Part shown: positions 1-64,000 of the stretch, piece after piece
Layout: every line of letters starts with the position of its first letter
How positions within the stretch are numbered: position 1 is the stretch's first letter
From: Massariosphaeria phaeospora
Lineage: Eukaryota; Ascomycota; Dothideomycetes; Pleosporales
DNA length: 64,000 bases
Direction: 5' to 3'
Assembly: GCA_011032825.1 (NCBI GenBank)
Contig: JAADJZ010000006.1
Coordinates: forward strand, 992,001 to 1,056,000
The notes under the pieces: generated by a model
Seen by the model: only the letters and a program-made list of their open reading frames with translations
The model's database searches: none
Told to the model about the DNA's origin: nothing
Translations under genes and position numbers: made by a program

Positions 1-331
1 TGCGGTGCGGGTGCGATGCGATGATAAGCATCGAGACACTGAATAGTACTTTTTCAATGTGTCAAAAATGTGTTTGTGCGTTTGTGTGACGACTTTCAGT
101 GAAAAGCTTATGGCGTGAGTCAACATGTGAGCCAGGTTCATTCAGTCTAGAAGTAAAGCGGAGTGGCAAAAGAATAATGTATTCAACGTCCTAACAACAT
201 GGCTCAACCGCCAATGCGACGGCTCCGAACGAATGTAAATAGATCCAGGTGATATCTTGACGGGCCTGTCTGTACACAAGGGAAGGCACTAGCAGACAAA
301 CGCTAAAGCATGTCCTTACCAGCTCGACCGC
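1..331. other. No gene seen; 3' flank of the DUF1996 gene
   Basis: Nothing coding is recognised on either strand. The stretch lies just downstream of the stop codon of the minus-strand DUF1996 gene, so it probably holds its 3' UTR and polyadenylation region. Confidence 0.5.
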
Positions 332-1510
332 TTACATACCAGGAAGCTTAGGCAGCCCTGTATAACAAACATTAGCATCGCAATCTCTCACTCACACATA
401 TATGCCCACGGGGGAGGCAGGGATCAAACTCACATCCATCGATGTCCTCCTTAACCGCCGACTTGACCTGGCAAGCATTCATAGCCGCAACGCCCTGGCT
501 CTTGAGCGGCTTGCCGCCCTCGCAGGCATTGAACATGCAGCTGTTGTCCATGGCCTTCTGCAGCGAGTCGCCCTTCCAGCCGAAGACGTAGTCGGCGTGC
601 GTGCCGTAGCCCTTGGCGTCGCCGTAACTGAGCACGTACGGGTTCGCGCCGTTGGTAGGCCACATGTTGTTGAACTGCGTCGTGTCGTACAGTGTCTCGT
701 AGGCCAGCTGCGGCATGCGGACTGGGTGCGAGGCTGGGCAGGGGCCCGCGGCTTGGAAGGCTTCTTTTGTGGTGGCGTACATGTGGGATTGGTGGTCTGG
801 GCTAGGGGGAGGGAGGGGGGTTAGTTGGATGGGTGGAGTGGGTGGCTTGCTTGCTTACCTGTCGAGGTCCTTGCCGTTCCAGCACGATGGGAAGTGGTGC
901 ACTGTCATGATGCCGCCTTTGCAGGCTTTGGTGGGGAAGTCAGGCGTCTCGGGGAAGCGCGTGTTCTTGTCCGCGAGGCAGACGAAGCGCAGACCAACGT
1001 TCTTCTTCGCTTGGTCGAGGTTGTTAACCGTGGGGGCGCCGACGGTCATACGGAAACCCTAACATCGTTAATCACCTGTGCGGGACGTGGGCACGGAGTC
1101 GGACGTACTTTGGGGAAGGCAGTGATCTTCTGGTTGCCGTTGGTGTTGAAGTCCTGCTGGGTGTAGTAGATGGTCATGCCGCCGTTGATGCCGTTGGGCA
1201 GCGCCGCGTTCTGCATGATGGGCACGCGCTTGTAGGAGCCGTTGGTGTGCTTGAAGTACAGCGTGGCGGTCCAGTAGTTGGAGAAGTCTTCGGAGAACGT
1301 GCACGTCGTGCAGCGTCCCTCCTCGCCAATGTCGCCGTTCATGGACGCGTTGAACCGGTCACCGCCGACGATTTGATGCACGTGCGAGGAGGGCGTGATG
1401 CCGGGCTGAACGAGGGGATCGAGGCGCTGGATGCTCACGGTCGAGCATCCGAAGCGTAGGGCAGCCTGAGCAGGCCCGACGAGGGCAGCAGCGAGAGTAA
1501 GCCACTTCAT
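332..1510 (-). CDS. Secreted DUF1996 domain protein
   Basis: Exons complement(332..357, 434..801, 859..1058, 1109..1510) give about 331 aa. The start has a clear signal peptide (MKWLTLAAALVGPAQA, cleavage near residue 16). The mature part opens with the DUF1996 hallmark segment containing RLDPLVQPG and SSHVHQIVGG, followed by Cys-rich stretches (GRCTTCTF, PCPASHP). DUF1996 is a fungal extracellular family of unknown activity, often cell-wall associated. Three introns of 50, 57 and 76 nt have standard signals. The last one reaches a 26-nt terminal exon that restores the family's usual C-terminal ending (EDIDGW, then LPKLPGM). Reading straight through instead gives an unrelated Cys-containing tail, so the spliced form is preferred. 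The protein is complete and short for the family, with no C-terminal WSC domain or Ser/Thr tail. Function is unknown. Confidence 0.9.
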
Positions 1511-3851
1511 GTTTGCGGTGGTTTTTTCTAGCGACGGTAGAGGAGATCCTTAGAAGCCAACAGTGGGTGCGAGCCTCCAGCCATATTTCTAGTTCCCAAC
1601 TGGTATCACTATCAGATTCCTTCAGGCATCGGAACTTGATGCTGTCCTGGATGGTGTTGGCTTGGTTTATCCGTTGTTTATCTTTAGGCGAGTGTAGCCA
1701 GTAACGTCCGTTCTTTAGAGTTTCCCCGCGTAAATGCCAATTACCCTACAAATCCCGAGAGCAAGTCGAGATATCGTGAAGACATGGCCATGTGAAACCC
1801 ATGCCAACCCCGCGCTTTCGTATATTAGCGGAATATTGATCGTGTTACCCAGTTTGCTGCGTGATTGGATCGCACCTTGTAATGTTCTTCTTTGGGCCGA
1901 CGAGCAATCATTCCTCAATCAAGGTTCTTCTAGAATTGGGGTTCCACGAGACTCATTGTTGTTTGTTGGTAATGCGATGGGCCAATAGGTGGTGTTTGAT
2001 CGACGTTGTGTGGTTGGCGAACGGGTTCTTTTTACTTGCCGAAGAGCGGTCAACTCCCGGCAATCTAGTTTGCAGCTGCCCCTGACAGTGCAGCAATCAT
2101 TCTGGAACCTCCATATGGGTGGCCATGTTCTAGTGATGCTATGCTGACGATCTTTCTGGTAAGGTGGTGAAGGGAGAGTCTCGTGCTCGCGGCCGATGGC
2201 ACCCGGCTTCAGTCGCAAACGTCTAGATTCTGCAGTCTCTAGATCTATTGCTAACGAACTTTATAGTCGAAGCCATCGGGTCTGGTCAAGGGGCATAACT
2301 CTTTCTTGAGTCATCCTGCTAGACTCTCTTCCTAGAAGCGTGCGGGTGAGCCCGTCTTACCAGTGACCAACCTTGTTGAGACCATGTGCCGGGTGACTTG
2401 CCGAGTTAGGTCGAGTGATTGTGCCGTCAGTTTAAACCAATAGCAGCCGCGTCGTCCTGTAGGAGAAGGGAACGAAGTCGGCACATGGCTATGATTCTCG
2501 AGTGTCCGGAGACTGGGTGCACAGTCTATTTTCCACGGTTGGTTCTACCGGGGCGAAGTTGGGCTCTGCCTTCTTCGAAATGATTTCAGAGACCGCGTTG
2601 GACTGATAAGAAGTGCCGACGTGGGAATCGCTGTGTAGTTGCCTAGCTCGTAGGTACATAACAAATCAGTACGCATCTCGAACACGTTCGAACGATGTCA
2701 GCGTCTTTGCTTTCCTCTACGAAATGTCAGCAGGTTACATGAAGGCAATTTCGTTGGACTCAGTATGTTTAACATCACTTCAGTCATCAGCCGCTCCTTG
2801 GGGTCTGTATCTGCCATGTCGAACTTTGTGCGCAGATTGTAGATGTGCGATACAGGCTTCCAAGAGTGGGTGCTTATTTCGACGGAGAAACTGCAGGCGT
2901 CTATAAAAATCAGTGTGAAGAGAACTACTTTAGAAACCTGTTCGAGCCGCTTCATCAGAAGCTATGTTGGACGATAAATGACCTCGGTGACCATTACACT
3001 TGCTACTGCGTTTGGCCGGTCAACGAGTTTTATTTGCAAGATCTACTCTACTCAAATGCAAGCTGGAGTGTACGCTCTTATCTTCGCCAATGTCATCTTC
3101 GTGGATCATGGCTCGTGAGTATGTTTGTGCGCCGGGCTCTTTTATATTGATGTAGGTACGTGAGGCTTTGGCTACCCGCGGCAGATTCCGATTACTGGCC
3201 GACATCGTTGTTTTGACTCTCTCGTCTTCGCCGGATGATGGAAAGACACAATGGCGACGTACATGTGGTCAGCAGTGGAACAACCTCGGGATGAGGCAGC
3301 AGTGAACAAACGCTAGACCCATTTAGGAACATCTACTAGTGTGCTTGGCGATCTGCAAATGTGCCCCATGGAGCTTAGCGTGCATGAGCCGCCCTTTGCA
3401 CAGCACAGGAAGGAACGGATTCGGAACGCGTCTGGCAGGCTCCATCGTCCTTTCATGCGCGTTGGGGAGGAAGACACCTCTATCGCGCGACTAGCAGTCG
3501 GCTCGTCGACCTTCTCACGGTGTGTTTCAATCACATCCATAGCGCCACGCCAGTCACATAGGGCTCAGTAGCGTACGGAGTACTGCCGACCAGGATGTTG
3601 TGGCGCGTTGGATTCTGGGGTTCCTGAAGTCGCTAACGCTAGGCACCGCCGCTGGGCTGACTTATACGAGTGAGTTCTCCCCGACAGCTCAGCCTTCGAC
3701 GTCCCACGCCTCGTCCAACTTCTTACGCTCCTTAGCACATTCGTCGAACACGTTTTCTTAGACGGTACCACCTTGCAGCCTTCTGCATAGCTCTGCGCAA
3801 CATTCCACGGCATATAGCAACTATCGTACACGAGCGGGGCCGCAGGTTACC
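1511..3851. other. Gene-poor stretch, nothing recognised
   Basis: This 2.3 kb stretch separates two divergent genes. Only short ORFs (about 100 codons or fewer) are present on both strands. None shows a known domain, a credible start with splice signals, or a family motif. It presumably contains the promoters of the DUF1996 gene (left) and the nucleotide-sugar transporter (right). No terminal repeats or tandem repeats were seen. Confidence 0.5.
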
Positions 3852-5385
3852 ATGGGCATCGACGCGAACCGCAGAGGCGGCACGCTGGGCGGCGTGCCTC
3901 TGAAGCACCTCTCTCTCATTACCGTATGTTGAATGGCTTCGCTGGGTCACTTCTTCTAACTTCTCTCTAGCTCACATTCCAGAATTCCGCCCTTATTCTG
4001 GTATGTCCTCCAAGATCGCGGCCTGCCCCGCCCTCCTCCGCAATTGCGAGCATATGACTGTGGCGGACTCTGACGAGACACCAGATCATGCACTATTCTC
4101 GCGTCATGAAGCCAGTAAACGGGCTGCGCTACCATACATCGACCTCGGTCTTCCTCAACGAGGTCATCAAGTTGGCAATAGGCCTGACCATGGCACTTTA
4201 CGATATATCAACGAACCTCCCGCCGAACACACCTGCTACAGTTCTCTTCCAGAATCTCATAACAGCTGTCTTCACAAACGAAAGCTGGAAGCTGGCTATT
4301 CCAGCAGCATTGTACACACTCCAGAATACCCTACAATATGTTGCTGTGAGCAACTTAGATGCGGCGACTTTCCAGGTAACATACCAACTCAAGATCCTCA
4401 CAACTGCCACCTTTAGCGTTCTTATGTTGGGTCGGACGCTCTCACCACGAAGGTGGGCCTCACTATTACTTCTAATAATTGGCGTCTCGATCGTCCAATT
4501 TCCTCATACTACAGAGCCAACGGGGTTGGAAAGCCTCAAGGACCCTGACTCCAAAATATGGGCTCGCTCGCTCGGAGCGCTGCGTGATCTTGGAAACCAT
4601 GCTGCGGCGCAATTGGTGAGGCGGTCTGCAACCTATGAAGGTATAGATGAGGATGTGGCTATGCAGAATCCTCAGATGAATGCATCTGTCGGATTGGCTG
4701 CGGTTCTGGTGGCCTGTGCTCTGTCTGGCCTAGCCGGAGTCACATTCGAAAAGGTGCTCAAGGACTCCAACACCAAAACATCTCTCTGGATTCGTAATCT
4801 CCAGCTGTCATTTTGGTCCATATTTCCGTCGTTGTTCCTCGGCGTTATTTGGGTAGATGGCGAGAATATTTCCAAGACAGGTTTCTTTGCGGGCTACAAC
4901 TGGATCGTGTGGATGGCCATCACTTTCCAGGCGCTAGGCGGAGTTATTGTTGCATTGGTCATTAACTACGCCGACAACATTGCGAAGAATTTTGCGACTT
5001 CTATTTCCATTATTATATCCTGTCTCGCCAGCGTTTTCTTCTTCGACTTTAAGATAACAAGATCGGTAAGCGTGTGCGGTGAGGAATAAGCTCAACGGAA
5101 GTTGACTAGTCGCAGTACCTACTTGGGACATCTGTCGTGTTGTTCGCGACCTATCTCTACAGTGCTCCAGAGCGAACACGACCATCACCGATCCGAATAG
5201 CTGAGTTCGAGAAAACTACCATCGATGGCAATCCATCATACTTCAATTCCCAGCAAGGAAGTCTCGCCAAGTCTCCAATCAGAGCGGAATCGTTGAGCAC
5301 CTCAAGACCAAGCACACCTACTGTTGAACGGCATCATTTTAAGGATTATTCCGACCTCAAGCAGTTCACGAAGAGGGACGCGTGA
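3852..5385 (+). CDS. Golgi nucleotide-sugar transporter, UDP-galactose transporter type
   Basis: Exons 3852..3923, 3971..4000, 4085..5065 and 5116..5385 give about 450 aa. The protein belongs to the SLC35A / UDP-galactose transporter family, which carries nucleotide sugars into the Golgi lumen in exchange for nucleoside monophosphates. Family signatures are visible: the first helix LTFQNSALIL leading to the MHYSR segment, FLNEVIKL, the pair LQNTLQYVAVSNLDAATFQV and TYQLKILTTA, and a late helix GGVIVALVINYADNIAKNFA. About ten hydrophobic helices are present. After the last helix comes a hydrophilic tail of roughly 75 residues rich in Ser, Thr and Pro. The first two exons are only 72 and 30 nt; they join the start Met to the conserved first helix and lie outside the long uninterrupted reading frame. 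Whether the substrate is UDP-Gal, UDP-GlcNAc or both cannot be read from sequence alone. Confidence 0.92.
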
Positions 5386-5953
5386 GAATCGCGCGTCTGC
5401 TGTTGGTGTGTGCACATTGCCCGCCCCGCCTCCACTTGATGGCGCATCCATGATCGGTTGTGGCGGGATGATTGGGCCGCCAGCATCAAAAGAAGAGAGA
5501 TGCTAGGTGATTTATGACTTCCCACTTTGATTTTTGTATGAGAGTACGAGCGTCTTCTTGATATCCGTGTTTTGTATTTGCAACTAGCTATCGTGAAGGT
5601 TGTAGGGCACATGTGCGAAAAGTGGTAGAACTCACGCCACGAGTTACTTGATATGTATATACCACATTAGACGGCGTCCGGTAACAAATGCTTCAAGGCA
5701 TAATAGATTTCCAGCAACGGTTTCAATGGCTCGCAATACCTACGGCGGCTTGCTACGCCGTTAGCGCGACGATGTTCAGACGAAAGAGGTAACGACGCCT
5801 ACGTATGCGCCTTCCCTCTGTCCCTCCGTCCCGAACAGCTTTTTCGTTTTCTGTTCATACACACCAGTCATCTCAATTCATCTCGGCCATCGGTGGCCGT
5901 CGAGTCTGCATTTCCTGTTGTGTTGCCTATGGTCTACGATACGTGTGACAGTA
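5386..5953. other. Intergenic region, promoter of the Mer3 gene
   Basis: No coding signal is recognised. The stretch contains the 3' flank of the transporter and the upstream region of the helicase gene. The last 150 bases are pyrimidine-rich, as is usual just upstream of fungal starts. Confidence 0.45.
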
Positions 5954-8900
5954 ATGGATGACGATATCTTCTCCCGGAGTCGGAGAACAAATCGGGATGC
6001 GTCACAGCACCCAATACTGCAACCGCAGCACAGACATTCGGCAAGGCCAATGGCCCCAAGAGAACGATATCGCCTGCCTCGTGACATTGTCGAGGACGAG
6101 GATCAGTACGACGACGAGATCGCTCTAGACTCTTTTGGTATGTGGCCAATACTTGAGTCCTGTTGCTAAGCTAATGCTGTATAGATCAAGATCTTCTCCA
6201 TCAGCCGTACGATGACCGTCAGCGACAAGCTACCGAAGGCCGGGCACGGCTGTCTTTTGCGCCCAAAGCATCATCGAGGTCCTTCACGACTGCTCCTTCC
6301 TCGCGAAATCAGGCATCGTACCGCCCAGTTGACGATGTGACTTACGCGAATGCCGGTACGTGAGCGAGATACAAGTGATGCGGAAGATACTGACCTCGGG
6401 CCAGACCGCCAAGACTACTCTCATCAGCGGGTCCAAGATCTCAGTCAGTGCTTGAGACTGCAGGAGAGTCATGGTATGTATTACATGCTAACAGGTACAA
6501 GGTCGGTTTGCCTACAATGATACCCAGTCCCAAAATCCCAGCTCAGACGGACCTGACGCACAGCTGGGAGCATCTTCTAGCCCGGCATTCAAAGCAAGCC
6601 AGAGACGAGCTGAGACCACATATGCCCCAGACACTCGGCAGCCCGGCAAGTCTGTGTCGGTATACGACAACCAAGCTGATAAGTTGTCTCCACGACTGGA
6701 TACCACACGACCTCACCCACAAGATACTCCCGCGAGGCCCGCGCCTAAGCGACTGAATCTACCTCACGCACCTCCTGTAGTTCAAGGCATTCCTCTAGTT
6801 CCCATCACCTCGCTACCCGACCGACTGCGCACAGTGTTTCCCTTTCCCACTTTCAATGCCGTCCAATCCAAATGTTTCGACCGGTTATATAAATCTGAAG
6901 ACAACTTTGTACTGGCTTCACCTACTGGAAGTGGGAAGACAGCGATTCTCGAGCTCGCAATCTGTCGGGCTGTTGCTACGAATGCTACTGGTCAATACAA
7001 GATCGTCTACCAAGCACCGACCAAGGCCCTATGCTCGGAACGCCAGAGAGACTGGCAGAAGAAATTCAGTACCCTCGGATTAAACTGCGCGGAACTCACC
7101 GGTGATAGCGACGTTGCCGATTTACGGAATGTGCAAAGTGCCAACATCATCGTCACGACACCGGAGAAGTGGGACAGCATTACCCGCAAGTGGAAAGACC
7201 ACGACAAACTCATGAGACTCATCAAACTATTTCTCATCGATGAAGTCCATATCCTCAGAGAGGATAGAGGGGCTATCTTAGAGACTGTTGTTTCTCGCAT
7301 GAAGAGCATCGGCACAGACGTACGTTTTGTAGCACTGTCGGCGACAGTCCCGAATTTTATTGATGTCGCTGTTTGGCTAGGCAAAAATGCTGCTGAGCCG
7401 TACGAGCCGGCTATGCATGCCAGTTTTGGAGAAGAGTTTCGACCAGTGAAGTTGAAGAAACATGTCTGTGGGTACAGCTATAACAGCCCGAACGACTTCG
7501 CCTTCGACAAGGTTCTCGACTCAAAGCTTCCAGATGTCATCGCTAAGTACTCCGAACGGAAGCCAATCATGGTTTTCTGCTGCACCAGAACTTCTGCAGT
7601 AAGCACAGCCAAAGTCCTTGCGAACTGGTGGGCGTCAAGGGGTTCCCAAAACCGAATGTGGACTCATCCATCTAAACCGATAGCTTTCAAGGATCACGAG
7701 CTTCGTGACTGTGCTGCATCTGGTGTAGTTTTCCATCACGCTGGGGTGGAACCTGACGACCGGATCGCAATCGAAAACGGCTTCTTAAAAGGTGAAATCG
7801 GTGTTATATGCTGTACCTCAACACTGGCTGTGGGTGTCAACCTACCCTGCCATCTTGTCATTATCAAGAATACTGTAAGTTTCACTAACACTGGCCTTCA
7901 AGAGTATGCGGACCTCGAGGTAATGCAAATGCTCGGTCGCGCGGGACGACCGCAGTTCGACAATAGCGCGGTTGGTGTCATTATGACTCGTCAAACAAAG
8001 GTTCACCGTTACGAAGCGATGGTCACAGGAAAGGATTTGCTGGAGAGCACACTCCATCTCAATCTTATTGATCATCTGAATGCAGAGGTCGGGCTCGGAA
8101 CCATTTATGATCTCGACTCAGCCAGGAAATGGTTGGCGGGTACCTTCCTCTACGTTCGTCTCAAGCAGAACCCGAGTCACTACAAACTTGAAGGCGCAAG
8201 AAGTGGACAATCTATTGATGAACAGCTCGACGATATCTGCGTTCGGGATGTCACTCTGCTTCAGGAAACCAATCTTGTCACTGCCACAGATCATTTCAGG
8301 TGTACTGAGTTTGGACATGCGATGGCACGCTACTATGTTCATTTCGGGACAATGCGTGTTTTTATGGGCCTCCAAAGCAAGGCTCATATCTCTGAAATTG
8401 TAAGTTTAGGCCTGCATTCGGTCTTGTCATTAATGGCGCTAATGCACACGTCACAGCTCTCCGCAATCGCACAGGCTTCTGAGTTCGAAACGATAAGACT
8501 TCGGGCTAACGAGAAGAACTTTTACAAATTGCTCAACAAATCGCCTTCTATTAGGTTCACCATCCCAGTCAATCTCGCTCTACCCGCGCACAAAGTGTCT
8601 CTTATAATACAATCTGTTCTTGGTGCTGCCGATTTGTCCGGGGACGAGGAATTGCAAAAGAACAGAGTGCAATACAACCTAGAGGCGGGAATGGTCTTCA
8701 AACGCATTAGCAGTTTGGTACGCTGTGTTATTGATTGCCAAATAACCTTGGGCGATTCTGTGAGCACCGGGAATGCCCTTATGCTAGAGCGGAGTCTTAG
8801 TGCCAGAGTCTGGGATGACAGCCCGCTACAGATGAAACAGCTTGAGGGGATTGGGGTTGTTGCAGTAAGGAAGTTAGCCAACGCTGGCATACGGACAGTG

Positions 8901-11012
8901 GAAGAGCTGGAATACACAGATGCGCACAAAATCGATATGATCCTCGGCAAGAATCCACCCTACGGTCTGAGACTTCTCGATAAGCTTAAGAATTTCCCCA
9001 AACTTCGAGTTTCCCTCCATATACAACCAAACTCAGTGAGTCATCCTTCTAAACTATCCGCATACATGTACTAACCTTTGTGTAGATTGTCAAGACTGCT
9101 GATGGTGTGAAGGTTCAGGTAAAGGCGGAAATCGGATTCATCAATGAAAAGACACCACAGAGTTTCGGGTCAAAACTTGTTTATGTGTGCTTCCTGGCGG
9201 AGACGTCTGATGGCCGCATGACTCACTTTTCTCGTGTCAGGTATTTGAAAGTATGGTTCACGAGAAGCACACGTCGTTAACTATTTACAGTGGTTCGAAG
9301 CTCGGGAAAGGCCAGACCTTGGTATTCCCGTCTATGCTGACTAGCGCGGACCAATGTATCAACTGCTATCTCATGTGTGACGGGATTGGTAAGTTTTTCT
9401 CATTACGCGCCCTGTGCTCAATAGTATACTGAACTTAGTAGCTGGAACGATGCGAGACGCGTCCGTCAACCCGAAAATCTCCCCGTCGATGTTTCCAACT
9501 CTCAAACCCGTCGAGTTGAGCACCACCCCGCGACGTGATGATCGCCCGCTCGAGCGGCCCACCTCTAATATGTCAAGACGGCGGTTGGAAAATGCAGGAT
9601 CGGGACGCCGGTCAACTGGCGATACCGACGAGTTCGGGGATGATGACATTGATGATGATGAGCTGATGAAGGCTACCTGGGGAGATCTGAAGTTCGACCA
9701 TATCGAAAATTATGCTAATCCTACAGACAACATTACTCGCAAGAACACGGCGAAGAACGCTTCCACGAAAGGAAAGACCCACATGAAGTCATCAGAGATG
9801 CCATCTGAGAAGTTCGTCGACGATGACGAGCACGAGCCTAAGCAACTAGCAAATGGGCGATGGGCATGCAATCATAAATGTAAAGACAAACAGGTGTGCA
9901 AGCACATGTGTTGTCGCGATGGCCTTGACAAGCCTCCGAAAAAGCCTATGAAGAAAACCCCAACAACAAATGAAGCACCTCATGCCGACTCAAACACTCC
10001 ACTGAACAAGGGAAAGATGACACAATCTAAGCTTCAACTTGCAGCTTCTAAGCGCAGGAGCTCTGCTGCTATCGAGACATTGGACCTCACTCAACAAGAG
10101 AAGAAGAGGAAGGCCGATTACGGTATGAACGGACCAAGGGATTACCGCAATTTACATCAACTGCACAAGAACATCCAAAAGAAGGAACCTCCTTCATCCC
10201 TTGCATCTGTCATGCACAAGAAACCCGCATATTCGTACGGGAGTGGCGGCGAGCACAACCTCTCATTCCTACCAGACGAGACGGTGCCTCGAGCCGATCG
10301 TCGGGTTGGTACTGGTGATTCGAGTGATTATGGCGATATCCCTCACGGTGAGCTGCCCAACTACTTCGATCAGCCAGCGCCCAGTCAATTCCAGCAACAG
10401 GATCCAGATTACGGTGGCATGGACTTTCGAGTCGAAGAGGTAGCCGCTGCAGATCATCAATCTGACAAGTCTTTTTGTGATGAGGACTCCTTGCTCGGGG
10501 ACGCTATGATCGGATTGGCAGATTCCCAGGATCTTCGAGCCATTGTTATAGAAGATGAGGAAGACTCTTCGGCCGTCAACGACGAGCGCACCGCCAGACA
10601 CGATGACTTCTCATCCAACACCGAGAACATCGCAACCTCATCAACAATGAAGCTACCCCAGAAGGCCCGCCCACGCTTCCTCGACCAGTCAAGCAGCAGC
10701 CCGCATTTTCCCGGCTTCCAACCTGCAAAATCGAGGCTGAAGACGCCGGAGCTTGCGGAGTTGAGACAACCAAAAGTCGCAGTGCAGGCTCTACCAAAGC
10801 GAAAACCATCGGAGCAGAGCGCGCAGTATGATGACGATGATCTAGATTGTATGGACTTGTGTGATGCAGAGCTGGCTGCTGGTGTGCAGACGGATGGCCG
10901 GACGGATGGGACGGCGAAGGTCAAGGAGGAACCTGTCGAGACTGCGTTCAAGGATATCGAACCGTGGGTGCTGCAGGAGTTTGGAGGTCTTGTGGAGATT
11001 GTCGACGACTGA
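5954..11012 (+). CDS. HFM1: Meiotic ATP-dependent DNA helicase Mer3/HFM1
   Basis: Preferred exons: 5954..6137, 6185..6355, 6405..6443, 6502..8399, 8457..9035, 9086..9240, 9291..9388, 9439..11012 (about 1565 aa). This is a Ski2-like superfamily 2 helicase of the Mer3/HFM1 group, which stabilises recombination intermediates for meiotic crossing over. Motif I ASPTGSGKT is near residue 271, the DEVH box (LIDEVHIL) near 378, motif III is SATVPN and motif VI MLGRAGRPQFD. A winged-helix and Sec63 domain follow (LEGIGVVAVRKLANAGI is the helix-hairpin-helix part). A Cys-rich module near residue 1180 (WACNHKCKDKQVCKHMCC) and the preceding ATWGDLKFDHIENY are typical of fungal orthologues. The rest of the C-terminus is acidic and disordered. 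The intron at 8400..8456 is in frame and could be missed. Exon 3 and the last acceptor (TTAGTAG, 9438 or 9441) are ambiguous. Confidence 0.93.
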
Positions 11013-12023
11013 GTGAGTGGGTGGGTGAGCGGCGCGAAGCTTAAGGTCTGGGGATTCGGCGTTCAAAAGTGACATGTTGTGGTTCGGGATACTACGGCGA
11101 TATCAAGGGTATGATTCTGCATGCCTTCTGGATTTTCAATGCACGGACAGCAGGGCAGGGCAGGGAATGACAGGGCAGAGCTGGGATATTAAGCTGTGCT
11201 CTATCTTCCACAAAAGTACGAAGATCGTGTCATATGAGCTAGTGTATCAGGGCGACACAGAGAGGAAGGGGAGATAGGTGGGTATGTAATAAAGTTACCG
11301 GACTGTATTCAATCAACTAGAAACGCGGTGCATCTCCTTCGGCCTATGCATGCTGTCGATGGCTATGAGGTCGCCGACACCCTGATCCACACACACACAC
11401 ACACACACACACTCTCTCTCTCTCTCTCTCTCAATCCGGTCCAATCCAGTGCGCTTTGTACGATCCCGAAAAGCAGAAAGCGCTCCATCCATATCGCCAT
11501 TCCGAAACCCCATCCAGATGAAATCCCAGATCTATAAAGTACGAGACACAGCTCACTCAAACAATCAATGGAGCCGACCTCGCTCGGATCGGTCCATGCA
11601 TCCAGCTCGGACTCCCAGAAACAGATTGCGCCGGGTCCCCTCCTACCAACAAGCTGCTCCCGATATTCGCTCCACTCCGGCCCTTATCCAGGGACAGATA
11701 CTACCGATAGACTCGTTCTTCCAGATTTCCCGCGCAATTTGAGTGTGTGCGACTGTCAGTCTTGAGAAGAAAAATGCGTATATAGCCCCCACAGACAAGC
11801 CAACTTCGCGTTGCTGCTGTGTACGGGGCCGCAAAACAATAAATACTAGTAATGTAGAAGAAACGATGATGAAATATTGGGAAAGAAAAGCACAGAGGTC
11901 CCACCATCCGTTGGTACGCCGTGCGGAAACTCCAAGGGAAAACAAACAAAAACAATGATAAAAGGGCGATACTGGTTTTAGTGATAAAAGCGAGAGGGAT
12001 ATTTATCGGGTGGGTTCAGACGG
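11013..12023. other. Intergenic region between convergent HFM1 and ATG13
   Basis: This holds the 3' flanks of two convergent genes. It contains the CA/CT microsatellite near 11388..11432 listed separately. Small ORFs over the repeat are low-complexity by-products. No other structure was recognised. Confidence 0.5.
11388..11432. repeat. Compound CA/CT microsatellite
   Basis: About 12 copies of CA/AC run directly into about 10 copies of CT/TC, a 45-bp uninterrupted compound dinucleotide repeat in the 3' intergenic region between HFM1 and ATG13. It is likely length-polymorphic. Confidence 0.95.
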
Positions 12024-14914
12024 TTAGCGGAGCCAGGGACCTCGCTTGCCTGCGCTACCGGTGCTGGAGCCCCCTCGGCCCTCTTCGAGGCTGCGTCTAG
12101 AGCCTGCGCCTATCTCACTCATTTGGAAGAGGAGCGGTTCGTCATCGTCGAGCGAAGCGTGGCGGTTGGCAAAGCTATATCGGCTTTGGCGCTCTGTCGA
12201 GCTGGTGCCGCCTGTGGTGAGGCTTGTCGAGGAGCTAGACGAGAAGCCTCCTCGGCCGCGGCTGCTTCCGGAATAGGTTCCTCGTTTCGCGGGGAGATCG
12301 GAAGTCGACAAAGGACGAGGCATGTCGTCGCGAGAATCTTGTGTGCTCAAAGCACCAGGGAGCTGATCATCACGGCTAGCGCTGGCGAGAAGCTCTGTCT
12401 GTGCGAACAGTCCACTGGAAGTAAGGTTGGTAGCAGCTTTCCGTTGCAGACCTCTTTGACGATCGACCTCCTCGGGTGGTACACTTGCTGAACGTAGACC
12501 ATAAAGGTCAGGCTCGTCTTCCATAGTGCGATTCTGCTGGGCTACCGAGCTAGATCGACGAGGATAGTTCCATGGCCGTGGGGAAGTAGGGATGTCGATA
12601 GCATTGCTTCCTTGCTCTTCACCGTCACTGTGTTCCTGCACATCAACAGTTTCCTGCCCCCGCGATGTGTGGCTAGGTCGACTCCGGCTTCGCCTCGGTT
12701 CATATTCAATGATACTATTCGCGCTCAGGCGTGATGGAATGGCTGGGGTGTGAGGCGTATGAGGCGAGATCGGCTTTCCTGGCGAGGAAGCAGTAGAAAC
12801 CGAGGTACCAGCAATCATTGCGGGGACGCTTGTCAACTGTCGGCTTGAAGATGATGATGATCGATGTAGCATCGTTGAAGATGACAGAGAATCTGAGAAC
12901 GCTGAATGATCACCCCTTCGCTGCTGGTATTTTGACAGTTGAGCAGTTGTCTTGCGCATAGCAGCATCTCGAGATGCATTATCATTTCGACTGAAACTTT
13001 TCAGGTCTTTTTTCTGCTCAAGTAGTTTGAGAAAGTCGGAGATGTTTTCGTCATCGGTTTTGATGGAGCCAGAGCTGGCGCCTTCACCTTCGTTAAGCAT
13101 ATCAGACCCGGGTTGTTGCGACGAGGTAACACTGCCCTTGCCACTACTATTGTTCTCATCTTCGGTCTTACTTCCGCCACCAGAAGAGAATCGGCTTCTT
13201 CTATGGCCAAAGCTGCTACTATATCGAGTGATTGGCGCCGGCTTAGGTGAGCTAGAAGCAGACGAGGTAACAGCGGCTTCATTTGGCAGTGACGATGGTG
13301 CTCTTAGAGCTGTTTGGGGAAGTGCTGTCAACGACGTGCGATTCCGTGGTTGGTTCAGTGCGCTGGGTGTAGTTGCCCGTCCGACTGAGCTGCTCGGCCT
13401 CCCAAGCGAGCCTACCGGGGATGGAGGAATCATCGAACCTGGGCCAGGCGACGAGGACAGCGAGCCAGCTTTGAAAGGTTGGAAAGAGACTGACGTACGT
13501 CTCTGGTAAGATGGAGCATCAGCAGATCGCAGCGAGGACTTTGACCCTTGCGCAGTGCGGTGATTTGGAGGGAGTTTTTGTGGCGGTGAATCTATTGGAG
13601 ACGACGAAGGCATGTCCCGCGCGGCGCGGAGAGCTGACATTGGGCTTGTTCCCGTTGGAGGGGCGACCTGATGAAAAGTTGACATGCTCCCGTACGCCTG
13701 ACCTACCTCTGGGGTCCCTTGTGCATGGAGCTTGTTGACGGGGAGGGAGCCTGGTACCTGCCCAACATCACGGTTGGGTTGGTCGAAATAATTGTCGTCT
13801 AACCCCATGAATTGAGAGCTAAGCAGTGACTCGGAATCATCAACGCTAAATTCGCAGTTGGTGCGATACTCCACTGATATAGCCAAGGGGCCGACCGGTG
13901 AATTGGATGGTGCGAATTCCTGCACGTCGGTGACACTTTCGGAGGAGGTGTATAGTGGGATACTTAATGTATCAGGCCGAGGACTCTTGAAGTCGCCGTT
14001 CGAGATGCGGTAGTTGAGTTTCAGAGACGGATGGTTCGCAGGTTGTTTCGCAATGCTCTTGCAGTACTTGAAGGTTGGGAGAAACCGAAGATAAGCATAT
14101 AAGGAGCGGAACAGGACCACCGCCTTCTTGTACACGTTAGGAAGTGGGTCCGTTAACTCGGAAGGTTGCACAGAGCTTTTATCTCCTACTTGAATCTTCC
14201 ATCGCTCCAGCACCAGTTGGGTGGACTTGCCTACACGACTCGGCGGTCGAGACGTCGACTCCAGTGGCACATTCAGAGCTACAGCAACATCCCATCTTTT
14301 GCCCTGGTCATCGTGTATCACCAGCGACTGCTTGTCTTCCAGTGCTTTGATGTCAAGGTATATTTCGATGCAGAGCGACGGGTGCTGGCCCAGCATCGCA
14401 TCCATTGTCTTCCACTCCATCAGATCTTCCGTGAGGACGTCGGTTTCATCGAGCACAACATTGAACTGTATGAATCGTTAGCGAGTGCCAGCCGCTGGAC
14501 TTCAGCATCGAGCACGTACCCATTTGTTTTGCCTAAGATCACTATTCTGATTGAAGCTCTGGGGCAGCATCATCCTAGAGGAAATGATTGTAAGCGCTGC
14601 TTTAGTAAAGAAATTCTGCGTCTGGGTTAGCCGAATGTACATGACACTTTGTGTAACGTCGGCGGCGAGCGTACCTGTATGACCTGGTTCACCTTCCTCT
14701 GATCCGCGTCAGAGACGCGCTCCGTGCGAGTCATCAACTCGCCTTCGCCGTCGTCGGTGCCGCGGTCGCTGTACGAAGCCATGTCTGAGAAGGGCGAGGA
14801 CCGGTTGGAATAGGGATAATAGGAATCCCGCTGGTTGTTTGTTCGAGTAGGATTTGTCTGGAGGTTGTTGGCGGCGGCAGCCGTCCTCGGCGAGGGGCGC
14901 GATTGCGGGTGCAT
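12024..14914 (-). CDS. ATG13: Autophagy-related protein 13 (Atg13)
   Basis: Exons complement(12024..14465, 14520..14621, 14675..14914) give about 927 aa. Atg13 is the regulatory subunit of the Atg1 kinase complex that starts autophagosome formation and responds to TOR phosphorylation. The N-terminal HORMA domain spans roughly residues 70-340: KVNQVIQ, then TQNFFTKAALTIISSR in exon 2, then FNVVLDETDVLTEDLMEWK, ERWKIQV, and a Ser/Pro-rich link to AISVEYRTNCEFSVDDSESLLSSQFMG. The remaining 550 residues are Ser/Pro-rich and predicted disordered, as in the family, where they hold the Atg1- and Atg17-binding segments and many phosphorylation sites. The two introns (53 and 54 nt) have standard signals. 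Adding exons 1 and 2 restores the start of the HORMA fold, which the long third exon lacks. Confidence 0.93.
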
Positions 14915-17722
14915 CGTATTGGAGGCCTCTTACAGGACCTGCAGAGTGGGTGGGTAAATGGGGGCTGGAAAGTAGACGTGGGGACGGTGGCTATCGTTGA
15001 TGGGGTTGAAAGAGGCACTGATTGATGGGAGCCATCACGAGAGCAGCGGGTGGCAGATGCTCGGCAGACTCCAACCGTGACCGTCGGATGCGTCTTCCAG
15101 CAGACCCGGTGCACGCGAAGACGGTCTTATTGCGCAGGAAGCTCAGGCAGCAGCCATAGAATGAGCTGTTTGGCAGGGTGGTTTGGCGGAGGCTTGCGGT
15201 GCCTGAGGCGCGGAGATAAGGTTGAGCACCCTACTATAAGCGGCGCTGAGTCTCCAAAAGGCCGACAACCCACAAGAGACGGTGCGATGCAGAACGAGCC
15301 CTCGAGCGTGAGGGAGGTCGAGAGAAGGGTCTCTCCAAGCTGTCAAAGAGGGTCGAGAGAAGGGCGGAAGTCGAGCGCGGGTGAGGCTCGTGACTGTTCC
15401 GAATGACGCTTATTCCTGATAGCAAGGTGACCAGCTCCGCGACAGGGTAGCTAACGGCGGCTGCAGCAGAGGCAGGCGCGAAGAAGGCGGTGCAGGCGGG
15501 TGGACGAGGAGGACAGGGCTGGCCGCAGCTGGGTGTCGGGCGTCTCGTCCTGACTTGTCGAAAAAACCGATGTGACGAGGAGTGGGAATGGCAGAGTCAG
15601 AGCTCAGGCTCCCGCAACAGTCGCAGAGTGAAAGCTGGCCGGGTGAAGCTAGAGCACCGTTGCGAACCGAGATCAGCGCGCGCCTTGGCGGCAGAGGCGA
15701 CATCCTCGCCAACAAGGTGTGACCGGCACCGGCCTGGCAACCGCCTGCATGATGGTCGAGGGCCAGCTCACGACGCATCCGCGCACTGGCGGGCTTTTGC
15801 GTCCAGCTCACACCTCCGTGGCGGCGCTACTCCTGTCGACGCAATCGGATCTTTCCCCGCCGCGAGGTACAGCAGCTTCAAAGCCTCACTGCTCCCGTCC
15901 ATCCACAGCCTCGCAACGGCCCAGGGGAGCGTCGTCGACCAGACTCTGACCGCTATCACAAGATCCCTCCCGACACCTTTCTGTGCCACACTGCCGCCGC
16001 CGGTCAAGACGCTGGGCTGGCCGTGCTTTGGCGGCTCCGGTGCGTTGTACCGCATGGAGAGAGCCTGTCGACGGCCATGGCCTTGGTGTCATTGGCCGGA
16101 CCTCACAATGTCGTCTTTCTTCAACAAATTCTCTGCGACGGCTGCCTTGCGCGTACCCGCTGTGTGGGGAGAGGAGGTGGCAGAAGAAGGTTTGCAAGTT
16201 TGCGTCTCCTGTTGCCTGTATCACGTATTGGCACCGCTGCAGGTCTCATTGGTTTCGCAGTACTGCTCTCATGGCAGCCTAGCACTCCTAGTAAATGCGG
16301 AATGGACTTGCAACAGGACCGCGGTGTCGATTGACTCAAAAGAGAGCATGCCCTTCAGCGGCAACTGTTCAATCAGACCTCAATCGACCGCAGTAATATG
16401 CGCCACGGGGCCAAACGAGCCATTGGGTTCTGGGCACCCTCTCCGATCGAAGGCGAGCTGGTAGGTAGTGACCAAAAGGCGAGTGCGGCTTCGAACAGCA
16501 ATGTATTGATTATGATACGTCAGTACCAGGGTCAAATGTTGTCCTGGTGCATCTACTCCCAAATCATCCATGTGGAGTGAAGCTGGAGTCATTACTTTCC
16601 TTCCGGGCCGCCGTATTCGCATATTAAAGCTACAACGAATGGTCTGACTCCCACATGAGTGCATGGTACAGTTTTTTGGGCTAGGAAATCATGTATAGGA
16701 GGACTGTAAAGGTGGGGCTTTAGTGACTCGTCAAAGTAGAGCCTCAAATTGAACCAAGTTGGTTTTTGACATGTCAACTCCTTGGCCGTCATCTTGCGCT
16801 AGGAGCCGTCCACGTCTGTTTCTGTTCACCGCCAGATCAGTGTGGAGAAGGACGTGCGTGTATACATAAAGCCCGGCCCATCTGCCGGCAGGACCAGCCC
16901 TGGGAGAATACCTACATACCTACTCCAACTCTCCGTCCTCGTAGAAACGTCGCATCCAAGGTTGCGTGTCGATGTCTTTGATCCCTCCGTCCCGTGGTAT
17001 TAGCTGTAGAGTGGTGATGTTGAGCTCTCTCCAAGGAACAGAGCTCGTGGAGGCTCGCCCGCCGTGATTGGCTGGCGCGGTATTACTCGTCTTCGCACAA
17101 AACCGTCGCATTCCCCTCACAATCCCATATCCGCCACCCCGCCACGGCAACAGTAAACTCTCCAGCTCTGTCGCATTGCCCGGAAGCTTCAGGAAGCTGT
17201 CGAGCATTACTCTGACTCATTTCTCATCCCCGCGACTCTCGTGCACGGCCTACGGCTCGCTATCTCTCCACATCTTGAGTTTCGTCATCATTGACTGTAC
17301 CGCTTCACCCGCCATCTACGCAGGCAACAACCCTCGCGCATGCGATTCTAAAGCGCAAGTACTACTAGGCACCTAGGGGAAAGACGCCTTTCCGACAGTG
17401 TGCCATTCGTGCTTTCTCCTCATCTGTGACTAAACTTCCTTGCAGTCACCGTCGATATCGAATTGCCACTTTGCCCCAGCTTCCGTCTCAAGTCGCCCGG
17501 TCCTCACGAAGCGACCCAGCCCAAACCATCTCTCACAACCCTCGCATCTTCACAATATACTGCCGATTTCTTCCACATTACCGGTCGCAGTCCTGTTTGG
17601 CGCTTCCCGGGAGTCTTCCTCAGCTTCGCGACCAGCGCCTTTAAACAAGCTTTGACCCACCGAGGTCATAGCGAGGGGCTATCTGTCGAAGCAACGGGAG
17701 TTCTCTACGGCTCTACCGGCAC
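14915..17722. other. Long divergent gap between ATG13 and the BTB/RCC1 gene
   Basis: This 2.8 kb stretch lies between two divergent genes. Several GC-rich ORFs overlap on both strands between 15050 and 16660, the longest 324 codons on the plus strand (15490..16464). None has a recognisable domain, and their composition (Arg, Ser, Cys, Trp, Pro) looks like translated non-coding DNA. The 17400..17720 part is pyrimidine-rich and is probably the 5' UTR of the downstream gene. A non-coding transcript or a lineage-specific gene cannot be excluded. Confidence 0.4.
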
Positions 17723-20700
17723 ATGAGTGGATATCTGTGGAAATTCTACCTTGAAGATGACGTCGACGGCTTCCGGCATATCTTGGAATCTGCCGCCCAT
17801 ACAACGCGTCCGGGTACACAGAAAGGCTTTGTTGGCTGGCACGGAGGAAGCCATGGCGCGACGGTGAACAGCAGTCCGGGTAGCTATGGTGTATCTCCCT
17901 TGTTGAGCGCCAAAGGTCGCAAGACAGCGAGCTCAACGCCTGCGTCTCTGACCCGGTCGGACATCAACAGTCGCGATGGGGCTGGTATGACTATCCTCCA
18001 CCATGCCGCATCGTCGTCTTCAGGCAATGCTCTAGGCTTCGCCCAGGCGCTTCTCGAACACCCCTTGACCGATGTGTACATTCAGGATGCAGAAAATGGA
18101 TGGACGTCGCTTCACCGCGCCTTCTATTTTGGAAACGTTGCGATCGCGCGCTTGATTCTCACTCGCGATACTCAAGATATCCTAGGTCAAGGTTCGACGG
18201 CGTTCAATCAGAATGCTAGAGGTCTCGTCAAGATCAAGGACAAAGAAGGATACGGCCCTCTGGATCTCTTTGCCTTAACGATTAAGGATCGAACTTTGAG
18301 GCCGGACGAACGCCCAACAGAAGAGTCGGATTCAGATGACGAAATTGCACATGGAGATAGTGGTGACAGAGATGATGACACGCGGCGAAGGTTGATTACT
18401 CCGCCGGTTTTGCTTGCTGGAGATGAGGTTTACACATTTGGAAGCAATAAGAATGTCACGCTTGGCTTTGGCGATGAGGACGACCGTCAATTTCCAGAAC
18501 GTATTATCCTGAGAAGACCTGACCATCTTCTTCAAACATTCGACCGAGAACAACGAGAAACACGAGCCCAGGCCTGGGCTGTTATGAACTTACCAATACA
18601 AGAATCTGGGTCCCTACGCCCCAAGGCTATCACTGATCTGCCGACGCACGTTCGTAACACTCCGATTGTCATCCAAGATGTACAAATGTCCAAGCTACAT
18701 ACTGCTGTTCTCACTACTGACCCTTTTTCGAATCTGTACATGTGTGGCCATGGTCCTGGTGGCCGACTCGGTACGGGCAACGAAACCACGAGGTATCAGT
18801 TCACGTGTATTGAAAGTGGTGGGCTAGGACAAAAGAAGATTGCAGCAGTGGCACTGGGTCAGAACCATACCATGGCTATCACTGATGAAGGCGAGATCTA
18901 CTCATGGGGTAATAATGTGTTTGGTCAGCTGGGTTATGCACTCCCGAAACCAAGCGTGAAAGATGACGAACCTATCTCGACCATTCCGCGTCAAATTTTC
19001 GGCCCTCTTAAACGCGAAGTGATTACAGGCATTGCCGCGTCGCGCTATCATTCCGTGGCCCATACTGCTACCTCTCTTTATACGTTTGGCAAAAACGAAG
19101 GCCAGCTTGGCATCGTAGACTCCGACGCTCGGTCACTTGAGATGCAGGTTATCCCCCGCAAGATTGCAGCGTCTTTGTTCTCTTCAGCGATTGCCTCCGT
19201 AACAGCCATAGATAGTGCTACCATATGTTTACTCGACAATCACGAAGTCTGGGTTTTTGCCAACTACGGTTATGCAAAGTTAAATTTTGCTCTAGAAGGT
19301 TTCACCAGTTCCTTCCTGAAGGACAGCTTTCTTACAACGAAATATGACAACGCCCCCAACACCATCCAAAAGATTACATCTGGCGGCGACACCATTTGTG
19401 CTCTCTCCACTTCTGGTGAAGTTTTCACCGTTGCCGTCAGCCGACGTCAGGAGGGTAGTCAGGATGCCAACACCTCAACCACCAACCCAAAACAAATCCG
19501 TGGTGCTCTAACCCAACCTCATCGAATATGGTCTGCTAAGAAGGGTCATCTAGCCGCTAGAGACGTCGGCGTCGATCAAGACGGTTCTATCATTTTGACA
19601 ACCGAAGCTGGCAGCGTGTGGAGGCGCGTGAAACGAGCGACTATCAAGAACGCAAGCGCGGCTGGTGCTGCCTACCTCAAAGCTAAGGACTACAAGTTTC
19701 AGCGAGTTGCTGGTTTGACTCGCGTGATCGCGGTCAGAGCTTCCGCCTTCGGTGCATATGCTGCGGTTCGGAAGGATTGCGACGTTACGAGATCTCAGAT
19801 TGGCGTGGACGAGCCCAATCTCTGGAAAGAGGTTGCGCCACTGTTGTCATTCTATGATTTTTCACAATATGATGAGAATTCCGACGACGATGATCCTAGT
19901 CCCAGGTTTTGGCAGAGACCATCTAAAGCGCAATCTCTACGCAAACGCACGCTGAAGTCAAAAGATTTGGAGTCCGAGATCGTCGATATTTTACGCCAAT
20001 CCGCAGCTTCTCCAGAACGTAATTACGACATGGAGATTGCTACGACGAACTCAGACGTTCGAATCCCCGTTCATGAGTTCATAATGACGGGACGGAGCAA
20101 AATATTAAGGGAAGCTATGGATGACTTTCGAAGTCAAGATGGAATGTTCGACATGGCCGATGTTTTGACAATAACGCGAGATTGCGACAAGATTACGGTA
20201 CTTTTCCAAGGGCTAGATTTTCTCACAATCTTCGATCTAGTGCTCTACGCATACACGGACTCGGTCGTGGATTTTTGGAACGCAACCCGGCATTTTCCGA
20301 AAATGGCATATAGATACCGGACAGTTCGAACTGAGCTCATGAAGGTGGCGTCCCGTCTCGAGCTCCGTCAACTAGAGCCTGCTGTGCGACAAATGGTAAA
20401 CCCGAGAAAATCTCTCAACCTGGACCTGGAGTTGGCTGTTAAGAGCGAGTCATTCTTCAACAATGGCGATGTTATTGTTGAGCTTGCTGATGGCGAAATG
20501 CGTCTTCATTCAGACATGGTCTGCCAACGCTGTCCTTTCTTCGAAGGCCTGTTCAGAGGTCGAGCTGGAGGGCAATGGCTAGCTAGCAGACGCACTGAAG
20601 AGTCTCAACAGATCCGTATCGACCTTACGCACATTGAGACACGCTTGTTCGAACTAGTGGTTCGTCACATTTACACAGATGTGGGCGAGCAGCTCTTCGA

Positions 20701-22735
20701 CAACGTAACAAGCGAGGATCTCAACGATTTTCTTGCTCTCGATGAGCTTCTTGACCACGTTATGGATGTCATGTCAGTCGCCAATGAGTTGATGCTTGAT
20801 CGCTTGTCCCAGATATGCCAGAGGCTGGTGGGTCGATATGGTAGGTTTGCTCTCCATAGTGAAGAAGATGTCTTACTAACTTGACAGTCAATGCTCGAAA
20901 CGTATGTTCTCTCCTGAACGCTATCGCACCTAGCTCGGTCGCAGAATTCAAAGACGCAGCTTTGGAGTATGTCTGTCTCAGCCTGGAGGCAGTGATGCAG
21001 AACGGGTACGTTAGAACTTTGGAAACATAAGTTCGGCATCTCAACTAACAGATATAGTGCTTTGGACGAGCTAGATGATGATCTTCTTGCAGAGTTGAAT
21101 CAAGTCGTACATGAAAATCAACTGGCATACCTACCTATTGCAAGAAGTGGCCGCGCTGAGGCTCTGTTGTTTGACAAATACCCCGAACTCGCAGAAAGGA
21201 TCGAACGGGGCAAACGTGCGAAGATCGATGCCATCGTAATCTCGAACAAGTTCTCGGAAGGTGACGGTATTGCGTCGACGTCTTTCCGGGCCCAAAGCCT
21301 AGAGGAACTGTCGACTTCGCCGTTACGGCAACGAACTCGCCGAAAGCCTTCGCGAGGAGGCAGGACAGAAGCAGGCAGTCCAGCTATCACTCCAGCGCTC
21401 AAAGGAAAAATGTCTGTTCCAGATCTCATGTTTGAGATGTCAGAGGGCGAGGATGAGGAGCCCGAAACTGAAGAGAAAATTCGTCAACCTCAATTCACTG
21501 AGGCGTCAACTGAGATACAGTCGACCCAAACAGCTACTGCCCATCCGAAAGAAGACTGGTCAGAAACCAAGACTCGGTCGTCGCCTTCGGGACTGGGAAT
21601 TAGCGACGACGTGGATAGTTCACCTCGAACCCTCAAAGAGCCGAGACCGCCAGGACGCCCATGGGGCTCCTCACCCTTGGGAAGTACTAAATTAGACATG
21701 AAGGATATCATGGCTCAAGCATCACATACTGAACCCTCCAACTTATCACTTGGGTTTTCCCAACAAGAGGAAGAGCAGCACTTCTCAGGGTCCATCAATG
21801 CCAAGATGTCGCAGAAAGAACGGAAACGAATCCAGCAAGCCCAGCAACTTGGTCTGCCGGTTACCATCGAGAGACCACAAGCTACCCCTCCCACAACGTC
21901 TCCTTGGCAAGCGACGTCTCAGAGGAAGGCCAGTATCAACCCCGCCGTGGCACCTTCTCCGACGCCTCCACGTGCGTCTAGCACTCCTCATTTGACCATG
22001 CGCCAGACAGTCGCGAACAAGCCAGCACTATCCAAACACGAAGACCACACAGTACCGTCCAAGCCTTCGAGAAGCGTGTCTGGCAGCGGGCCCTCCTCCC
22101 AAAATCGCCCTACATCGTCGTCCGGCAAAGGCATGTCTGTTTCCATTACCCCAATCCCAACGCCTCACTCTGTCCGCCACATCCCCCTCCCATCCCACTC
22201 GCCCACATCCCCCAGCCAAAACATGAGCATCCTGGAAATCTTGTCTCTGCAACAGGCTGAAAAGGACTACGTTCGTGACGCAGCCGCGAAACGCAGTCTG
22301 CAGGAGATTCAGCAGGAACAGGAGTTCCAGGAGTGGTGGGACCAGGAAAGCAAGAGGGTCATTCAGGAGGAAGAGCAGAAGAAGCGCGCTGATGACAGGG
22401 TTGCGAAGGCGAGTCGGGGGCGGGGACGCGCTCGCGGTGGAAGAGTGAAGGGGAAGGGCAGGGATAAGAAGGAGGGGGATGATGACGCGGATCGGGGCAA
22501 GGGGAGCCGCGATGTGGGCAAAGCGCCGACGCCGCAGGAGACGCCGGGCCCTTCCACTGCGCCGAAGCCGGACGGCGGGGAGAGGAGCAGAGGAAGAAGT
22601 AAAGGCCATCGGGGCGGTCGAGGTGGTGGCGGCGGTGGAAGAGGGGGTAGAGGTCAGGGTCCAGCCAGAGGCGATGCGGCCGCGCATTCGACACCACCCC
22701 CTTCGTCGGCGAAGCCGCAGAGTGGCGCCGCATGA
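17723..22735 (+). CDS. Ankyrin-RCC1-BTB-BTB protein, IBtk-like
   Basis: Exons 17723..20840, 20888..21005 and 21058..22735 give about 1637 aa. The domain order matches animal IBtk (inhibitor of Bruton kinase), a presumed Cullin-3 substrate adaptor. Ankyrin repeats lie at about residues 80-150 (GAGMTILHHAASS, DAENGWTSLHRAFYFGN). RCC1 repeats lie at about 235-480 (TFGSNKNVTLGFGDEDD, GGRLGTGNETTRYQF, YSWGNNVFGQLGY, LYTFGKNEGQLG). The first BTB/POZ domain is near residue 767 and the second near 914 (GDVIVELADGEMRLHSDMV). Exon 2 encodes a conserved post-BTB helix (LLNAIAPSSVAEFKDAALEYV). The last 500 residues are disordered; they hold a short conserved patch (MSILEILSLQQAEKDYV) and end in an Arg/Gly-rich tail. 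The ligase role is inferred from the family. The start is supported by the family-like opening YLWKFYLEDDVDGFR. Confidence 0.88.
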
Positions 22736-22936
22736 GCGCTGTCTTTGACTTTCTTGACCTTCTCGTTGTAAGCTTCTTTGTATATCCTTGGTTTGTATTA
22801 GACGTATAGCATAGGCGAGCATTCACATCACATTGCGACCTAGTCAATAGAGCAGCTATGACATAGCTCACATGGTAATCTTCACTCGGTTCACTGCAAG
22901 TGCCATTAAAGATGCAGATAGGTTTCCCAACATATC

Positions 22937-24546
22937 TCATGTAGGTATATTCTTCGCCTGTTGTCCCTCCGCCAACAACTCGTCCAAAGCACCCACCCCG
23001 CCCTCATACTGATCCATATCGTACTCCTTCGGATATCTCCTTAACAAGTCGCGCAACTCCTCGACGTGCATGCGCTGCTCCTGCGTGAGTTCTTCGTACA
23101 CATCAACAAAAGCGTTCCTAATCGACGGCTTCTTCAGCTTCTCAGCGCGCTCAAACGCCGCCAACACTTCCTTGCGCGTCCGGCCCCGCAGCTCCTTCTC
23201 CTTGTCTTCGTCCCACAGGTCGCGGCCCTCGAGCCACTTGCGCAGCCGCGTGATGGGGTTGTCGCGGCGCTTCCAGTCCTCGACCTCGACGCGCTGGCGG
23301 TACGCAAAGCTGTCGTCGGACGTGCTGTGGTGGCCGACGCGGTACGCCATCATCTCGATGAGCACGGGCTTGCCGCCGTCGGCGAGGGCGAGGCGCCGCG
23401 CCTCTTTGGTGGCGCGCCGCACGGCGAAGATGTCGTTGCCGTCGACGCGCAGCGTCGCGATGCCGTAGCCCGCGCCGCGGCTCGCGATGCCGTCGCCGCG
23501 GTACTGGTCGCTCGTCGGCGTCGAGATGGCGTACCCGTTGTTGCGGCAGATGAACAGCGCTGGCACCTGGCGCGTCGCCGCGATGTTGAGCGCTGCGTGG
23601 AAGTCGCCTTCGCTGGCGGCGCCTTCGCCGAAGTAGCACACTGCCACGCGCGGCGGCGTGGCTGGGTTGTGCAGGTTCTGCAGCTTGAGCGCGTAGGCGG
23701 CGCCGGCGGTGTGCGGGAGCTGCGTCGCCAGCGTGGAGGAGATGGTGTGGATGTGTAGGGCGCTGCTGCCGTAGTGCACGGGCATGTTGCGCCCCAGGCC
23801 GCAGTCTTGCGTGTTGGCGAATAGCTGGTTCATGAAGTCGGCGAGGGTGAAGCCGCGTTGCAGGTAGACGCCGGACTCGCGGTATTGGCAGAAGACGACG
23901 TCGGTGGGGGAGAGGGCCGAGGCGGAGCCGATGGAGATGCCTTCTTCGCCGGCGGAGACCTTGGGTGGTGGTTAGCGGAGAGTCGAAGACTGGGGATAGA
24001 TAGAGAGTGAGTTATACCATGTAGAAACTCAGTCTGCCCTGTCTCTGTGCTTCAAACATGAGCAGGTCCATAATGCTCACTGCTCTCTGGTCAGTTCAGC
24101 ATACCCCCACACACACCATCCGCCAGAGCAGTCCCAACCTACAGCATACCATATTCCGATACAGCGCCAGCGCCTCCTCATCGCTCGTATCAACCCCTAT
24201 CTCTTTATCCAGCACCTCGCCATACTGGTTCAACACGCGATACGTCGGAATCGCCTTGTTTGCGCCCGGCCGCAGGAACTCCAGACTATCCGTGAACTCG
24301 CTGTTCAGCGCGCCGGGAAACAGCACTCTAGCCCAGTCGTTAGCAACCGCGCTTGTAACCGTGCTACTCTTCCAATCCACCTAGATAGCTTACATACTTC
24401 TCCGCCGTGGGCGTACTCGCAACGGCGCGGCAGCTTCGCGGCCAGTCAACGGTCACTTTGCTTGTTTGCGCGCTGTGGTGGAGACAGGCGGGTGGGCTCC
24501 AGAGTGTCGCGGCGCGGAGACGGCGCCCGCTGTGGCGAATCGACAT
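22937..24546 (-). CDS. 2-oxoisovalerate dehydrogenase E1 subunit alpha, mitochondrial
   Basis: Exons complement(22937..23959, 24018..24086, 24150..24327, 24398..24546) give about 472 aa. This is the thiamine-diphosphate E1 alpha subunit of the branched-chain 2-oxoacid dehydrogenase complex, which decarboxylates the keto acids of Leu, Ile and Val in the mitochondrial matrix. The first 50 residues are Arg/Ser/Ala-rich and look like a targeting peptide. The TPP motif runs from GEGAASEGDFH to CRNNGYAIST. The phosphorylation loop YRVGHHSTSDDSFAYR is intact, so regulation by a BCKD kinase is plausible. The 69-nt exon 3 supplies the conserved stretch MDLLMFEAQRQGRLSFYM. Exon 2 carries the N-terminal FPGALNSEF and IPTYRVLNQYGEVLD segments. 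All introns are GT-AG and 57-70 nt long. Confidence 0.95.
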
Positions 24547-25825
24547 TGCAGGTGGTGTGCTACCCAGAACAGCCTGCGGTGTGGTCGATAGGCTTGCCTT
24601 AAGTCTGGGGAGGTGTTGTGTATGGACCGCGGGTGTTGCGGCCAGCGTCGGCTCAGTCGCGTGCCTCCATTCTTTCGGCGCTCAGCCTTACCGACGTCAG
24701 CGCCGCGGTCTGTGGCTGAGACAATCACCAGCCACTCAATCAATCAATTAGCTAACAATGTTTGTTTCACAGAGCGTCTGTGCAATATGTTTGCTATATT
24801 CCTTATTATAAAGATAGAATACTCTACCTTTGTAGTTCTGTTAGCTGTTGAGGCAGTACGCTGATAGACACGGCTTCGCAAAGGACCTAGAGAAAGATGC
24901 AAGCAAGCATGTATTCATCCCAGATATGGCAGAAGCAAACTTGGGCGCGCCTACTCGAAAGATGATTTGGAGATGAAATGCTTTTGCAGGTCCTGCGACA
25001 AGCATAGTTGTTGTAGTGGACGCGAGTTTCGGTTTCTGGAGCCGAGCTACATATTACTATATGCCAAACCGAATTTCGCCAAAATAGTCTGCATCAACAC
25101 ATGGGCATCTTCCTCCTTGTCGATACACGCGACATCCCCTCTCTTGCATAAGCTGTAGCGTGACTATCACTTGGAATGGTACGGAGTATTGGACGACATG
25201 CTGCAGAGTAGCAATCTGGACTCAGTAGCAATCTGGACTCAGTAGCAATCTGGACTCAATAGCACTCGAACGGGTTGTGGTACCCGTAAGTGAGGGATTC
25301 GGCTTTCAGAAGAAGCGCTGGGCTGGGACGCACAACTTTTCTTGTATGGCGAGCCCAAGGATGTACAGGAAGTTTCGCGGACCAACACACCGTCCACATC
25401 ACCTGCCATCCTCTCGGCTTCCGAAGCAGCAGGCCCTGCACACAGCCTGTGCGGGGAGCAGAGGTTTGTTTGAGCACAAGCAGCGCGGTTGGTTCCTGGG
25501 GGAACCATACGCGAACTGAATCCGTGCACGCTAGCTGTTGCGCGATCCTCTCTCCTCCACCCAGCCACAACAAACCGAGACACTCTCCAGGCACAAGACA
25601 CCCGCCCCAGCCTTGCATCTCGTCTCTCTCTCGCTCAATTGTGTCGTGTCGACGCTCGCGTACCTTCTCCAAGCTCCGTCACGTCGCCATGGCTGCTGCC
25701 CGCTGCTGAAGCAAGCCTGACGTGTAGCGCCGTCGCGTCGGGTGTTGGACCGTACCGTGGAACCTGCCCCTCCGTGGAATCACCACCCACCCACGCCCTC
25801 ACCTTGCCCTTACAACTTTCTACGC
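24547..25825. other. Intergenic region with a 17-bp tandem repeat
   Basis: This is the shared upstream region of the divergent E1 alpha and DBF4 genes. It includes the three-copy tandem repeat at 25207..25257. Short ORFs on both strands show no family features. Confidence 0.5.
25207..25257. repeat. Three perfect copies of a 17-bp tandem repeat
   Basis: The unit AGTAGCAATCTGGACTC occurs three times head to tail without mismatch. A fourth copy begins at 25258 with a changed base and then stops. It lies about 570 bp upstream of the DBF4 start. Confidence 0.95.
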
Positions 25826-27755
25826 ATGGCAGCCGTTGCTGTCCCACCCTCGCCCCAGGTCCTCTCCAACATGTCCACTCGTCGGGTTCCGCTGGGTAAC
25901 CTCCAGAATGCCACCAACTCGCCTCTACGCGTCCCTGCCGTCGGGGGCAAGCGCCAGCGCTCTCACGCCAGCGAGCAGCGCGATCTGTCCTACGGACAAC
26001 CAGCGGCCAAGAAACAGATCATCGAGGTCGACGATGCCGAGTCTCGCCGCCATGGACTTGTCCGTCGGAGCGGGGCCCCACCCACGGCCTTGACGAAGAA
26101 ATTCGAAGCAGCCCGAGAAGTCAAAGCCGTGCCACGCCACGCTGAGAAGTCCCAACGACAGCAAAATGAAAACCTCGAGACCATCCGGCAATGGCAGCGG
26201 CATTACCGCAGGATGTTTCCGCAGTTTGTTTTTTATTTCGAGAGCGTACCCGCGGACTTGAAGCCTAAGATCTCCAAGCAGATCCAGATGCTGGGTGCTG
26301 TACGTACATGCCATGCGTTCATCTAGCTCGCCGCTGACCGTATCCTAGCATGAAGTCAAGTTCTTCTCTCGCGAAGCTACTCACGTCATCACAACGCGTT
26401 CCATCCCCGCCGAAAACGACTCCAGCTCTTCCCTTACCAAGGGCACGGTGAACCCTGCACAACTGGAGTCCAAGAAATCTGTATTCGATACGGCGCTGCA
26501 GAAGACTAGCAATGGAGACATCCTCTGTAAGGCTAGGGAAATGAACATGAAGATATGGCCGGCCGAGAAGCTCCAGCGGATGTTGAATACCATGTTCGAT
26601 ACTGTGACTGGCGAAGAGCCTCCAAACCACCTAGCCCGCAATGGGTCTGCTACCGCCCAGTCGAAGATGGGACGCCAGTCGGACCTACAGAAACTACTAC
26701 AGAACGAAAAGCTCAATGGGCCATTGGAGCGAGACTATTCTGTCGCCACACAGGATATGATCCAGCTGCGCGGATACTACGTCTACATCCATGACATGGA
26801 CGAAGTCACACGACCAGTTATGGTACGTGAGTACCCCAAGGTGCAGAAAAAGGAGGACGGCAAATGGCCACAATTCCGTGTCTCCGGCAATGGCAAGTGT
26901 CCGTTCGTCGAAGACCCGCATTCAGCACGTCGGCAGCCCGAGCAACAGCAGCAAAACGCGAGGAAAAACATCGCGCCAGCACCACGTACACGGGCAGCAA
27001 CAGCTCTGGAAGGGAAGCGTGTTTTGGGCGAGAACAACAATCTGGCCCGACGTGTTACTGCCCCAGACCAACTTATCAAAGAGGAAGACGCGAAGCCATT
27101 ACACCCCCCAACTATAATCCCACTCAAGCGAACAAACACAGACGGTGCGCCTCCTATGTTCGGAAGTGCTCAAGCAAGTATTCGCGCAGTTCCTAGACTT
27201 ATCGGAGGGGAACCGATTGCGTCGGGCTTGCATCAGTCGAATATCACTTCCGCTATTCGCTCCCAGATGATCTCATCGACGGCTGCAGGTCCTGGGGCGC
27301 GAGCAGGGAATAGCAAAGAAGTCAATCAACTAAAGAGGAAGGTACTGGAGAAGAACAGCGTGCCTTCGGCGAACAGCGCTCACTCTTCGGCCATGAACGA
27401 CATGAGGGCTGCTATCAACCAGGACTGTCCACAGCCCATACGAGCAGCCAAACGCAAAGCCCAGGAAACGCTTGGCTACATCCGCGAAGACTCGGACGAG
27501 GAGAAGCAAGCGCGCAAGGTCGCGGCCACTCGTCGACGTAAGACTGCTGAGAAAGAACTGAAGCCCGGCTATTGCGAGAACTGCAGAGACAAGTTTAATG
27601 ACTTCGATGAGGTAAGAGGCAACTATTCGTGAAACAATGACTTTAGCTAACTGTTGGCGCAGCACATCTTGTCTCGAAAGCACCGCAAATTCGCGGTAAC
27701 AGCGGATAATTGGAAAGAGCTAGATGCTCTGCTGGCCCAACTCGACCGTCGATGA
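25826..27755 (+). CDS. DBF4: Dbf4/Dfp1-type regulatory subunit of Cdc7 (Hsk1) kinase
   Basis: Exons 25826..26299, 26349..27611 and 27663..27755 give about 609 aa. Dbf4 binds and activates Cdc7 kinase, which phosphorylates the MCM helicase to fire replication origins in S phase. The N-terminal BRCT-like motif N is near residues 125-215 (FPQFVFYFESV, HEVKFFSREATHVIT). Motif M is near 310-345 (PVMVREYPKVQ, WPQFRVSGNGKCPF). The C-terminal motif C zinc finger is Cys-x2-Cys-x9-His-x5-His (CENC, then HILSRKH). The intron at 27612..27662 splits this finger between its second Cys and first His, so the finger exists only after splicing. An in-frame Met at 25871 (MSTRRVPLGNLQNATNSPLR) resembles the usual start of fungal orthologues and may be the real start (594 aa). 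Confidence 0.9.
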
Positions 27756-28721
27756 ACATCATCACCCTTATGACATGTGCACGCCTTTTCAGCTCAAGGC
27801 ACCCCGAATTCATGAACCAGTACTACCTAAACGGCATAATTTTTCTCACCCTTTTCACTTCGTCCGCCCTCCGGCACACCCTGTTTACACTACGAATACC
27901 CAATCCGCAGCATTTTCGAGGCGCTTAATCCTTTCTTTCCGGGGACAAGGCTTGGTTGTTTGTTTCCTTAGCGGCATATCATCTGTTTTTTGGGGTGCGT
28001 ACGATGCATAAGCCATTGTATATGTTTTTCCCTCATGGCTGTTGTTTGCTCTTGCTATGGCAAAACGTTATGGCGTACTTTTAGGAAAAACGGAGTTGGT
28101 GAGCATGGCTTGGGAGTATATTTCGTGTGGGGATGGAGTCGACGATGCGGGTTGTGATACGCTGTGCGTTGCGGACCTGAGCCGAGCTGAACTGAGCTGA
28201 GCTGCGGCTATTGGTGGATATGTGTTATATCAATACGTATTAGTTATCTGAATACGTGTCAATGAGAGAGCTATCGTTCAAAGTGCAGTGTAAACTTGCA
28301 ATGTTTGCTAACGGCTAGCAGGGTTGTTTGTGCAGAGTTCTGATTGACCTTCTGCTATTAGTCTACTTTCGCCTATTCCTTCAGTAATCTAGCTGTTTCA
28401 CCCTGCGAGCGGTATGATGTGGTTTCCCGATCGTGGTCGTGGTCGCGCGGGGCTCTGATTGGTCTGGTAGGTTGGTCTCATCTAGACACGACTTCCCCAT
28501 TCCATCCATCACCTCTTTACTGATCATTCATATTAACTCTGTTCCTCATCCCCCGCAAAGCATATATCCTCGAAAACCACTCTACCTCGCAACCAGTACA
28601 ACCTCTACCGCCGCAACTCTACCTCTCCGCCCTTGTCAAACTCGCGGCTCGCTCAACTCTACATAAGTAGCTAAGCCTCACCTCAACCAATCTAATCTTC
28701 CTGGTCCACCAAGAATTCAAC
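27756..28721. other. Intergenic region, promoter of ATG12
   Basis: No coding signal is recognised. A short run of GAGCTGA-like repeats lies near 28178..28204. The last 200 bases before the ATG12 start are C/T-rich, consistent with a core promoter and 5' UTR. Confidence 0.45.
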
Positions 28722-29508
28722 ATGTCTGCCTCGCCAGAAGAACGCATACCAGATGACGGCGACACGGCGGAAGCCCCGCTCACGATGGCGGCGTCGGTCG
28801 TGCTGACGCATTTGCCGCGGGATGCGTCGAAGGCGCTGGAGATGGCTGGGGGGGTGCCGGTGCAGAAAGGTATGTATCGTATCGATTGAGATAGGATAGT
28901 GTTTTCGCATGATGGTGTGGTTCTGTGGTGTTTTCTTTTGAACTGTCTGTCTCGCTTGCATCGTTTAGTTCTGGAGGTGTCTCGTGTACGACTTTCTATT
29001 CTATGTCGCGCGTTCTATCAACCTTCCCATCTCCTACTCTCGAACCCTCGTTCACCCCTCCGAAGACTCCCCCTTCTACACCCCCCTCCTATCACTACCA
29101 AACACTAACCCCCCCACCCTCCTCTCCAGTCGTCATCCGCCTCAAACCCATCGGCTCCGCGCCCCAACTCACCCAACGCGTCTTCAAACTCTCCACGCAC
29201 CTACGCTTCGAGACCGTCGTGCGGTTCCTGCGCAAGCGGCTCGGCGTCAAGGAGCACGAGAGCGTGTTTTGCTACATTGGCGATGTGTTTGCGCCGGGGC
29301 TGGACGAGGGTATTGGTAATTTGTGGTCGGTGAGTCAGTCCTTGACGCTTCTTGTGTTCCTGCGTCTTTGCCTTGTTGTGGTTTTAGGGGTGCTGTTGTT
29401 GGGGGTGCTATTATTGGGCGGTCTTGCTAACGATGTGGCGTGCTGTAGTGCTTTAAGCAGGGTGAGGAGCTGGTGGTGGGGTATGCGCTCGCGCCGGCGT
29501 TTGGGTGA
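28722..29508 (+). CDS. ATG12: Ubiquitin-like autophagy protein Atg12
   Basis: Exons 28722..28869, 29130..29329 and 29449..29508 give about 135 aa. Atg12 is conjugated through its C-terminal Gly to Atg5, via Atg7 and Atg10, to build the E3-like complex that lipidates Atg8. The ubiquitin-fold part starts at [12 protein letters not shown] and includes [13 protein letters not shown] and the family block [20 protein letters not shown]. Exon 3 adds [19 protein letters not shown] and ends exactly on the required terminal Phe-Gly. The first 50 residues are a variable acidic leader. Introns of 260 and 119 nt are long for this window. Reading on without splicing destroys the C-terminal Gly, which strongly supports the model. 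Confidence 0.95.
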
Positions 29509-29911
29509 TGGGTGGGTGAATGGATACAAGGGCAAGGCGTGTGTGGTTTACGGCATTCGGATGAGCAGGACGAATTTAGACATGCTTAATGCATGTTTGT
29601 GCCACATGAGCACGAGGAAAGCGCCAACAAAGACATAATGTCAGTATCATCATAGGTTGGTGATAGAGACGGCTTCGAGATACCCCTGTGCGAGTGAAAC
29701 CTTCGGTACGTTCTTATCTAGAAATGCGATAGCGATACTACCATGAACGAAGACAACATCCTCAAATCCACGTTCAAATCCGTGGTACAGTCCAAAAGCC
29801 ACTAAACAATCGCGCTGCTGTGCAAAGGGTATGAAGAAATCAGGAAACCACCAACGCCAATGACGACAACAGCAAGCACCTAAGAGGGACCGACCAAGCC
29901 TCTCTCTATAC
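29509..29911. other. Convergent 3' flanks of ATG12 and panB
   Basis: No further gene is recognised in this 400-bp stretch between the two stop codons. It probably contains both 3' UTRs. Confidence 0.5.
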
Positions 29912-31026
29912 TCAGGTTGACCTCTTCTGCTCGACCACCCTTTCAAATTCCGAGAACTCATCCTTCGGCATGGGGTACGTATGTTCAGGGGCCGGATACG
30001 TTCGGCTCTTCACCTCAGTCTTGTACGCTTGGATAGCCCTCATGCTCTCATTCCATACATTCCCGTACTGCTTGACGAACTTAGGAAGGAAGCGACCGGG
30101 AGGGAAGTTCCCCAGCATATCAATCTGCACCAAGACCTGGCCCGAGCAGCCGTTGCCCGCGCCGATGCCGATGGTGGGTATGCTGAGCTCTTGGGTGACT
30201 AGTGCTGCGACTTCGGCGGGCACGGCTTCTAGCACGACGGCGAAGGCTCCGGCTTCTTGGACGGCGAGCGCGTCGTCGAGGACCTTGAGGGCGGAGGCGG
30301 TGCTCTTTCCTTGGACGCGGAAGCCGCCGAGGGCGTTCTGCCGTTGCGGGGTGAGGCCGATGTGGGCTAGCACGGGGATGCCGGCGGTTGTGATTTTGCG
30401 GATCGTGGGCGCCATTTCTTGGCCTCCTTCGAGCTTTATGGACTTGACGCGGCCTTCCTTGACCATGCGTATGGCGGATTCGAGAGCTTGTTCTGGCGCA
30501 ATCTCGTACGTTCCCATAGGCAGATCCCCCACCTAAGATGTGTTAGCGTACTGAGCCCGCATGGTAGACTTCCAGGGAGACATACCGTGAACGCACCCTT
30601 TGTTGCTCGCGCCACGGACCGGCAATGCAGCAGCATCTCCTCCATCAGGACCTCACTGGTGTCCTCCATGCCGAGCGCAACCATGGCCAGACTATCGCCG
30701 ACCAGTATCATGTCCATGCCGGCATGGTCGGCGACGTGGGCGCTCGGGAAGTCGTGCGCGGTGATCATCGTGATAGGCTCGTTCTTGCGATAGAGCGTCT
30801 GGAGGGTGTTGATAGTCACAGGCTTGCGGGTATTGGCTGGCGTCGCACCCAGCGGCGAATGCGAACTCGACCGGATCCAAGCGAGCGGCAACGACGCATG
30901 CGACAGTCTAGGCAGCGGCGACGAGCATAGCTGGAGTTGCGCGCGCGCAATCCGCGGAAGTGTTCCGAGCGTCTTCATCATGGCACGCGACATGGCCTCG
31001 GCCTCGGAACAGCGGGTGGAGGGCAA
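29912..31026 (-). CDS. panB: 3-methyl-2-oxobutanoate hydroxymethyltransferase (PanB)
   Basis: Exons complement(29912..30532, 30586..31026) give about 353 aa. PanB makes ketopantoate from 2-oxoisovalerate and methylene-tetrahydrofolate, the first step of pantothenate and CoA synthesis; the fungal enzyme is often mitochondrial. After an Arg/Ser/Leu-rich leader of about 60 residues comes ITMITAHDFPSAHVADHAGMD, then the metal/substrate motif VGDSLAMVALGMEDTSEVLMEEM. The exon junction gives AFT-VGDLPMGTYE. Other family blocks are IKLEGGQEM, VLAHIGLTPQ, the catalytic-Glu region VVLEAVPAEVAALVTQEL, and PTIGIGAGNGCSGQVLVQIDMLG. The 53-nt intron is canonical. In-frame Mets at 30993 and 30981 are alternative starts, and some would shorten the targeting leader. 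Confidence 0.95.
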
Positions 31027-31940
31027 ATTTTGGGTGCCGCGGAATCTGCGCTGGTCCGCCAGGAGGGAAGCGAAGAAATAGCAGTCATTTTCGGGGCGTT
31101 CGCGCTTTTAAATGGGCGTTTTGTCGTGTGCTCGGTTTTGCGCTGTAGGTTGCAGAACAGTCTTTCTGTCCTCGGTTGTTCCGCAACAGTCAGCAGCGGC
31201 GGGGCTAGCGGCGTCTCCTTTGTTCGGCCTCTGCCCGGACGTTGAGATGGACGTCACCTGTCAGACAGGTCGATCAAGTTCGTGCCTAGCCTCTCCGCTG
31301 TCGCAGGGTGCGCGTTAAATAGTACAGTAGGTAGTGGTGTCGTTGCATGCCGCGAAGGCTGGGCGAGCCGTGGGGGTGAAGACGATCATCGCCTTGGATC
31401 ATTGCTCGATGCGTGCGTCGTCAGATCGCAGCTCGATAGCCGAGGTCAGGGTAGATATATGGACCAGACTGTTATTCGAGGGAGAGGATGTTGACTTTCG
31501 CCATCGTCCCCGTCGTCGCTCACTGCGAGTGTGCCTGGCCGCGGCGATCTCGGAAGTGCCTGCCACGTGCCCGGAACCTCGGCGAAGCAGCGGGGGCGAT
31601 AAATAGGTAGCTGCTTGCGTGACTACCCGGGCTCGTGACGAAGCCAGGCCCTCAGGGTACCTCACTTGCTTGACTGCACTCCAGCTACTCCCTCACTATT
31701 ACACTAACAACGGCTACTTTGCAACAATACGCCAGTCCGCCAGCCGCAACACTCTTTCTAGCTCCCGAAGCGGCTCGCCTGCCTCAGATTTACCCCGCCA
31801 ACAAAGCCGTCACCAGCAAACCAACAGTCTCCAGCTCACACCTCCACACGCGTCCGGCAGGCCAGGAAACAACCTCTGCTGCACCGACTCCTCGAACCCA
31901 CTCTCGGCTTCCAAACCACTCTCGTCGAACGCGATCCACC
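31027..31940. promoter_or_regulatory. Divergent upstream region shared by panB and UBC8
   Basis: This 0.9 kb stretch lies between two divergent starts, so it should contain both promoters. Short ORFs on both strands have no recognisable features. C/T-rich tracts precede the UBC8 start (31670..31940). Confidence 0.5.
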
Positions 31941-32971
31941 ATGAGCAGCCCAAAGAGACGCATTGAGACGGATGTAGGTCATCTTGGATAAAGGCATACG
32001 CTTGAGACATGGACACGTGCTGACGGCGGCTTTGCTGTGTGTTTAGGTCATGAAGTGGGTTCACTGCCACTGGGAGCGCAAGCGGACTGCTAACGTACAA
32101 TTAGGATGTATGTCGACTCGGGGTGCCATTAGCTTCACTCGCGGCTAGTAACTGATACACGGCAGGCTTATGAGCGACTACGAGGTTACATTAGTCAACG
32201 ATAATAGTATGATTCAATTCGATCTCTGAGTGTTGCGCTGCTAACCTTGATCATAGTGTCGGTCGCTCCGCGAGCCATGCAAGTTCTCGTCCCCGATGGT
32301 GCTAACATCCCGCAGGCAGGAGTTCTATGTCAGGTTCAAAGGACCCGAAGAGAGTAAGTGTGACTGTACTATCAGAACGTGAGACCCGCCTGACCATGAT
32401 AGCACCTTTCGCTGGCGGTCTCTGGAAGATCCACGTCGAGCTCCCCGACCAGTACCCATACAAGAGTCCCAGCATCGGCTTTGTCAACCGGATATTCCAC
32501 CCCAATATCGATGAGCTGTACGTCTACCACCTGCTTCATCGTATTCATTAGAGAATCTTTCCTCAACGGACACTGCGGCTGACTGTCTGCAGATCCGGCT
32601 CCGTCTGCCTGGACGTCATCAATCAAACATGGTCACCCATGTACGACATGATCAACATCTTCGAAGTCTTCCTCCCGCAGCTACTTCGGTACCCGAATCC
32701 CACTGATCCCCTTAACGGCGAGGCCGCGGCGCTGTTGATGCGAGAGCCGAAGGGGTATGAGAACAAGGTCAAAGGTATGGCGATCTCTGGTAGCGCATTG
32801 GGTTTCGAGGTAGACTAATGGCCCTTTTCAGAATACGTACATAAGTACGCTTCGAAGGATCGGTCCGAAGACTCCGACAAAGACGATGACGATGAGGACG
32901 AGATGAGCTCTGTCGGTAGTTACGAATCCGGCGACGAGGACGAGGCACCTGGCAACATGGAGGACATCTAG
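31941..32971 (+). CDS. UBC8: Ubiquitin-conjugating enzyme E2, Ubc8/UBE2H type, with micro-exons
   Basis: Proposed exons: 31941..31973, 32047..32054, 32105..32107, 32166..32206, 32257..32257, 32316..32353, 32403..32517, 32593..32774, 32832..32971, giving 186 aa (human UBE2H 183). Ubc8 is the E2 that works with the GID/CTLH ligase in yeast and ubiquitinates histones in vitro. The start [10 protein letters not shown] matches the family. Then follow [49 protein letters not shown] and HPNIDEL. The active-site Cys lies in [13 protein letters not shown], and an acidic tail ends in GNMEDI. Nine exons in 1 kb is extreme here. The 8-, 3- and 1-nt exons are inferred because they alone restore family residues and frame. 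The later six junctions are unambiguous. Alternatives for exon 5 are 5 nt or 26 nt. Confidence 0.9.
32047..32054 (+). other. UBC8: 8-nt micro-exon of UBC8
   Basis: The bases GTCATGAA are preceded by an acceptor ending TTTAG and followed by a GTGGGT donor. They encode Val-Met and two bases of Lys, the conserved residues after the ETD of the family start. Confidence 0.8.
32105..32107 (+). other. UBC8: 3-nt micro-exon of UBC8
   Basis: The three bases GAT sit between a near-ideal branch site and acceptor (GCTAAC, then ATTAG) and a consensus GTATGT donor. Including them gives Lys-Met-Leu-Met, so the spacing from the Val-Met/Val-Lys block to the next conserved block equals that of yeast Ubc8 and human UBE2H. 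Skipping them keeps the frame but loses one residue. Confidence 0.7.
32257..32257 (+). other. UBC8: Possible 1-nt micro-exon of UBC8
   Basis: Exon 4 ends in phase 1 (one A of a codon), and the following conserved exon needs two leading bases before GCAGGAGTTC to read Met-Gln-Glu-Phe. A single T after a strong branch/acceptor (GCTAACC, CATAG) and before GTCGGT supplies this exactly. Alternatives are a 5-nt exon (Met-Ser-Glu-Phe) or a 26-nt exon with a weak GTTCTC donor, both using the acceptor four bases later. Confidence 0.5.
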
Positions 32972-34459
32972 AAGCGTCGCTCACGTTAGCCACCGACATG
33001 TTTTCCATCTCGCTTTCGGTCAATGGCGTACCCCGGGGCTCATCACGGCGCAATTTGCGGCGCCATCTTTTGCATAGGCCGCATCAACATATATTCCCCA
33101 TGGTACCGGTTTTCGGCGCTTCGGGTGTGGGTTTGGATTCTTGTTCATTGTTTACTGTTTTCTTTGGATGGGGCCCCTAGTGTGCGACTGAGCTTGGTAT
33201 AGCATACCTCAATATTCAATCTGGTGGGGACCCCACTGGGACTTGGGCTTCGGTTCTCAGATTCGAGCAGATTCGAGGTATCGGATATGGTGGTTATGTA
33301 GAGTTGCACCGGTTCCATAGGATATTACTCTATACTCTATTTCAGTGAATCGCATGTCAATCTTCTTTTTGCGGTCGTTTGCCTCTTTGCGAATCGGCTC
33401 ATAACTTGTCTATTCCTTTCAAGTATCTCAGCCATGTATGAGCTCTCTCTTTTGGTTATTTCAGCTTGCGCGCTACCTTGCCCAACTTCACTCGTGGACT
33501 ATCTAAACAGAAGTCCGCATTTACATTTGCCTCTATCTCTAATGCCGGTGTCTGCTATAACATCTTGAGCTGCTACATACAAGGACCACTTATTGGCAGC
33601 AGATCCTCGTACCACCCGTCCGCTTACATCTACCACATAACACTTCAATTTTAGCCATGCTAGCTATCGATCAGCTCGGAGGAAGCCATCAGTGGCTTGA
33701 GAAGAAACCCCAACCAACCTAAACAACAAACAACTATCAACAACTCAAAGCAACACCCCAAACAACTTCTTCTTCAACCACTAGTCATCCAGACCAGCAA
33801 TCAATGAAAAAAATGTGTATATGTCACCCGAAGGGATGTCCAGGCTGGACTCAGGGTTCTTAACCTAGATGTGATATTACCGCAACACCAAGTGCCCTTC
33901 TCTATGGAAGTGCGTGAAGAATAAAAGAGGGTAGTGGGCAGGGAGCCTGGGGGCTTATGTATGTTGGGGACTGACGCTAGCGATAGTTAGTCAGCAAAAA
34001 ACAAGCGAGCCCCGACGTTCTCCCGGCGTCCGTAATGGGCCTAGAATGCTAATTAGTCAGCAAAAGCAAGCGATGGTGCGAAGGCGAGGAGCTGGATTGG
34101 GTCTAGTGGGATATCTAGCGAACACGGGAGGGACAGGGGCTGGGCCTGTTGGGGTTACCTAGGTAGCGGGGGTTGTTGAGCATGGCCGGCGCACCTGAAC
34201 ATTCGATATCCATGCATAGATTTGTGGCAATATTATACCTGAGGGAGCTTGGAGTTATACTCAACTTGTGTCAATGTTTGCGCAAGCTTGGAGTGTTAGT
34301 AGGTTCCAATAAAAGTGCATCTTGTCCTCGCAGTACCTGTCGATCAATCCATCGCAGGCAAACCGTTATCGATAGTCCGTGCTCCGAAATCTACCTTTGG
34401 TGACATCAACCTCGACTAAGACCACTTGCTTCTCACTACTAGTCACACCGATCACAGCA
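32972..34459. other. Intergenic region upstream of COQ3
   Basis: No gene is recognised in this 1.5 kb stretch. Two imperfect copies of a motif beginning TTAGTCAGCAAAA and ending CAAGCGA lie near 33986 and 34052. Short ORFs show no family features. Confidence 0.45.
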
Positions 34460-35359
34460 ATGAAGCCATCCAATGTTACAAGAGCAATACGCCCATTACA
34501 GCAGCTTTCGCTCCAACCACCTCATCGCCATACCCCTCTCACCAACAGCTTGCGAATAGCTCTCACACCTACGCCCGCAAGACGCTCTTCCATACACTCT
34601 TCCCCCAACTCTTCCGTCGACCCCTCCGAAGTATCTCATTTCAATGCGCTCGCGTCTAGCTGGTGGGACCCGCATGGCCCATCTCGACTCCTACATCTCA
34701 TGAACCCGCTCCGCCACGAATTCATCACCCGCTGTCGCGCCAGCTCAATCGATCCACCCTCCAAGCTCCGCTATCTAGACATCGGTTGCGGCGGAGGAAT
34801 ATTCGCGGAATCGGCGGCTAGACTACCAGGCACACTCTCTGTCACGGCGATCGATCCGACGCCTGAGGTTCTTAAGATTGCAGAGGGCCACAAGAAGCGC
34901 GACCCTACGCTTGTGCAGCCAGGGAAATTGGCGTATCTCAATGCGTCGATTGAGGAGCTACCAGTCCCCGATACGCCGGCAGATGGCTACGACGTCGTCT
35001 CCGTGTTCGAAGTAATCGAGCATGTCAACGCGCCGGGCCCGTTCCTCGAGAACGTTATAAAGCACGTGAAACCTGGGGGTTGGATAGTGCTGTCGACCAT
35101 TGCGCGGACCTGGACGAGCTGGGCCGTTACGAATGTTATGGCGGAGGATGTGTTGGGTATTGTACCCAAGGGCACGCACGATTGGAATAAATATATCAAT
35201 GAGGCAGAGATGCGGGAGTGGTTCTTGAAGAGGGGCTGGGGGAGGACAGGTGGGTTGCGGACAATGGGGGTGGTATATGTACCCGGGTTGGGGTGGAAGG
35301 AAGTCCCTGGAGGTGAAGGTTGGGGGAACTACTTTTTCGGAGTGAGGAGGGATGAGTAG
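34460..35359 (+). CDS. COQ3: Ubiquinone biosynthesis O-methyltransferase Coq3, mitochondrial
   Basis: A single exon of about 299 aa. Coq3 catalyses both O-methylation steps of coenzyme Q synthesis on the matrix face of the inner mitochondrial membrane, using S-adenosylmethionine. The first 55 residues are rich in Arg, Ser, Thr and Pro with almost no acidic residues, as expected of a targeting peptide. The conserved opening is FNALASSWWDPHGPSRLLHLMNPLR. SAM motif I is YLDIGCGGGIFAESAARL, motif II includes YDVVSVFEVIEHV, and motif III is VKPGGWIVLSTIART. The tail HDWNKYINEAEM is a family signature. The start at 34460 is preferred. An in-frame start codon upstream (34379) would add 27 residues lying in what looks like the 5' UTR. 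Confidence 0.95.
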   Translation: MKPSNVTRAIRPLQQLSLQPPHRHTPLTNSLRIALTPTPARRSSIHSSPNSSVDPSEVSHFNALASSWWDPHGPSRLLHLMNPLRHEFITRCRASSIDPPSKLRYLDIGCGGGIFAESAARLPGTLSVTAIDPTPEVLKIAEGHKKRDPTLVQPGKLAYLNASIEELPVPDTPADGYDVVSVFEVIEHVNAPGPFLENVIKHVKPGGWIVLSTIARTWTSWAVTNVMAEDVLGIVPKGTHDWNKYINEAEMREWFLKRGWGRTGGLRTMGVVYVPGLGWKEVPGGEGWGNYFFGVRRDE

Positions 35360-35689
35360 TAGATGGGAATATATGATACCCACGAGAGACTCTTCATGAG
35401 CAAATGTATACATTTCGAAGTTCCGATGTCATTCAGCGATAGGTGCCACGGCCCATATATTCTCCCTGCTTTCTTCGGATATAATACAAGAGCACATCTA
35501 GGTCGGCTCAGCTCAATCATTTTTCAAACGCCTTGCAATGCCTAGATCCCGGCGCTCTTCACACTAACAAGTATTCGCGCCTACAGTACACCCCTAAAGT
35601 CCATCAAGTCAGCATTCAGATGTACCCCGCGAGGTCATCCTGATAGCATATACCTGCTTCGGCGAGTATCATACACTCGGTTTCCCAGC
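35360..35689. other. Convergent 3' flanks of COQ3 and mL41
   Basis: No gene is recognised. The stretch lies between the stop codons of two convergent genes and presumably contains both 3' UTRs. Confidence 0.5.
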
Positions 35690-36136
35690 TCATCTCTTCG
35701 CCTCCTCCTGTCCATACGCAGACGTATCCATCATATCATGCCCTCCACTAAGCTTCCACCAATTCAAATACTCCTCCCCGGTCAACCCCTTCGACTGCGG
35801 CGACCACTTATCCAGCTCCTCTTGTGTATTCTTCGAGATGCCCTTGGACACAAAAGGCGTCAACTACACACAACCGCCGTTAGCCCATGTCGCAAGCTAA
35901 TTCATCCGGAAGCCCGCCAGCTCTCAGTATGATGGCCTTACCTCGAACTTCTTGATCCCCTTTTCTGGAAATATATATGTCCGTATCTTGCTGTAATCGG
36001 GGATGAACTTGCCGCCGTTGGTGATCTGGCCGAGGTTGCCGACGCGGTTGCCCTTGTAGTATTGGTTGCCGGCTTGTTTGGGGCTGAGGGGAAGGCGCCG
36101 CAGCATTTTTTGGAGGCGGGGGGTGGGTTTGAACAT
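35690..36136 (-). CDS. MRPL27: Mitochondrial large-subunit ribosomal protein mL41
   Basis: Exons complement(35690..35863, 35942..36136) give 122 aa. mL41 (yeast Mrpl27) is a structural protein of the mitoribosomal large subunit. The N-terminus MFKPTPRLQKMLRRLPLSPK is basic. The family core follows: YYKGNRVGNLGQITNGGKF and the IRTYIFPEKGIKKFE strand. The 78-nt intron joins it to LTPFVSKGISKNTQEELDKW, a short GEEYLNWW segment and an end rich in Gly/Asp (GGHDMMDTSAYG). Without splicing the frame closes after VRPSY and loses the second half. It is divergent from UTP14, with only 212 bp between the two starts. Confidence 0.92.
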
Positions 36137-36348
36137 CGTGGCTTTTTCCGCTTCTTCTTTCTCCAGTTGTGTGGGATGCGCCGCGTGTCAATGGCGTGCT
36201 GTGGTGATAAATAGACATGCGGTGGTGAGGCTCTGAAGGCGGAGGGACGCGGCAGAAAAAGTTCGACGCACGGGCGGTGAAATTTCGCGGGCACTTGGGA
36301 TTTTGCCCGCTCAACTGCAGAAATCGTGCAAGCAAATCGGACTACGCA
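36137..36348. promoter_or_regulatory. Compact bidirectional promoter, mL41 / UTP14
   Basis: The start codons of two divergent ribosome-related genes are 212 bp apart. A near-palindromic A/T core followed by CGCGG (GAAATTTCGCGG) lies near 36281..36292, and a related ATTTCGCGG recurs just inside UTP14. Their regulatory meaning is not established. Confidence 0.55.
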
Positions 36349-39297
36349 ATGCCGCCACGAATTTCGCGGAGCTCGCTCCAGGGTGCCGATTCCTCGAAGA
36401 AGCCTCGGTCGAAAGCTCGAACTCCTAAGAAAGCGCAGAAGCGTGTGCTCGATGCCTTCTCAATCGCATCGCGCGACCATCCCGACCGCGTAAAAATCCG
36501 GCAACATCGCTTGGGAGAATCGGATGTGAACTCTCATCGCAAACGCACCCGAGAAGATGGTGAGAGGGACGAGGATGGGGATGAAGAGGAGGGGAGTCAG
36601 GTCAAGAGGCGGCGGCAAAAAGGTGGGGATGACGATATGAGCCTCGACGAGGGGAGCGATTCCGAGGGCAACAATTGGACTATGGGTCACGTCGGGGATG
36701 ATGATGATAGCGATATCGACAGTGACGAGGCGTTTGGAGAGAGCGACGAGGAGCGGTTTGAGGGGTTCACGTCCCGAGGAAGCTCGAGTAATCAGAAAGG
36801 CAAGAAGCCTAAGCGCAAAAGGGTCGAGGAGTTGGCAGACGAGGACGGGGATATTGATCTGAACGAGGACGACAGTGTAGATGACGAGGATGAGGACGAG
36901 GATGATCTGGGTGAAGATGCTATTGATCTTGCCACTGCATTGGATCAATATGAGGAGAGCGAAGAGGAAGAGAAACAGCAGGCCAAGAAGACTAAGAAGA
37001 AGATATCCGCGTTTGATGATAGCGACGAGTCCCCAAGCGAGGGCGAGGATCTTGCGGCAGATGGAGCGCTCGACTTCTCATCAGACGAGGACCCAGAAGC
37101 GGAATCAGACAAGAGGGCACAGCTGAAGGATCTGATCTCTTCACTGCCAGTTGAAGAAGAGGCCCAGTATAGACCTGCTCGGAAGGTTGACGTACACGAA
37201 TCCAGTGCGCCGTCAGAGTTTGGCGTGCTGCGGAAAGTCGATATTGCAAGCTTCAAATCCAAGTCCGGTGATCCTGACAGGAAGAAGACACTCAAGCTGC
37301 TGCAGGACGATGTCAAATCCTCAAAGAGGAATGACCTCGCCCGGAAACTGGACGCCCCGCTTCCCAAACGCCAGCAAGCCAAGTTGGACCGAACCGCTGC
37401 GAACGAGAAGGCTAATGAAACTCTTGAACGATGGGTGGCTACTATCAAACGCAACAGGGAGGCCGAACATTTGATCTTCCCTTTGAAACACCCGGATGCC
37501 GAAAAGACTATAGGTGAGAGGAGTCTCATGCCGACAACAACCATAGAGCCTGCCAACGACCTCGAAAGCACCATCCAGTCGATCTTGCAGCAGAGCGGTC
37601 TCTCGAACGGAAAAGATGACGAGGAAAATATGCAAAAGTGGGAGGAGCTACAAACGAACAAGATGCCGCTTGAAGAGGTCATGAAGCGCCGAGCACAACT
37701 ACGAAAAGAGCGGGAGCTCCTCTTTCGGGAAGAAATCCGGGCGAAGCGCGTCAAGAAGATCAAGAGCAAGGCTTATCGCCGGGTTCACAGGAAAGAGCGT
37801 GAAAGGCTTCTAGAACGGGAGCGAAATGCACTGAGAGCCGATGGCATGGATGTTTCCGAAGACGAACGGGAGTACAACGATCGTCGTCGAGCTGAGGAAA
37901 GGATGGGGTCTAAGCATCGCGGGAGCAAGTGGGCTAAAGGCGTTAAAAAGAGTGGCAAGGCTGCTTGGGACGAGGATGCTCGATCGGGCGTGACTGAAAT
38001 GGCTCGACGAAATGAAGAGCTCCGCCGCCGTATTGAGGGCAAGGACATTCGCGATGATGGCGACGACGCTTCTGACGTGTCTAGCGAAGACGATGATGAT
38101 GAGGAGGACGCAGATGAAGGGAACGATAGCCTCAAGCGCCAGGTCGATCAATTGAAAGAGAACCCATTTTCTACAGCGAAGGGGGGGTCTAAGCTTGCGT
38201 CTATGGCCTTTATGCAGAAGGCTGAGGCCGCCAAGAGGACCAGAAATGATGAAGACATTGAACGCATACGGAAAGAGCTCGCTGGGGAAGACAGCGACGA
38301 TGACAGCGAGGATGAGCATGCCACCAATGCTGGACGTCGAAGGTTTGGTCCAGAGACAAAAGCCGCGATAGTTCCTGCTGTACAAGTTCGTGGCGAGTTT
38401 GAAGAGCGGCCTGGATCAGACGACGAGGATGCCGAGCGCGTCAACGGTTCACTCGCACAGCCTGACGAGCCTACTCATGACGTTACGAAAGGACCTCAGA
38501 GATTTGCTCTAGCAAAATCTACCTTACCGGCGAAGACTAGTGTCGGCGCTGGCAATCCGTACCTACAGAAGGCCACCAAAGAGAAGAAGTCAGAACAAGA
38601 ACCAGACCTGGTATGGAAAGCACAAGACACAATAAGTGCTCCGCAAAAAAAAACCAAGGTTAAGAGCAAGAACAAGAAGAAAGGTTCAAAGCAATCCGAG
38701 GACGACGATGAGGTTCCTGAACCCATTATCTCGGCTCCCGACGAAGACGGCTTCCAAACAGTCACGTACCAACACGGTGCACATGACGATGAGAATGAGT
38801 CCGAGAACGAGGGTATTGACCTGACGGTCGCCCTACGCACCCAGCACGCCCTCACCGCTAAAGCCTTCGCCGGCGACGACACCATCGAAGCCTCCTTCGC
38901 CGCGGAAAAAGCGCAAGAAGCGTCCGAAGACGACGAAAAGACCATCTCCACCACACTTCCCGGCTGGGGCTCCTGGACCGGCGACCAGCTCACCAAAAAC
39001 GAGCGCCGGCGCAAGCCCAAAGCAACGGTGACGAAGCAAGCCGGCGTGCGGCCCGACAAGCGCAAAGACATCAACCTCGACCGTGTCATCATCAGCGAGA
39101 AGCGCGTGAAGCCCAGCACCAAGTTCCTGGCTACACAGCTGCCGTTTCCGTTTGAGACCAAGGAGCAGTATGAACGGTCGCTGCGGTTGCCGAAGGGGCC
39201 TGAGTGGACGACCAAGCAGACGTTTCAGGATGGCACGAAGCCGAGGGTTATTGTTAAGCAGGGGGTTATTAGGCCGATGCGGAAGCCGCTGGTTTGA
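36349..39297 (+). CDS. UTP14: U3 snoRNA-associated protein 14 (Utp14)
   Basis: A single exon of about 982 aa. Utp14 is a subunit of the small-subunit processome and activates the helicase Dhr1 to release U3 snoRNA during 18S rRNA maturation in the nucleolus. The N-terminus is basic (KKPRSKARTPKKAQKRVLDAF). Residues about 60-280 are strongly acidic with long Asp/Glu runs. The conserved core includes RKVDIASFKSKSGDPDRKKTL, LWIFPLKH-like LIFPLKH, KIKSKAYRRVHRKERERL, and the block ERMGSKHRGSKWAKGVKKSG. Other signs are GWGSWTG near the C-terminus and the terminal motif RVIISEKRVKPSTKFLATQL with PFPFETKEQYERSLRLPKG. The Met at 36349 is preferred over upstream in-frame codons because it begins the family-like basic region and follows the divergent promoter. 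Confidence 0.95.
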   Translation: MPPRISRSSLQGADSSKKPRSKARTPKKAQKRVLDAFSIASRDHPDRVKIRQHRLGESDVNSHRKRTREDGERDEDGDEEEGSQVKRRRQKGGDDDMSLDEGSDSEGNNWTMGHVGDDDDSDIDSDEAFGESDEERFEGFTSRGSSSNQKGKKPKRKRVEELADEDGDIDLNEDDSVDDEDEDEDDLGEDAIDLATALDQYEESEEEEKQQAKKTKKKISAFDDSDESPSEGEDLAADGALDFSSDEDPEAESDKRAQLKDLISSLPVEEEAQYRPARKVDVHESSAPSEFGVLRKVDIASFKSKSGDPDRKKTLKLLQDDVKSSKRNDLARKLDAPLPKRQQAKLDRTAANEKANETLERWVATIKRNREAEHLIFPLKHPDAEKTIGERSLMPTTTIEPANDLESTIQSILQQSGLSNGKDDEENMQKWEELQTNKMPLEEVMKRRAQLRKERELLFREEIRAKRVKKIKSKAYRRVHRKERERLLERERNALRADGMDVSEDEREYNDRRRAEERMGSKHRGSKWAKGVKKSGKAAWDEDARSGVTEMARRNEELRRRIEGKDIRDDGDDASDVSSEDDDDEEDADEGNDSLKRQVDQLKENPFSTAKGGSKLASMAFMQKAEAAKRTRNDEDIERIRKELAGEDSDDDSEDEHATNAGRRRFGPETKAAIVPAVQVRGEFEERPGSDDEDAERVNGSLAQPDEPTHDVTKGPQRFALAKSTLPAKTSVGAGNPYLQKATKEKKSEQEPDLVWKAQDTISAPQKKTKVKSKNKKKGSKQSEDDDEVPEPIISAPDEDGFQTVTYQHGAHDDENESENEGIDLTVALRTQHALTAKAFAGDDTIEASFAAEKAQEASEDDEKTISTTLPGWGSWTGDQLTKNERRRKPKATVTKQAGVRPDKRKDINLDRVIISEKRVKPSTKFLATQLPFPFETKEQYERSLRLPKGPEWTTKQTFQDGTKPRVIVKQGVIRPMRKPLV

Positions 39298-40403
39298 GGC
39301 TGTGGTTGAAATTGTGAGAATGTATGGGCGGCGTGCGGTCGCTGGGTAGATATAGAGAGATGTATCTGATCAGCCGTATTGCAGTTTGAGACTTTAGTTG
39401 AGAGTAGTTCTTGACTGTGTACTGTCTGGTGAACAAATAATAGTTGATTTAAGTGAAGGTTATCGCCCGCGAGATGCTAGTATTCGTATCGCTAGTCCTC
39501 CTCCGTACTCGCTTGGGACGTTTAGTCAACCCCAATTATTACACGTCCCACCTCTTTCTACCTACACCCATCTCTTCTACGCCACGCTTCTCCACCCAAA
39601 ACGCACAATCCTCTCTCGTTTACGGTTACCCGACCTGCTGTGGCGGGAGCAATACCGTAAGCGCAAGGCTGAGTGCGGGTTGCATATGAGGAACTAGCAG
39701 CGCCGTTTTGGCATTATTGCTTGTGAACATTCTGAATGACCTGCATGATATTAGATTGCTTTGGGTAGGTAGGGTAGAGAGCTATGTTGTTGATGGTTGG
39801 GTCAAGTCGACTCCGCAAAGTAAGTGGGTGGTCTAGAATTGCGACACGGCGTCTGCGATTCCGAGCAGCCAGAGCTTTGAGCAGTTCCTCATCGGAGCTA
39901 TTCGTGAGTATAACTATATTACCTTCCCAAATTTCGTTTGCGCAGTTGCGCAGGTCAGGATGACATAATGTATTGTGCGGGCCGGTCGTGCCTGCAGTCA
40001 GGCTTCACACCTCTCCTCCACTGTTTACCTCTTATTCTCCACAATTTCGAGAAACCTACTAAGCGATCAGTTTTTCTCACCTGCACGTCAAAACTTGTTG
40101 CGCCAACCATCAGATGAGCCCTTCCGCTTTCCTCATGGAGATCCCTGCATACGTTCAGGAAGAAGAGCTTCACCGACAGGTCGCGCCTTCTGGGCCAGCG
40201 GAGACCTCTGATGTTCTGTCTGGGTTTCTACCATTAGGGTTGCATCTCACCTACGACACCCTCGGTCGGTCTACTATTATTACCTCTGCCATCATTCGAG
40301 GACTGTCATCACTTCATCCCTAATACCTACAACCAGTCCGGATTGACTAGCGCATTGTTTCTTCCACTTATCTCAGTCCCCCCCCAGTTCGACCCAACGC
40401 TTC
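39298..40403. other. Intergenic region upstream of the GH81 gene
   Basis: No gene is recognised in this 1.1 kb stretch. A 69-codon ORF at 40114..40323 has no family features. A C/T-rich tract with a run of eight or more C directly precedes the proposed GH81 start and may contain an intron acceptor, so a further 5' exon is possible. Confidence 0.4.
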
Positions 40404-43019
40404 ATGGGCCAGCGGCACTCGATCTACTCCCCCTCAATAACTGATAAAAAGGAATCATGGCAGCACTCGCTCTTGACTTCTATCGGTGTTGGCACCACAG
40501 CTTCTGAGACTGATAAAATACCTCCGGACAATATCTTCGTCCCAATTCAACAAGACAATATTCTCCCCCAAGTCCCTATTGGAGCGCATCATCCTGTTCC
40601 AAGGAAGGGCATTGAGGACGATGATTACCGAACGCTGCATACGAACAAGTTCTACGCGAACACGTTTCTTGGGGAACAAAATCAACCAGTTTGGACACAG
40701 CCGTACTCAATATGGTGGGGCAAGGGGAGTAAGGAGGTTGGGCAGTTGCCGACGTGGGGGATGGGGATCGCACATATCGAGACTGAGGATCTTGTATACG
40801 GTGAGGGCGATCCCGCAAAGGTCAGTACAGCCAACAGAGACGTTATTAAGGAAGAAAATCTGACGACCACAGCACTATGTCAACCCACCGCGGAGGCAGT
40901 CGTTGGTGCTGTCAGCCCGAGAGCTCGACTTCAACACAACACTAACAACAGACACCCACCTCCCGTTCTCGGTGAACATCAATCTCAACCACAAAACGAC
41001 ACACATAGAACCCAAACTGACCTTCCCTGTCGTCCAAGGCATGAGTTTCATAACCGGCGGTTACCGCAGCGCGTCCCCCATCATCCAGTGTCCCGGCCCC
41101 GGCTTCAACTTCGTCAGCGAGCCCATCCACGTCGGCAGATCAACCAAATACCGCATCAAAGACGCCAACAGCCGCGACTGGGTCATCTACGTCAATCCAA
41201 TTCCACATTTTCCCTATAATGCCTCTGCGTTCCGCCGCGTCGACGCAAATACGTTGCTCGGCCCCCCATTCTTCAAAGGCACCATCCAAATCGCCAGAAA
41301 CCCGCTCGGCGCCGAAGGCGAGTCACTCTACGACAAAGCCACGGGCGCCTTCGCTTGCGAAGTGTTGCTCACGGCTACAGTAAGCGAAGCCCGCGGCACC
41401 TACTCTTTTTCCTACACCAAAATCGGCACATCCCCCCTCCTCATGTTTGCCTTACCCCACCATATCCAGTCCCTCGACCCAGACCTTAGACCGCAAATCA
41501 CACGCCTACAACTCCGCACTCCAGCCAAGGGTCTCGCTACTGCCGTCTGGGGCGACAAACTCACCTTCATCGAGCCCGCCCTGCCGATCACCATGTCCTT
41601 CGGCGCGTGGACGCCCACGCTCGGCCCTGGCAAAATGAAATTCGCCCCTGACGTCCACGCTTTCATTGCCGCCATCGCCGACCGCGAACTCCGGCAGCTC
41701 ATGGCGCAAGACATCTTGTCGACCGCCTCGTACTTCACAGCGGGAAAACACGTCGCCAAGCTAGCGACACTCATCTGGGTTCTCAAAGACGTGCTCAACG
41801 ACGCCGCGCGTACGGCCGCGGGTCTTGAGCGTCTGAAGCTACTGCTCGAGCGCTACGTAGCGAACCGCCAGCGATATCCGCTGTACTACGACGACTGCTG
41901 GAAGGGCGTCGTGTCGTATTCCGGGTTCACGGAGCCGGCCGCTGACGGCGGCAACACGTACTATTCCGACCACCACGTGCATTGGGCAGGCTTCGTGTAT
42001 GCCGCGGCCGTAGTCGCCTACCTCGACGCCGAATGGCTGCGGCAAGGGGAGAACCGCGCGTGGACCAATATGCTGGTCAAGGACTTCGCAGAGAGCGACT
42101 ATGCTGGGAGGGATTACCCGTTCTCAAGGTCTTTCGATTGGTGGGCGGGACATAGTTGGGGGAAGGGGCTCATAGAGAGTGCGGACGGGAGAGTGGTTGA
42201 CAGCGCGGGCGAAGATGGGTTTGCGAGTCTCGCTATCAAGATGTGGGGGCGGGTAGTAGGGGATGTGAATATGGAAAAGAGAGGTGAGTTGTGGATGGAG
42301 GTCCTTTTGCCCTGTCTTCGTCTATCCGCCTCTCCTTTTCTGCCTTTCTCATCCTCTTCCAAACGTTCAAGCCAAGCCGTACTAACCAGTTTCATATCAA
42401 TCCAGGCAACCTCATGCTCGCCATCCAGTCCCGCACCTTCCCCACCTACATCTTCCTCCTCGCGAACAACACAATACACCCGGCGCGCTTCACGCCCAAC
42501 AAGCGCGTAACCACGCTCTCCGAAGCCAGCGCCTCCGCCCTCCCCACCTCTTCACCGTCCCCCACCGCCATGCTGCCCTTCACCCGGGCCACCAGCTTGT
42601 TACCGTACACCCAACCCGCCCCTATCCCAGCACCCACCCGCCAGCACCATCCGCGCCAAGCCTCCGGCGCATCCCGCTCTTCCACCTTCAACCTCTCTCC
42701 TCCAACCGGCACCATGCCCCCCCTCCCACACGCATCTCCCATCTGCCCCGCAACCGCGCTCCTCCGCCCCCGGGCCTTCGTTAAGGAGGAGTGGGACGCC
42801 TTCTACAGCGACGAGCGGGCGCTCGACGGCATGGAGCCTGCGGGCTGGGGCGTGCTGCATGCGAATCTGGGGCTGGTGGATGCGCGGGCTGCGTGGACGT
42901 TCTTTAGCGAGGGCGTCGGCGGCGAGTGGGATGAGCGGTGGGTGGGGGCGGAGGGGCTGAGTCGCACGTGGGGGCTCGTGTGGTGTGCGGGGTTGGGGGG
43001 CGTGAGGGGCGGAGGTTAG
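40404..43019 (+). CDS. Divergent GH81 endo-1,3-beta-glucanase, possibly degenerate
   Basis: Exons 40404..40820, 40873..42283 and 42406..43019 give about 813 aa. GH81 enzymes hydrolyse internal beta-1,3-glucan bonds and act in cell separation. Family blocks include DNIFVPIQQD, HTNKFYANTFLGEQNQPVW, LPFSVNINL, RYPLYYDDCWKG, YYSDHHVHWAGF, FDWWAGHSWGKGLIESADG, GNLMLAIQSRTF and FVKEEWDAFY. No signal peptide is seen. Two things are odd. The catalytic region, normally QESTSE-like with two Glu four residues apart, reads VDSAGE: the first Glu is Asp, the second is kept. The stretch between FTPNK and FVKEEW normally holds an ENK and a GIHMLP motif, but here it is about 90 residues of Pro/Ser/Thr-rich sequence lacking both. 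The gene may be decaying or functionally altered. The 5' end is uncertain. Confidence 0.8.
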
Positions 43020-43961
43020 GTACTGCGGGATGGTGGGATGGGGGGGATGGGCTGGGATGTGTGAGGGAGGGAATGGGGAGTAGGGAATGAGATGAGGTCT
43101 ATAAGGGGATGGGATGGGATAGAATAGAGATGAGATGAGAGGGGAAGAAAGGGAAAGGATATAATGAGATAAAGTGTAGACTAGGATGGGATGATTGCGA
43201 CCATTGACTTGATGAATAACGAACCCCTAATTCTAAGTACCTACCTAAACCCGTACTTTTTACCGTATCGTCGTGTACACGATTAACAGTCAAAGCCCTA
43301 TTCGTCGCATCACATTCATAGTTCACAGTCAACCATATCAGTTCTTTAAATGCCATTCTACTACCTATCTACTGCCTATGCGCCCCCCCTCTCTGAAGCC
43401 CAGTACAGGTAACTCTTTTTCTGCACCGAATCGAAATTCAACAGTACCAGATAAAATTCACTTTAGCCTCTTCGTCAAACGAAACGCCCTAACTATGGGA
43501 ACGGCAAGGAAAGGAAAAAATAGGACAGAATAAGTCGCTGATTTGCAACAACAACAAGATTCCATTGGAACTCGCCAATATTCGTACACTATGGCCAACT
43601 AACATGCCAACATAGTCGCACACACACATACACTCACACAAAGACGCAAGGAAACTACAGATAGGACAGAGATGAGGATAGGGATAGGGAAGAATGGGGT
43701 CTGCGCCAGCCAAAATTACTCTCCTCTATCCCCGCACCGCATCGCCACGGGTGGATATACAGAGCGAGGACGGGAACCAAGTTTATTGTATCCAGCAACA
43801 TATATACAAGGAAAGAGACGAGACTGAGATTGAGACGCAGACTAGTGGGGACGAGGAGGAGCGCCCGCTCCGCCGACGGTCGAAATAAGGTTGCACAACC
43901 CCTGATCTAGTTTCGCTTTCAGCACGGGGGTTTTGGGGGCCAACTCCGATCCGATGCGATC
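43020..43961. other. Intergenic region with purine-rich GGGAT runs
   Basis: Between 43020 and 43200 the plus strand is purine-rich with many loose GGGAT/GAGAT repeats. The rest shows no coding or RNA signal. It lies between two convergent stop codons. Confidence 0.5.
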
Positions 43962-45751
43962 TTAGCCAGGCGAGAAGAAGTTCTTGACAAAGTTGGAGCC
44001 GAGGTCGCCCTTGGCCTTGTCTGGGTAGACGTAGAAAGCGAGGCCGATGATGGCGTATCTGGGGTGGAGGTTAGCATGTATTGGCTGGTTGCGGAGTTCG
44101 CGACGTTTCCGGGCCTGTAAATGGGGGGAAATTGGTAAGAGAGAGTGAGAGGAAAAACTTACGTTCCAAGACACATGCAGCCCTCGAGGTAATTGCTCTT
44201 TCCGTCCTGAATCAGGTAGTTTACGACCAGGACCGAGAGGAAGAAGACGACGGTTTCGAAGCCCTGGAAGTGGAGCGTCATGTCCTTGCCGATGATCCAG
44301 CCGAGGATGACCAGGAACGGGGTGACGAAGAGGGCGATTTGCATGGAGCTGCCGATGGCCACGTTGATGGCCAAGTCCATCTTGCCCTTGTAGGCTACGA
44401 TGACTGCGGTTACGTGCTCGGCGGCGTTGCCCACAATGGGGATGAGGATCAGGCCAATAAAAGTCTTGCTGATGCCCGTCGAATCGACAATGCCTTCGAT
44501 ACTACCGACGAGGAACTCGGCGCACACGGCAACCATGACAGTCACCACAACGAGAGCAATTCCAGACGCAATGGGGGAAAGCGTGTTACCGCTCTCGTCG
44601 TCAGAAGACGATTCCTGGGATTCAGCGTCTTCGAACATGGCGTGATGAGAGAATAGCTGGAAGTAGAGGTACAGGATATAGAGGATGAGGAGGATAATCG
44701 AGGTTCCGTGGGATAGCAGAGCGATGTTCCTGTCGGATTCTCCCTGCTTCATGTCCGACATGGCGGCATAAAGGGTTGCAGGGATGATCAACGACGCCGA
44801 AGCAACAGCCATCAGGGAGGACATGGTAGAGGCGACAGTCGAGTTGAAGCTACTCTCCTGCTCGCGCAGTCCAGCAGCCAAAAAGCAGCAACCCAGCACC
44901 TGCCAAGTTGTCAGCGCCAGATAGGACGGGTGCGAGCGTGGGACTGTACCAGGAGTATGTTGGACAAGATGCTACCGAGCATGCTGGCCTGTACAATGCG
45001 GATCTCGTTCTTGTTGAGCGCAACGATGGAAACCTGTGCCATTGGTCAGTTTGCTGTCGTAGCGCACTGTGCGCGCCCAAGCGGGTGCACTCACGATGAG
45101 TTCCACAGCGTTTCCGAACGTCGCGTTCAGCAATCCACCCAGTGTTTGGCCCAGTTTCGCAGACAGTTCCTCGGTCGCAAAGCTCAGCAGGGCGGCGAGC
45201 GGCATGATGGCGATGAAGTTGAGGATGAAGACGGCGGGCGGGCTCCAGCCCAGGGCGCCGGCGATGATGCCGAGGGGCACGAAGACGAGGAGGACGTTGA
45301 CATAGTTGCTGCACAGCGTGGCCCAGGTTACGTGGGCGACGTGCTGCGGCAGCGTCTTATACCACGGCCCCTCGGCCCTGCGCCTGGGACCGAGAAGCGG
45401 TGCCGACTCGTCATTCGAGCCGTTGGAGTTCCCCGGCATGGTGTTGCTGCGGTTGGCGAAGTTGTGACGACCGTGACGACTGAACTCGCGCTTTATGCTT
45501 CCTGTATTGCGGATGCGCCAAGCGCAGACAGTTAGCCAAGGTGATCGCTGAGTGAGCCCCGAGGGAGGAGCGTTGCGGTGCGGGCTATTGCTGTGGCTGC
45601 GCCGGGCAGTACTCTGCAGATGGAGCCGGCGAAAGCTTGATGGTGTTGATCCAGCCGTCTGCGGCACCACGACTGCGAGGGACAAAGGCCCGGCCGAGCA
45701 ACAAAGCGTGGTGGGGGTTCGAGGCAGCGCAGCAGGGGCTTACTCACTCAT
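43962..45751 (-). CDS. VCX1: Vacuolar Ca2+/H+ exchanger, Vcx1/CAX type
   Basis: Exons complement(43962..44058, 44163..44899, 44950..45033, 45095..45501, 45748..45751) give about 442 aa. It exchanges cytosolic Ca2+ for vacuolar protons. Both CaCA ion-binding repeats are intact: [17 protein letters not shown] (completed by the exon 2/3 junction) and [31 protein letters not shown]. Between them is the acidic loop [16 protein letters not shown]. About eleven hydrophobic helices are present. The exon 3 part [22 protein letters not shown] and the exon 5 tail [18 protein letters not shown] are typical. The 4-nt first exon (ATGA, donor GTGAGT, 246-nt intron) is inferred, because it joins in frame to [19 protein letters not shown]. 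If it is wrong, translation would start at the Met near 45439 ([16 protein letters not shown]), giving 420 aa or so. Confidence 0.93.
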
Positions 45752-46798
45752 AGTGGTGGACGGTGAAGAAGCGTCAACTCTCCCACGGGTGCTGGGCAAC
45801 GAGGGTACAAGTAGGGCGCAGCGCTGCCACGGCGCGAGGGTCGAGGGTGGTGAGGGCGAGAAATGGGAGAGCTGCAATTGGCGGACCGCGCAACAGAGCC
45901 GACGGGGCAGCGAATGAAGGGGCCTCGGGCGACGAATATGAGAGACTCTGGACCGGGGTGTTCTGCAATTGAATCGACGGGCGCACGGAAAAGGCCACGG
46001 GGACGGGGGAGGAGGACTGATGAGTTGGAGCGGGCGGAAGCAGGCGCAGCAAGCAAGCTCTTAGCAAGCGTCGACGACGACAGCAAAACGCGCGCTGGAG
46101 CAGCTGGACGCAAGCTTTGGCTGATGACGGAGGCTGGACTGCCCACCGGGGCAAACCAATCAGCAGCGCGCCCGGTTGCACTGCCCCCGATGCCAACCAC
46201 GGCCAGCCATCCGCCAAGCTGCCGCCTGCCCGCTGCAGATCGTCGACGACAACGACTGCGAGTTCCGCCTGAGGCACATTTCACCGCCAAGCCGAAGGCC
46301 CGCCGGAGCCACCCAGCCCCTACGCGGCACCAAGCTGCGAGCTGCGAAACCCGCTCCATGCCACATCGTTCACCGTCGAAGCTCAAGTGTAGCTAACAAA
46401 AATATGCCTTTTCCTATCCAGCCAACACCTACCGAGTACACCGTGCTGTCTTGGCTTCTTGTGACGAGACGCACACCACACATACATACAACGACTCGGC
46501 CATGGCGCAGCACGCACTCCACTCACAAACCCCATGCCCAACAAAAAAAAACTCCGCTCAAACACCGCTCCCAAGCGCCAAGAACTCCGACCCACCCCGG
46601 GCCTCGTACGCCCGTCAGACGCATCTTGTCTATGCCTATGCCTATGCCTGTGCCTTTCCTGTCCAGCGTCCAGATCGCAATGCTTCATAATACCAGTCAC
46701 AGGTCACAACCGTCGTTGTACTCGTACGCGAATCCGCCTCGCCGCGCACTCAGACTCCCCATACATACACCATGACTAACTAACTAAGCGACCCGCCC
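45752..46798. other. GC-rich upstream region of the Ca2+/H+ exchanger
   Basis: Overlapping short ORFs on both strands have Ala/Arg/Ser/Pro-rich composition and no family features. This looks like promoter and 5' UTR of the exchanger on the right-hand side and 3' flank of the next minus-strand gene. An A-rich run and CTATGCC repeats near 46630..46660 are minor. Confidence 0.45.
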
Positions 46799-48640
46799 CT
46801 ACTCCGCCGCTTCGTCGCTGTCATCATCGCCGTCGTCCTGGCCGGCCGTGATCGTAACGCGCTTCTTGGGCTCCGCCCACAGCTGCTGCAGCACCTTGTG
46901 CTTCTGCGTTTCGCGCAGCCCCTTCAAGAAGCCGTAGGTGCCCGACAAATCCACCAGCTGCTGCTCGAGCCCGAACGAGTTGGACTGCGCGCGCCGGATC
47001 AGCGGGCTGATGAGGTTGCGGCGCGCCTTGTCGAGCTGGTCCTTGACCGAGTGCAGGATCTGGATGTGGCTCTTCAGCTCCGACTTGTTGGCCAGCGTGC
47101 TGGCCCGGATGCTCTTCAGCAGCTTGAGGTTCTTCTCGTACTTTTTGATCTTGAGCTTATTGCCGATGGTGTTGCGCCACATGGACGCGAGGAACTCGTC
47201 TTTCTTGGTCGCGAGGCTGTCTTCTTCGCGGGCCACGGAACGGTGCAGGTTGTGGAACTGCCGGTCGACGCTTTCGAAGAGCATGAAGAGGGTGTCGGCC
47301 CGTATGAGTTCGGCGGATATGTTCTCTTCTAGCGTGGAGAGGAGCTGGTCGAATGTGCGCTGTAGTGTGGCTTTCGACCGTTGTTGTGCGGTCTGGCCGA
47401 TCACGTCGTTCACTAACTGCCCAACAGCCGTGACCTGGCCATTCTGCTCGAGCACACCAACTTTGCTAAGTGCGCCGTGGATGTTGACCAGTACTGTATC
47501 CAGCATGCCGACCTTGGGTCCTTGAATGCTCTGAAGCTCGCGCTTCGCCCACTCCATGCTGAGGAGGATGCTGTACATGATCAGGACCACCACGCAAAGG
47601 CGGGAAGCCAAAACTCACGAGTCCATGTCACCGTCGACATGCGTAAAGAAGCTAGTAATCTTCTCAGACAACAGCTTGAGACTGTCACCCAAATCATCCA
47701 GCTGATCTATGATGACCGTCGAGGCAGACATGTTTGACGCGCGCACGCTCATTCCGAGATCCTCAACTGCAATGCCAGCTTCGGCAAGCTCGCGCGACCG
47801 CGGTATTACATTCTCCGAGGCATACATCAGTGGCTCAAACTGCTTCGCCATGTTCGCGACATTGGCGACGTCCGGGATCAAATGTGAGCTCCAGGGTTGC
47901 AGTAGGATCCAGGAGAAAACAATGACAAGCACCGTGGAGACGATGTTGACTTTGGACCTCGTGAACATCTGCACACCGTTGGCGACTGTCGATAATGTGT
48001 CTTCAATGGGAGCTGTGCGAAACAGCGTCTCTCCCCGAACAGCAAATCGTACAACTGTGGGAATCAGTACTGATGCCAAGTGCTAAATGCAGAGCGGGTA
48101 CGCACATCCGTCCATGTTGCCCTGCGGTTCTTCGTGATGCGACAATGCCATATCTGCGCCTTGTTCCGCGCCCGCAGCAGCCTGCGGCTCCTCCAAGGGA
48201 CTCTGCATCCTCGACGCGATGTTCTCCTGCGGGAAATATCTCTGGTCCTGCTCCGACACGGGTTCGGGGCTTGTTCGCGGGGTGTGCTTGAGCGGCGATT
48301 CGGGGAGCGGGATGCGCGAGGGCGTGACGTCGCGGTCACTGCGGTCGAAGGGACTGGCGGCGGGCGACTTGGAGGGGCTCGCCCGCAGCGCGCTTTCACC
48401 GAGCAGCGACCGGCGGTACCACTGGTTGTTCGACTTCTGCCAGGCGGGCGGCGCCCACGGGCCGTCCGACTCGGCTTCCGACTCTTCGGCGTCGGGCGCG
48501 CTCCACCGCGACGAGTGCATGGCGGAGCGCCCGCTGTAGGCCGAGTGTGTGCTGCGCTCCGGGTCGAAGGCTTCGAGCGACGCGCTCAGCGAGGGGATGT
48601 CGTGGTCGTAGATGCTCCCGCGATCCATTCTCTCCATCAT
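46799..48640 (-). CDS. Conserved membrane-anchored coiled-coil protein, function unknown
   Basis: Exons complement(46799..47570, 47619..48054, 48106..48640) give about 580 aa. I do not recognise a named family. The first 180 residues are disordered and Ser/Pro/Glu-rich (opening DRGSIYDHDIPSLSASLEAF, later PPAWQKSNNQWYRRSLLGE). One clear membrane segment is near residues 215-235 (NIVSTVLVIVFSWILL). Then come mostly helical segments: MSASTVIIDQLDDLGDSLKL, the exon 3 opening SILLSMEWAKRELQSIQG, and long heptad-like stretches up to about residue 545 (NKLKIKKYEKNLKLLKSI, SHIQILHSVKDQLDKARRNL). The tail is acidic. This layout suggests a type II-like membrane protein with a cytosolic or lumenal coiled coil. 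It resembles uncharacterised proteins common in filamentous ascomycetes, which is an impression from memory. The three-exon model keeps one frame through both 48-50 nt introns. Confidence 0.8.
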
Positions 48641-49964
48641 AGCGTGGTTGCGTGGTTTCGTGGCCGCCGCGATCGAGCTGTCGAGCAGGTGGACTATCTA
48701 CGGCGGGGAGGCTGGGTATGCGGTCGGAGTCTAGAGTCGTAGTACCACAAGGGATGTGTGGAGGCTTTGCCGGCACATGGAGCAACCTTGTGATGTGAGA
48801 GCCCTATGAGACATTGGTGCCTGGCGACAGGGCAGAGTGAAAGTCGAGAGTGAAAGTCGGTCCAGGTCTGTGAGAGAGGCTCGAGACCCCTCACACCCCC
48901 AGTCGATCGACGTGTTTGCTGGCGCATCTCGCTGAGGACGTGCCGGCCAGTCGCAAGGTGGTGAAACGCGGAGGTTGGTCGCGCGGGGCGAGGCGATTGG
49001 GTCTGGTAAAACGGGGAGGCTGGACACCCCTGCCCTGTCCCTGTCGCCTTGAGTTGCAAGCGAGGGAAGCGTGGGAGCTTCCAAGTTGAGCAACGTACCG
49101 GTGATGGAGAGAGAGAGAGATGAATCGGGTACAGAGCGCAAGCGATTCAAAGTCTTACCCTTCTACTGATATGCTCGCTCTACGAAAGTCACTGGTTAGT
49201 GCCCGTCGTGACCATACGTTGCGGATGCCTTGTATCATGCTTTGCCTTCCAATATTAGGTTCACATAGACGCTTCGAAAAGCCGAGTGATCAGGATCTAC
49301 TGTCATCTTGCACATTTGGGAAACATGTAGAGGATCTATCTGAGCAGAATCCGATCTACGCTGTGTGGGTGATAGTGCCAGAGCTCGACAGAAGAATCAT
49401 AACAACGAGTGTATTGCTGAGTACATACATCATGTATCCAACGCTTTTATGGTGAAAAGGAGACATACCCAAATTCAAACCCGAAATGCCAGGATGACAA
49501 CATATATCATCATGGCAATGGGTGTAAGAAGAAAATAAGAAGGAGTGCTAGCGATAACAGTAACGCGAGGCAATCGTTCGGAGTTCGTAATGAGCGTGGG
49601 TAAATGTGAGTAGACATATGCGGCCGTCAATACAACGAGCTGAGAAAGAGGCGAGAAAATGCGAAAACGAAGATGGATCAGCGACTTGAACTGGAAGGAG
49701 TCGCGGCGTGATACCGGCGTCCCTGACTCCTCCGCGCGCAAAAGGGACGACTACGCTCTCGGCCTTGGTGAAGTCGAGCTAATAGTCATCACCCATGCCA
49801 GGCGTACATGGCCTGGCATATGCAACTGCGCAAGTTGCTGAATGGCTCAGTGGGGATAAACTCTGCTAACTTAGTCGATACTGCAATAGAACTGGTACGC
49901 TGTCTGCCGGGGAAGGCATCAAGCTTGATGGTGACACTCGGCGAGTCGACACTGATGGGACCAA
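48641..49964. other. Intergenic region, nothing recognised
   Basis: This is the upstream region of the membrane/coiled-coil gene and the 3' flank of the Argonaute gene. Short ORFs on both strands (49120..49455 is the longest on plus) have no family features. Confidence 0.45.
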
Positions 49965-52900
49965 CTAGAGGTAGTACATCGTCTCGGCCAGGTCCGGATG
50001 GACGTCTCGTTGCCACTCGGTGTTCGAGAATGCGACTGCGCCATCACCCTTGAGAACGCCGTGGAGATACGATCGGCCTCTCTCGCAGAGAATATCCGCA
50101 TAGTAGGCGGGCGGGCACACGCTGACGGCTCGGGTCGCTCGTGCAAACGTGTAGCAGAGGTTGTGTGTGAGCATTTGGAGTTGGTCGGCGCCAAGCTTGT
50201 TGTCGTCCTTCAGTACCACATAATGAGCAGGCTTCGAGGTACCTTGCAGACCTTGGTGAGCCAACAGGAAGAAGTCGAACAGCTTCTCGCCAGTGACGCC
50301 CCGATCGACAACGGTGCCGGGCTGGGGGTTACCAGTTTTCTGGTCACTGTCCTCGGCCTTTGTGGGGTAGAAGCGGGTGTGATGACGCTTGCCGACGACT
50401 ATGATTGAGATTTTCGGGTGTTTTGCAACGGCTCCGTAAAGCTTCTCAAACGCTTTGACGAACGCAGGGTACTCTGCTTGCATGACGATGGGATATTGCC
50501 CCTCCGAGACACCATCGCGATACACAATGACCTTGGTCGGAAGCCTGCCCTGGTTCCGTTTCTGCCAAAGACGGAGGCGTTCGATGATCATCTCCTCCAG
50601 CTCCGTCACCATCTCCTTTCTGCCTTCCTGAGTGCGCATGCTTGCAGGGTATTGGGCGAACTGCTGATCCACAGACGCGACGACACCCGCGATGCTGGGC
50701 GACGAATCTGCGCTTCCCGGAGAGGGGTGTGTGACGTCGATGCCGAAGACAATTGTCTGTGGATCAAGCGGTTTCAGCTTTTCGAGCTGGATGCTGTGAT
50801 TCACACCACCCAACTTCTGGTTAAATTTCAGTGCGACGTTCGCAAAGTATTGCACTTGACCTTTCTCTTTGGAGAACTTGCTGCCAATGTTGCATACGTT
50901 TGTAATACCATTCTTGATATCGCAGACGTATTTGACGCAATCATAGACGAGTGCGTTATCGTTTGGAAGGATTACAAACAGGAACTTAGGCTTCTGTTTG
51001 AACTGTCTAAGCGCCTGGTCGATGAGGCCTTGCAACTTCCTGATGTCCTTATTTTGGATGTCATTGAAAGTTAAGTTGACCACAGCGGGGTTCTGGACAG
51101 GTCCAGGATTCAACCCATATGTGCCCAGAGTCTTTCGGAACAGCTCCAGGTTTGCCTTGACGGCTGGGGGACCTCCGGGAATTGAGTCTCGACCGGAATT
51201 GATGACGAGGCAGTTCCATAATGGAAGAGGCTTCGCTACACGGAATGGGTTCATGCCGAGTTGGCGTGTGTCAAGGTTCCACGCGCCATTTGATGGCGTA
51301 CATGTTTGTGCCCTATATTGCAAGACAGGGGGTGGGAGAATCCGTCCATGGACTGTCAACAAGTTGGGGTTGACCTTGATACCGAACTTGGTCAAATGTG
51401 TGTTAAGCCCTTGGGAAACAGGGCTGATCTTGGTCACCTGCAGACCATCGCCCATGATTGACTCGGCATTCTCGAATGGCCGCCTGGCTGCGAACGTGAT
51501 CATTTTCCTCGTCTGGTCACCAAGTAGCAGACGTTTGGCTAACTGTCCCGGCAGTACGAAGCACAGTTCCGCAGGTATCCATTTCGGGGATTCCCGAGTA
51601 CCATAGTTGACCAAAGGCGCGGCCGGGCTGGCCAATGTGATGTTGTAAGATTGTTTGAAATATTGCTCGACGGTGACGTTGGCAGATTGGCCATTCGGCT
51701 TCGTCCAGTCGAACTTGACGGTCTGGCTGCTGGCTTTGAACGGCGAAAGATCACCGATGACGTGCACTTTGCGTTTCTTTAGGGGAGTGCCGTCCTTACC
51801 CTTTCTGACTTTCCCTTTGTCGTCGGCTCGTTCTGGGAGGTAGTTCGTCTCGAAGCGCAATTTCCGCACGAAAGCATTGAGCTTACGGTGCTGGTCGGGG
51901 GTTTGGGGCGGACCACCAAGCTCCCTCAGTAGATTCATCAGAGGTCCAGGTTTGTAGAAAGCCCCTGTGGCGACGTTGATGTTGACAATGATTCTGCTCA
52001 CGCTAGTCCGGACACTGGAGAAGTATCCACGAAGGGCCTGCAGACCGGACCCAAGATCACAGACCTGGTGCTGTGGACCACCAAAGGGGTAATATCTATT
52101 GCCACTGGCCGTGGCGATGTTGGGGTCAGTGCTGGGTCCTTGCGCAAGGACAATATTCAAAGCTTGAATGGTCTCGAGCTTCAATGGGTACGTGGACGTG
52201 GACGTGGTGAGATCACTCATCAATTCCTGAACCGAGACTGTGCCCTCGAGCTCCTCGACTAGCAGTGAGAAAGTGTTTCGTGTGCGTGCTGCAACGCGGT
52301 TTGGGGTATCATCCGCAGCTGCGGGAGGTAGTTTCTCACCGTCGGCCGGGAACCACTCGATATCGAATTTTCGCCGCTCACCTCCAAGTGCCACTTTCTT
52401 TGTCGAGATTATGACTTGGGCCCAGTCGCTAGCGGCAACTACGTCGGAAAACGGCGAAGTTTCCAGCAACAGTTGGATTAAACGCTTCTTTTTCGGTTTG
52501 GGCAACTCTGTAGCCCCTTGAACAGTGACACTATACCGATATAGAACGGTGTCTTTGCCCGTACTCTTCAGATCGAAGTAATTGGCCCACAGGACAATAG
52601 GTCGACCATTCGTCCCGTAACCGGGGCGGCGAGGCAGCTGGGCTTCGAGAGAGGTACCGGCGAAGGCAGCCGAGAGATCTTTGACTGTCTCGTTCTCGAT
52701 TTTGGTAACTTGTGCGTCAGGCGGGGGAAATTTCCCATCACTGCGTAGCTATATCAGCAGGTTGCAATGATGAAGGCGTGAATTCAGCTCACCCGTAGAT
52801 CCTCGATAACCCACCGTGTCCTCCACGAAAGCCGCCACCGCCGCCTCCACGGTCAAAACCACCACGGCCGCCTCTGAAACCGCCGCTATCGCCTCCACGG

Positions 52901-53001
52901 TCAGAACCACCGCGGCCGCCTCGAAAACCGCCGCCATCGCCTCTGAACCCACCACCGTCACCTCTTCCTCGTCCGCCACGTCCACGGCCGCGGTCGGCCA
53001 T
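49965..53001 (-). CDS. Argonaute (QDE-2-like) small-RNA effector
   Basis: Exons complement(49965..52740, 52793..53001) give about 994 aa. Argonaute binds small RNAs and silences matching transcripts. The first 70 residues are a Gly/Arg-rich repeat (GGGFRGG-type units), a form often methylated or RNA-binding. The intron joins this to YGDGKFPPPDAQVTKIENE, the usual start of the N domain. Linker and PAZ follow (GLQALRGYFSSVR, QYFKQSYNITL, PKWIPAELCFVLPGQ), then MID (YDCVKYVCDIKNGITNVC) and PIWI. Slicer residues appear complete: Asp in FGIDVTHPSPGSADSS (about 738), a Glu finger in TQEGRKEMV, Asp in YRDGVSEGQY (about 811), and Asp in PAYYADILCERGRSYL (about 951). This is a DEDD tetrad. The protein ends with a hydrophobic YYL, as Argonautes typically do. 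Catalytic slicing is therefore expected but not shown. Confidence 0.95.
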
Positions 53002-54664
53002 GATCTGGAATAAGACTTGGGCAAGTTTTTGTTCTAGTAGATATTAGACACTGCTGAAGATCGGTGAAAATCAGGAACGATGTGACGAGCATGGTATCCG
53101 ACCAAGTCTAAGACGGATGGGCTGCGGAGGCAAGCAGGACGTATAGATAACAACCGGTGTCCACTTACAAGGCAGCAGACTTGTATGCTTGAAGTAAATA
53201 GCGAACGGGTTGTAGTAATGTATAACTATGATGACAAGGGGTAAGTGTGCATCAAACGATAGTCGGAGTAGAGACATGAATCGAGTGTGAAGAGGTGAGA
53301 AATGAGGTGGGGGAATGCTGTGGTTTTGTGCCTTAGGAAGCGCGGTGCGCTAACTTCGTCGCGGCTTCGGGTAGTCACGTTAAAACAAGGATGTCGCGTT
53401 TGAGGCGGTGTGCGGGGCAAAAACGCAGTAGCGATCTTCGATGAGACAACAAAACTCCAGGTTGACAGGAAGCAGGAGGACTTGAGCGGGGATCTATGAC
53501 GGTACTTTAGTAATCATTGAGTTCCCGCACCCACCCTTCAAGACTCAGTCCGGGGTCTCAAAGGACAGCTGCGTCACACATGTCCATGGCTGGGTCCAGT
53601 ACTGTCAAAGAACCTCTGACTCGCCAATACATTCACGGGCCACCCGACGCAGTTGTCGTGTTGCTGTCAGATTGATTGTCTTCTTCAAAGTTCTGCCTGG
53701 TGTGTAACACTGTCTCACCTGGAATTGGACGAGACAGTGGGGCTCCGTTCTTTAGGCTTCTGCTGGTTTCGGGCGACGACCTCAGCCTTGTTTCTATCGT
53801 AGGCACAGACCAATGATAGCATGGCCTTCTGGTCTCCGCGTCGACCGGCGGTTGACGTAAATGAATGAGAGGCGAATTCCGGTGAGCTGGCGGAGTTGAC
53901 TTGGACTGTTCGACGACACGGACTCGTCGTCGAAGTCGTAAATTGTTTGCTGGATATGTCGCTTGCATAGTAGTAACACCGCCATGCACCATACCGTCTG
54001 GTCCCGACCTCGGGAAGGTGCTCAGTGAGTCAGGGTGACTATTCGACAACGCAGCCTGGCAAGGTGTGAATACGGGGATGATATCTTGATGTCAACATGA
54101 GTTGTGTTACGGAGTACCACGGTCGGATACACCGGACTCGGTCTTCGCATCAAGCTTTGGCCCTGGGGTTTCTTGGATAGACAGAATTGTGATGAGTGTC
54201 TAAGCAAATGTAGCGGAGTAATCTCGCACATGACGCCTTGACAGCTTGACTCTACGGTAGAGCACGAGCACAAGATACCACACAGCGGCCGCCGAAAAGG
54301 TAGGTTATGCTCATCGTGGCGGCCTGCCGAAATCTTCAATAGTCTATTCGACGGGTGAAGGGTGAGGTCGCGCACTCTGCATGCCCGGCCCGAGGTCATC
54401 TATCATCGGTTCCGTGATCGGAGAGCTACCTTTACACTGATGAAGCTGCAAACTTCGATATTGGCCAAGCGCTAGTAGGGCACCCGCCAAATCATTGGTG
54501 GATGGAGACAGAACCGAGTGACGTCAAGCGTTTGATTGGAGTAAAGAACAACCCCCCCTGCTAGCGTATTATCAATCATGTCCGCTTATACGGTAAAACA
54601 CTAGTTTTCGAATCGCTTGTTTGAAGTTCGATTTCCCATCAGTTTGCTCCTACACCCATCGACC
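53002..54664. other. Divergent region between Argonaute and uS7m genes
   Basis: No gene is recognised in this 1.7 kb stretch. The longest ORFs (53633..54049 and 54022..54399, both minus) have no domain or start context and are treated as chance. Both promoters should lie here. Confidence 0.45.
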
Positions 54665-55804
54665 ATGCCTCCTCGACTCAGCCCCTTCACAGTCGCCCGT
54701 TCAATTCCGTACCGGTCGAGAGTCCAGTCTCAATGCCTGCCTCGACCTTTTGCGAAGCCGGCCCTGCCGCAGTTCCGCCCATATTCTGACTCCAAAGACC
54801 CACCCGCTGCCGATAACTCGAAACGGTTCGACACAAAACCGCTCCCCCATGTCAGCGAGGAAGCAGCCAAGACGGCGGAAATCATGGGTGAACAGGGTCC
54901 GGACATAGGAAAAGGAACCCCAGTCGAAGAGGTAGGACAGTTTCTGCGCGCTTTCAGGAGTCAGGTACTAATAGCTCTCAGGCTGTGAAGGGAGACAAGG
55001 CCACACAGGAGAAGTTGCCCAAAGTCATGCAGGACGCGATCAAAGCGAAACCGAACAACTCAGCGCCCAAGGGCTCGCGCTCATACTCCACGACAACCAC
55101 ATCAATGACCGACGGTGGTGGATTAGACCTGGGTCTCGTAGACTTCAATACACCAACAAAGATGCCCGAGATACCTGGCTTGAAGTTCGAGATGCCTTCA
55201 CTGCCCCTCCCCAAGGACGGACATCTCAAGCACCGGTATGATGCTGTGATTGACCAGGTCACCAATCTGCTCATGCGACACGGCCAGAAAAGTGTTGCGC
55301 AGCGTGTAGGTACTCTACTTGAAGGCCAGCTAGGATGTAGTAGTACTAACTTTGCGCCCGCAGAACATGTCACTGATACTTCAGCATTTGCGCACCTCAC
55401 AAATCCCTACCATTAACCCAGCACGACCACTCATCCCCGGCGCGCCGCCGCCGTCTCACCTTCCCCTCAACCCCATACTCTACCTCACACTTGCCATAGA
55501 CTCTGTTGCTCCACTCGTCAGGATTCGAAGTCAACGAGGTGCTGCTGGTGGTGGCGTTGCGTTACAAATTCCAGTCCCACTCGGACAGCGGCAACGGCGG
55601 CGGACAGCGGTGGATTGGATTCTCAATGCGGCGTCCAAAAAAAGGAATAACAAAGGAAGTGGAAAGGGCGGTTTTGCGCAGCGGATTGCTGAAGAGATGG
55701 TGGCCGTTGTGGAAGGCCGTAGCGGAGTTTGGGACCGACGGAACGGAGTACACAAGTTGGGTGTGTCGGCACGGGCAAACGTTGTACTTCCGAAGAGGAG
55801 GTAG
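54665..55804 (+). CDS. RSM7: Mitochondrial small-subunit ribosomal protein uS7m
   Basis: Exons 54665..54931, 54982..55305 and 55364..55804 give about 343 aa. uS7m organises the 3' domain of mitochondrial 15S rRNA. The first 45 residues are Arg/Ser/Pro-rich with few acids, a probable targeting peptide ending near RPYSDS. Exon 2 holds the conserved KHRYDAVIDQVTNLLMRHGQKSVAQR. It splices to NMSLILQHLRTSQIP, then LAIDSVAPLVRIRSQRGAAG, GGGVALQIPVPLGQRQRRRTAV and WILNAASKKR, the S7 signature region. Adding the Arg codon at the exon 2 end (AQR) to NMSLIL restores the uninterrupted S7 fold. Introns of 50 and 58 nt have clear ACTAAT/ACTAAC branch sites. Confidence 0.94.
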
Positions 55805-56861
55805 AGATGCAGGCCCGGGCCAAAGTTTTAAACAGGAAGAACTATGACTTCAATATTGTCCGTATTCTCAAGTTACCAAGTGGCCTCCCAAAAATACAGA
55901 GGTATGAACCTTGACCCTCGTCAAAGCAGACTTTCTCCAGTGCCCAGAAGTTATGTTTTCCTCGTCATGGGACACGTGTTCGTGTATCTACAGTGTGTTT
56001 ACCGTTTGCCGGCTCAGTCATGTCGCTTCGCTGTGCCCACTTGCACCGCATACCCAAGTGACGCCATTATCATGTGATTGTGACAAGCGCCGAGAGGATG
56101 TGGACAACAGCCAACAGCGCATGGCCGCGCGCAAGGGTGGGTAAACGCATTAGTTGTGCAAACAATCGCACAGTAGGCTGTAGTCTGCTGCATATAGCCA
56201 GATGCTCTGGGTGTCAAACTCGAGTCTGCCGCGTGGCCGTGTCAAAGACGGTTCCGCCGCCAAGGTGCGCCGAGCCAGCTAAACTGACAATCGCCCATTG
56301 CAGCTGGCTGTCCTAAACCCCTCAACTACTAGAGCGACCACGAGCATCTTCCTTTTCCGCGCTTACTGCTCCTGAGATTCTACCTTCGTCATAGCAACCA
56401 CTCTTCCTTATGTCGTCTGCATGTACCTCTGTCTTTGGGAACAACCTGTTCTCCGACAGCGGCTAGCAGCGCACTTTGCTCGACCAGCACTCACTTCCAC
56501 CGCAATCTATCCAATTACTACCCCGCCGAAACCATCGCTTCTCGCAGTATTCGACCATCGCACGTGCGCTCAATTGGATACGGTCCTTGGCTTCACTGTC
56601 CGTTGACAGCCCCCCAGTGATGCCATAACCTTGACCCGTCGAGCTAGGTACCGTCCCGAGTATAGGTACCACACGACCAACACCAACCACTTCAGGCAGC
56701 CAGCTGTCTCGCTATTGCAACTCTCAACGACCGATCGTACCCTGTCATCGATTACTAGTCCTACCACGTCAACACTGCATTTGCTACCCCATAAACACGA
56801 CTACGGCACCCTCACCCACCACCCTCACCCGCCACCCCGAATCCCCACACTCACCGCAGCC
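55805..56861. other. Intergenic region, promoter of the USP-domain gene
   Basis: No gene is recognised. The last 450 bases are C/T-rich and likely hold the 5' UTR of the downstream gene. An in-frame upstream extension (from 56631) exists, but its composition is UTR-like. Confidence 0.45.
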
Positions 56862-58999
56862 ATGTCGCTAGAATCCGCGCTCGACGAGGAGATGAGGGAG
56901 GTGATGGCGTTGTTGGAAGGGAAGCAGGCGCAACCGCGTCCGGCTCGTCCGGAGAGCCCACACGTCGCCCAACGCGCGCAAAGTCCTGCTACAGCTGCCT
57001 CTCCAGTGCGAAGCATGCTCGATATTGGCCCGACGTCTGCTCGCCACTCCTCGATTGCCGGCACAGGTGTCGGAGTAACTAGCCCAACTAGCTATGGCAG
57101 CATGCTTGGCCCTAGCTCCCCACGCGGGGTGCGAAATACCAGTCGTGGTCCCATGCCTACTTCTCCACCGCCTTCGGGACGTAGTCTCGCGAACCCGTCC
57201 ACGAACCCTGTATCCGCATACCAATTTGACATGCTCCCTACCATCGAAGCACATTCCATGCCCAAGCGCGTCACGCAGGGTGGCAAGAAAAACAAGCAGC
57301 GCGCCATGTCGTCAGTGTATGGGGAAGCGTCTGACGTGCTCGGCCCAACGAGGGATCGCGAGCGCCACAACTCTTTCGGTGGGCTACTAGGGAAACCGTC
57401 TGTCTCACCCGCGCCCGGCAGATCTGCGTCGCCAGGCGGACGGAAGCTCAATAACAACTCACTGAATTTGAAGGCCGATCCGAACAAATTCGTGACTGAC
57501 TCGGGGAGAGTGATTGATATGCAGAATGCCTATCGCAGATTGTCTGACGCTGCACTGCTTCGATCGGGTGGCAAGCTTTCGTCACTGCCCACTCGCAAGG
57601 GCTCAGATCCGTTGCGAGGGGAGTCTCTCGCACCCGGTGGAGGCGTACGACTAGCCACGGACGACTTCGGGGATGAGGAGGCCGCTTTGGAGTCCAGCGA
57701 GGATGATTCGGACGCAAGCTCAGATGGCGAGACGTGGGGAGCGCGCAAGAGGAGGGGAAGAAGACGCACGAGACGAAATGATGGCACAGAAAAGCTTGGA
57801 GATGACCGAAAACCAGTGAAGAGCTTGCTGGCTGCGGCTGAAGAAGAACGTAAGTGGTGCTGTTCGATTCAATTCTGGAGGATGCTAAATACCCCACAGG
57901 CAAAGACGTCTCCTCCATCTACCCCGTGCGATCGCTACTCGAACCCGCCATTTCCGTCACCGGCCCGAATGGCGAAAAGATGGGCAGCAAGAAGTCAGGA
58001 GTACATCCACACACCAACTTCGATCAGGGCGGCTCAGGATTATCCACACCATTCAGTTCCGACACGGAAGCTGACCTGTCAGAGATCAAATCGGCACAAC
58101 AACTGGCTATGAACATCTCGGCTATCCAATCAACTCCTGAGGCGCACCGCTGTGTACGACAGGTCATTCGTGGCAAGTATCACCAATTTCAAGACGAAGC
58201 GGAAAGCGGCCTACGACGACAGCGTGTCTATCTTGTAGCCACAGATCTTAGCGAAGAGGCCGCCTATGCTCTAGAATGGACTATTGGCACAGTCTTGCGA
58301 GATGGCGATACTCTACTTGCCGTGTATGCTGTTGATGAAGAAACTGGCGTTGGTGGCGCAGAGGGGTCAGGAGTAGGCACGAACGGAGGCACCACAGCTC
58401 AACAAGAGAGTGATTCGCTAATGAAAACGCTTTCGAACACGAAAGGTCTGTCAAACGAAGGGCCGGGACCGTCACCCCTATCGAACAGCTCATTAGCTTC
58501 CGAAGCCGATGTGAATACAATGGGAAAAGCAGAGAAAGCAAGATACCAGGCCGCCTTGGAAGTATCCGATCGATGCATTAAGTTGCTTAGGAGGACTCGC
58601 CTCCAAGTTCGAATTGTGGTGGAAGTCTTCCACTGCAAGAGCCCGAAGCACATGATCACAGAAGTGGTAAGCACGGCACATCCCCATGAATCGTGAGATG
58701 CTGACAGTTTTCGACAGATCGATTTCCTTGAGCCAACCCTGGTTATTCTTGGTTCTAGAGGTAGAAATGCACTGAAAGGGTACTTCCCGCTTTTGTTCTT
58801 TATGTTTCGTAAATTCTGACTGTCTCATAGTGTTTTACTGGGCTCTTTCAGCAACTACCTAGTAACCAAATCGTCCGTTCCCGTTATGGTCGCCCGGAAA
58901 CGGCTTCGGAAACACAGCAAATATAAACGAAAGAACCTTCGAATGTCCAATGTGCTTACCAACCCTAGTGGAAAGTTGGCGAACGCAAAAATCGACTGA
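56862..58999 (+). CDS. Universal stress protein (UspA) domain protein
   Basis: Exons 56862..57849, 57900..58666, 58718..58779 and 58831..58999 give about 661 aa. The first 330 residues are Ser/Pro/Gly-rich and disordered, with a basic patch (RKRRGRRRTRR). A single Usp domain lies at about residues 440-620: RRQRVYLVATDLSEEAAYALEW, GDTLLAVYAVDEE, then an inserted low-complexity loop of about 70 residues, ALEVSDRCIKLL, VRIVVEVFHC, and the ATP-binding motif G-x2-G-x9-G-S formed across the exon 3/4 junction (GSRGRNALKGVLLGS). The domain closes with SFSNYLVTKSSVPVMVARKR. The intact G-x2-G-x9-G(S/T) argues for nucleotide binding. The biological role in fungi is not established. The 62-nt exon 3 is needed to complete the nucleotide motif. 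Confidence 0.9.
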
Positions 59000-59707
59000 G
59001 TCGATTACTTGGATATTTGTCACGGTGTTTCACGGTCTAATTATTGGTGTGGCTGTTACGGGTTCGAAGGTATCTCGCAAGTATGAACTAGAACTTGCGA
59101 AACAGAACTAGTTTGGCGATTAACGAGCAGTGTCCTTGGCTTGCTTTGGTTTAACCCGTTTCTTTCGCCTGTCCATCGTGTCATTTGTCCGTCTATACTT
59201 AGACTCCACTCTCTTGCAAGATCTGCTTCAGATCATGAACGCCATGAAGTGTTTCTGCCATTTCCTTTTTCGCTCCTCTCAGATAGCAGCTAGTCGCTCT
59301 ACCACAATTCACGACCCATACTCTTTGCTCCTCCTCGCTAAAGGGTAATTTGCGTTCCCTGCGATTGGTGGTTATATCGTGCGTTATCACGAACTTATTT
59401 CGTGTGTTCAAGACAACTTGCTCTTCCCGGCGCAACTTGTGTATGAACACGCTGGCAACTTCCCACGTATCCGGTACACTTCTCAGCCCTCACCATCCCA
59501 GCATGCTCGACACACGAGTGGCGTAGAAAGGCCATGCTCGGATCAACCTTATCCAGGAGTAGGTATGTGGTACGACCATACCGTATCCTTGAAAGGGCGT
59601 CTGGTTACATTTTTAGCAGGCCGACTGGTGTACCTTTGGTCGTTTAGTTTTGATTTTGACTACTACTCTTTCTACAGGTCGATTCTCTTGAACCTAATTA
59701 CATTGTT
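59000..59707. other. Intergenic region, nothing recognised
   Basis: This is the 3' flank of the USP gene and the upstream region of the HET-domain gene. Short ORFs have no family features, and no repeat or RNA gene was seen. Confidence 0.45.
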
Positions 59708-61981
59708 ATGGCTTTCCCAGACTATCAGCCTTCCACACACCCAGGACATTGCGAGTTTCTTGAGATCGACAATGAAGAAGTCGATACATCGAATCTGCAC
59801 GTTCATGTAGTAAGCCCCGAAACAAGGCAGCAGCTGCTACTTGAACAAAAATGCTGGGAAATCGATGACAGCGCCGAACATTTGTTAGCCGACCTCGGAC
59901 GCCTGGCGCCATCGGTCGCGAGGTCCTTTGTCAAGAAGAGTAGCATAAGGGACAGAACGGTTTTTCGACTCATCAATGATGCAGATTGCGTCGAAGAGGC
60001 GACAGGTTTTGTCGCCTTGAGTTATTGTTGGAACACCAACCATAATGCGCCGAAGACCATAGTGAGTCCAGTGGGCGATTTACCGTTTGGATGGGTTAGG
60101 ACAGTTGAGCAATTCCCATTACCTACCTCCGGGTCCATGTTCCAGGCTGCGTTGGGGGAGAGGTATGAGAGTGAAGGGCTGTGGTTCGATCAGGTATACG
60201 GTAACCGTTAGCACAAACTCAAGCTCGGTACTAACGAGGAGCAGGTATGCATCAACCAAGAGGACGAAGCTGAGAAGGCTGCTGCTCTAGGAGCGATTGA
60301 CACAATATATAAGAACGCTAGAGTGGTGATCATTGCGCTCGATGATATCACAGCCAGCAAAGAGGAAGCGGAATTCCTACAGCAATACCTTCGACAATAT
60401 GCCTCTTCGGACCTACCAATCGAGCAGCAACCGAATCAAGGGCTAGAGCCACCTTTCTTGTTGCAACACGCACCGTTTCGATCCTTCCTGGAACGAGTTT
60501 TGAGTTCCACATGGTTTGAGCGGGCATGGTGTGCACATGAGATGCGGATGGGTCGAGACCATGTCTTCCTCATTCCATCCGTGTCGAACGAAGAGTACGG
60601 ATCAAAACGCTTTATACGGTTCACTGGAGCGTTATTTTTCCACATGCTAGTTCTCGCCAACGAACTACCAATTATAGACTCCAGACAACAAGCACGATTA
60701 CGATCACTTCTAGACCTGTTCAGGCGGAAAACACTCACAGGTGTACAAGACAGCTTCGCAGTCCGGCACAGCACGACACTTTCTCCCATACCCAGATCGA
60801 CATCTTTTATCTCTACAATTACCGACGTGTTCGCCATGAAAGCAGGAGGTGATCACCGACTGCCAGAATACCTACGAAAGCTCAACGCCAACCGCGATAA
60901 AACAAGCATAGCACTGAACGCTTCTGGCCTTCCCTTAGCCCTAGCACCGCCATCACCACTCCACCGACCGCATCTAGAAGACGAGTGTCTCCGGCAGCTC
61001 CTTCTCCTCGCCCTCGCAGCCCGCGACCCCCTCGCCCTCTGCACAACCGGTGCTCCCCTCCAACTCCACGACGGCTCCATCTCATGGCTCACCCGCCCCA
61101 CCCTACTCGACCTCATCTCCGCCCACCACCCACTCCCGCCCTTCCCTCAGCCCTCAGCCCCAATGACGCAAGCCTCCGACGCAAGCGCAGAGTACATCCA
61201 GCTCCCGCTTACCTTCCTCTCCCTCCCGCACCGCACACACACCAACGCGCACTTCCCCTCACACCTGCACCGCGCCCGCACCGCCATCAATCTCTGCATC
61301 CAGTACCAGCTCGCTAGCCACAGTCACAGTCGCAGCCACACCATGTGGAGCTTCTGGCAGCAAAGCCCGGCCGCAACACACCCGCGCGCCGCGGCCATGC
61401 AGAACGTGTTCGTGCAGACGCTCGCGTGTGTGTTTGAGTGCGGGCCGCGCTGGGTCGTGCATATGTCGAGGCAATTCCAGGACTGGTTCGGTACGCCAGT
61501 GCTGGACGCACGCGTCGTAGACACGCTGCTGGATCCGCACCTTAGTCTCCAGGGGTACATCTGTACGCCGGCAGGGCGACATGGTGTTGCGCTGCTGGTA
61601 GACTTCCTGGCTATGCTGGTGACGCATGGCATTCCGTGGGCGTCTGGCGCGACGGAGCGCACGCATGGCCCGCTGGTTGTTACATCGCCGCACTCGTTGG
61701 CGAAAGCGCTCGTTTTTGCCCCGTTTGCGCACTCGAAGACGCTGCTTCTTGCGGTGCCGGAGGTGCTGAGCGGGAGGGAGTATGCGGCGTTGGCGCGGGG
61801 TTGGGTGTTGACGCCGTTGAGTGCGTGGATGGGGAGTCCGAGGGGGGTGGTGAGTTGGGTGTTGCAGGGGAAGAGTAGGGTGTTTGGGGAGGTGTGGCTT
61901 GGGGGTGATGTACAGGGTGCGGTGCCGGTGGGGGAGAGGTGTCATAGGGTTTATGGGATGGGAAGTCACGATCGAGTATAG
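59708..61981 (+). CDS. HET (heterokaryon incompatibility) domain protein
   Basis: Exons 59708..60193 and 60245..61981 give about 740 aa. HET domains are fungal TIR-related modules that trigger cell death upon non-self recognition in characterised cases. Signatures are FVALSYCWNTN near residue 100 and the exon junction LWFDQ-VCINQEDEAEKAAALGAI, followed by TIYKNARVVIIALDD and WFERAWCAHEMRMG. The 51-nt intron falls inside the LWFDQVCINQ motif. About 480 residues after the HET domain have no domain I recognise and contain a Pro/His-rich stretch. The 3' half is very GC-rich and prone to antisense ORFs. Its neighbour on the opposite strand is an ankyrin-SPRY protein. Role in incompatibility is inferred from family only; many HET genes are orphan. 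Confidence 0.9.
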
Positions 61982-62151
61982 AGGAATTGTCACACTATGT
62001 GAGTTCTGGAACATTGTGGAGATATCAGTTGTATTAACCCCTTTTCAGTCATCTTTCTTAGTCATGTCATCATCTTAACCTATCAATTTGACTTCACGGC
62101 AATTTTAACACCCCAAATTCGAGTAGACGCCCTTAGTCCTCCCCAACCATC

Positions 62152-64000
62152 TTACTCCGGCCCAGAGTGAGTCACCGTGGGGTTCACCGGCGGCTCCAAG
62201 GTGGCTGGAGCGTCAAGTTCGCCTTTGTAACAAAAGTCATTTTCCCGGTCGCTCCAGAACTTGGCTGAGATCTGGCAGCCTGGAGAGGTAGCATCCATAG
62301 TCACAGCTGGGAAGAGCTTTCCCCGGACGTTAGAGAATGCGCGTCCTGTTGAAGTTAGCAAGTTAACGTACTGGTAAACCTATATTGTGTGTCGTACTAA
62401 TAACTTTCCCGTTCTTTGTGTAGAAAGCGGTATGGTAGACAAAGTTGACTCCGCAGCCTATCACATCACCAGTGTTGCACGGTTCCCCGTAGTCGGTGTC
62501 GGATTCGTGGCCAGTAGAAACTTTACCGTTGGTACCGTAATAGCCCCATGTTGAACAATGCTTGCCGAGTGAGATAGCAGTACCAACGTCTTGCTCGCAG
62601 AATCCGATGCTGAAAAGACTATTACGTCGTTAGCAGGTGACTAGAGCGGAATGAAGTAACGTACCCGTTTTCACTGCCAACTTCTATTCTGATTTCGAAG
62701 TAGTATACGCCTTCCTTCCCAATTGGAATCATTGGATGATCCGCTTTGATCGTACTGTACGTTTCCTCAATGCCTTCCAAATCTGGGCCCTTCAGTGCCT
62801 CTATATACCATGTGAGCGGAATGACCAAGCGAACAGATGGGGGTTTGGGGGGGCGACTATTACCTGTCATCACAACCTCACGACCATCTGGCTTGTATTC
62901 AAAACATGGCAGCTTCTCCCTCGGGTGCCATCGACTAGGTTTCTCCCGCAGAGCATCGCGTGCTCGAGGCTCAGATGCTCCGGCAATTCTTAGCTGAAAG
63001 ACGAGTTCTTGGCGATCGTACATGCTAGCGGTATAAAGGGGAGTCCATCCATGATCATCTGCTTGATTGGGTCGAATGGATACATCCTCCAGAATCTTGG
63101 AAAGAAGCTTGGGCCTATTTGCTAGTATCGTGGCGTGAACCGCCATCTCCCGATGCTCTGTGGCAAAATCGCACCCATTCAGTGCCTTGGAGATACATTC
63201 GAAGGCTTCGACATTAGGTGATCGACAGGCGAAGTAGAGCGTGGTTCTGCCATGTACATCCTTCTTACTAAGATCCGCTTTATGTTCCAGCAAAAGTGTC
63301 ATGAGCCTTACAGAACCGTATTGAGTAACTGTCATCAGTGGAGCGGTACCTTTGAAGTCGGGGCAATCAACGTCGGGGGATCTTTTGAGTATGTTTCTGA
63401 CGAAGTTCCTTTGGAGCCTGGTGGTCATTGCGAGTGGTGTTTGAGCTAATGGTCCCCGACCGTTGATATCGATGCCTTCCCGTTTGAGTAGGTAGTTAAC
63501 GACTCCTGCGCTGTTCCATACTGTGGCATACAACAAGAGTGGTAACTTATTCTTACATGTCACGTGTAGGTTTGCACCATAGTCCACAAGAAGTTTCAGT
63601 ATATCCAGGAGACCTTTCCGGGTAGCGAAATGAACTGGATATTGTTGTTCTGCCCCAACCAGATTTGGGTCTGCGTTGTTCTTGAGGAGCACTTTCACGC
63701 ACTCCAGCTCTTCTTCGTTGATAGCAGAGATCAATGCGGATCCATGCTCACCTCCTGATGTGTTGATATCGGCGCCGGCTTCCAGTAAGACCAGTAGGAT
63801 TTCGCTGTCACCGCTCTGCGCTGCCATGTGGAGTGGGATCTCATCTCCGTCCTTCCCTGGACTTCTTCCATTCGGATCTGCCCCCGGCCTTCAAAAGTAA
63901 CTCTTTTGCCTCTTTCCCGCCGTCATTGGACCCATTTGAACGACCCCAGATTCCAGCTAGAAGCCCGCTTCCAAGGTAGCCGCCATCCAGGTGTGGATCA
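62152..64000 (-). pseudogene. Ankyrin-repeat SPRY protein, 5' part outside window, one frameshift
   Basis: Exons complement(62152..62345, 62398..62609, 62665..>64000). The gene enters from the right edge. Ankyrin repeats run from the edge to about 63000 (IPLHMAAQSGDSEILLVLLE, YPVHFATRKGLLDILKLL, TTLYFACRSPNVEAFECI, TPLYTASMYDRQELVFQL). A SPRY domain is rebuilt by splicing: EGVYYFEIRIEVGSENG, SIGFCEQDVGTAISLG, CGVNFVYHTAFYTKNGK, AFSNVRGKLFPAVTMD. At 63881..63885 a run of five C (five G on the coding strand) puts the upstream repeat (GGKEAKELLLKAG) out of frame with the downstream ADPNGRSPGKDGDEIPLHMA. One G fewer would restore the ankyrin frame. An optional in-frame 63-nt intron may lie near 62805..62867 (GTAATAG to TATATAG). 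The gene may be a pseudogene, or the frameshift an assembly error. Confidence 0.8.

Follow-up and report, generated by a model that had tools for sequence, protein, structure and literature searches.

An earlier note on the 64,000-nt stretch of Massariosphaeria phaeospora DNA analysed here (the window) held that the UBC8 gene within it can be followed exactly only if exons of 8, 3 and 1 nucleotides are included. This raises the question of whether a conserved protein is really assembled through exons this small and, if so, whether the arrangement belongs to one genome or to a larger group of fungi. The best explanation as a whole, in which we have high confidence, is that UBC8 contains micro-exons of 8, 3 and 1 nt that would be spliced by intron definition and are most likely old within Pezizomycotina.

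The UBC8 gene model and its identity

The gene, which encodes a UBE2H-type E2, spans 31941..32971 on the + strand and comprises nine exons (33, 8, 3, 41, 1, 38, 115, 182 and 140 nt in order, the last including the stop) with a predicted product of 186 aa. Its introns measure 73, 50, 58, 50, 58, 49, 75 and 57 nt, and five of them, 50 to 73 nt long, interrupt the N-terminal coding part between exons 1–4, 5 and 6. The positions that the earlier note had given for the three micro-exons proved exact in every case (Table 1).

Table 1. Exons and micro-exon-flanking introns of UBC8 in the window, with adjoining splice signals; slashes mark splice junctions.
Feature	Length (nt)	Coordinates	Strand	Remarks
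Exon 1	33	31941..31973	+	ends in phase 0; donor GTAGGT
Micro-exon 2	8	32047..32054	+	GTCATGAA; V, M and two bases of K; TTTAG before, GTGGGT after
Intron 2	50	32055..32104	+	GTGGGT ... GCTAAC ... ATTAG
Micro-exon 3	3	32105..32107	+	GAT; completes K14 (Lys14), begins M15 (Met15); flanks GCTAAC..ATTAG and GTATGT
Intron 3	58	32108..32165	+	GTATGT ... GGCAG
Exon 4	41	32166..32206	+	ends with A, phase 1; donor GTATGA
Intron 4	50	32207..32256	+	GTATGA ... GCTAAC ... CATAG
Micro-exon 5	1	32257..32257	+	T; middle base of ATG of M29; CATAG before, GTCGGT after
Intron 5	58	32258..32315	+	GTCGGT ... GCTAAC ... CGCAG
Exon 6	38	32316..32353	+	begins G + CAGGAGTTC; tandem acceptor GCAG/GCAG/
Exon 7	115	32403..32517	+	
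Exon 8	182	32593..32774	+	
Exon 9	140	32832..32971	+	includes stop TAG; acidic C-terminal tail

The assignment to UBC8/UBE2H, also made from the letters alone, was borne out by searches with the product. The UQ_con domain (PF00179) scored 135.6 bits against a curated cut-off of 27, and the top solved relatives were 8pmq_E (243.5 bits; titled E2-24 kDa, which we take to be yeast Ubc8), 8pjn_2 (UBE2H, 225 bits) and 2z5d_A (UBE2H, 223.6 bits), with RAD6 (1ayz_A) sixth at 101.9 bits. The product aligned with the yeast E2 chain from residue 1 without a gap at the junctions of the 3-nt and 1-nt exons, and the alignment with human UBE2H starts at residue 3. By its sequence, the gene is a UBC8/UBE2H-type ubiquitin-conjugating enzyme of a filamentous ascomycete, a family that partners the GID/CTLH E3. 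It appears to be single-copy, as a search of the whole genome of the source fungus (42 Mb, 51 contigs) with exon 7 DNA returned one match.

Three further observations concern the surroundings. The second site of the tandem acceptor at 32316..32319, if used after the 1-nt exon, would move the frame by 4 nt. No RNA family reached its gathering score in 31500..33500. The upstream neighbour on the opposite strand (30436..31107, -) is a ketopantoate hydroxymethyltransferase (PF02548, 93.1 bits, frame residues 96-175); since its frame covers only profile positions 2-81 of 259, an intron probably follows.

Uniqueness of the splice parse and its signals

Taking the ATG and 32353 as end points and admitting introns of 40-400 nt, we enumerated all in-frame, stop-free GT-AG parses. 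Among the 9851 parses obtained, 33-8-3-41-1-38 alone contains the conserved 21-residue protein stretch, which agrees with the claim that the conserved protein needs the 8-, 3- and 1-nt exons. The same parse had the top score against both P0004, a relative known from a short contig (206, next 201), and yeast Ubc8 (158, next 153), and it was still unique when introns down to 30 nt (41066 parses) or GC donors (406376 parses) were admitted. Parses in which every exon is at least 9 nt were rejected, as their best scores were 154 (GT-AG, introns at least 40 nt), 161 (introns at least 30 nt) and 171 (GC donors allowed) versus 206. Omission of the T shifts the frame, and omission of GAT costs one residue and keeps it. 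Two other candidates near the single base were also set aside: an 8-nt exon CCATGCAA (32275-32282) giving NDNTMQEF, which requires an intron shorter than 40 nt, and a 26-nt exon (32257-32282) in place of the T.

The branch sites and acceptors reported ahead of the micro-exons and the GT donors behind them are all present (Table 1), with the 1-nt exon reading AG/T/GT downstream of a branch site and between introns of 50 and 58 nt. To estimate chance occurrence, we shuffled each gap 20000 times, preserving dinucleotides and leaving its 6 leading and 22 trailing bases in place. A correct 3-nt exon (encoding K followed by M or L; CTRAY branch, YAG, GTNNG) arose in 5/20000 shuffles and a correct 1-nt exon (single T, same signals) in 10/20000, compared with 161/20000 and 1163/20000, respectively, when only bare AG..GT was demanded. 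Any frame-restoring exon of 1-20 nt with full signals appeared in the T gap in 77/20000 shuffles, and one is observed there.

Across both strands of the 64-kb window, the motif CTRAY-N4-20-YAG-(1 to 9 nt)-GTNNGT had 9 matches at 8 distinct places, three of which are the 8-, 3- and 1-nt UBC8 exons. The other five places are 24773-24775 (+, AGC), 28322-28325 (+, GGTT), 33976 (-, C), 13499-13502 (-, AGAC) and 5744-5752 (-, CAAGCCGCC); they are possible further micro-exons, including one of a single base (33976), or chance matches.

One signal points the other way. Donor preference was estimated as a background-subtracted count upstream of 195 branch-acceptor motifs in 262 kb of genome, a small sample in which GTANGT (30 vs 6.6) and GTGNGT (12 vs 5.2) stood above background and GTCNGT did not (3 vs 3.4). 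The exon 4 donor, GTATGA, rose above background only under the loosest motif (6 vs 1.6). GTCGGT after the T is a weak donor for the source genome and counts against the model; it may reflect slow or regulated use, or just the small sample. Learning splice sites by joining open frames over the 262 kb gave no settled introns (3 confident).

Intact and broken junctions in relatives

Homologues were collected with three protein searches (best 120 of 4568, 4427 and 4579), which together gave 288 distinct proteins. In two of the searches only the part from residue 46 onwards was scored, which should make their ranking largely independent of the N-terminus. As only the best 120 per search were taken from more than 4400 homologues, the counts below describe a sample, and related species within it share ancestry, so they are not independent observations. 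We split the 288 by hand into 61 short-contig proteins, 214 ncbi Pezizomycotina models, 10 proteins of other ascomycetes, 2 of plants and 1 set aside. The short-contig class has no ncbi source and contigs of up to 5261 bases, mostly about 1 kb, with one of no stated length; we take these proteins, known here as proteins, to be cDNA-like from their uninterrupted frames, source label and contig size. P0001 (our own first partial model) was left out of the counts, P0156 (128-kb contig, intact at the 1-nt junction) was placed in neither class, and the plants P0002 and P0042 were counted apart together with the ten non-Pezizomycotina proteins. Taxonomic classes were assigned from organism names, with five of them looked up.

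The two main classes differed sharply at the micro-exon junctions. Among the matches listed, the 1-nt junction was intact in 57/61 short-contig proteins, the remaining four starting either no earlier than the junction itself or within sequence that is intron-like or in another frame, versus 15/214 genome-derived Pezizomycotina models (9/188 in the subset from the residue-46-to-end searches). With the strict pattern NDNM[QS]EF, the listed counts were 52/61 and 13/214. The listed outgroups were intact throughout (10/10 other ascomycetes and 2/2 plants, with the pattern widened to [ML][QSN]EF), and both junctions were intact in all 44 listed short-contig proteins that include exon 1. The 3-nt junction was intact in 47 of the 214 listed genome models, a slightly generous figure since the pattern admits VMKRLM.

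Loss of the GAT exon leaves the frame open, and this exon could in principle be unused or present in some transcripts only, with exon 2 joined to 32166 to give VMKLMSDYEV. The corresponding skip, VM[KR]LMSD, is read in 42 of the 214 listed genome models. These 42 are taken to be gene predictions, however, whereas the GAT residue is kept in every one of the 44 listed short-contig proteins just mentioned, and the flanks of GAT are near consensus (GCTAAC..ATTAG/GAT/GTATGT), to a degree seen in 5/20000 shuffles. We consider skipping of GAT improbable, and retain it as an exon of the model.

The broken models carry a readable signature of what went wrong. In the 214 models listed, the residue following NDN is S (67), M (38), T (25), K (15), R (9), I (5) or N (2), the motif being absent from 53; the NDNS of the first group (67/214) is what read-through of A/GT gives. 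Where QEF follows after one further residue (NDN-S-x-QEF), the listed counts were SK 6, SM 6, ST 2 and single SR, SE, SG and SL, which suggests that the inner GT of a GTNNGT donor was used to mend the phase. On the acceptor side, the 143 listed models that keep QEF/SEF have R before it in 63, M in 25, V in 17, K in 10 and others in fewer, and R is the product of reading through AG/G. Among the 52 listed models with this R and no adjacent NDN, 28 have LT at most 10 residues upstream (background 0.0018 per dipeptide); LT, encoded by CTN ACN, is what a translated branch site would give. NDNS and R[QS]EF occur together in 14 single models among the matches listed. With the donor in phase 1 and the acceptor in phase 2, a single base (modulo 3) is needed between them, and in the short-contig proteins the base supplied at this junction makes an M codon.

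Models that read through the T itself should show NDNM followed by something other than [QS]EF, and 25 such candidates occur among the matches listed. T/GTNNG fits 23 of them (misses P0157 and P0235), with a residue of the T-initial codon class (F, L, S, Y, C, W) next in 24 and V second in 18. The equivalent signature of 3-nt exon read-through was found in 20/22 listed candidate models (misses P0163 and P0194). These protein patterns suggest that many related fungi share the tiny UBC8 exons and that their gene models were drawn wrongly for that reason.

Two other ways of crossing the second junction were weighed against this evidence. The second-best parse in the enumeration (201) has a 5-nt exon 5, TGTCG (32257-32261), joined to the second tandem acceptor at 32320 to read NDN-MS-EF; it is in frame and stop-free, and among the matches listed MSEF occurs in 8/61 short-contig proteins and SEF in 4/6 Pezizomycetes genome models. 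Its donor, GTCGCT, is poorer in having no G at +5, though, and the parse must use the second rather than the first AG downstream of the branch site. Among the matches listed, the nearest short-contig relatives (P0003, P0004 and P0005) read MQEF, not MSEF, NDNMQEF or NDSMQEF stands in 47 short contigs versus 8 with MSEF, and in 23/25 the read-through in relatives shows, following one T, a G-initial codon in register with +5. The earlier note had named both this exon and 32257..32282 as alternatives to the T; the longer one was rejected above, and the 5-nt exon keeps small odds as a rival.

The other possibility is that a single long non-canonical GT..CA intron (32207-32314) replaces introns 4 and 5, giving NDN-R-QEF and no 1-nt exon. 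Seven genome-derived models among the matches listed do read VNDNR[QS]EF, as this join predicts. Such an intron requires a CA acceptor, though, and gives no role to the first branch-acceptor pair GCTAACCTTGATCATAG, and a spliced aligner that paired the T with the acceptor G would presumably yield the same R error. Between NDN and [QS]EF, the listed short-contig proteins have M in 55 and R in none, the other 6 being without the pattern; one of these six, P0267, has R after intron-like sequence. We regard the GT..CA intron as very improbable, and the single T as the base that joins exons 4 and 6.

The read-through of T/GTNNG also indicates how far the exon may extend. Among the matches listed, it was found in 11/75 Dothideomycetes, 4/17 Eurotiomycetes, 2/14 Leotiomycetes, 5/93 Sordariomycetes and also in Sclerophora (Coniocybomycetes), and it was absent from the 4 Lecanoromycetes, 1 Geoglossum, 6 Pezizomycetes, 2 Lichinomycetes and Thelocarpon listed. 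The listed models of Lecanoromycetes (3/4), Geoglossum (1/1), Pezizomycetes (6/6) and Thelocarpon were broken at the 1-nt junction without this signature, while the two listed Lichinomycetes, one of them presumed to belong to that class, were intact (2/2). The 15 intact genome-derived models, including both Lichinomycetes, would have either kept the 1-nt exon or lost the introns. Given this distribution, presence of the exon is best supported in Dothideo-, Eurotio-, Leotio- and Sordariomycetes and Sclerophora, and less so elsewhere.

The same spread bears on whether an assembly error or a pseudogene, in which a lost base broke the frame, has made the 1-nt exon imaginary. A single-base indel would look alike at first sight. 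Otherwise, though, the nine exons show no damage to frame, splice signals or protein, and breaks at the same junction recur in Dothideo-, Eurotio-, Leotio-, Sordario-, Lecanoro-, Pezizo- and Coniocybomycetes, Geoglossum and Thelocarpon, if not in the two Lichinomycetes. This reading is already largely contradicted, and we find it barely conceivable. The source genome is probably not alone in having the 1-nt exon, as the proteins point to several Pezizomycotina classes. Because the read-through fits T/GTNNG in 23/25 models and the 3-nt exon in 20/22, and because short contigs are intact where gene models are broken, the micro-exons are probably old within Pezizomycotina and often misannotated, and the arrangement is perhaps ancestral to the group.

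When genomic UBC8 loci of other fungi were sought, a viral contig collection yielded 7 pattern matches, none of them a relative, and a genome contig collection yielded three prokaryotic E2-like loci (28 to 35% identity), which were set aside. Two peculiarities of the short-contig class were noted in passing. P0014, P0062 and P0103 read DESGS for DELSGS, one residue fewer, at the position of intron 7 in the window, perhaps through a 3-nt alternative splice there, and P0013 is a 233-aa UBC8 with a C-terminal-like segment ahead of its start, as from a joined or permuted contig.

Proposed splicing, precedents and meaning

A one-base exon would offer no room for the factors of both splice sites simultaneously, so each short intron would be recognised as a unit. 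The earlier argument for intron definition is upheld. Introns 4 and 5 around the T would be removed one after the other. If intron 4 left first, the new junction AATAT/GTCGGT would itself be a donor, so that the T exon would act like a recursive-splicing site with a one-base remnant. The arrangement may be held in place because the interrupted motifs, VMKMLMSDYEV and NDNMQEF, tolerate little change. What the analysis shows is the splice signals, the uniqueness of the parse and the protein signature in relatives; sequential removal under intron definition is our inference. Spliced transcripts are predicted to read ATGCAGGAG where codon 29 is joined and AAGATGCTT across codons 14 to 16; ATGTCGGAG, or a direct A/GCAG join, would be incompatible with the model.

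A more far-reaching joint reading, which we consider doubtful, is that the 8-, 3- and 1-nt exons predate the Pezizomycotina radiation and were kept as an obligate stepwise splicing checkpoint controlling GID/CTLH E2 output. That output would then hang on slow sequential intron removal, a skipped T would lead to a frameshift and message decay, and a skipped GAT would give an N-terminal isoform one residue shorter that could tune the enzyme.

One-nucleotide exons are a known kind. Arabidopsis APC11 contains one, for which a combined model of sequential removal under intron definition was proposed (PMC4674806), and those of plant APC11 and VPS55 are described as conserved throughout the land plants and absent from annotations (PMC8831610). 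As UBC8 appears to do, these genes place a single nucleotide between two introns, keep it throughout a large clade and have it left out of reference annotations; unlike UBC8, they are other genes, in plants, with RT-PCR and RNA-seq proof as described in those papers, whereas UBC8 is a fungal E2 known from protein and DNA signals, with two more micro-exons within about 210 nt (PMC4674806, PMC8831610).

The earlier note named plant precedents; fungal cases exist too, and the UBC8 exon is not the first in fungi. The Fusarium cytochrome P450 CYP621A has a 1-nt exon with RNA reads, there called the first for a fungal gene, and all listed transcripts but one are given as wrong at it (PMC12940212). 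As in UBC8, it lies in a fungal protein gene and was inferred from a phase mismatch and a conserved motif; by that account it is a G (AGGGT), in one genus and seen in RNA reads, whereas the UBC8 exon is a T, apparently in several classes (PMC12940212). SnoRNA host transcripts of Candida species contain single-base exons, with nested and recursive splicing from RNA-seq (PMC5033589). They share with UBC8 a fungal one-base exon between spliceosomal introns, but occur in yeasts, not Pezizomycotina, and in transcripts described as non-coding, so that no reading frame depends on the single base (PMC5033589). Placozoan cox1 (PMC5436844) and Ophiostoma rnl (PMC12308204) also have one exon base between two introns, but their introns are reported as mitochondrial (group II in Ophiostoma) and not removed by the spliceosome. 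The micro-exon of Trichoderma xlr2 is, like those of UBC8, from a filamentous fungus, but is described as 20 nt long, twenty times the size of the single T, and glucose-regulated (PMC11121469).

Our search of open-licence papers found no report of UBC8 micro-exons; neither this gene as a case, nor the clustering of exons of 8, 3 and 1 nt, nor their spread over Pezizomycotina appears to have been described there. If true, a 1-nt coding exon common to several fungal classes would be among the most widely conserved of that size, and it would explain why 199/214 genome-derived UBC8 proteins among the matches listed depart from the family at one junction. The gene would be a ready test case for annotators and, with its introns of 50 and 58 nt in transformable fungi, a short natural construct for studying how the spliceosome copes with an exon too small for binding at both ends, and whether removal of the two introns follows a set order.
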